A stretch of 34,785 nucleotides of DNA from Fibrobacter sp. (GCA_012523595.1 JAAYIG010000012.1:1-34785); one strand, 5' to 3'. Shown: positions 1 through 34,785, numbered from the stretch's first letter. A program made the numbers and translations. The notes: generated by a model from the sequence alone, not told the origin.

Positions 1-1253
1 AAGCTGCTCAGTGATTCTTCAAAATCAACTTTACTGAAGAACTCTCTCCAAAGCCTCACAAACCCATCCCTGAGCTGCTGCTCGGTTGTGTGTTTCGGCT
101 TGAAAACTACATTGGCACAGTTGAATTTTTTCCAGTCTCTTTCGATAAAACGGTCTTCTGACTCGATCTGGTGCCAGAATGGGGTATTGGGGAAGGGGGT
201 CGCGATGAAAAACTCGGCTGTTTTCACATTGGCCTTCTCGCAAAACTCCAGGATAAGATCGAACTGATCCTCCATGCAGGTGTCAAATCCTACCCCGAAG
301 GAGCCAAAAAAACGGATTCCCCGGTCATCAAGCTGCTTGACAAGGTTGATGGTGCGCTGCCAGATTCCGGGATGACGGGCGTAGAAACGGGCACTGAAAG
401 GATCACTCGCAAACACTGTATACATGCTTTTAGCACCGGCTGCCGCGATGGTATCCAGAAACTGAGGATCTGTATTCATCGCAGGGGAGCAGGATAAAAA
501 CATGTTTACCTTAAATTCTTTTATCCTCTCACAGAGATCCATCATGTAACGGGTGATTCTGGGACGGTTCAGCATCACCATGTCATCGGTTATATAAAAC
601 TCTTTTCCGGAAAGTGCCTTTATCTCCTGTACGACTTTCTCTATTGGACGCAGGCGGATTTTATCGCCCTGGTAAATTGGGACATTGCACCAGTCACATC
701 CAAACGGACAGCCACGGGTAATTGATATAAGGGAGGCGTGCCAGTCGTATTTCTCCTCGATATCGAATATTCCCGGTTTTGGAGAGGCAATCTCTTCCGG
801 TTGAGGAACACAGTCGGCTTTATATACCTTTTTCAGAGTTCCATTCCTGAAATCTTCGATTATGGTAAGCCAGATTGTGTCTGCCTCACCAACACACAAG
901 GCATCACAGTGTTCTGCGGTATCATCCGGAGCCATTGACGGGTGCATCCCGCCCATCACTACCGTTTTGCCCCTTTTACGAAAGTTATCACCGATCTCGT
1001 ATGCATAAGCTGCCTGGGGAGTGAAAAAACTTACTGCGATCAGATCCGCATCATCATCATAGTCAACCTGCTCTATATTCTGATCGATTACACGCCACTC
1101 TATATCATCGGGAAGCAGATTTATCAGAATCGGGATTCCCATTGCAGGGGGCATTCTGTAAGACCAGGTTGCCGCTATAGCCGGCATCTCTGCCAATTCA
1201 GGATAGGTTTCCAGAAATTTATCAAATTTAGGATAAACAAAAGTGATCTTCAT
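1..1253 (-). CDS. B12-binding radical SAM protein (3' end cut by window edge)
   Basis: The frame is open from the ATG at 1251-1253 to the left edge, about 417 codons, so the C-terminus is missing. Residues 1-145 look like a cobalamin-binding Rossmann domain (MKITFVYPKF start, VVMGGMHPS near 98-106, GEAD near 122). A radical SAM core follows with the cluster motif C182-PFG-C186-DW-C189. The B12 domain lacks the DxHxxG base-off histidine motif, which is common in this class. Family members methylate unreactive carbons or rearrange lipids and cofactors; the substrate cannot be read here. It lies 70 bp downstream of a small secreted protein and an RND exporter on the same strand, which suggests one operon. 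The ribosome-binding site is weak. It was missed by simple ORF finding because it has no stop in the window. The family is secure; the role is unknown. Confidence 0.88.
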   Translation of the reverse strand, partial: MKITFVYPKFDKFLETYPELAEMPAIAATWSYRMPPAMGIPILINLLPDDIEWRVIDQNIEQVDYDDDADLIAVSFFTPQAAYAYEIGDNFRKRGKTVVMGGMHPSMAPDDTAEHCDALCVGEADTIWLTIIEDFRNGTLKKVYKADCVPQPEEIASPKPGIFDIEEKYDWHASLISITRGCPFGCDWCNVPIYQGDKIRLRPIEKVVQEIKALSGKEFYITDDMVMLNRPRITRYMMDLCERIKEFKVNMFLSCSPAMNTDPQFLDTIAAAGAKSMYTVFASDPFSARFYARHPGIWQRTINLVKQLDDRGIRFFGSFGVGFDTCMEDQFDLILEFCEKANVKTAEFFIATPFPNTPFWHQIESEDRFIERDWKKFNCANVVFKPKHTTEQQLRDGFVRLWREFFSKVDFEESLSS

Positions 1254-1323
1254 CGAATTTTAAACCGGATAGTTTATTCAGGACCTGCCAGAAAATACTA
1301 TTGGGACAGAGAATTTATTCTAT

Positions 1324-1716
1324 TTATTTACTTTTTGTACCGGTTTCCGGACCTTTACATCTAACCATCGACATCCATTCTTTGGGATAATCTACTGAAT
1401 CACCGTTTACGGTGAATAGCAGGGCCTGAGCTGAGATGGTATCTTTTCCAAGCCATTTGTACCTGTATTGCATCTTCATTTCCATGTCGTCATTTATCAC
1501 TGTTGCCGTGAAGTTTGTATCGTTTCTTTTGTACATTCCGGTTCCGCTGACACTGGCATCAGCTCTGGAGGTGACAGAGAGAGAATCGTTCCCTGAAAAT
1601 GTCAGTACAAGGCCATCTTCACCTACACACCATGTGCCCAGAATCGGATCTTTTCCGGCGGCGGTAAGAATTGCGGTTATTCCCAGAACCATCACAGCCA
1701 CTCTTAACTGTTTCAT
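1324..1716 (-). CDS. Small secreted lipocalin-like protein, function unknown
   Basis: This is a 130-residue protein with an N-terminal signal peptide (hydrophobic stretch at residues 6-20, likely cleavage near AILTAAG). The mature part is beta-rich: a DPILGTW opening, then alternating strands through VLTFSGNDSL and MKMQYRYKWLG. This pattern resembles small lipocalin-like or META-like domains that start with 'lxGtW'. There is no lipobox cysteine, so it is probably periplasmic rather than a lipoprotein. Its ATG overlaps the exporter stop codon (ATGA, 1713-1716), and an AAAGGA-like ribosome-binding site lies inside the exporter gene, so the two are probably translationally coupled. I cannot assign a ligand. 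Confidence 0.75.
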   Translation of the reverse strand: MKQLRVAVMVLGITAILTAAGKDPILGTWCVGEDGLVLTFSGNDSLSVTSRADASVSGTGMYKRNDTNFTATVINDDMEMKMQYRYKWLGKDTISAQALLFTVNGDSVDYPKEWMSMVRCKGPETGTKSK

Positions 1717-3998
1717 AACATTTCCTTTCTAACTGACACAGATTTTCCGATGCCGAAATTAAGAAGCAGCAGGGAAAGAAACAGCATTGAAAAACCTGCG
1801 CTTATTATCATGGAAAGAAACACCAGTATTCCGAAATCACGGATAGGGGGGAAGCTTGAGAATATCAGCACGAGAAAACCGATTCCGACAACCAGGGTGT
1901 TAAAGAGTATAGGCGTTCCCTTGTTCTTTATGGCTGCTCTCAGCGCTTTCGCTCTGTCTCCGATTGATTTGTACTGGTAAATAAATGCAGAAGCGAAATG
2001 GATTGCGTAGTCTATTCCTATGCCGATACAGGTGTTCATGATTACAACTGTAACCATATTTATTGTTGCCCCAATCACCCCCATCGTGGCATAGACTGTG
2101 GCAGTTGCAAGTATTATTGGAATTATTGCAAAGGTACCCAGACGCATTGATCTGAAGAAAAGAATAAGACAGAGGAGAACAGGTATTACGGTAGAAATGA
2201 GACTGGAGACCTGAGTTTCTATCAAGACAGTACTCATTGATTCATTAAGAATCGCCGGCCCTGAAACCAGAATCGACCAGTTTTTATGGTTTTCCCTGAT
2301 GTATTTCTCGATATTTTCTGCGATCAACAGTGCTTTGGTCTGCTCATCGCTGCGGCAGATCACGTTAAGACGGGTTTTCTGCCTCTCTCCTGAGAGGAAA
2401 CCGCTGACAAGTGAAGAGTAGCTTTTGCCGAACATATTGCTTTTTGCTGTAAGGAGAGTTACTGCAGGTCTGGCAATACTGTCTCCTGTCAGCATCATGC
2501 TTATTCTGCTCAGAAGCGGAAGTACGGATGCGACATTACCGACCCCATCCTGCTTTTCAATAAAGTTCGTTATCTCACCAATCTCTTTCCACTGTTCGAT
2601 TTCGGTCAGTTTTTTTCCATTATTCTCAAGTACAACTGAAAAAAAGCGTGTTCCGCCAAAATGTTTGCTTATGAAATCATCTGAGAGTCTCAGCATGTTG
2701 TTCTTAGGAAGCAACAGTATGGGGTTACTCTCCACCCTGACCATTCTGAACCCGAAATAGAACAGAATCAGCAGAACAGGAATAAGTGCCATCCACCCTT
2801 TGGATTCCAGTGCGAATCTGGAGAAAACATCCCAGAACTTATCAAGCTTCAGTTCATCTTTTGTCGGAGGAACACTGTTTTTTTTGCTCTTTTCAAATGA
2901 AATAAAAAGAGGAATCAATATAATATTGAATAGGAATGCCAACATTACAGCTATACCGGTAAAGATACCGAATACGCGAATCCAGGAGATCTCAGAGAAC
3001 ACAAAAGAGGCAAATCCGGCAAATGTCGTGGCAGCGGCCAGAAAACAGGGTTTCAACTGATCTCTGTAGGCAAGTCCGAGCGCTTTAAGGGTAGAACCGC
3101 AGGCTCTTCTGTGCTGTGTGTACGATTTGAGGATATGGATTGCGCCTGCAACTCCTATAGGAAACAGAATAATAGGAATGACCGATGTGACAACCGTAAA
3201 GGTCACATTCAGCATACCCATGATTCCAAATGTCCAGACAAGAGCTACTACATTAACTGCGAGCGCAACACTTACGTAGAGCAGTCTTCTGAAAATCCGG
3301 TAGAGAAGCAGAAATACTATGAGGAAACAGACTGGAAGCAGGATACTGAAATCTCTTGTCATTACCCTGGTTATAAAAAAGGATGTAGCTCCTTCGCTTG
3401 TCATGTAGCTTTTTATGTAGGGATTGCGGTTGATGCGTTCAAGAATCTTAAGCACTTCACCGACGATTGCGTTACGATCACCATCTGACTTGATCCCCAG
3501 GATCATTCCGAAGGTCGATTCGTCATCTGATATGAATATCTTTGCGAATTCGTGGTTTTCTCTTATCCTCTGACGAATCAGATCCTCGTCGAATTCTTTG
3601 TTTTTATTAACAAGATAATCACTCGATACCCCGAAGAAGCCTCCTTTTATCGGAATCTGAAGTGAATTGAGGCCGCTGACTCCTGAAATACCCTCTATTG
3701 CAGCAAATGCCGATGCCCACGAATTGAGAGAATCGATCTTTTCTCTCAGAGTTCCTGCTTTGAATTCGGCGAGAAAAAGAATGTTGTAAGGAGCCGGAAA
3801 CTCCTTTTTCAGGTTAGTGTAATCTATCTGGGCTTTCAGATTTGGCGGGATTGCCTTGAATGTATCATTTTCAACATTAATTTTGGAGAGGAAATACCCG
3901 AAAAAAAGAGTGGATACTAAAACAATGACAATTGCAAGCGAGCGGAATCGCACTAACCCGTTAAGGAATCGTTCAATTATGGATGTAAATCTTGTCAT
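1713..3998 (-). CDS. RND/MMPL-family exporter (HAE3-like, two sterol-sensing-type domains)
   Basis: This 761-residue inner-membrane protein has the duplicated RND layout. A first membrane helix at about 18-36 is followed by a periplasmic loop to about 210, a six-helix MMPL block at about 215-370, a second single helix at about 395-415, a second periplasmic loop and a second six-helix block at about 605-755. The second block contains GIGIDYAIHF, the helix-4 motif typical of MMPL and hopanoid-exporter-like proteins, in which the aspartate takes part in proton relay. Length fits the HAE3 group, which usually lacks a separate TolC partner gene. It is the first gene of a minus-strand unit with the lipocalin-like protein (4-bp overlap) and a B12 radical SAM enzyme, so a lipid or lipid-like cargo is plausible but unproven. 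The start ATG has no strong ribosome-binding site. Confidence 0.9.
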   Translation of the reverse strand: MTRFTSIIERFLNGLVRFRSLAIVIVLVSTLFFGYFLSKINVENDTFKAIPPNLKAQIDYTNLKKEFPAPYNILFLAEFKAGTLREKIDSLNSWASAFAAIEGISGVSGLNSLQIPIKGGFFGVSSDYLVNKNKEFDEDLIRQRIRENHEFAKIFISDDESTFGMILGIKSDGDRNAIVGEVLKILERINRNPYIKSYMTSEGATSFFITRVMTRDFSILLPVCFLIVFLLLYRIFRRLLYVSVALAVNVVALVWTFGIMGMLNVTFTVVTSVIPIILFPIGVAGAIHILKSYTQHRRACGSTLKALGLAYRDQLKPCFLAAATTFAGFASFVFSEISWIRVFGIFTGIAVMLAFLFNIILIPLFISFEKSKKNSVPPTKDELKLDKFWDVFSRFALESKGWMALIPVLLILFYFGFRMVRVESNPILLLPKNNMLRLSDDFISKHFGGTRFFSVVLENNGKKLTEIEQWKEIGEITNFIEKQDGVGNVASVLPLLSRISMMLTGDSIARPAVTLLTAKSNMFGKSYSSLVSGFLSGERQKTRLNVICRSDEQTKALLIAENIEKYIRENHKNWSILVSGPAILNESMSTVLIETQVSSLISTVIPVLLCLILFFRSMRLGTFAIIPIILATATVYATMGVIGATINMVTVVIMNTCIGIGIDYAIHFASAFIYQYKSIGDRAKALRAAIKNKGTPILFNTLVVGIGFLVLIFSSFPPIRDFGILVFLSMIISAGFSMLFLSLLLLNFGIGKSVSVRKEML

Positions 3999-4021
3999 GG
4001 AATGTTCAAATATAATTCATG

Positions 4022-4061
4022 TTCCCCGCGCACATCCTGCCCCGCGGAATGTTTTTTTTTT
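4022..4061 (+). terminator. Terminator-like hairpin with T10 tract in the divergent gap
   Basis: A GC-rich inverted repeat (CCGCG at 4026-4030, CGCGG at 4043-4047, with partial TTCC/GGAA extension) is followed by ten T residues at 4052-4061. It looks like an intrinsic terminator read on the plus strand, although no plus-strand gene lies upstream. On the minus strand it falls in the 5' leader of the exporter gene. Confidence 0.4.
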
Positions 4062-4213
4062 CTCTCTTCCTTAGCCACTGCTGACCAGCGTACCAGTTAT
4101 ATATTTAAAGTATGATCTCTGATCCGGAAAGGCCGGTCTTAACTGGCAAAGTGATATTTTTGTACTAAAACAGATAGAATTCAGGATTTCAAGGATATAG
4201 ACGCAGAATAAAG

Positions 4214-5527
4214 ATGATCACGCTCAGTATTCTGATAATCATTGCGCTGGTTTTGCCGCTTCTCTATGTTTACTCCCCTTATAAACGGCCGTTTCTGACA
4301 GAAAGTACCGTTTCCCTGAAAAAAACTCTGTTCTTTCGTCTCTACTATGCCTCCAAGTATCTCTCTCCGGTTAAAAAACCTTTCAGGGGGACAGAGCTGG
4401 AGCAGATTTTTACAAAAGATATGAGCCCTGATCCGGGGTGGACAGCTCTCCGCAATCTCCAACCTGTTGTGATAAAGGCTGTAGGGGATCTCATGTGCAG
4501 GAAGGATCTTACGGGAGAGGGTGGAAAGGGAATCTGGGATCAGATCGGGGCTGATGTATTCAGTGGTGATCTGAGAATAGCAAATATGGAATTTGCAGTA
4601 AACCCTGATTGTGTTATTGAGAATCTTCTGAGGTTTTCTGTCCCGGAGTTTTATGCCCTGCCGCTTCTGGGAGACAGCCGTTTTGGAAAATTTGATATTG
4701 TAAGTCTGGCCAATAATCATATTAACGACAGCCTCTCCGGAGGCATAATTTCTACCTGCGACTTCCTGGACAAAATGGAAATAGCTTATTCCGGTGCCTG
4801 CAGGACACCTGACGAGCGGGATCTTTTTCCAATTTTTAAGCGCGGGGGAATCAAAATAGCAGTGCTTTCGTATACATATTCCACAAATGGGATTGCCCTT
4901 GAGAGTCATTTTCAGCATGGAGTAAACAGGGTTAATTTCAATGCTTTGCAAGAGAGTGATTATGATTCTGCGGTGATTCACCGTCATGTCGAACTTGCTC
5001 GTTCCAGAGGTGCAGATTTTATCATAGCCTGCAATCACTGGGGAATTGAATTTGAGTACTATCCTCCTGAGAGAATTGTAAGGAGAGGACGGGAACTTCT
5101 GGATTCCGGAATCGACCTTATCATCGGTACCCACCCGCAAATTATCAATTTGTCGGAACGGTACAGGACAAAGGATGGACGTGAAGGTGTTATAATTTAT
5201 TCACTGGGATCACTGACCTCTGCGGGGTTGAAATCTCCAGTTCAAAGAATGAGCCATCTGGCGGAAATGACACTGGAGACTGGCTATGGTACACAGGGAG
5301 AAAAGGTTGTAAGGCCTGGAAGTGTGAGGTTTACTCCGATTTTTCATTCAATGCGGCGAAAAGGCAGAATAATTGTTCATAAATTGCTCCCGGTTATTAA
5401 AACAGTAGAAAACCTTGAGAATGGAACGTCTGGCTGTGAACTCAGTCGAAGTGAAATCCGGATATTGCACAAGCTGTACAGGGAACACAGAAACCATTTC
5501 CGCCAGAATGGTTTTGAATACACTTGA
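4214..5527 (+). CDS. CapA-family (PGA_cap) metallophosphatase-fold protein, membrane anchored
   Basis: This 437-residue protein has an N-terminal membrane helix (residues 2-20) and a CapA-type calcineurin-like domain at about 85-340. Expected metal-site and core motifs appear in order: GDLM at 91-94, ANMEFAVN at 123-130, LANNH at 165-169, CNHWG at 273-277, GTHPQ at 305-309 and YSLGS at 329-333. CapA is part of poly-gamma-glutamate capsule synthesis in Bacillus, but many family members occur without capB/capC and have unknown roles. No capB or capC is present here, so a polyglutamate function should not be assumed. The protein probably acts outside the cytoplasmic membrane. It is a single-gene unit with divergent upstream and a terminator hairpin at its stop codon. 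Confidence 0.87.
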   Translation: MITLSILIIIALVLPLLYVYSPYKRPFLTESTVSLKKTLFFRLYYASKYLSPVKKPFRGTELEQIFTKDMSPDPGWTALRNLQPVVIKAVGDLMCRKDLTGEGGKGIWDQIGADVFSGDLRIANMEFAVNPDCVIENLLRFSVPEFYALPLLGDSRFGKFDIVSLANNHINDSLSGGIISTCDFLDKMEIAYSGACRTPDERDLFPIFKRGGIKIAVLSYTYSTNGIALESHFQHGVNRVNFNALQESDYDSAVIHRHVELARSRGADFIIACNHWGIEFEYYPPERIVRRGRELLDSGIDLIIGTHPQIINLSERYRTKDGREGVIIYSLGSLTSAGLKSPVQRMSHLAEMTLETGYGTQGEKVVRPGSVRFTPIFHSMRRKGRIIVHKLLPVIKTVENLENGTSGCELSRSEIRILHKLYREHRNHFRQNGFEYT

Positions 5528-5566
5528 GCGTTTTGCTGGCAAAAGTGACTAATCAAGTGTATTTTT
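5517..5566 (+). terminator. Rho-independent terminator of the CapA-family gene
   Basis: The 11-bp perfect inverted repeat AATACACTTGA (5517-5527) and TCAAGTGTATT (5553-5563) includes the CapA-family stop codon in its left arm. A small inner hairpin TTTTG/CAAAA sits at 5531-5535/5540-5544, and a T tract runs over 5562-5566. This separates the gene from the next unit at 5634. Confidence 0.6.
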
Positions 5567-5633
5567 CTAAAACACGGTGGAGTTCTAAAAAAACGTACGC
5601 ATTTTAAAGGCTTCAGCAGGATAGGAGATAAAT

Positions 5634-6110
5634 ATGCTGGTTCAGGTTGAAATAGCGTCATTTGCAATGGATACCAGCCGTAATTCCCCTGTTATAATAT
5701 TAAAGGAAGTCAGCGGAAAAAGAACGCTCCCGGTTCCGATCGGGCCACTTGAGGCAAGTGCTATTGCCATTGAATCTCTAAATGTTACTCCTGAAAAGCC
5801 TCTTACAATTGACCTGGTGAAAATTGTCCTTGAGCAAATGGGAGGTGCGCTTTCAAGGGTTGTTATTTACGATGTACAGGAACAATCGCTACTTTGCAGG
5901 CTTCAGGTCGCAAACGGCAGATCGGTACTCTTCATCGATTGCCGTCCATCCGATGCCATTGCACTGGCATTGCGCTGCGGCAGTCCTGTGTTTGTTCAGG
6001 ATTCTGTGATGGAAAAGTTTGCACCTGAAAAAATGTCAGAGGCAGAGAAACTTAGAAATAACATTGCATCTATAGATACTACCGAATTCGGCAGATTTTT
6101 TTTGGAGTAG
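5634..6110 (+). CDS. Bifunctional nuclease (BFN/DUF151) domain protein
   Basis: This 158-residue protein matches the BFN/DUF151 family over nearly its full length. The signature parts are ILKEVSGKRTLPVPIGPLEA at 23-42, the central strand pairs, and RPSDAIALALRCGSPVFV at about 103-120. In plants and some bacteria the family has reported RNase/DNase activity, but in most bacteria the role is unknown. There is no C-terminal UVR domain, unlike some homologues. A clear AGGAG ribosome-binding site precedes the ATG. It is followed after 3 bp by a periplasmic TPR protein whose ribosome-binding site lies in the end of this gene, so the two are probably co-transcribed. Confidence 0.87.
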   Translation: MLVQVEIASFAMDTSRNSPVIILKEVSGKRTLPVPIGPLEASAIAIESLNVTPEKPLTIDLVKIVLEQMGGALSRVVIYDVQEQSLLCRLQVANGRSVLFIDCRPSDAIALALRCGSPVFVQDSVMEKFAPEKMSEAEKLRNNIASIDTTEFGRFFLE

Positions 6111-6113
6111 ATC

Positions 6114-7892
6114 ATGACAAAACTGTTTCTTAGTCTGACAATCTTTATTCTGCTGGCTGTACCGGAAAACTCCCGGGCTGCCACTGTTCTGGATAAAGCA
6201 ACAGATTACTACAGGGCGGGGAACTACGATTCAACCATAACTGTTATTCGAAATCACCTCAAAAAGTACGGAAAAAGTAATGAGTCAGAAGAACTGGTGC
6301 CGCTTATCTCCGAGGCGCTTGTGAGAAAAGGTGATTATGAATCGGTGCACAGGCTCTTTTCCCTGTTCAGACAGAAATTTCCTCAGTCCCGTTTCATTCC
6401 CCGTTTATGGTATCTTGAGGGTGTGGCACTTGCCAGACAGGAAAGGTATTCCGGTTCGATCGCGGCATTTTCTGCATCTATAGCAGGCGGGGTATCACCC
6501 GTTCTGGATTCATTGACTCTTGCCAATACGGAGATTATCTGTCGTCAGTTGACTTCAGGAGAGATAAGTGAAATCGCTCAGATGTCGCTTAATCCCAGGC
6601 TGATGGAAATCATCCGGTATTATGAAATATCGGGTTATTACTCGATGGGGCAGTTCGCGAAAGTACAGAATCAGACAGAGGAATTCCGTAAATCTTTTCC
6701 CCGTTCAAGATTTGAACCGGCACTGAGGGATCTTGCTCTGAAGGCCAGAGAGAGGCAGCGGCAGACCCTGCAGATTGGAATACTCGCGCCGGTCTCAGGA
6801 GATGAGGCAGAAGTGGGTAAGAGAGTGGTTCAGGGTGCCCAGCTTGCCATCGAGCTTCTTAACAGACAAAATGGGATGAGTGTAAAGGATATCGTACTTG
6901 ACACAAAGGGTAATATGGTGGAGACTGCCCGCCGCACCAGAGAGTTTCTGGAGGATCACAGGGTTCCTGTGATTGTCGGGCCGGTTCTGAGCCATACGGC
7001 GACTGTCTGCGCGGCAATGTCGGTCGGTAAACCGGTAGTGATGATCTCGCCATCAGCAACAGATGACGGTATCGCAGGCCTGGGCAGGAATATTTTTCAG
7101 ATGAATGTGACCATGGGTGTTCTGGGTAGGAAGGTGGCGCGGTATGCCATGGATAATCTTAACATCAGAGAATTCGCCATCATGGCACCGCAGACTTCTT
7201 ACGGCAGGCTGATGGTGGAAAGCTTCAAAGATGAACTCAGGAAAAAAAATATGGAGGTGGTTGCTGAGGAGTACTTTGAGGAGGGTGCCAATGATTTCGG
7301 CCCCCAGTTCATGAGACTGCGCTCAAAGCTTCTTTACCGTCACCTTGAAAAAGTCGCCCTTGACAGAGGACAGGATTTCAAAGGAAAAATTTCCAGGTCC
7401 GACAGCCTCAAATACATCGATTCTACACTGTCGGTTGGCGGTCTGTTTATTCCCGCTGATGTTGAAGATGTGGTGATGCTTGCTCCTCAGGCCATTTTTC
7501 ACCGTATCCGCACTCAGATGCTGGGGTCCAATGGATGGCACAACCAGAAGACTATCCAGGATGGCAGGCAGTATGTGAGAAATACCATTATCTCTACAAG
7601 CTTTGATATTAATCAGAGCAGCAGTGAATGGCAGGAATTCAGAAATGCTTACAAGGCCAGATTCAACTCTGAACCGGATCGTGTTGCAGCACTGGGCTAC
7701 GATGCAGCCTCTTTGGCGATGAAGGCGTTAAAGGAGGTTGGGGATGATCCGCAGAAACTTACTGAGATATTGCTCAGGAAACAGGAGTACAATGGACTCT
7801 CAGGTAAAGTGTCCTTTGATGAAAACAGCGGTACAAACAACGAAGCTGTTATCATGAAAATCTCAGAGAATGGATTTGTAAGAGTTCAGTGA
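6114..7892 (+). CDS. Periplasmic TPR + LivK-type binding-fold protein, LpoA-like architecture
   Basis: This 592-residue protein has a signal peptide (cleavage probably after SRA, residue 22) and TPR-like helical repeats at about 25-210 (DYYRAGNYDSTI, ALVRKGDYESV, YSMGQFAKVQ). A Peripla_BP_6/LivK fold follows from about 220 (IGILAPVSGDEAEVGKRV) to the end, with VPVIVGPVLS and GYDAASLAM as recognisable parts. No ABC permease or ATPase gene is nearby, so an uptake role is unlikely. E. coli LpoA, the outer-membrane activator of PBP1A, has the same N-TPR plus C-LivK order, and the next genes (ftsX, envC-like) concern the cell wall. Unlike LpoA, this protein has no lipobox cysteine. I regard an envelope regulatory role as inference. 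Domain calls are confident. Confidence 0.8.
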   Translation: MTKLFLSLTIFILLAVPENSRAATVLDKATDYYRAGNYDSTITVIRNHLKKYGKSNESEELVPLISEALVRKGDYESVHRLFSLFRQKFPQSRFIPRLWYLEGVALARQERYSGSIAAFSASIAGGVSPVLDSLTLANTEIICRQLTSGEISEIAQMSLNPRLMEIIRYYEISGYYSMGQFAKVQNQTEEFRKSFPRSRFEPALRDLALKARERQRQTLQIGILAPVSGDEAEVGKRVVQGAQLAIELLNRQNGMSVKDIVLDTKGNMVETARRTREFLEDHRVPVIVGPVLSHTATVCAAMSVGKPVVMISPSATDDGIAGLGRNIFQMNVTMGVLGRKVARYAMDNLNIREFAIMAPQTSYGRLMVESFKDELRKKNMEVVAEEYFEEGANDFGPQFMRLRSKLLYRHLEKVALDRGQDFKGKISRSDSLKYIDSTLSVGGLFIPADVEDVVMLAPQAIFHRIRTQMLGSNGWHNQKTIQDGRQYVRNTIISTSFDINQSSSEWQEFRNAYKARFNSEPDRVAALGYDAASLAMKALKEVGDDPQKLTEILLRKQEYNGLSGKVSFDENSGTNNEAVIMKISENGFVRVQ

Positions 7893-8044
7893 TCATTTTC
7901 AGGAATGCCAGGTCTGCTTTCCCCGGAATTATCCTTCGATTCTTATTCCAGGCTCAATAATTATTTTCTAGTAGGTTGTTATTTCTCGGTCGGATTTGTA
8001 CTCTTAAAATCTGATCATCCTGGCTTTTATCTACCGGAAGAAAA

Positions 8045-8899
8045 ATGGTAACTGTTTTTTATTTCTTGAAAGAAGCCGTGAGAGGGTTTTATCAGGCCAA
8101 ACTGATGACCTTTGTGTCAATAGTTTCCATTGCTGCTTCTCTGTTTTTCATGAGCATTGTTGCACTGGGGCTGTTGAATATTCAGAATATCCTTAAGAAG
8201 ACAAAGGACCAGCCTGAGATGGCGGTTTATATTTCCGATGCAATAAAGGAAGGCTCTCCAGAGATGGATTTGCTTATTGAGCAGATATCCGGGATGTCTG
8301 AGGTAAGGAATGTGGTTCTGATAACAAAAGATTCAGCCTGGAAGAGGTTCTCAGAGATTCACGGGCAGGAGATGCTGGAGTCTGTTGACCAGAATCCTCT
8401 TCCATCAACATTGGAGCTGTATCTCTCTGAGCGGCACAGATCCAGCATTGCCGCACAGGACCTGCAGCAGAAAATCCAGCTGATCGAGGGAGTGGAGAGT
8501 GTCAGATACTCCAGGGAATGGATAGATCTTATAGAGCGGTTCAGGTGGTATTTCTTCACAAGTGCAGCAGTGATCGCGCTTATAATGGCTTTTGTGCTCC
8601 ATTTCATGATCTCAAACACGATAAAACTGACAATTTATGCACGTAAAGAACTGGTGCAGAACATGCATCTGGTTGGAGCTACCAAAACTTTTATAAATAT
8701 GCCGTTTCTGCTGGAGGGGATGCTTCAGGGACTAATCGGAGGATTGATCTGTATTGCAGCCCTGTTCTTTGTTAAAGTGTCTTTGGTGCGAGTCACCCTT
8801 TTGTGGGGGCCTGAAAGTCTGCCTTTGATCATTCTGGCGATAGGGGTGTTTTTCGGTTGGATAGGAAGTCTCAGTGCTGTCCGAAAATTTCTGGCTTGA
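8045..8899 (+). CDS. ftsX: Cell division protein FtsX
   Basis: This 284-residue protein has the FtsX plan: a short cytoplasmic N-terminus, a first membrane helix at about 20-45, an extracytoplasmic domain at about 50-165, then three helices at about 170-195, 218-245 and 255-280. Family features include ISNTIKLTIYARKELVQNMH and LVGAT in the cytoplasmic loop. FtsX forms an ABC-type complex with the ATPase FtsE and transmits ATP hydrolysis to periplasmic activators of septal murein hydrolases. In most genomes ftsE is immediately upstream; here the upstream gene is the LivK-fold protein and no ftsE is in the window. The following gene is an EnvC-like factor, the known partner in proteobacteria. 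GGAAG precedes the ATG. Confidence 0.92.
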   Translation: MVTVFYFLKEAVRGFYQAKLMTFVSIVSIAASLFFMSIVALGLLNIQNILKKTKDQPEMAVYISDAIKEGSPEMDLLIEQISGMSEVRNVVLITKDSAWKRFSEIHGQEMLESVDQNPLPSTLELYLSERHRSSIAAQDLQQKIQLIEGVESVRYSREWIDLIERFRWYFFTSAAVIALIMAFVLHFMISNTIKLTIYARKELVQNMHLVGATKTFINMPFLLEGMLQGLIGGLICIAALFFVKVSLVRVTLLWGPESLPLIILAIGVFFGWIGSLSAVRKFLA

Positions 8900-10083
8900 C
8901 TGCTGTTTTCCTGGCAATCGGTTTTTTATCCGTTGCTTATGCGGAAGATGCCGATATATCCGCCTTTGACAGGGAGATCCGAAGCAGGTCGGGTGCTTTG
9001 GATTCTATCAGAAATGAGCTGGAGCGGGGAAGGGCTAAACTGAAGGTGCTTCAGAAAGAAGAGGGCAATTACCTGGAGCGGCTGGAACAGATCGAGAAAA
9101 ATATCAGCGCATCACGAACGTATCTGAATGTAATGGAGCAGCGTATAGATTCGGTTGGACAGGTGATCGTTGCACTGCAGGATTCCCTTGTCACTGCGGA
9201 AAAACTCCTTGAAAAACGCCAGACTGCCATGAAAAAACGGCTCCGGCAGGCATACATGTCAGGCTCCCCTCATCCTTTGCTCCTGATATTGAACTCCAGA
9301 AGTCCGATGGATTTCATTCATCGTACAAGGTATATTGAGGAACTTAACAGGTATGACAGGGAACTTGTAAAGGAGATAACTGAGGCCAGGGAGAAGGTTG
9401 ACCGCAGCAGAAAAGAACGGGAGCAGGAAAAGGAGAGGCTGGCAAAGCTTCTGGAAGTAAAGCAGGAGGAGCAGCAGGCATTTCTCAAGGAGGAATCGCT
9501 ACGCAGGACCATGCTTGAGAGTGTCCGGTCAAAAAAGAAGGTTTTTACTGCCATGATTGCCGAGTTGGAGGCTGCACAGAGAGAGCTCAATACGATAATC
9601 AGGCAGCTTGAGCAGAAGAGGAAGAAGGCCGAACAAAAGAAGAAACAGCAGCAGAAAAGCAGCGTACTTGCTTTTGACAAAAAAAAGGGGAAGCTGCCCT
9701 GGCCTGTAAAGGGGCCGATTCTGGCAAAATACGGCAAAGTGGTCCATCCTGTGTATCAGACAGTTACAATGAATAACGGCCTTGACATAGGGGCAAAGAT
9801 GGGGTCTCCGGTCAGTTGTGTGGCTTCAGGGACCGTGATCCATGTAGGATGGATGAGGGGGCTTGGGAGGCTTGTTATAGTGGATCATTCCGACGGGTAT
9901 ATTACTATTTATGCCCACCTCGATAAGATAAATGTTGATCTCGATCAGGAAGTAAGTCTGGGAACGGTTCTGGGTCATGTTGGAGATTCTGGATCTTTAG
10001 GCGGAGAGAAACTTCATTTCGAGATACGAAAATCCACCAGTTCACTCAATCCGATGGAATGGCTTGAAGGAGCAGGAAAATAA
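8857..10083 (+). CDS. EnvC-like murein hydrolase activator (coiled coil + degenerate LytM/M23)
   Basis: This 408-residue protein starts at TTG 8857; an alternative TTG at 8896 would form a TTGA overlap with the ftsX stop. Both starts leave a signal peptide ending SVAYA. A long coiled coil spans about 35-265, with a basic KKAEQKKKQQQK tail. The LytM/M23 domain lies at about 280-405. D310, H354 (YAHL) and H387 (LHFEIR) are kept, but the first zinc histidine is N306 and the catalytic histidine of the HxH pair is K385, so it should be enzymatically inactive. This is the state seen in EnvC, which activates amidases when released by FtsEX. The overlap with ftsX supports that partnership. holB follows with no gap. 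Confidence 0.88.
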   Translation: MDRKSQCCPKISGLTAVFLAIGFLSVAYAEDADISAFDREIRSRSGALDSIRNELERGRAKLKVLQKEEGNYLERLEQIEKNISASRTYLNVMEQRIDSVGQVIVALQDSLVTAEKLLEKRQTAMKKRLRQAYMSGSPHPLLLILNSRSPMDFIHRTRYIEELNRYDRELVKEITEAREKVDRSRKEREQEKERLAKLLEVKQEEQQAFLKEESLRRTMLESVRSKKKVFTAMIAELEAAQRELNTIIRQLEQKRKKAEQKKKQQQKSSVLAFDKKKGKLPWPVKGPILAKYGKVVHPVYQTVTMNNGLDIGAKMGSPVSCVASGTVIHVGWMRGLGRLVIVDHSDGYITIYAHLDKINVDLDQEVSLGTVLGHVGDSGSLGGEKLHFEIRKSTSSLNPMEWLEGAGK

Positions 10084-11205
10084 ATGTCATCTATAATTTG
10101 GAGAAACCTTGCCGGGCAGGAGAGGGTGAAGGAATTTCTGGACTCCGCTTTTCAGAAGGGTACTCTGGGGCATGCTTTTCTTTTCTGCGGTGAAAGAGGG
10201 ACCGGAAAATTCGCTGCCGGTATTGATCTTGTGATGTCGCTTTTATGCACCTCCAGTGAAAACCGCCCTTGCTGGGAGTGTGAATCCTGTCGCAAGATAC
10301 GCAACTATGCTCATCCCGATTTTCACGCGCTGATGCCTGTTGTTTTGCAGAAAGAGCATCGCTCGGACGGAAAGCTCAGTGATGCCGGATGGCAGCATAT
10401 TTCAAAGAGTGTCAAAGACAGGGTTGACAATCCGTATGCTCCGCGCGATTCCTCAGGAATTCCCTCGATATCTCTGGAATGGCTAAAGGAGATTAATCAT
10501 GCTGTAATGCGAGGACCTTTGGAGGGTGACAGGAATGCAGTGATCATAGACGGGGTCGATCTGATGAAAAAGGAATCTGCCAATGCCATGCTCAAGACCC
10601 TTGAGGAACCGCCAGCTGGTTCAACATTGATTTTAATGACCGAGCGGATTCATGCTGTTTTACCAACTATCATATCGCGCTGTCAGATTGTGAGATTTTC
10701 TTTTCTGCCGCCGGAGATTATAAGATCTGAACTGATTTCCCGTTATGGTATTGATTCTGATGATCCACGGCTTGAGACAGTAATTTACACCGGGTCGATT
10801 GGAGAGGCGATTAATCTCTGGGAGAATCCTCAGGATGAGATAACTGCTGAGGCGATGGAATTCTGGAAATACTGCTGTGCGCAGGATTGGAATTCGGTAG
10901 CCCGGATGATTGACAGGATCGATCAGGCTGACAATTTCGGGAACTGTGAAGGCATGTTCCTTCAATTGATGAATCATATCAGAAGCTCTTTTTTCCGGAA
11001 GCTCAATGGTACTGAAAACTATATTATGAGCCGGGGAATTCCAGCCCTGGATCTGAAGAACGCTGATACTCCGGAAGGGATGGAGAAGCTGGTTCTGGAA
11101 TGCGAGAAAGCTTTAGGGCAGATACGTGTCAGGGTCAGTGTTTCACTTGTACTTGTAAATTTCGCAATTTCTGTAATGGAGATATTGAATGGCAAAAAAC
11201 AGTAA
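10084..11205 (+). CDS. holB: DNA polymerase III delta' subunit (clamp-loader AAA+ protein)
   Basis: This 373-residue protein opens with WRNLAGQERVKEFL and a GHAFLFCGERGTGK P-loop (G36-K42). The residue after the P-loop lysine is Phe rather than Ser/Thr, so ATP binding may be lost, as in other delta' subunits. A zinc module follows with C55, C63, C66 and C69. ANAMLKTLEEPP and the SRC motif (ISRCQIVRF), which supplies the arginine finger to the neighbouring subunit, are present. Delta' is part of the clamp loader that places the sliding clamp on primed DNA. The gene abuts the EnvC-like gene (stop 10081-10083, ATG 10084) and overlaps ricT by 17 bp. The holB-ricT-metG order is also conserved in Firmicutes, which supports the call. 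Confidence 0.92.
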   Translation: MSSIIWRNLAGQERVKEFLDSAFQKGTLGHAFLFCGERGTGKFAAGIDLVMSLLCTSSENRPCWECESCRKIRNYAHPDFHALMPVVLQKEHRSDGKLSDAGWQHISKSVKDRVDNPYAPRDSSGIPSISLEWLKEINHAVMRGPLEGDRNAVIIDGVDLMKKESANAMLKTLEEPPAGSTLILMTERIHAVLPTIISRCQIVRFSFLPPEIIRSELISRYGIDSDDPRLETVIYTGSIGEAINLWENPQDEITAEAMEFWKYCCAQDWNSVARMIDRIDQADNFGNCEGMFLQLMNHIRSSFFRKLNGTENYIMSRGIPALDLKNADTPEGMEKLVLECEKALGQIRVRVSVSLVLVNFAISVMEILNGKKQ

Positions 11206-12013
11206 GCTGGTCGAGGTTGTATTCAAGGGGGAACGCCGTGCTATCTACCGCGACCGTAATGACCTTGAAATTGCTGAGGGAGAGTATGTCATAGTTGAAG
11301 CTGAGCGGGGTCAGGATCTCGGGAAAGCATCATTAGTAGGCTCTCTTGTCAGGCTGAAGCGGGGTAAGGGCGAAACCAGGAGTATTATTAGAAAAGCCGT
11401 TGAACATGATCTCGAAATAATGGAGAAGAATAAGGAAAAAGAAAAAAGCGCATTCAAGACCTGTAAGGAAAAGATCAAAGAATACAAGCTGGATATGAAG
11501 CTTGTCGATGTAGAGATTCAATTCGACGGAAGCAAGATCACCTTCTATTTCACTGCTGCGCAGCGTGTCGATTTCAGGGAGCTTGTCAAGGATCTGGCAT
11601 CTATTTACCGTACAAGAATCGAACTTCGTCAGATAGGTGTCAGGGATGAATCAAAGAGGATCAGCGGCTATGGAATCTGCGGAAGGAAACAGTGCTGCAG
11701 CGCATTTCTGGTTGAGTTTGAGCAGATCACTACCCAGATGGCCAAAGATCAGCAGCTTGCACTTAACCCATCCAAGATCTCCGGAAACTGCGGGCGTCTC
11801 CTCTGCTGTCTGCGCTACGAGGATGAGGCTTATCTTGAGATTTTCAGGAAATTTCCACCTCTGGGCAGCCGCATCACTCTGAACGGTAAGAGAGGTATTC
11901 TAAATTACATCAACATATTCCAGAATAAAGGGTTGTTACATTATGAAGACGGGGGGCAGGAATGGTTGACTCCCGAAGAACTGAAGAAAGGAACAGTGGA
12001 AAATGTCACCTGA
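11189..12013 (+). CDS. ricT: RicT/YaaT-type PSP1 domain protein
   Basis: This 274-residue protein has the PSP1 domain, with the family cysteines in ICGRKQCC (C164, C169, C170) and NCGRLLCC (C201, C206, C207). In Bacillus, RicT (YaaT) joins RicA and RicF in a complex that carries 4Fe-4S clusters and stimulates RNase Y-dependent RNA processing, sporulation and competence. No ricA or ricF is in this window, and the role outside Firmicutes is poorly known. A charged segment at about 75-95 (EKNKEKEKS) interrupts the N-terminal part. The gene overlaps holB by 17 bp and metG by 11 bp, so translational coupling is likely. Confidence 0.92.
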   Translation: MAKNSKLVEVVFKGERRAIYRDRNDLEIAEGEYVIVEAERGQDLGKASLVGSLVRLKRGKGETRSIIRKAVEHDLEIMEKNKEKEKSAFKTCKEKIKEYKLDMKLVDVEIQFDGSKITFYFTAAQRVDFRELVKDLASIYRTRIELRQIGVRDESKRISGYGICGRKQCCSAFLVEFEQITTQMAKDQQLALNPSKISGNCGRLLCCLRYEDEAYLEIFRKFPPLGSRITLNGKRGILNYINIFQNKGLLHYEDGGQEWLTPEELKKGTVENVT

Positions 12014-14003
12014 AGACAATTCAGGAGAAAAGCGGTTTCTGGTTACAAGTGCATTACCTTATGCAAACAATGATATTCATCTGGGACATCTGCTTGAAGC
12101 TGTTCAGACAGATGTTTTTGTGCGATATCAAAAGCTCCTGGGCAACCAGGCAGTTTATATCTGTGCGGATGATACCCATGGTACCCCGATTGAACTCTCC
12201 GCCATAAAAAGAGGAATCACCCCTGAGCAGCTTGTCGATGAGGCCAGAAAAGGTCATCTGAGGGACTACACCGGTTTTAACATCTCTTTTGATATATTCT
12301 ATACAACCAATTCCGAAGAAAACAGACACTATGCTGAATTGATTTACGATAATCTCCGGAAAAACGGGCTGATCGTTGAACGGGAACTCGATCAGTATTA
12401 CTGCAAAAAAGACAAGCGTTTCCTTCCGGATCGCTTTATTATGGGGATTTGCCCAAAATGTAAATCACCAAATCAATACGGTGATGTCTGTGAAGCCTGC
12501 GGGGCTACATACGAACCCACAGAACTGTGTGAACCACGCTGTTTTATCTGCGGAGAAGTACCGGTACTGAAAAAATCGAGTCACTTCTATGTACAGCTTT
12601 CCAAATGCGAGAGCTTTCTGAGAGATTTTATCAGCAAAGATGTGCTGCAGGAGGATATGCGCAATTTTGTCAAATCGTGGATAAATGATTTGAGAGAATG
12701 GTGCATTTCCCGTGACGGGCCTTATTTCGGGTTTAAAATCCCGGGCACAGAAGACAAATATTTCTACGTGTGGCTCGATGCTCCTGTGGGTTATATCTCA
12801 TCTACCGAAAAGTGGTGCAAAGATACAGGACAGAGGCTTGAGGACTACTGGGGGCATGGGAGCGGAACGGAAATAGTTCATTTCATAGGTAAAGATATAG
12901 TCTATTTTCATGCGCTGTTCTGGCCTGTCATGCTTACAAACTCCGGCTTCAATCTTCCATCCAGAATAATGGTCCATGGCTTTCTCAATATAAACGGTGA
13001 GAAAATGTCCAAATCAAGAGGGACTTTTATTCTTGCCAGGGAGTTCCTTGACAAGGTAAAACATCCTCAGGCCCCTGAATACCTTAGATTCTATTTCGGC
13101 TCCAAACTCATGCCAAATACTGCCGATATAGATCTCAATGGTGATGAACTGATAAATAAAGTCAACACAACTCTCGCTAACAATATCGGAAACCTTCACC
13201 ACAGGACATTCGTTTTCTGCGACAGGTATTTCGAAAAGAGAGTCCCTGATGTGCACTGGGATGAAGCTGTGGCAACGATAGTGGATGAGGCTGCAAACGA
13301 GATCAGTGGATACTACGATCGTTGTGAGTTCAAATCGGTTGTGGAGAAGGTTCACGCACTGGGAAGTCTTGGAAACAAGTATTACCAGGACAGCAAGCCA
13401 TGGGAGCTTATAAAGACCTCCAAAGAAAAAGCCGCAGAGGTGATGGTGACATGTGTCAATCTGATCAAAGCCATAGCGGTTTTCCTCAAGCCGATTACTC
13501 CTGAAATGTCAGCAAGAGTGGAGAGACAGCTTGGGGAGGTTTTCAGTTGGAAAGATTACCGGTTTTCTATCAAAAATAAACCACTCGATGCAACCGAAAA
13601 GCTCGTGAAACCTCTGGAGACAGAAGACATCGCACCGCTTTTTACTGCAGTAGTCAAAAAGGAACAGAATGAGCAGGGACTTATCGACATAGATCAGTTT
13701 AAAAGCCTTGACCTGAGAATTGCTGTAGTCAAGAGTGCCGAGAAAGTGGAAAAATCGAATAAACTTCTGAAACTTCAGGTGGAAATAGGCAACGAAAAGC
13801 GGCAGATCGTAGCTGGTCTGGCACAGCATTATTCTCCTGAGCAGCTTACAGGACGGCAGGTAGTGGTTGTTGCCAATCTGAAACCGGCGTCCCTTTTCGG
13901 TCTGAAGTCCGAAGGGATGCTTCTTGCGGCCAGAAATACGGATGGGTCGCTTGTGATTCTGCAACCGGAAAAAGAAGCTGTGTCAGGAGCAAAGGTTTCA
14001 TGA
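12003..14003 (+). CDS. metG: Methionyl-tRNA synthetase with C-terminal tRNA-binding domain
   Basis: This 666-residue class I synthetase carries the HIGH signature as HLGH (residues 26-29) and KMSKS at about 333. A zinc-binding insertion at about 150-182 has four cysteine pairs (CPKCKS, CEACG, CEPRCFIC), so it is of the E. coli-like zinc type. The catalytic domain is followed by the anticodon-binding helical domain (about 385-545). The C-terminal EMAP/Trbp111-like OB fold (about 565-666: LRIAVVKSAEKVEKS, SEGMLLAA) promotes dimerisation and tRNA binding. It charges tRNA-Met for initiation and elongation. The start overlaps ricT by 11 bp and the stop overlaps recJ by 4 bp (ATGA). Confidence 0.97.
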   Translation: MSPEDNSGEKRFLVTSALPYANNDIHLGHLLEAVQTDVFVRYQKLLGNQAVYICADDTHGTPIELSAIKRGITPEQLVDEARKGHLRDYTGFNISFDIFYTTNSEENRHYAELIYDNLRKNGLIVERELDQYYCKKDKRFLPDRFIMGICPKCKSPNQYGDVCEACGATYEPTELCEPRCFICGEVPVLKKSSHFYVQLSKCESFLRDFISKDVLQEDMRNFVKSWINDLREWCISRDGPYFGFKIPGTEDKYFYVWLDAPVGYISSTEKWCKDTGQRLEDYWGHGSGTEIVHFIGKDIVYFHALFWPVMLTNSGFNLPSRIMVHGFLNINGEKMSKSRGTFILAREFLDKVKHPQAPEYLRFYFGSKLMPNTADIDLNGDELINKVNTTLANNIGNLHHRTFVFCDRYFEKRVPDVHWDEAVATIVDEAANEISGYYDRCEFKSVVEKVHALGSLGNKYYQDSKPWELIKTSKEKAAEVMVTCVNLIKAIAVFLKPITPEMSARVERQLGEVFSWKDYRFSIKNKPLDATEKLVKPLETEDIAPLFTAVVKKEQNEQGLIDIDQFKSLDLRIAVVKSAEKVEKSNKLLKLQVEIGNEKRQIVAGLAQHYSPEQLTGRQVVVVANLKPASLFGLKSEGMLLAARNTDGSLVILQPEKEAVSGAKVS

Positions 14004-15715
14004 CCTGGCTGGCAACGCCAAGAGAACGGGTTACAGTCAAAACGGTCGATTCAGAAATTGTCAACCGGCTGAAAACAGAACTGAACGTCTCTGATGCCAT
14101 TGCTGCAATTCTGGCGGGTAGAAAACTTGAAACTTTCGAAGCCTGCAAGGCTTTCTTCCGCCCGGACATGACCCATTTTCATGACCCATTCCTTTTCAGG
14201 CAGATGGATGTCTCTGTAAAGAGAATACTGCGGGGTATTGAACAGAAAGAGAAAATCGCTGTCTATGGTGACTACGATGTCGATGGGATCACGGCGACTG
14301 CGATTCTTATAAGAGTACTGCGTACCCTTGGGGCCGACTGTTTCTATTTTCTTCCGAACAGATTGACTGATGGTTACGGAGTTTCCAGATCAGGAATAGA
14401 GCGCATTGCCGCTTCCGGAACAAAGCTTATCATCTCTGTTGATTGTGGCATTACAGCGGCAAAGGAGGTCGAGGCCGCAAAAAAGCATGGCATTGACATG
14501 ATTATCACCGATCACCATGAACCCGGAAAAAGCACTCCTCCTGCTTTTGCCATTCTCAATCCTAAAATAGAGGGCTGCGGGTATCCCGATCCTGTGCTTG
14601 CAGGCGTGGGGGTAGCTCTTAAGCTCTGTCAGGGCCTGGCTGCTGCTACCGGAAGAGGAGAGGAACTGTGGGGACCATATCTGGATCTGGCAGCACTGGG
14701 GACTGCAGCCGATATTGTACCTCTTACAGGGGAAAACCGGGTGATTGCCAGTCTGGGTTTCAGGATGATGCAGGAAACGAGGAATGAAGGACTTAAGGCT
14801 CTTATCGCACAACAGGGACTTGCCGGGAAGAAAATCTCCACCTCTCAGGTTGTATTTGGTCTGGCTCCGAGTATTAATGCTGCGGGGCGGCTCGGAGATC
14901 CGACAATCGGGGCTGAGTTGCTGCTTACTGATAACCCTGATCACGCATCTCATTTTGCTGCTGAACTCCGTGGGGCTAATCTGCAGAGGCGGGCGCTTGA
15001 CACCAGTGTAGCTGAGGAAGCAGCCGACTGGGTTATGAACAATTGCGACCCGGAGAAAGACTTCGCGCTTGTCATTGGGAGCGAGTCCTGGCACGCCGGA
15101 GTAATAGGTATAGTGGCATCGAAGATGGTGGAAAAATTCTATCGCCCTGCTGTGCTTCTGTCCATTGGTCCTGACGGTAGTGCCAAGGGGTCGGGAAGGA
15201 GCATTCCCGGACTTCATTTGTTGAATGCACTGAATGCCTGCTCGGATCTTCTGGATGGATTCGGAGGACACTCTGCGGCAGCGGGACTCAGTATTAAAAG
15301 TCAAAACATCGATGCATTCAGAGAAAGATTCAACCAGGTGGTAGGCTCGCTTATCAGTCCTCAGGACCTGGTACCCTCGGTAGTAGCCGATGCTGAGGTC
15401 AATCTCCCTCAGATTTCTCAGAAATTTTATCGCATCGTAAAGCAGATGGAGCCCTTTGGCCCCGGTAACATGCGGCCGGTTCTTTTCTGCCGTGACTTGA
15501 AACACAAATACCCTCCCAGAATAGTCGGCAGTAATCATCTCAAGCTGGCTGTGAACGGCGGGGGAGTAGTGATGGATGCTATAGGTTTCAATTTCGGTGA
15601 CAGGATTAACGATTTACGCGGGGCAGAAACCATCTCACTTGCGTTTTCTCTCGATGAAAATGAGTGGGATGGAAAATGCTGCCTGCAGATGAAACTGAAG
15701 GGAATTTCACTATGA
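14000..15715 (+). CDS. recJ: Single-stranded-DNA-specific 5'-3' exonuclease RecJ
   Basis: This 571-residue protein has DHH motif I as VYGDYDVDGI (about 87-96), the second aspartate in ISVDCGIT (about 148-155), and motif III as ITDHHEP (about 168-174). The DHHA1 domain contains GGHSAAAGLS (about 424-433). The C-terminal OB fold contains MEPFGPGNMRPVL. The metal-binding residues are all present, so the enzyme should be active. RecJ trims 5' ends in recombinational repair and mismatch repair. Length is typical. The ATG overlaps the metG stop and the stop overlaps the preferred argH start (both ATGA). Confidence 0.96.
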   Translation: MTWLATPRERVTVKTVDSEIVNRLKTELNVSDAIAAILAGRKLETFEACKAFFRPDMTHFHDPFLFRQMDVSVKRILRGIEQKEKIAVYGDYDVDGITATAILIRVLRTLGADCFYFLPNRLTDGYGVSRSGIERIAASGTKLIISVDCGITAAKEVEAAKKHGIDMIITDHHEPGKSTPPAFAILNPKIEGCGYPDPVLAGVGVALKLCQGLAAATGRGEELWGPYLDLAALGTAADIVPLTGENRVIASLGFRMMQETRNEGLKALIAQQGLAGKKISTSQVVFGLAPSINAAGRLGDPTIGAELLLTDNPDHASHFAAELRGANLQRRALDTSVAEEAADWVMNNCDPEKDFALVIGSESWHAGVIGIVASKMVEKFYRPAVLLSIGPDGSAKGSGRSIPGLHLLNALNACSDLLDGFGGHSAAAGLSIKSQNIDAFRERFNQVVGSLISPQDLVPSVVADAEVNLPQISQKFYRIVKQMEPFGPGNMRPVLFCRDLKHKYPPRIVGSNHLKLAVNGGGVVMDAIGFNFGDRINDLRGAETISLAFSLDENEWDGKCCLQMKLKGISL

Positions 15716-17079
15716 AAATGTGGGATGGACGGTTCAGCAAGGCATCTGACAAACTGATGGAACAATTCCATAACTCTCTTCCTTTTGACCGTGCACTTAT
15801 AGAGGAAGACATAACAGGGAGTATCGCCTGGGCTAAAGCACTGGCCGGCACAGGAATTTTCAGTTTAAAAGAGCTTGAGCAGGTAAGGACTGCACTGGAG
15901 AGTATTCTTGAGGATTACCGCAACGGAAAGATCGAATTTCTGCCGCAGGATGAAGATATTCACATGGCTGTGGAGAGAGTCCTTATCGAACGTATAGGAG
16001 ACCTGGGAGCCAGGCTTCATACCGGACGCTCCCGTAATGACCAGGTTGCTACTGATACCAGACTTTACACGAAAAAAGCGATAGAGCAGATAATCGAGGC
16101 TGTTTCTGATCTGCAGAAATCATTGCTTGGACGTGCGGAAAAAGATGCCGATATAATTATGCCCGGGTTCACACATCTTCAACAGGCACAGCCCATACTT
16201 CTGGCCCATTACTGGCTTTCCCTTTTTTTCCTTCTGGAGCGTGAAAAAAGCCGTCTCCATCATGCCAGACTCTCAACCGATATTATGCCCCTTGGTTCCG
16301 GTGCGCTGGCCGGAAGCGGGTTTAATGTAGACAGGGAAAAACTGGCTGAGGACCTGGATTTCTCGACTGCATCTCAGAACAGTATTGACGCGGTGTCATC
16401 GAGAGACTTTCTCCTTGAAACCCTTTCGTCAATTGCCTCCCTTTCCATTCATCTCAGCCGTTATGCCGAAGATCTGATTATCTGGTCATCGAGGGAGTTC
16501 GGATTTGTGGAACTCGATGATGCCTGGTCGACCGGGTCAAGCATGATGCCTCAGAAGAAAAACCCCGATTCTCTCGAACTGATAAGAGGGAAAAGCGGGA
16601 GGTTTATAGGAAATTACACGAGATTCGCAACTACTCTCAAGGGGGTAGGATTGACATATTATAAGGATCTTCAGGAGGATAAAGAACCGCTTTTTGACAG
16701 TGTAAATCAGATCCTTCTTGTATTGAATGTAATGTCTCAGGTGATCGCAACTCTCTCTATAAGGAGAGAAAGGATGAAAGGTGACCTCGATCCTTTTCTG
16801 CTGGCAACCGAACTTGCCGATTATCTTGCACGCAAAGGAATGCCTTTCAGACAGGCTCACAAGGTTGTGGGCAGAATAGTCGCTTTCTGTGTAGAGAGCG
16901 GGTCTCCGCTGACTACGCTGTCTCTGGAAAAACTCAGGACTTTCTCCGATCTCTTTGAAGATGACGTGACAGAGGTATTCTCCTTTGAGGGATCTATCAG
17001 CAGACGTCTTGTGGCAGGAGGAACGGGCAGGGAAAGTGTATGCCGTCAGATTGAGACTGCCCGTAAATTGCTGTCCTGA
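15712..17079 (+). CDS. argH: Argininosuccinate lyase
   Basis: The enzyme has 455 residues from the ATG at 15712. This start is chosen over an in-frame GTG at 15664 because it begins with the family-typical MKMWDGRF, has GAAGGG upstream and gives the usual length. The superfamily signature GSSMMPQKKNPDSLE is present, as are HTGRSRNDQVATDTR and the helical core. It splits argininosuccinate into arginine and fumarate, the last step of arginine synthesis. No other arg gene is nearby; its place here, with a 4-bp overlap with recJ, seems to reflect operon assembly rather than pathway grouping. The fumarate product links it only loosely to the fumarase genes downstream, which are on the other strand. 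Confidence 0.96.
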   Translation: MKMWDGRFSKASDKLMEQFHNSLPFDRALIEEDITGSIAWAKALAGTGIFSLKELEQVRTALESILEDYRNGKIEFLPQDEDIHMAVERVLIERIGDLGARLHTGRSRNDQVATDTRLYTKKAIEQIIEAVSDLQKSLLGRAEKDADIIMPGFTHLQQAQPILLAHYWLSLFFLLEREKSRLHHARLSTDIMPLGSGALAGSGFNVDREKLAEDLDFSTASQNSIDAVSSRDFLLETLSSIASLSIHLSRYAEDLIIWSSREFGFVELDDAWSTGSSMMPQKKNPDSLELIRGKSGRFIGNYTRFATTLKGVGLTYYKDLQEDKEPLFDSVNQILLVLNVMSQVIATLSIRRERMKGDLDPFLLATELADYLARKGMPFRQAHKVVGRIVAFCVESGSPLTTLSLEKLRTFSDLFEDDVTEVFSFEGSISRRLVAGGTGRESVCRQIETARKLLS

Positions 17080-17142
17080 GAAGACAGATTGGAAAATGTA
17101 AATCGGGAAAAAAGGAATCAGTTTTTTTCCCGGGAAGGCCGC

Positions 17143-18288
17143 ATGCGTAATAAATTTCTGGTTTTCGGGAGTCCCTGCATTGGTCAGGAGGAGATAGACG
17201 AGGTAGTTGACACAATGCGCTCGGGGTGGCTTGGGACAGGCCCCAAGACCCATCGGCTGGAGAAGGAATTCGCCGAATACATCGGGATGAGCAGTTGTGT
17301 GGCGGTCAACTCCTGCACTGCTGCCCTTCATCTCTCGATGCTTGCTGCCGGAATCGGACCCGGTGATGAGGTGATAGTTCCTGATATCACTTTCTGTGCC
17401 ACAGCCAACGCTGTGATCCATGCCGGGGCTCGTCCTGTTTTCGCGGATATCAGTATTCCTGAAATGACCATATCACCTGATGAAATAAGAAGGCTTATCA
17501 CTCCAAGAACAAAAGCTGTCATTCCTGTTCATCTATACGGTAATCTGGCTGACATGGATTCGATACGGAAAATTGCCGATGAGCATGGTCTTATCATTAT
17601 CGATGATGCTGCGCATGCAATCGAGGCTGTTTACAAAAACAAAAAGATGGGGCATCTTGGGGATATCACCTGCTTCAGTTTTTACATCACCAAAAACATG
17701 ACCACTGTCGAAGGCGGCATGGTGACATCGGAAAACCAGGAGTTGCTCGATAAAATTAAAGTCTACGCCCTGCACGGGATGTCCAAAGACGCCTGGTCGC
17801 GTTTTTCAGACAAAGGATACAAACATTACCAGGTGATAATGCCTGGTTTCAAATACAACATGACCGATCTGCAGGCTTCGATCGGACTGCATCAGCTCAG
17901 GAAACTGGAGAGTAATCTGGTCAGGCGAAGGGAGATCTGGAAAATCTATGATGAGGAACTCAGGGAACTTCCGGTCGAACTTCCGGTAATAGATGAGGCG
18001 GAGAAAAGACATGCACGCCATCTTTACACCCTCAGGGTGAAAAAGGAATCTCCGCTTGACAGAGATCAGTTGATACAGGCGCTTTACGAAAAAAATGTCG
18101 GTACCGGTGTGCATTACACTGCACTTCATCTGCACCCGTATTACAGCCAGACATACAATTATAAACGGGGTGATTTTCCTGTTTCTGAACTGGTGGGGGA
18201 TACCACACTTTCGATTCCGCTGTCGGCTGCTTTGACAGATGATGATGTGGCGGATGTGGTGAAAGCTGTCAGGGAGTGTCTGCAGTAG
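17143..18288 (+). CDS. DegT/DnrJ/EryC1/StrS-family PLP aminotransferase
   Basis: The protein has 381 residues from the ATG at 17143, preferred over TTG 17089 because GGAAGG lies just upstream and the product then begins at the usual family position. Core motifs are VNSCTAALHLS, VPDITFCATANAV, IDDAAHAIEA and SFYITKNMTTVEGGM, in which the lysine (about residue 184) should bind PLP. Relatives (ArnB, WecE, PseC, PglE) transfer an amino group to keto sugars of nucleotide-linked sugars for LPS, capsule or glycan decoration. No other sugar-nucleotide gene is adjacent, so the substrate is unknown. It follows argH after 63 bp and ends 6 bp from the oppositely oriented fumarase gene. Confidence 0.9.
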   Translation: MRNKFLVFGSPCIGQEEIDEVVDTMRSGWLGTGPKTHRLEKEFAEYIGMSSCVAVNSCTAALHLSMLAAGIGPGDEVIVPDITFCATANAVIHAGARPVFADISIPEMTISPDEIRRLITPRTKAVIPVHLYGNLADMDSIRKIADEHGLIIIDDAAHAIEAVYKNKKMGHLGDITCFSFYITKNMTTVEGGMVTSENQELLDKIKVYALHGMSKDAWSRFSDKGYKHYQVIMPGFKYNMTDLQASIGLHQLRKLESNLVRRREIWKIYDEELRELPVELPVIDEAEKRHARHLYTLRVKKESPLDRDQLIQALYEKNVGTGVHYTALHLHPYYSQTYNYKRGDFPVSELVGDTTLSIPLSAALTDDDVADVVKAVRECLQ

Positions 18289-18294
18289 CGGCTT

Positions 18295-18849
18295 TTACCC
18301 GCTGTTTCTGAACCTGCGGGGCCCTTCCAGGTAAAGGTTGTTCCCGAAGCAGTCGATCGCAACTATGAGAGGAAAATCCCTGATTCCCAGTTTGTAAATA
18401 GCTTCCGGACCAAGATCGCTGTAGGCCACAGTTTCCGCTGCTTCTATGTGTTCTGCAAGCAGAGCCCCTGCACCTCCTGCTGCCGCGAAATAAACACAGC
18501 AGTTTTCCCCCATCGACCTTATGACATCATCACTTCTGCTTCCCTTGCCGATCATCCCTTTAAGCCCGGTTGAGGAGAGAAGCTGAGGGGTGTATTTGTC
18601 CATCCGGGAACTGGTTGTCGGACCGGCACTTCCAATCACCCTGCCTGGTCTGGATGGAGTGGGACCGGTATAATAGAGGATCTGCCCGGACAGGTCAAGG
18701 GGGAGACTCTCTTTTCTATCCAGAAGGGAGATAAGCCGCTTATGTGCTGCATCCCTGGCAGTGTATATTGTTCCGCTCAGAAGCACCTCCTCGCCGGCTC
18801 TCAGGGAGCGGACATTCTCATCGGTAAGCGGGGTGGTGATTTTTTTCAT
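18295..18849 (-). CDS. Class I fumarate hydratase, beta subunit
   Basis: This 184-residue protein matches the C-terminal (swivelling) domain of iron-sulfur fumarases and tartrate dehydratases: LSGTIYTARDAAHKRL near the start, YTGPTPSRPG, GPTTSSRMDKYTP, KGSRSD and CVYFAAAGGAGALLA. With the alpha subunit 8 bp upstream it forms a two-subunit class I fumarase that interconverts fumarate and malate. Such enzymes are oxygen-sensitive and typical of anaerobes. L-tartrate dehydratase is a possible alternative, but the malic enzyme next door favours fumarase. Confidence 0.92.
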   Translation of the reverse strand: MKKITTPLTDENVRSLRAGEEVLLSGTIYTARDAAHKRLISLLDRKESLPLDLSGQILYYTGPTPSRPGRVIGSAGPTTSSRMDKYTPQLLSSTGLKGMIGKGSRSDDVIRSMGENCCVYFAAAGGAGALLAEHIEAAETVAYSDLGPEAIYKLGIRDFPLIVAIDCFGNNLYLEGPRRFRNSG

Positions 18850-18857
18850 GAGAAATC

Positions 18858-19706
18858 CTATAGAACAAATGTTGCTTTACGTGCTGAGTGACAGTTAAGG
18901 TTGACAGCTACAGGCATCGATGCCAGGTGGCAGGGGAAGGTCTCGATATGCACGGCCAGTGCGGTTATCCTGCCTCCAAGACCCTGGGGGCCGATACCGG
19001 AATTGTTTATTTTTGTCAAAATCTCCTGTTCCATCTCTGCATAGCGGGAGTCGGGGTTTGGCGATCCAATGGGCCTTAGAAGTGCTTTCTTGGCTAAGAA
19101 AGCAGCTTTATCCGCAGTTCCGCCCAGTCCCACTCCTGCAACGACCGGAGGACAGGGATTCCCCCCGGCTTTGATGATTGTGGAGACAGTGAAATCAATA
19201 ACACCTTCTCTGCCGTCAGAAGGCTTCAGCATCGCCAGCGCGCTCATGTTTTCTGAACCGCCGCCTTTGGGAAGGAGAGTGACGGTGAGGGAGTCTCCAT
19301 TGACTACGTCAAGGTGAATCAGAGCAGGTGTGTTGTCACCTGTGTTGACCCGCTCAAAAAGAGGGTCCTTGACTATTGATTTCCTGAGGCATCCCTCCCT
19401 GTAGCCTGCTCTTACGCCCTCATTTATCGCATCCGGGAGAATTCCTCCCTCGATTGAAACCCCTGATCCCAGGCTGACAAAGAAAATTGCAGAGCCGGTG
19501 TCCTGACAAAGCGGTAATGATTCCGACCTTGCCAGTGCTGCATTTTTCAGACACTGTTCAAGAAATGATTTTCCGGCAGTGGATTCCTCTCTGGATAAGG
19601 ACTGCTCAAGTGCGGTCAGAGTGTCACAGGGGAGAAAGAATGCCGCCTGAAGGCAGAGTTTTTTCACTTCCGCCACGATGGTACTGTATTGAATCACCTT
19701 TGACAT
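18858..19706 (-). CDS. Class I fumarate hydratase, alpha subunit (Fe-S)
   Basis: This 282-residue protein has the three cysteines that bind the catalytic 4Fe-4S cluster in this family: C67 in LCQDTG, C185 in GGNPCPP and C272 in LNCHSAR. It also has KGGGSENMSALAML and GVGLGGTADKAA. It sits between malic enzyme (11 bp upstream) and the beta subunit (8 bp downstream) on the same strand, so the three genes form one operon. It acts in the cytoplasm on the fumarate/malate step, either in a reductive succinate branch or in malate use. Confidence 0.94.
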   Translation of the reverse strand: MSKVIQYSTIVAEVKKLCLQAAFFLPCDTLTALEQSLSREESTAGKSFLEQCLKNAALARSESLPLCQDTGSAIFFVSLGSGVSIEGGILPDAINEGVRAGYREGCLRKSIVKDPLFERVNTGDNTPALIHLDVVNGDSLTVTLLPKGGGSENMSALAMLKPSDGREGVIDFTVSTIIKAGGNPCPPVVAGVGLGGTADKAAFLAKKALLRPIGSPNPDSRYAEMEQEILTKINNSGIGPQGLGGRITALAVHIETFPCHLASMPVAVNLNCHSARKATFVL

Positions 19707-19717
19707 AAAAACCTGTT

Positions 19718-20995
19718 TCAGTGGCTGTTTATGGTTTCTGAAAGTCTCTCCAGCCTCCCGCGATATTCCGTCAGGTCAATTTGAATTCGTGCCACGCCTG
19801 TTTCTATTGCTGCTTTGGCAACTGCAAGACTCTCCTCGACAAGAACTCTCGGGTCCATCGGCTTTGGAATAATATACTCAGGCCCGAAGGAGAGTGACTC
19901 CAGCCCGTAGGCATCCAGAACTATCCGGGGAATATTGCCCTGCTTTGCAAGTGATGCGAGTGCGTGCGTGGCCGCAATTTTCATCTCTTCGTTTATTGTC
20001 GATGCCCGCACATCGAGAGCGCCTCTGAAGATGAATGGAAAACCAAGGACATTGTTCACCTGATTTGGATAATCGGAACGCCCGGTAGCCATAATCAGGT
20101 CATCCCTGACACTTTTGGCCTCATTGTAGCCTATCTCCGGATCGGGGTTGGCCATGGCGAAGATTATCGGACGATCAGCCATACTTTTGACCATCTCCGG
20201 TTTAAGAAGTCCACCTGTGCTTAAACCTGCAAACAGATCTGCTCCTTCCATTGCCTCTGAGAGGGTTCTTTTTGAGGTTTCAACTGCAAATGCCTCCTTA
20301 AACCCGTTCATCCCCTCTTTTCTTCCCTTGTAAACAACTCCCTTGCTGTCAACCAGGAGAATGTTTTTGCGGTTTACACCCAGAGCTGCATAGAGATTTG
20401 CGCAGGAGATTGCGGCTGCTCCGGCTCCGGAAAAGACCACTTTCATTTCTGAAAGCTTTTTTCCCTGCAGCTCGGCGGCATTTAGAAGTGCAGCTCCGGA
20501 GATAATAGCTGTTCCGTGCTGATCATCATGGAAAACCGGAATAGACATCCGCTTTTTCAGCTCCTCTTCGATGTAAAAGCATTCCGGAGCCTTGATATCC
20601 TCGAGGTTTATTCCACCGAAAGTCGGTTCCAGACACTCTATTATCCTGACTATTTCCTGCGGATCTTTAGAGTTTATTTCCAGATCGAACACATCTATAT
20701 CTGCAAACCTTTTAAACAGTATCCCTTTACCCTCCATGACCGGCTTACCGGCCAGGGGGCCGATGTCACCCAGACCCAGGACAGCGGTGCCGTTGGAGAT
20801 CACTGCGACCAGGTTCCCTTTTATCGTGTAACGATAGGCATCATCGGGATTTTTCTGGATCTCCCGGCATGGTTCGGCCACTCCCGGAGTGTATGCCAGA
20901 GAGAGGTCTTTCTGAGTTTTGCAGGGTTTGGTGGCTATTACCTCTATCTTTCCCCTGCGACCCGATTCATGGTATTTCAGCGCTTCCTGTTTCAT
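19718..20995 (-). CDS. Malic enzyme (short form, no phosphotransacetylase domain)
   Basis: This 425-residue protein has the malic enzyme N-domain ([11 protein letters not shown] with the catalytic tyrosine, [19 protein letters not shown] with the catalytic lysine, [11 protein letters not shown]) and the NAD(P)-binding domain ([17 protein letters not shown]). It decarboxylates malate to pyruvate with reduction of NAD(P). The short form lacks the C-terminal Pta-like domain found in E. coli MaeB. Cofactor preference cannot be read reliably. It is the first gene of the malic enzyme-fumarase operon, with AAGGA about 10 bp before the ATG. It is followed in metabolic sense by the acetate-forming fusion protein upstream on the same strand. 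Confidence 0.94.
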
Positions 20996-21476
20996 TGGTT
21001 TTTTCCTTGTGTAGAAGAGAGAGAAAAGATTATAAAAATAGATTTTTTGCCTCGCTGATCCAAGGTGGGGAGAGCAATATCGGGATAAGTGCTGATAATG
21101 TGAATATGGGTGAAAATGATATTGGTAGCGTATGGTGAATTAATAGACTTTCCTATTTTTTCTGTGATATGTTTATGCTCGATGGCTTTGGATATTCCAA
21201 CCTGCCACAGCTTAAATGGGTAAAACAAATAACTTCTGCTATTATACCTGATTTCATTATTGACTTTTCAGAAGAACGGTTCTGACGGGGTTTATGTTTT
21301 AAGACTGACATTTGATGGGGTTTATTCCGGTAGTATAATTTGTAAATAAACAAAAGTTGATATGTCTTTTCATAAGACAAACCTGAAGGAATGTTAGTGA
21401 CTAAAAATTAACCAGGGTAAGTCCTTAAACAATTGAGCAGGACTGGATTCCTGCTTCGCAGTGGAGGAAAAGATGT
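20996..21476 (-). promoter_or_regulatory. Upstream region of the malic enzyme operon: possible -10 box, direct repeats and palindromes
   Basis: No gene is supported here. Read on the minus strand, a TATAAT sequence lies at 21029-21034, about 35 bp before the malic enzyme ATG; no good -35 is visible. Further upstream are a palindrome TCAGAA-6-TTCTGA at 21268-21285, which contains AGAAC-G-GTTCT, and two copies of GGGGTTTAT (21287-21295 and 21317-21325) exactly 30 bp apart. AGCAGGA-6-TCCTGCT lies at 21436-21455. These could be operator sites. Nothing identifies the regulator. Confidence 0.35.
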
Positions 21477-21525
21477 TGCTTGCAAAGGACAATTGTCACC
21501 ACTGGAGGTTATACCTTTGCAAGCA
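21477..21525 (-). terminator. Hairpin downstream of the acetate kinase fusion gene
   Basis: A perfect 12-bp inverted repeat, TGCTTGCAAAGG (21477-21488) and CCTTTGCAAGCA (21514-21525), with a 25-nt loop, starts 13 bp after the fusion gene's stop codon. In the direction of that gene it is followed only by a weak T-rich stretch (CTTTTCC). It may be a terminator or an RNA-stabilising 3' hairpin. Confidence 0.45.
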
Positions 21526-21537
21526 TGTATTCAGATC

Positions 21538-23859
21538 TCAGACAAGCTCATTCTGAATACCTTCGATTATCCCTTTCACTCCGGTTTTTATTCCGGCCGC
21601 ATTGGCCTCATCGGTATCGATATGCATCGCCAGGCGGAATGAGGGGTGTACTCTGACCACGACATCACCGAATATCAGATTCCTTCCGGGGCTGTCGACA
21701 CTGACTCTCACCATGCAGCGGTCAACAAGACCCATGCTCAGTGCATCCGCGGGTGTCATGTGGATATGGCGCTGGGCGCAGATAACGCCTCTTTCAATTG
21801 TCACTGAACCGGCAGGGCCTACCAGAGTGACTCCCGGAGTATCCTTGATATCCCCTGATTCCCTTACCGGTGGATGAATGCCGAGTTTGAACTGCTCGGT
21901 CATGGAGATTTCAATCTGCGTTTCCTTTCTGGCAGGGCCAAGTACCCTTACCCTTTCGATTTTCCCCTTCGGGCCGACCAGAGTGACTTTTTCAGCACAG
22001 GCATATTGACCCGGCTGAGACAGCTCAGATTCATTTGTTAACTTATGCCCTTTACCGAAGAGCGCCTCGACATGCTCCTGTGAGAGATGAACATGGTGGG
22101 CGGAGACCTCGATCGGCACATCTCTGGGTGTACTGGTTATAATCCGGGTTGTACGGTGTTTACCCAGTGCCCTGAGAGTTTCTCTGGCAATCATGAGTTC
22201 CTCATTTGTGGGGACCACAAGTGTTCTTACCGGGGCATCATCCGTTGAAATATCGGATACTTCAGTAAATCCGTTAGCTTTGCGGTTCTTCTCCTCATCA
22301 ATCTGGATTCCCAGGTACCCCAGCCCCTGGCAGGCAAAACTGCGGACGCTGGAGCTGCCCTGTCCAATACCGCCTGTGAAAATAAGCAAGTCAAGTCCAC
22401 CCATCACCGCTATGTATGATCCTATATATTTCCGGATCTGATAGCAATATGTCCTAATGGCCAGCAAAGCCCTGTGATCACCCTCCTGCGCAGCTTGATC
22501 GATAGTACGCATATCATTGGATATACCGGAAATGCCCAGAAGGCCACTCTGACGAGTGATCATGTGTTCGGCTTCCTGTACATTCAGATTATCGGTTTTC
22601 ATTATATAAACCAGAGCGGCAGGATCAATATTACCGCACCGGGTTCCCATTATTAAACCCTCGGTAGGAGTCAGTCCCATAGAGGTATCAACAGAGCGTC
22701 CATGATCGATCGCGCAAACAGATGAGCCGTTTCCAAGATGACAACTGATTATTTCCAGTTCGTTTAAGTGGCGCTTGATAGCCTGAGATCCTTTCAATGC
22801 TACATAGGAGTGTGATGTTCCGTGAGCACCGTATTTTCGGATCTTGTACTGTTCGTAGTATTGATACGGAAGCCCGTAAAGGAATGCGTAAGGGGGCAGG
22901 GTGTGGTGGAAAGCAGTGTCAAACACTACTACATGAACTGCTCCGGGGAATGTTTTCTGCGCTTCTTCAATTCCAATCAGGTGAACGGGATTATGAAGGG
23001 GGGCGAAAGCACCTAGTTCCGCTATAGCCTTTTTCACATCCTCTGTGACTACCTCTGCTCCGCTGAATCTGTCTCCTCCATGCACTACTCTATGGCCAAC
23101 AGCAGTAATCTCGTCTTTGCTTTTAATTACAGATGAGCTGGTTAGTTCCTCAATCATCGATGCAAAAGCAGCTGCATGATCACCTTTGGGCAGATCTTTA
23201 GTCTTATGGGTGGAGTTGAGATGAATGGTGTGTCTGGTACCATTTTCTCCAATCTTTTCCACGCTTCCAAAAGCGTTCCGTTTTTCATCACTGGTGTCAA
23301 ACAGATGATATTTCAGAGATGAGGAGCCACAATTTATTACAAGTATCTTTTCCGGGGTTTTGCTTTCGAGCCTGAAGCCGTAGGGATCCTCACTTTTACG
23401 GAAAGAGGGATCCTGGAAATCTTTATTGCCCTGTGCCAGAGGGCTGTTTTTAAGTCTGTCTGTGATGATTCTGGAGAGATAGCGAACTGTAGAAGGATGG
23501 ATGAGCATTTCTGATGAGAAAATTGCCTGCGGAATAATAATAGCTTTGCATCGGCTTATTCCGATTACATCAGCGGGATTCTTTTCACCAGTCATCATTG
23601 ATATTTCCCCGAAAACATCACCAGCCTTCAGAGTCATCAATTGATGGCTTTCTCCGCTGTTATCTCTGATAGAAATTTCTGCAGTTCCTTCTATGAGAAT
23701 ACCTAAAAATCTGCCTTCTTTGCCGTATTCAATTATGGCTTCGTTAGATTCGAAGGTGATAATCTGTGATTCGTCGATAATCTTTTTTAAAGTTATATCC
23801 TGATAATCCTTAAATAGGGGAACTTCCTTCAAAAAAGAGAAAATATCCTTTACAGTCAT
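21538..23859 (-). CDS. Fusion of cNMP-binding-type domain, acetate kinase and PduL phosphotransacylase
   Basis: The protein has 773 residues from the ATG at 23859, chosen over GTG 23865 because AGGAG lies 5 bp before it and overlaps the GTG; numbering below is from the GTG. Residues 1-140 form a cyclic-nucleotide-binding-type domain (FGEISMMTGEKNPADV). Residues 173-572 are a complete acetate kinase: NCGSSS 178-183, VGHRVVHGG 256-264, FDTAFH 315-320, HGTSH 348-352, HLGNGSS 376-382, GTRCGNID 407-414 and NEE 554-556. Residues 580-775 are a PduL-type phosphate acyltransferase with both metal-binding HxH motifs (HVH 591-593, HIH 700-702) and GPARKETQIEIS. Together the enzymes turn acetyl-CoA and phosphate into acetyl phosphate and then acetate plus ATP. 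Each part has normal length. No partner gene is adjacent. Confidence 0.93.
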   Translation of the reverse strand: MTVKDIFSFLKEVPLFKDYQDITLKKIIDESQIITFESNEAIIEYGKEGRFLGILIEGTAEISIRDNSGESHQLMTLKAGDVFGEISMMTGEKNPADVIGISRCKAIIIPQAIFSSEMLIHPSTVRYLSRIITDRLKNSPLAQGNKDFQDPSFRKSEDPYGFRLESKTPEKILVINCGSSSLKYHLFDTSDEKRNAFGSVEKIGENGTRHTIHLNSTHKTKDLPKGDHAAAFASMIEELTSSSVIKSKDEITAVGHRVVHGGDRFSGAEVVTEDVKKAIAELGAFAPLHNPVHLIGIEEAQKTFPGAVHVVVFDTAFHHTLPPYAFLYGLPYQYYEQYKIRKYGAHGTSHSYVALKGSQAIKRHLNELEIISCHLGNGSSVCAIDHGRSVDTSMGLTPTEGLIMGTRCGNIDPAALVYIMKTDNLNVQEAEHMITRQSGLLGISGISNDMRTIDQAAQEGDHRALLAIRTYCYQIRKYIGSYIAVMGGLDLLIFTGGIGQGSSSVRSFACQGLGYLGIQIDEEKNRKANGFTEVSDISTDDAPVRTLVVPTNEELMIARETLRALGKHRTTRIITSTPRDVPIEVSAHHVHLSQEHVEALFGKGHKLTNESELSQPGQYACAEKVTLVGPKGKIERVRVLGPARKETQIEISMTEQFKLGIHPPVRESGDIKDTPGVTLVGPAGSVTIERGVICAQRHIHMTPADALSMGLVDRCMVRVSVDSPGRNLIFGDVVVRVHPSFRLAMHIDTDEANAAGIKTGVKGIIEGIQNELV

Positions 23860-23875
23860 TATCACTCCTGATTTG

Positions 23876-23891
23876 TTAAGGGAAACCTTAA
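23876..23891 (-). promoter_or_regulatory. Short perfect palindrome in the leader of the fusion gene
   Basis: TTAAGG-4-CCTTAA lies 16 bp before the fusion gene's ATG and next to its AGGAG. It could be a small operator or a leader hairpin. An AT-rich TATATATATT stretch follows upstream, but no convincing -35 pairs with it. Confidence 0.3.
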
Positions 23892-24069
23892 TATATATAA
23901 AGAAAAATCAACATGCCACGGAGAAGTTGTCTGGAAGGCGATTTATGCTGTTTTCTAACTGTAGTATTAGCGGAAACAATGGAAATATTGTGTCAGAATT
24001 TATTAAAGTTTACCAATATTGTAAGCAGAGCCCTGTAATGTCTCGATATTTGCTCTCTCTGTCAGTAAT

Positions 24070-24489
24070 ATGAAAAAAGTCATATTATATCTTTTAAGCT
24101 CCGGCATAACCGGACTTATATACATAGGAATGCTTTATCTGTTTAACGATATCCTGAAATGGCATCATCTCCTGAGTGTATCGATCTCCTATGGTTCTGC
24201 GATGACTATTTATTTCCTCATAAACAAGCTGGGTGTTTTTCAGGCAAAGAAGACCGGAACTGAAAAGAGAGAAGTAATACAGTTTATCATTCTGATAGCA
24301 TTCAACTACCTTGTTACTTTGGGCATAGTAGCCGGGATAGAAGCTCTTGGCGGAGGGGTTTTTCTGGGATCAGCGATAGCGGGTGTGGTAACGGTTACGC
24401 TTACATTTTTTGTTTTCGACCGACTTCTGTTCAAGCGCAGAGAGGGGAAAACGCAGATGCAGACACCGGCCCGGAAAACAAATAATTGA
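24070..24489 (+). CDS. GtrA-like four-helix membrane protein
   Basis: This 139-residue protein has four predicted membrane helices (about 5-25, 33-52, 70-90, 98-120) and the GtrA-type layout. YFLINKLGVF follows helix 2 and TFFVFDRLLF ends helix 4, after which comes a basic tail. GtrA-like proteins are thought to move lipid-linked sugars or act in polysaccharide modification, but many have no known role. No glycosyltransferase is adjacent, so the target is unknown. The ribosome-binding site is weak. It precedes the ZIP gene by 15 bp, probably in the same transcript. Confidence 0.75.
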   Translation: MKKVILYLLSSGITGLIYIGMLYLFNDILKWHHLLSVSISYGSAMTIYFLINKLGVFQAKKTGTEKREVIQFIILIAFNYLVTLGIVAGIEALGGGVFLGSAIAGVVTVTLTFFVFDRLLFKRREGKTQMQTPARKTNN

Positions 24490-24504
24490 GGTTAACGACT
24501 ATCC

Positions 24505-25245
24505 ATGTTACTGATAGTTGCTACAACTCTGCTTATAAGCCTGCTGGCCTGGGCCGGACTTATTACTCTGTTGATCAAAGAGGCTTTTCTCCACAAAATA
24601 CTGCTTGTTCTGGTGTCTTTTGCTGCTGGATCTCTTTTAGGTGGCGCGTTTTTTCATCTGTTGATGGAATCCATAGAAAAGAATGGTTTGAACCTTAAAG
24701 TTTTTGTCTGGGTTCTTTCTGGTTTTGTGGTTTTCCTTATTATAGAGCAGTTTTTTCACTGGCATCACAGCCATGAACTTCCTCCTCACCATTTTTTTTC
24801 ACGCAAGCCGGTCACCTACATGGTATTAATTGCTGATGGACTGCATAATTTCATCGATGGTATGGCAATTGGAAGTTCATTTTTTATAAGCAGAGAAGCA
24901 GGATTGATTACTGCTCTGGTGGTGGCGGCGCATGAGATCCCCCAGGAACTGGGGGATTTCGGGATTCTGGTACATGGCGGATGGAATAAGAAAAAGGCTC
25001 TTGTACTGAATTTTGCCTTTGCACTGACAATTGTACCCGGAGGCATAGCAGCTTATCTCTTTTCCAGAACTTTTGATATCTCCTTTCTGCTTCCCTTTAC
25101 AGCCGGAAGTTTCATTTACATTGCATCGGCTGATCTTATTCCTGAAATAAAACATGAGTCAAATCCACTGCGCAGTACAGTGCTTCTTTTTGCGTTTCTT
25201 TTTGGAACTGGTTTGGTACTGGCAATGAAGATAATCGCAGGGTAA
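24505..25245 (+). CDS. ZIP-family divalent metal transporter
   Basis: This 246-residue membrane protein has about eight hydrophobic helices. The helix-4 motif DGLHNFIDGMAIG and helix-5 motif AAHEIPQELGDF contain the His, Asn, Asp and Glu residues that form the binuclear metal site of ZIP transporters. A histidine-rich loop (HWHHSHELPPHHF) lies between helices 3 and 4, as is common in this family. It most likely brings Zn2+ or another divalent metal into the cytoplasm. The metal cannot be fixed from sequence, and no Zur- or Fur-type box was recognised upstream. Confidence 0.92.
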   Translation: MLLIVATTLLISLLAWAGLITLLIKEAFLHKILLVLVSFAAGSLLGGAFFHLLMESIEKNGLNLKVFVWVLSGFVVFLIIEQFFHWHHSHELPPHHFFSRKPVTYMVLIADGLHNFIDGMAIGSSFFISREAGLITALVVAAHEIPQELGDFGILVHGGWNKKKALVLNFAFALTIVPGGIAAYLFSRTFDISFLLPFTAGSFIYIASADLIPEIKHESNPLRSTVLLFAFLFGTGLVLAMKIIAG

Positions 25246-25844
25246 GAGACTTTTAACACAGAAATCTCCCTGAAATAAAGGGAATCTGAAAACATCGATA
25301 TTCAGGTTTTCTTCTCCTTTAAAAGTGCCAACATTTCCTCCAGGTGTTGTCATTGTTGTTCTTCCCTGAACCCTGCTACCAGGGTTGTAATTCTGGAAAG
25401 ATTGGATGTGATCGTTGTAGCTGCAACCCTGAAATTCTAATAAACAGGAAAGCTGGAAAAAACATTGCCCTGGGGAAGGCTTTTTCTGTGCAGAGGGCTG
25501 TTAATATTATTATTATATACCAAACAGCACTTTTTCCCTCAAGGAATCCTGAACCAAGGTAGATGTTTAACTGGCTGGGGGGGGGGTAGTATGAAACAGG
25601 GAGAACCGGTACCCACTGATATTTTTCCGCTTTTTAATAAAGATGGAAAATGTTGCAGATCCCCATTGAAAAAATGCTTCACCTTGGTGTTGGTGTAGTC
25701 TGATGTTTAAAGAAGTGTGCTGTGATGTGGACTATCGGGATGCCGATTGCGGTTTTTTTCTGCTGTATTTCTCTCTTTTATTCAGTAGGGATTCTGATGA
25801 TTCGGTATGTATCATAAAGGTAGAGAGTATATCAGGGGTGAGGG
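25246..25844 (+). promoter_or_regulatory. Long non-coding leader before the VWA operon: competing hairpins and a G10 tract
   Basis: No gene is supported in these 599 bp. Three short elements can pair in two exclusive ways: AACCCTG (25369-25375) with CAGGGTT (25380-25386), or CAGGGTTG (25380-25387) with CAACCCTG (25424-25431). An AT-rich ATTATTATTATATA stretch lies at about 25505-25520. A run of ten G residues lies at 25577-25586. This region must contain the promoter of the four-gene VWA operon, but no convincing -35/-10 pair could be chosen. Confidence 0.4.
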
Positions 25845-28526
25845 ATGGTTATAAACTCTTCAGGGGAAATTAAAAATATGAAAGTGAATCGATTGAACCG
25901 GCTCACTTGCAGGATGTCGGTTTTCTGGGCTTTTATAGCAACCATTTGTATTTCGGGTATGGCTCAGGAAGCTTGTGAATTGTATCTTCAAACCTGCCCT
26001 GAGAATCTTGATAAAGATACGATTTATGTTCCTCCTGAGGTTATCGCGCTGTCATCGAAAATTTACACATGCGATCCTGCCCGGATAATCGAGGGTGTTG
26101 TTGACGGCAGTGCTCCTCCCTCAATTGTTTTTATCATCGATCATTCTTACAGCATGATGGGATGGGGGAATACGTTCCCGGGAAACGATACTTACGGCAG
26201 CAGATTTAAAGTCACCCACGATCTTATCGATACAATTTACAAAGTTCATCCTGATGCGGAAATCGGTCTGGTTGTTTTCAGAGAGGTGCTTTATTTCGAT
26301 CATCGTGATAACAACCTTCTTGTACCGCTGGAGGGTCAGGGTGATCAATCGTTTATGCCTCTGCTGCAGCTAAATCAGAGGGTAAAGGGCAATACGACTG
26401 GTTTGCAGGCATTAAAATCGATTCTTGCAACAGATACGGTTGTCAAGTATGTAGAAACAGATAACCGCGGTAATGTGGAAGCCGTTGATCTGGTTTACAA
26501 ACCTCAGTTTTATACAGAAGGCAACACCAATATCAATAATGCGTTTGCTGCTGCGCTTCAGGCTATGAAGTCAGCCCGCAATCCAAAAGAGCGGCAGTTT
26601 ATCATTTTCCTTTCTGATGGTATACCTCATCCTCCCAATAACAATTCAATGCATGGAGGCAAGGATCCGGAGTATTTCTCTCAGGGTTTGAATACTCCTA
26701 CAACCTTTACGGTTTATCTGAATGACACAGCAAGAGTTCCTCCCCCGGTTTTACAGACTTTAACAGATAATGTCCGGAATAACGGTTATTCTGCTTCAAA
26801 CCCTATGAGCGATATCTGGGTACTTAAAACAGATTATAATGCCCTCATGTCGCTTTTCATGAAAAATGTGATAAAACCGATTTTAACTGTCATTTCAGGT
26901 ACACCTCTTTCCATGGCTGTAAACTCCATCATCTCAGACAGCCTTTCTGACAGCGGATTTGTTTTTACTGAGAGATTCCCTCTTTCAAGCGGTACTACCA
27001 GTTTCAATATCAGAATCAAGTATCATTTGAAAAACAACAACACCGGTGCTCAGAAAGACACCCAGACTGTGTCTACGATATATGTCGTTCGTAAAGAAGG
27101 CGCGGTTCTGCCTTACGATGTGGCCAAGATATGCTGGCAGAGGGGATCGCTTTCTCTTTACCATGGCGTACAGAGGGTGACATTTGTGGATGAGACGATG
27201 AAGAACCTGGAGGTCCGTTTTGATCCGGGTGGCTACAATTACCAGTCTGTTACTGTGCAGGTGACAAACAAGCAGGGTACGACTCTTGATCTGGAAAACC
27301 TTAATCTCGATTTAAAACCATCATACTGGTCGAAGACTTTCCCTCGTGAGATTAAAAAACCGGTAAGAGGCGACAATACTCTTCAGCACGAGATGGTCGA
27401 CAGTATCATAGTAATTTACCGTAATCCGAAACTGCCTCTTGACACACTCAGACTTTCCGTACCATTTGCTATCAGTAAAACAATTACATTCCCTCTGGCC
27501 ACCTATAATGACCGGAATGCCGATGGCTTTGTGGACAGCATCTTCGTGGGAGTGAACGGTGTGTTTTCTCCTGAGGACATTGGTACTTTGGCAGGACTGA
27601 TAACTCTTCCTTCTTCCCGGGGATTCCGTATTGATTCCATAGTGTATGTTCCCGGCGGACTGGTTTACTATGTCAGAGAGAGCGCAGTAATTCCACAGAC
27701 TTCTGTGAACAGTAAAGATGTGATTGTGACAAGGCAGGGTATGCTCCCTGCAGGGGGATTTGTGGCTGATGGTACTATTAACATAGAAGACAGGGTTGCG
27801 CCTGTAATCATAAGTGCTCTTCTTGTGGTAAGTGCCACAGGTGATTCGGTGCAGGTGATCTTCTCTGAGCCGGTGGGTGCATTTTCAAGTTCCAGGCCGT
27901 TTCTGTTCAGGAAACCCGGCGGGGATTCGGTGGTGGTGCATCTTGACATAAACGGAAATCTCAGCAAGGACGGGAGAGCTTATTCTGCCAGGGTTCGACA
28001 GGTGGAAGGCGGCAGTCTCATTTCTGTGGGTGATTCCGTGTGGATAAATCCGGTAGCGTTAATAAGCGACCAATCAGGCAATCAGCAGAAAAACTACCGC
28101 AACCGGCGGGTACAGATTTCATTCAAACAGGTTCCTTATGATCTGATTCCCAGGGTGATAAACAATCCTTTCTCTCCCGGTGATGCCATTCCTCCTGTGG
28201 TTCTGGAGGCATACGCTGATGCCAAAAAACCACTTCCTCAGAAAAGCACCGGTATGGTTATAATGGTTGAGCCTGAGGAGGGTACATTCAGGCCCGGAGT
28301 TAAGCTTTCCGGGAAGGCATCGATTTACGATGTGGTAAAGAATCCCATTATAGAGAATATGCCGATGGTGGAAAAGGATGGGAAACTTTACTATGTCTGG
28401 AATGGATGCAATAGTAAAGGCAGGAAGGTATCGACCGGTACTTATGTAGCGATACTCAGTATGACAGATAACCAGGATCCGCCTGTTTCCAGAAAACAAA
28501 CAATACGTATTGGAGTAAAGAGATGA
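25845..28526 (+). CDS. Large secreted VWA-domain protein with C-terminal FlgD-like domain (paralogue 1)
   Basis: The protein has 893 residues from ATG 25845; ATG 25878 is an equally good start and gives a shorter signal peptide ending SGMA. A cysteine-containing segment (C44, C51, C76) precedes a VWA domain at about 90-345 with MIDAS residues D99-H-S101-Y-S103, T184/T185 and SDG 257-259. Beta-rich domains follow, then a module pair: DRNADGFVD (556-564, calcium-loop-like) and a DRVAPVI...FSEPV...INPV...NRR segment (649-755). The end (about 800-893) is an FlgD-like Ig domain with WNGCNSKGRKVSTGTYVA. It is likely exported and surface-bound. It overlaps the next gene by 4 bp. Function is unknown; metal-dependent adhesion is the usual VWA role. 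Confidence 0.85.
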   Translation: MVINSSGEIKNMKVNRLNRLTCRMSVFWAFIATICISGMAQEACELYLQTCPENLDKDTIYVPPEVIALSSKIYTCDPARIIEGVVDGSAPPSIVFIIDHSYSMMGWGNTFPGNDTYGSRFKVTHDLIDTIYKVHPDAEIGLVVFREVLYFDHRDNNLLVPLEGQGDQSFMPLLQLNQRVKGNTTGLQALKSILATDTVVKYVETDNRGNVEAVDLVYKPQFYTEGNTNINNAFAAALQAMKSARNPKERQFIIFLSDGIPHPPNNNSMHGGKDPEYFSQGLNTPTTFTVYLNDTARVPPPVLQTLTDNVRNNGYSASNPMSDIWVLKTDYNALMSLFMKNVIKPILTVISGTPLSMAVNSIISDSLSDSGFVFTERFPLSSGTTSFNIRIKYHLKNNNTGAQKDTQTVSTIYVVRKEGAVLPYDVAKICWQRGSLSLYHGVQRVTFVDETMKNLEVRFDPGGYNYQSVTVQVTNKQGTTLDLENLNLDLKPSYWSKTFPREIKKPVRGDNTLQHEMVDSIIVIYRNPKLPLDTLRLSVPFAISKTITFPLATYNDRNADGFVDSIFVGVNGVFSPEDIGTLAGLITLPSSRGFRIDSIVYVPGGLVYYVRESAVIPQTSVNSKDVIVTRQGMLPAGGFVADGTINIEDRVAPVIISALLVVSATGDSVQVIFSEPVGAFSSSRPFLFRKPGGDSVVVHLDINGNLSKDGRAYSARVRQVEGGSLISVGDSVWINPVALISDQSGNQQKNYRNRRVQISFKQVPYDLIPRVINNPFSPGDAIPPVVLEAYADAKKPLPQKSTGMVIMVEPEEGTFRPGVKLSGKASIYDVVKNPIIENMPMVEKDGKLYYVWNGCNSKGRKVSTGTYVAILSMTDNQDPPVSRKQTIRIGVKR

Positions 28527-31500
28527 TTAACAAAACCAGGATCTCAGTTATTCTATTCTGCTTTCTCTATGGATTTACCTCCGGCGCTGAGGTATGCAAA
28601 GTACGGCTTGATTGTCCGGGAAATTACAATAATGACACCATGCGTGTGGCGCAGAATGTGGTAGCGTTGAGTGAGAAGTTTTTCCACTGTACACCGGATT
28701 CCTTCAATGAGGGTTTTAATCTGAATCTTGCCGATACTATCTCTCTGTTTTTTGTCATCGACCACTCCGGAAGCATGAGTGTCATGGATTCAACCGGGAT
28801 CAGGTACAGGCTGGTCCAGAGCCTTATTGATACTCTGTTTGCAAAGTCGCCCGCTTCAGAAGTTGGAATAGCGGTTTTTTCAAATCAACTTCTTCACAGT
28901 CACCAGGATGATCCTTTTTTTGTGCAGCTTGATCCCAGATGGCACGATTCATACGTTCCACTTACCCGTCTTGACAGATCAGTGGGTGGAATGAGCGCGG
29001 TCGAGAAACTGAAGTGGGCTGTAAAGATAGCCAGCAATCCTGGTGATACAGATGGTGGAGGGAACCTTCGTTTACTTAATGGGAATTACAGTCCTACCGG
29101 ACGGCTTAACTATTGGGGATTTGATGGGGGATATAACGGCACGACAGATGTAACGCTGGGGCTTGAGGCTGCGCGCAAGGCGTTTCTCTCTGCTTCCTAT
29201 CCCAAAGAGGATCAATATATAGTGTTTCTCTCCGATGGTATCTCACAGTATGTAGATCAGGAGAGGGCCGGGTTTGAGTTCGATTATATTAAGGGTGAGA
29301 ATCTTCCCACAACATTTACCGCGTTTTTTATCAATGTAAACAAGCCTATTCCTGCACAGATTGATTCAATGACAGTCAATATCGCCAAAAACGGTTATTC
29401 AAGCAGGAATCCATCCAGTGAGGTGTGGAAAACTGCTGGAAGTGAGTCTGAGCTGGCGTCAAAACTTGTCGGGCAGCTTTCTCTGGACGGAGGTCCCAGA
29501 TATTTCACCAGTACTCCTGTCAATCTCACCATCAATGGAATCACAACCGAAAACTTCGATGATTCCATTGCTTATCTGCCCAGGATGATCCCTCTTACGG
29601 GTCAATATACAACTTTGGACATTTCCTACACATGGCGGTGGAATTCTCCTCTGGACAGTGTGGCAACAGGCACTTATACCACAGTGGTGATGCAGAGTGA
29701 CAATCCTGATGCTCTTGTGAAAGAGTGCTGGAATCAGGGAGTATTGAAATTCTATTACCAGAACTCTGATATCACATCTCAGACAATAGAGGTGACACAG
29801 AAGACAATCGAGGTCAGGTTTTATCCTCCTGCAGAGCTTGCGCTAACAAGTGCCAGGATCGTGGTCAGGAATGCCGAAGGCACTGATTCTCTTGTACTGG
29901 ATGCAGATAATCAGGGTCAGTATTTTTCCGCAACCTTTACCAGAGAATATGGATCGCCTCTAAATGATAACCTTCTTCAGAATGCTTTCTCCGACAGCCT
30001 GATAGCGATCTACAGGAATCCCGAAGCTCCACTGGATACAGTCAGGATAGCTTCAAAAGTGGCAGAACCGAGAGAAATCGGTGTGAGAATCGCCAGTTAC
30101 ATTGACAGTGATGCAAACGGGTATCCTGATATAATCAGGGTTGTTCAGGGTGCAGAGAAGCTTTCTTCTGCAGACCTCTCTGCCATAACCCCCTATATCA
30201 GCCTTTATACCGAACGTGGAGTTTCCATAAAATCAGTTGATTCTACTGCTGAGGGTTTTGATATAATTCTCAATGAATCTTCCTCGCTGGAGGCTCCGTT
30301 TACCGGGCTTTTTCCTGATGAGAGACTTGTGATTGACAGAGTGGCAGGTCTTCCGAGCGGTGGAGAGTTCCCATTTACAAGTGAACTTCTTGCCGACAGC
30401 ATGGCTCCGGTTATTCTCAAGGCTACCTATTATGATAACGCAGTGTCAGCACTGAGGGATACTCTTGAGGTGTTGTTTTCAGAAAACATCGCTGAAATTT
30501 CGAGCCAGGAGCCGTTTCTTCTGAGAGGCGCCGGTGATACCGAAGACTTCAAGCTGCGACTCTCTCTTATAAGTACCGACAGTAACAGGGCTGTTTTTTC
30601 CGTCGTACCGGTTGCCGGTTTGCAGGAGGTAAAGAAAGGTGATTCGATCCATATCAATCCTCTGGCTGATGTGGCCGATCTTTCCGGCAACATTCAGAGA
30701 AACCCCGGCAATGTACGCAGGAATCTCGATTATTATCTTCTGTACAGTCTAATAACCGCTGCCTATTTTGATACCACGGGTGATGGCCTTATCGATGTGA
30801 TCGAAGTGACCATGGACAGGACACCTGACCCGCAGCTTCTTGAAGAGCTCTATTCGACTGTCGAACTCCCCTCTTACAGGAACTTTTCATATACTCGTGA
30901 GGACTTTACTGCTACAGAAAATGGGTTTACAATTGGTGTAAAGCAGCCGTCGAGCACTGTGCCATGGACTGCTGTTGACGACAGGGATGTTCTGAAAGTG
31001 GCTTACACGGAGGCACCAAACGGAAGTGTGGTAAAGAAAGGCGCAATTCCGATCGCTGACAGTCTGGCACCGGTACTTATCAGTGTGAAATATATCCCGG
31101 GTGAGACAGAAGGTGCGGTGAGAACCGATTCCCTTGTAGCCAGGTTCTCCGAAGAAGTACCTGTTCCTTTGAGCAGTCAGCCCTTTACTTTCTATGATCC
31201 TGTAAAGAATGAAACATATACCATGAATTTGCGTCATGTAAAGAGAAACGCCCCTGATGAGCACGTGTTTTCCATCATCTCGATAGAAGGAAAAGAGTCT
31301 CCGGAGGTAACCGACTCTGCCTCCATAAATCCTGTTGCCGGAGTGATGGATAATACCAAGAATATTCAGGATTCTCCAAACAGGCGTTCGGAACTGATTT
31401 TCGGGCAGCAGGACAACAAATACAGAATTATCTCACTGTCAAACCCCTTTGATCCAATCTCTTCAGTTATTCCCAATCGGGTAAGGAATTACTACGGTAT

Positions 31501-31813
31501 CAAGCAGACAAACGGGCTTATTGTCATTGCCGAGCCGGTCTTTAAACTTGCGGGTCATATCTCTCTTTCCGGTAAAATGGTTATATATGATGCAGTGGGG
31601 AATGTAGTGAACTGCATTGAGAGAAAGAATGTTGCGGAGAGTTCAAAGGGTGTTGCTTTTGTCTGGGATGGGAGGAATGAGAAGGGCAGGCTTGTGGGTG
31701 GCGGGACTTATCTGGCGATGGTATCGATTGAGGACAGCCAGGGTAAAAAGTACGCTCCCAGTAAGCACAAGCTGGGTGTAAAAAGAACCGTCATTTCGGG
31801 GAAAAAAAAATAG
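28523..31813 (+). CDS. Large secreted VWA-domain protein with C-terminal FlgD-like domain (paralogue 2)
   Basis: This 1096-residue protein has a signal peptide ending TSGA and is a paralogue of the preceding gene along its whole length. Cysteines C25, C31 and C56 match the N-terminal pattern of paralogue 1. The VWA domain at about 70-320 has MIDAS D80-H-S82-G-S84 and SDG 237-239. The module pair seen once in paralogue 1 occurs twice here: DSDANGYPD 528-536 with DSMAPVI 625-631, and DTTGDGLID 750-758 with DSLAPVL 846-852. That explains most of the 203 extra residues. The C-terminal FlgD-like domain (about 998-1088) has IYDAVGNVV and WDGRNEKGRLVGGGTYLA. The start overlaps the previous stop (ATGA). 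It is probably a surface protein; partner unknown. Confidence 0.86.
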   Translation: MINKTRISVILFCFLYGFTSGAEVCKVRLDCPGNYNNDTMRVAQNVVALSEKFFHCTPDSFNEGFNLNLADTISLFFVIDHSGSMSVMDSTGIRYRLVQSLIDTLFAKSPASEVGIAVFSNQLLHSHQDDPFFVQLDPRWHDSYVPLTRLDRSVGGMSAVEKLKWAVKIASNPGDTDGGGNLRLLNGNYSPTGRLNYWGFDGGYNGTTDVTLGLEAARKAFLSASYPKEDQYIVFLSDGISQYVDQERAGFEFDYIKGENLPTTFTAFFINVNKPIPAQIDSMTVNIAKNGYSSRNPSSEVWKTAGSESELASKLVGQLSLDGGPRYFTSTPVNLTINGITTENFDDSIAYLPRMIPLTGQYTTLDISYTWRWNSPLDSVATGTYTTVVMQSDNPDALVKECWNQGVLKFYYQNSDITSQTIEVTQKTIEVRFYPPAELALTSARIVVRNAEGTDSLVLDADNQGQYFSATFTREYGSPLNDNLLQNAFSDSLIAIYRNPEAPLDTVRIASKVAEPREIGVRIASYIDSDANGYPDIIRVVQGAEKLSSADLSAITPYISLYTERGVSIKSVDSTAEGFDIILNESSSLEAPFTGLFPDERLVIDRVAGLPSGGEFPFTSELLADSMAPVILKATYYDNAVSALRDTLEVLFSENIAEISSQEPFLLRGAGDTEDFKLRLSLISTDSNRAVFSVVPVAGLQEVKKGDSIHINPLADVADLSGNIQRNPGNVRRNLDYYLLYSLITAAYFDTTGDGLIDVIEVTMDRTPDPQLLEELYSTVELPSYRNFSYTREDFTATENGFTIGVKQPSSTVPWTAVDDRDVLKVAYTEAPNGSVVKKGAIPIADSLAPVLISVKYIPGETEGAVRTDSLVARFSEEVPVPLSSQPFTFYDPVKNETYTMNLRHVKRNAPDEHVFSIISIEGKESPEVTDSASINPVAGVMDNTKNIQDSPNRRSELIFGQQDNKYRIISLSNPFDPISSVIPNRVRNYYGIKQTNGLIVIAEPVFKLAGHISLSGKMVIYDAVGNVVNCIERKNVAESSKGVAFVWDGRNEKGRLVGGGTYLAMVSIEDSQGKKYAPSKHKLGVKRTVISGKKK

Positions 31814-31824
31814 CGGGATAAAAG

Positions 31825-34131
31825 ATGAAAAGAGGAAGATTGTTGTATAGAAGATTTCGGAAATCGATCCGTTTTTTATTGGGGGCGGGTATGATTGCCG
31901 GGGCTTTTTATGGGAGTGTTTATGCTGATGGACTTCCTGGCGAGTTTCTTCTTTCTGATCAGTGGCATACCTTTTTCAAATACTTCTCTCCGATTACAAA
32001 CCCGGCGCTTATGATGGAACAGGTTTATACCTCCATAAGGGGTGTGGGTTCTGTATCTCCCGATGAGGCATCAAAGCTCTGGGAAGTGGGTGCGACTGTT
32101 CCGCTTGGGCTTTACAATTCGGTTGGATTGACCATTGTAGGTGAGAACGGCCGCAATGTTACCGGGTTTGCAGATGAGTCTTTCAGAGACAGTACCACTG
32201 TGAGCAACAATAACTTTCTTTTCATGGCCTCTTTTGCTTCAAATCCTATAGGGAGGCTGTGTGTGGGAGTGAATATAAACGGTGCCTTTCAGGAAAATTT
32301 CGGAGATAATCCGTCTTTTGGACTGGGGATAGATTTGGGTGTGAGCTACCGATTGCTTTATCATCCGCTGTTCGGGTTTCACCTGGTTGGATTTACTTTC
32401 CAGAACGTTGTGGCTCCCAGTCTGAATCTGACTGAAAAAATGCCTCATTCATCTCAGATAAAAGCCCTTTATCATGCTGCTTTTTTGCAGAATAAACTGG
32501 AGTTGGATCTTCAGTGCGATGTTACCGATTTCATGTCAAAGGCCGAATCCTATCTCAAGGAAAAGAAGGTTGAATGGGATATGTTTATACAGGCGGGGTT
32601 CTGGCCGCTTCCATATTTTGCGCTGAGGGCCTTTACAGACTACGGGGATTCCAGAAAAATAGAATATCTGGGGCTGGGTCTGGAGATCAATGTTCCTCAG
32701 GTAAATGGCGGAAGGGATTGCTCGGTGCTTTACCAGTACCGCAATGAACTCAGCAGTAACCTTCAGCCGTCACACTCCCTATATTTCCGTGCCGATGTGG
32801 GATCAAGCCGTGAGGAGATGCGGGTCAGAAAGATAGCCAGAATTGCGAGTCTTACAGCCAATGAACTTTACAACAGAGCAATGAAGGCTTACTACAAAGG
32901 AGATTTCTGGAATGCCTATCTTCTTTTCATGCGGATACTGACAGAGTTTCCTGATTTCTATAAAAATGACGTAGTCACTTATCATGCCGGGTCCTGTCTT
33001 GAAGAAATGGACATGCGGGAGGAAGCGATTAAGACCTACATATCCGTGAAGGATAACTTTGGCATGAGCAGTCAGGTCCCTCTGGCTGATCTGGGACTCA
33101 TGAGAATTTATTATCGTCAGGGAGCTTTCAGTGCGGTTGGAAACCAGTTTGTGGAGCTTAACAAACCAGGAGTACCGGATTCGATACGTTTTCACGGATG
33201 TTATATAATGGGGGAGACAGAGCTGAGGCAATCGGAAAACCGAAAGGCTCTTCAGTACTTTGAAATCGTTCCGGGAGACCATCCTGCCTATGTTTTTGCA
33301 CAGCACACTTCTTCAACTGCTCATGCACTGCTTAATTCAGGTATGCACATAGTGGCAGCGAGTCTGGAGAACTGTGTGGCATCGAAGGTTGTTACTAGGG
33401 AGCAGAAGGAGATAGTGAACCGTTCACTTGTTCTGCTGGGGTACATCTTTTATGAGGAAAATGCTCTTTCCAAAGCGGTATCTGCGTTGCGGATGGTTCC
33501 TCCGGAGAGCTACTACTATCCTGATGCACTTCTGGGGCTTGGATGGACTGCCATTAAAGCCCGTCAGTGGAATGATTGTGTCGCGGCCGGACAGTCTCTG
33601 GCACAGGCCAGCGGCAAGTTTATAATGCAGTGTGAAGGTGCCCTTCTCCAGGCTTATGGTCTTATACTGCAGAAAAAGTACGATCAGGCCGATCTTCTGC
33701 TCAGGCCGATGTTAGACAGAATGAGAAATTATCCCGGACTGCTTGAGGATTCTCTGAATACCGAAAAGCTGCGCTATGAAAGTGACCGTATCTCCTACGC
33801 TTTTCTTGCGGAAAGAGTTACAAATGCGGCCCGGAAGGGACAATCTGTAAAGCAGACTGAAATTGACAGTTTGCACAACGAGCAGATCAGTTACAAAGAC
33901 AGAATAGATAAATTCCTGGTATTTGCGGATGAATTCAAGAGAACGACTTTCTTCGAAAGAAATATCGGAGCGCTGAGAGAGGACATGGAGTATGCTCTGG
34001 CTACGGTGCAGAAAATCCTGGGTTCATCTGACTATCTGAAAACGAGGGAAAAAATGATGCATAAGGACAAGGCTATTACAAATGAAATAGAAAAACTCAA
34101 AGAGGAGATGATGCAACTTGAAAACAAATAA
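31825..34131 (+). CDS. PorV-like outer-membrane barrel fused to a TPR domain
   Basis: This 768-residue protein has a signal peptide ending GSVYA (about residue 34). Residues 35-330 are rich in alternating, aromatic-ended strands (VGATVPLGLYNSVGLTIVG, LGIDLGVSYRLLYHPLFGFH, YLGLGLEINV) and include SPITNPAL near the start, like PorV/PorQ-family barrels. From about 345 the character changes to TPR helices (LYNRAMKAYYKGDFWNAYLL, AVSALRMVPPESYYYPDALLG). The last 70 residues are charged helix (about 690-768: MHKDKAITNEIEKLKEEM). A barrel with a periplasmic TPR arm would suit assembly or anchoring of the two VWA proteins encoded just upstream (11-bp gap). The barrel call rests on pattern, not a search. 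Confidence 0.7.
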   Translation: MKRGRLLYRRFRKSIRFLLGAGMIAGAFYGSVYADGLPGEFLLSDQWHTFFKYFSPITNPALMMEQVYTSIRGVGSVSPDEASKLWEVGATVPLGLYNSVGLTIVGENGRNVTGFADESFRDSTTVSNNNFLFMASFASNPIGRLCVGVNINGAFQENFGDNPSFGLGIDLGVSYRLLYHPLFGFHLVGFTFQNVVAPSLNLTEKMPHSSQIKALYHAAFLQNKLELDLQCDVTDFMSKAESYLKEKKVEWDMFIQAGFWPLPYFALRAFTDYGDSRKIEYLGLGLEINVPQVNGGRDCSVLYQYRNELSSNLQPSHSLYFRADVGSSREEMRVRKIARIASLTANELYNRAMKAYYKGDFWNAYLLFMRILTEFPDFYKNDVVTYHAGSCLEEMDMREEAIKTYISVKDNFGMSSQVPLADLGLMRIYYRQGAFSAVGNQFVELNKPGVPDSIRFHGCYIMGETELRQSENRKALQYFEIVPGDHPAYVFAQHTSSTAHALLNSGMHIVAASLENCVASKVVTREQKEIVNRSLVLLGYIFYEENALSKAVSALRMVPPESYYYPDALLGLGWTAIKARQWNDCVAAGQSLAQASGKFIMQCEGALLQAYGLILQKKYDQADLLLRPMLDRMRNYPGLLEDSLNTEKLRYESDRISYAFLAERVTNAARKGQSVKQTEIDSLHNEQISYKDRIDKFLVFADEFKRTTFFERNIGALREDMEYALATVQKILGSSDYLKTREKMMHKDKAITNEIEKLKEEMMQLENK

Positions 34132-34141
34132 GGGAGGGGTT

Positions 34142-34684
34142 ATGCTGTTAAAAGCATTGTTTTTGGTACCGGTTCTGGTGTCCTTCGCAGCAGCCGCATA
34201 TGATATTGACCTTTCGGGAACGGTCACAAACAAGTCCGGAGCGGTGCTCAAAGATGTTATCGTGACTCTTGAGGGGAAAGATGTCAGAAGTATCACCAAT
34301 TCATCCGGGAAGTACAGTATTCAGGTTGTTCCGGTGGTGCGTCCTCTGATTTCACCGGTCAGTTCGGATTTTTCTGTTCTCAAGAATGGAAACATGGTTT
34401 TTTCAGTTCAGAGTAAGATGCCTGTCAGGATCGATGTTTTCGATCTCAGAGGAAGACTGGTAAATGTTGCTGTCAACAGGGTTCTTCCTGCCGGTTCTCA
34501 CAGTGTCAAATTAAGCAATGCGGGCACAGTTGGCAGTGTCTTTCTGATCAGGGTGAGAATGGGTGACAAAGTTTCATTGTACAAGTACATGTCACTTGAT
34601 CATTCTGTGCAGAGAATTTCGGTTCAGGGCGGAAATGCGGCTTCATCAATTGCAAAACTTTTTGCCTCAGTTGGAGAGTGCTGA
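34142..34684 (+). CDS. Small secreted protein with carboxypeptidase-regulatory-like and sorting-tail-like domains
   Basis: The protein has 180 residues from ATG 34142, chosen over ATG 34118 because GGGAGGGG lies just before it and the product then starts with a clean signal peptide (MLLKALFLVPVLVSFAAAA). Next comes a short carboxypeptidase-regulatory-like beta segment (LSGTVTNKSGAVLKDVIVTL, SGKYSIQVVP). Then a domain like type IX secretion tails or FlgD Ig domains follows (IDVFDLRGRLVN, LPAGSHSVKLS, VFLIRVRMGDKVSLYKYMSL). It is unusual in that the tail-like domain is not terminal: about 28 more residues follow, ending in GEC. It is the last gene of the VWA operon, 10 bp after the barrel-TPR gene. 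Function unknown. Confidence 0.78.
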   Translation: MLLKALFLVPVLVSFAAAAYDIDLSGTVTNKSGAVLKDVIVTLEGKDVRSITNSSGKYSIQVVPVVRPLISPVSSDFSVLKNGNMVFSVQSKMPVRIDVFDLRGRLVNVAVNRVLPAGSHSVKLSNAGTVGSVFLIRVRMGDKVSLYKYMSLDHSVQRISVQGGNAASSIAKLFASVGEC

Positions 34685-34692
34685 AAAATTTG

Positions 34693-34756
34693 TGTAAACC
34701 TCAGAATAGTTGGTGTATGGATTATTTTAACCACTTAACACCAATGGAGGTTTACA
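34693..34756 (+). promoter_or_regulatory. Two-tier hairpin containing the ribosome-binding site of the next gene
   Basis: Outer arms TGTAAACCTC (34693-34702) and GAGGTTTACA (34747-34756) pair perfectly over 10 bp. Inner arms TTGGTGT (34710-34716) and ACACCAA (34738-34744) pair over 7 bp. GGAGG at 34746-34750, 9 bp before the ATG at 34760, lies almost entirely in the outer right arm, so folding would block it. It could also be a palindrome at the end of a mobile element. Confidence 0.5.
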
Positions 34757-34759
34757 GTT

Positions 34760-34785
34760 ATGGCCAGAAAAGAACATGGTAATCC
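34760..34785 (+). CDS. Start of a further gene, cut by the right edge
   Basis: An ATG with a good GGAGG upstream opens a frame reading MARKEHGN before the window ends. Eight residues are too few to identify a family. The hairpin in front, with the basic MARK start, is compatible with REP-associated tyrosine transposases, but many unrelated proteins begin this way. Confidence 0.45.

Follow-up and report, generated by a model that had tools for sequence, protein, structure and literature searches.

How the little-studied, polymer-degrading bacteria of the Fibrobacterota attach to cellulose, chitin and further polymers has long been a question, and the TPR and OmpA proteins of Fibrobacter surface complexes have previously lacked a structural role. 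The window analysed here, a whole contig of 34,785 nucleotides (G000:C12) from a 4.1-Mb draft genome of Fibrobacter sp., carries four co-directional open reading frames on the plus strand, termed g1 to g4. The question that they raise is what two VWA proteins, a barrel-TPR protein and a fourth secreted protein would do together at the cell surface.

Operon layout and the proteins g1, g2 and g4

The open reading frames g1 and g2 share a 4-bp ATGA (28523-28526), while g2 and g3 are spaced by 11 bp (31814-31824) and g3 and g4 by 10 bp (34132-34141). These coordinates agree with the four-gene operon, overlap and gaps proposed by a sequence-only reading of this DNA, which had also assigned signal peptides to all products; judged by eye, their N-termini are signal-peptide-like. 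Ribosome-binding-like sequences lie 5' of the starts, and homology with a sister-species locus (L044) places the start of g1 better at 25878 than at 25845. The operon is real: the order VWA-VWA-barrel-TPR-g4, including the 4-bp overlap between the VWA genes, recurs in three genomes from two other genera (loci L129, L137 and L148 of genomes G006, G009 and G015), and VWA-VWA-barrel-TPR with the same overlap is found at L044 within the genus. The features of the locus are listed in Table 1.

Table 1. Features of the four-gene operon and its flanks, in window coordinates.
Feature	Position	Strand	Basis or remark
Upstream intergenic region, presumed operon promoter region	25246..25877	+	Follows ZIP transporter gene
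g1, putative VWA adhesin, ~882 aa	25878..28526	+	Signal-peptide-like start, VWA, Ig-like stalk, FlgD-like tail; ORF open from 25845
g1 VWA domain, complete MIDAS	26121..26879	+	Pfam VWA_2 2.3e-6
g1 C-terminal FlgD-like tail	28251..28523	+	FlgD_ig E 0.0044, under curated cut-off
g2, second putative VWA adhesin, 1096 aa	28523..31813	+	4-bp ATGA overlap with g1
g2 VWA domain with MIDAS	28748..29500	+	Pfam VWA_2 4.4e-7 and alignment; right boundary approximate
g2 C-terminal FlgD-like tail	31565..31810	+	FlgD_ig 1.8e-5, under cut-off
g3, barrel-TPR protein, 768 aa	31825..34131	+	Structure model and fold search
g3 residues 69-325, predicted 14-strand PorV/FadL-type beta-barrel	32029..32799	+	AlphaFold2, DSSP, Foldseek
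g3 residues 329-767, TPR helices and C-terminal coiled coil, probably periplasmic	32809..34125	+	Profile matches, structure model, fold search
g4, first ~177 codons of ~450-480-aa secreted protein, CarboxypepD_reg domain	34142..34673	+	Interrupted
9-bp target-site duplication CCTCAGTTG	34665..34673	.	Second copy G000:C220:125-133
End of IS256-like (Mutator-family) insertion sequence, breaks g4, ends contig	34674..34785	+	Multicopy, inverted repeat

No co-directional gene is present for ~600 bp 5' of the operon. A sigma-70-type consensus scan of this upstream region gave no plus-strand site, and its single minus-strand match was no better than those in shuffled sequence. The upstream ZIP zinc transporter was considered as a metal source for the MIDAS sites and rejected. 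Its gene ends ~600 bp before g1 and a different gene intervenes in the sister species, so its position is left as coincidence.

Profile and alignment evidence identifies g1 and g2 as MIDAS-bearing VWA proteins, in line with the sequence-only reading. The Pfam VWA_2 model exceeds its cut-off in both, and all five residues of the DxSxS...T...D metal site are invariant in an alignment of 8 homologues; in g1 they correspond to D99-x-S101-x-S103, T228 and D258 (numbered from 25845). The VWA alignment, searched against the sequences of solved structures, gave no match. The structure model of g1 is of low confidence (mean pLDDT 64), and the presence of PorU among its fold matches is only a hint. The g1 tail displays the motif YxWNGxNxxGRxVxxGTYxA...IGVKR, which is kept at the extreme C-terminus of cassette proteins. 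The tails of g1 and g2 resemble that part of the T9SS sortase PorU which forms its C-terminal domain, weakly so by profile in g2 (NF033707 positions 1023-1092, E 4.5e-4), and the g2 C-terminus gave weak PorU/PorZ C-terminal matches and no others of sorting type. Curated models of type A and type B T9SS sorting tails found no match in g1, g2 or g4 at E ≤ 1. Of the FlgD-like or sorting-tail-like beta domains earlier noted in three of the products, those of g1 and g2 match FlgD_ig below the Pfam cut-off. The tail-like domain of g4 is internal in intact orthologues and is therefore not a terminal sorting tail.

The fourth gene is a longer gene that an IS256-like insertion interrupts where the contig ends, and not the small tail-domain protein that had been described; its candidacy as a small fourth component was ruled out by the target duplication, the multicopy end and a remainder found elsewhere in the genome. 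Copies of the window's final 110 bp occur at the ends of several contigs of this genome, a Transposase_mut (Mutator-family) gene is linked at one of these copies, and the two outer ends of the break share an imperfect ~27-bp inverted repeat. The missing C-terminal part lies on contig C220 and is 66% identical to an orthologue in another genome (G010). In a sister species of the same genus (G001), g3 is followed by an intact g4 of 480 aa, with identities to the window of 75% for the g3 fragment and 56% for g4; intact orthologues span 450-550 aa. Together with the 9-bp repeat, these features indicate that g4 was disrupted by the element, its reading frame running on by chance to a stop at 34684 within the insertion. 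A plasmid search with the contig end returned one chance match.

The barrel-TPR protein and its family

Modelled with AlphaFold2 (mean pLDDT 82), g3 presents 14 antiparallel strands followed by TPR helices and a coiled coil, and is predicted to carry a PorV/FadL-type outer-membrane barrel fold. The best Foldseek relatives of the barrel are FadL and PorV in the T9SS translocon (6h3i_F, 8gl6_F), with a TM score of 0.59 by PorV length against 6h3i chain F; the identity of chain F as PorV was checked with the genome's own PorV against solved structures. A FadL-type barrel has both of its ends on the periplasmic side, and the TPR arm of g3 is on this ground probably periplasmic. At the level of sequence, the resemblance is remote. 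The PorV/PorQ model (PorV_fam, NF033709) does not match g3 alone in a profile search and matches 9 of 30 g3 relatives, with a best E of 3e-7 that is below the curated cut-off. A sequence search of solved structures with the g3 alignment recovered TPR proteins only. The PorP_SprF model (PF11751) finds no match in g3 at E ≤ 1, and membership of the PorP/SprF family was rejected for the window protein; the same model found none in 13 genomes, where its control was likewise silent. By profile, g3 is not PorP/SprF and is only a remote relative of PorV. The PorV-like barrel-TPR fusion earlier proposed for g3 is supported by the 14-strand model, the PorV/FadL fold matches and the PorV/PorQ matches among its relatives.

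The barrel-TPR proteins form a multi-paralogue family of the Fibrobacterota in which each clade has its own partners, a point that the sequence-only reading had missed. Members were found in 41 of 41 relatives searched, and a single genome can give as many as nine matches. The loci retrieved by a pattern-based scan covering 85,000 species bore the titles of Fibrobacterota or of its subgroups, apart from a single untitled bacterial bin. A barrel-TPR gene is found within 10 kb of 23 of the best 35 VWA relatives from the 41 genomes, where ~1 is expected by chance, and the other 12 have none at that distance. Linkage of the VWA and barrel-TPR genes is kept across genera, and the sequence-only reading, which relatives never linking the four genes would have refuted, survives this comparison.

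A neighbourhood survey of 93 members revealed that the largest group (31) is accompanied by one to three small beta-helix proteins. Sixteen members are located beside VWA proteins, 8 beside fibro-slime/PA14 proteins or a giant TPR protein, and 12 in a motor locus, while 20, some of them at contig ends, have no recognised partner. Under a strict rule, 6 go with other tail proteins, a class that includes members matching the VWA model with no clear MIDAS motif and members truncated by a contig end. The FlgD-like tail model did not match the beta-helix cassette genes, so the carrying of tails cannot be what the family does in general. Flagellin and FliD/FliS-like genes occur near other cassettes, and motility may be flagellar.

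Partner type tracks the barrel tree, a quick tree with long branches, which requires 22 label changes compared with 54 in shuffles. The window barrel belongs to a clade of 18 (SH-aLRT 100%) with 11 VWA and 5 other tail partners. Barrel distances correlate with those of the adjacent tails (Mantel r 0.60) and TPR distances with the tails at 0.48, values that include shared ancestry.

Export machinery and the motor locus

The sequence-only reading had raised a possible link to type IX-like secretion, and profile matches in the same genome point the same way: SprA/Sov, PorV and PorU of a T9SS machine are encoded. SprA/Sov and PorV-family proteins score above cut-off in 13 of 13 genomes, and ordinary PorV genes exist besides the barrel-TPR genes. 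PorU is matched at full length (538 bits) and also matches solved PorU, as the genome's PorV matches the solved PorV structure. An FGE-sulfatase-domain protein, of what we take to be the fold class of GldK/PorK, adjoins SprA. A GldM model found nothing, its control being likewise silent. A T9SS was earlier proposed for the superphylum and for Fibrobacter (PMC6851124, PMC11205867); for Chitinispirillum, the presence of Por sorting domains has been recorded (PMC4814513).

A motor of the AglRQS-GltG type is absent from the window operon and present in a paralogous locus of the same genome (C105). There, a divergent barrel-TPR paralogue is located between an OmpA-beta-helix gene and the gene for a 1246-aa TPR protein, with ExbB, two ExbD and a GltG-like TonB protein (GltG E 3e-31) encoded downstream. 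The equivalent locus in another family of the phylum (L183) encodes products of 55.9, 83.9, 146.4 and 22.2 kDa, which compare with 55.97, 83.84, 146.67 and 23.06 kDa for FSU_2396, 2397, 2398 and 2400 of F. succinogenes. By gene order and product mass, the motor locus appears to match the cellulose-complex locus FSU_2396-2402. FSU_2396 and 2397, whose levels rise on cellulose, have been reported in a complex that also contains cellulases and a fibro-slime protein, and OmpA, TPR and fibro-slime proteins of F. succinogenes co-occur in a multiprotein complex (PMC6851124). Homologues of the Agl/Glt core have also been reported in Fibrobacter (PMC3169522).

Proposed roles and likeness to known systems

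In Bacteroidota, the genes of cognate PorP/SprF carriers lie directly 3' of type B adhesin genes (PMC12618676, PMC9143113); for SprB-SprF and further type B pairs of Flavobacterium, experiments have proved that the barrel encoded downstream is required both to secrete and to anchor its neighbour (PMC12618676), and SprF joins adhesin and track (PMC12635249). The window operon shares this arrangement of adhesins followed by their own barrel, and for this reason g3 would best be explained as the cognate outer-membrane carrier or anchor of the T9SS-exported adhesins g1 and g2, working like PorP/SprF. We assign this reading a probability of roughly 60%. Against it count the tails that miss the sorting models, the failure of g3 to match PorV_fam, the beta-helix partners of the largest group of relatives, the 20 of 93 family members with no recognised partner and the poor VWA model.

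In this scheme, g1, g2 and g4 would cross the inner membrane by Sec, as their signal peptides suggest. The FlgD-like tails of g1 and g2 may then serve as the secretion or targeting signal for the organism's own T9SS, with SprA/Sov as the channel, at which the PorV-like barrel of g3 would dock, bind the tails and carry the adhesins to the surface or hold them there, on the PorP/SprF model. The probably periplasmic TPR arm could tie the loaded carrier to other envelope proteins, candidates being peptidoglycan-bound OmpA-type proteins, large TPR scaffolds or an Agl/Glt-like ExbB-ExbD-GltG motor. The VWA domains, which display the metal-site motif, would use a metal ion to bind a putative substrate or a cell surface, and g4 would be a fourth, accessory secreted protein. 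As g4 is broken by the insertion sequence in the sequenced genome, either the adhesin-carrier part is independent of g4 or the population is mixed.

The same arrangement would arise if g3 were a structural anchor only, SprA and a general PorV exporting adhesins that then tie to g3, with its TPRs linking them to OmpA, large TPR proteins and the cell wall as in the Fibrobacter cellulose-adhesion complexes. The presence of general PorV genes, the OmpA/TPR/fibro-slime complex of F. succinogenes (PMC6851124) and the place of the motor-clade barrel-TPR gene between OmpA-beta-helix and giant TPR genes, with masses that fit FSU_2396-2398, speak for such an anchor. That each adhesin cassette keeps its own barrel and that partner type follows the clade fit carrying and anchoring equally, and we hold anchoring alone to be a minority view that deserves to be taken seriously. 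An Agl/Glt-like motor that contacts the TPR arm and moves the adhesins along the cell would instead make the operon part of a gliding or traction machine, as the ExbB, paired ExbD and GltG-like genes beside the paralogous barrel-TPR gene, the Agl/Glt homologues of Fibrobacter (PMC3169522) and the adhesin-to-track role of SprF (PMC12635249) might suggest. However, the motor genes sit in another locus with another barrel-TPR gene, the g3 tail lacks the SprF Cys-x-Cys motif and motility may rest on the flagellar genes near other cassettes; gliding is thus improbable for the window operon.

Two further readings fare worse. The union of TPR and barrel in one chain, with FadL among the fold matches, could make g3 a stand-alone exporter like Slam, PgaA or BcsC, or a FadL-type transporter, acting as the secretion pore of its neighbours. 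This is highly improbable given that the barrel comes first and the TPR after, that neither a polysaccharide synthase nor a lipoprotein substrate adjoins g3, and that the T9SS carrier PorV is among the best barrel matches while no Slam, PgaA or BcsC chain appears in the top 50. The suggestion that the four genes are neighbours without joint function could appeal to the 12 VWA relatives distant from any barrel-TPR gene; it is barely credible in view of an order and overlap that recur in other genera far above chance.

If the carrier reading holds, the barrel-TPR family offers the surface complexes of Fibrobacter a structural role, that of an outer-membrane carrier with a periplasmic arm, present in several copies each coupled to its own type of adhesin. 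The data suggest that a phylum outside the Bacteroidota follows the carrier-per-adhesin logic of their T9SS with components of another kind. The family also makes a link between export and a Glt-like motor testable. More speculatively, and doubtful as it stands, the Fibrobacterota may possess a hybrid envelope machine in which SprA-based T9SS export and cargo-specific PorV-TPR carriers are powered by an ExbB-ExbD-GltG motor replacing GldLM; a motor familiar from the gliding of Myxococcus would then drive both the export and the pulling of polymer-attachment adhesins.

The sequence-only reading could name no described operon with this gene set. An analogue is nevertheless provided by the PorP/SprF carriers (SprF-SprB, Fjoh_3951-Fjoh_3952; PMC12618676, PMC9143113, PMC12635249), in which, as with g3, a barrel gene directly follows a large adhesin gene, each genome carries several such paralogous pairs and a T9SS is also encoded. 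In these systems the C-terminal domain of the adhesin is the export signal, a part that the tails of g1 and g2 may play. In contrast to PorP/SprF, the g3 barrel is PorV/FadL-like with a fused 440-residue TPR arm and no SprF Cys-x-Cys tail motif, and the type B model does not match the g1 and g2 tails, which are FlgD-like. With PorV/PorQ (NF033709; 6h3i chain F) g3 shares the predicted 14-strand barrel and the Foldseek match, whereas its family is TPR-fused, with many paralogues that each have their own operon partner.

The F. succinogenes locus FSU_2396-2404 (OmpA, TPR, TPR, ExbB, ExbD; PMC6851124, PMC4619616, PMC8092306) would contain a divergent clade of the barrel-TPR family, with a motor and an OmpA protein in place of the VWA adhesins; the parts of the published accounts available to us do not describe its TPR protein as a barrel. 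The Agl/Glt system of Myxococcus (PMC3169522) resembles the paralogous motor locus in its ExbB-ExbD-ExbD motor, GltG-like TonB, TPR and barrel proteins, while the window operon has no motor gene and joins barrel and TPR in the single chain of g3. The order of these domains is reversed relative to Slam, PgaA and BcsC, where the TPR is N-terminal and the barrel C-terminal. Finally, a MIDAS-bearing VWA domain on a surface protein is also displayed by the adhesins SpaC of Lactobacillus pili, Mfa5 of P. gingivalis and Bd0875 of Bdellovibrio (PMC7835359, PMC11003981), from which g1 and g2 differ in that they are not pilins and combine a FlgD-like tail with a probable cognate barrel.

Interruption and intact forms of g4

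The contig breaks off because an IS256-like element has inserted, and the same insertion accounts for the small apparent size of g4, the fourth secreted protein of the operon. Two intact g4 proteins display an unannotated C-terminal domain of ~250 residues, which carries the motif YFWGxLxGxxxPLVKITHAVS...GYACLGPFGGDG... and is spanned by no Pfam model. A long Asp/Ser repeat forms the terminus of one of them.

Coordinates of the features discussed
Feature	Location
9-bp target duplication and terminal part of the IS256-like element	34665-34785
Intact g4 proteins	L137:10326-11987; L195:8373-9815
Agl/Glt-like motor locus (L037)	G000:C105:67000-84000
Barrel-OmpA fusion	L034:6790-9820
Propeller/PorZ-like-PorV fusion	L210:3016-5472
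FGE-sulfatase-domain protein	L211:8632-9822

Barrel-TPR paralogues and their neighbours

On another contig of the same genome, the motor locus comprises an OmpA-beta-helix protein, a divergent barrel-TPR, a 1246-aa TPR protein, ExbB, two ExbD and a GltG-like TonB protein; it corresponds to Fibrobacter FSU_2396-2402 in gene order and product mass, compared via L183. Elsewhere (L036 and its orthologues, including L057 and L073), a conserved pair of small beta-helix proteins precedes the barrel-TPR gene, adjoining a HisRS-like gene and FliD/FliS-like genes in several genomes; no tail was recognised there.

Barrel fusions and T9SS components

In L034, a barrel of this family is joined to an OmpA domain replacing the TPRs, a natural exchange of periplasmic module, and a fibro-slime/PA14 gene follows directly. 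The FGE-sulfatase-domain protein, which adjoins SprA, is a possible GldK/PorK counterpart. In an 818-aa protein, followed by a T9SS-dependent M6-like protein, a PorV barrel shares one chain with propeller repeats and a PorZ-like segment, whereas in Porphyromonas PorZ and PorV are separate T9SS components.
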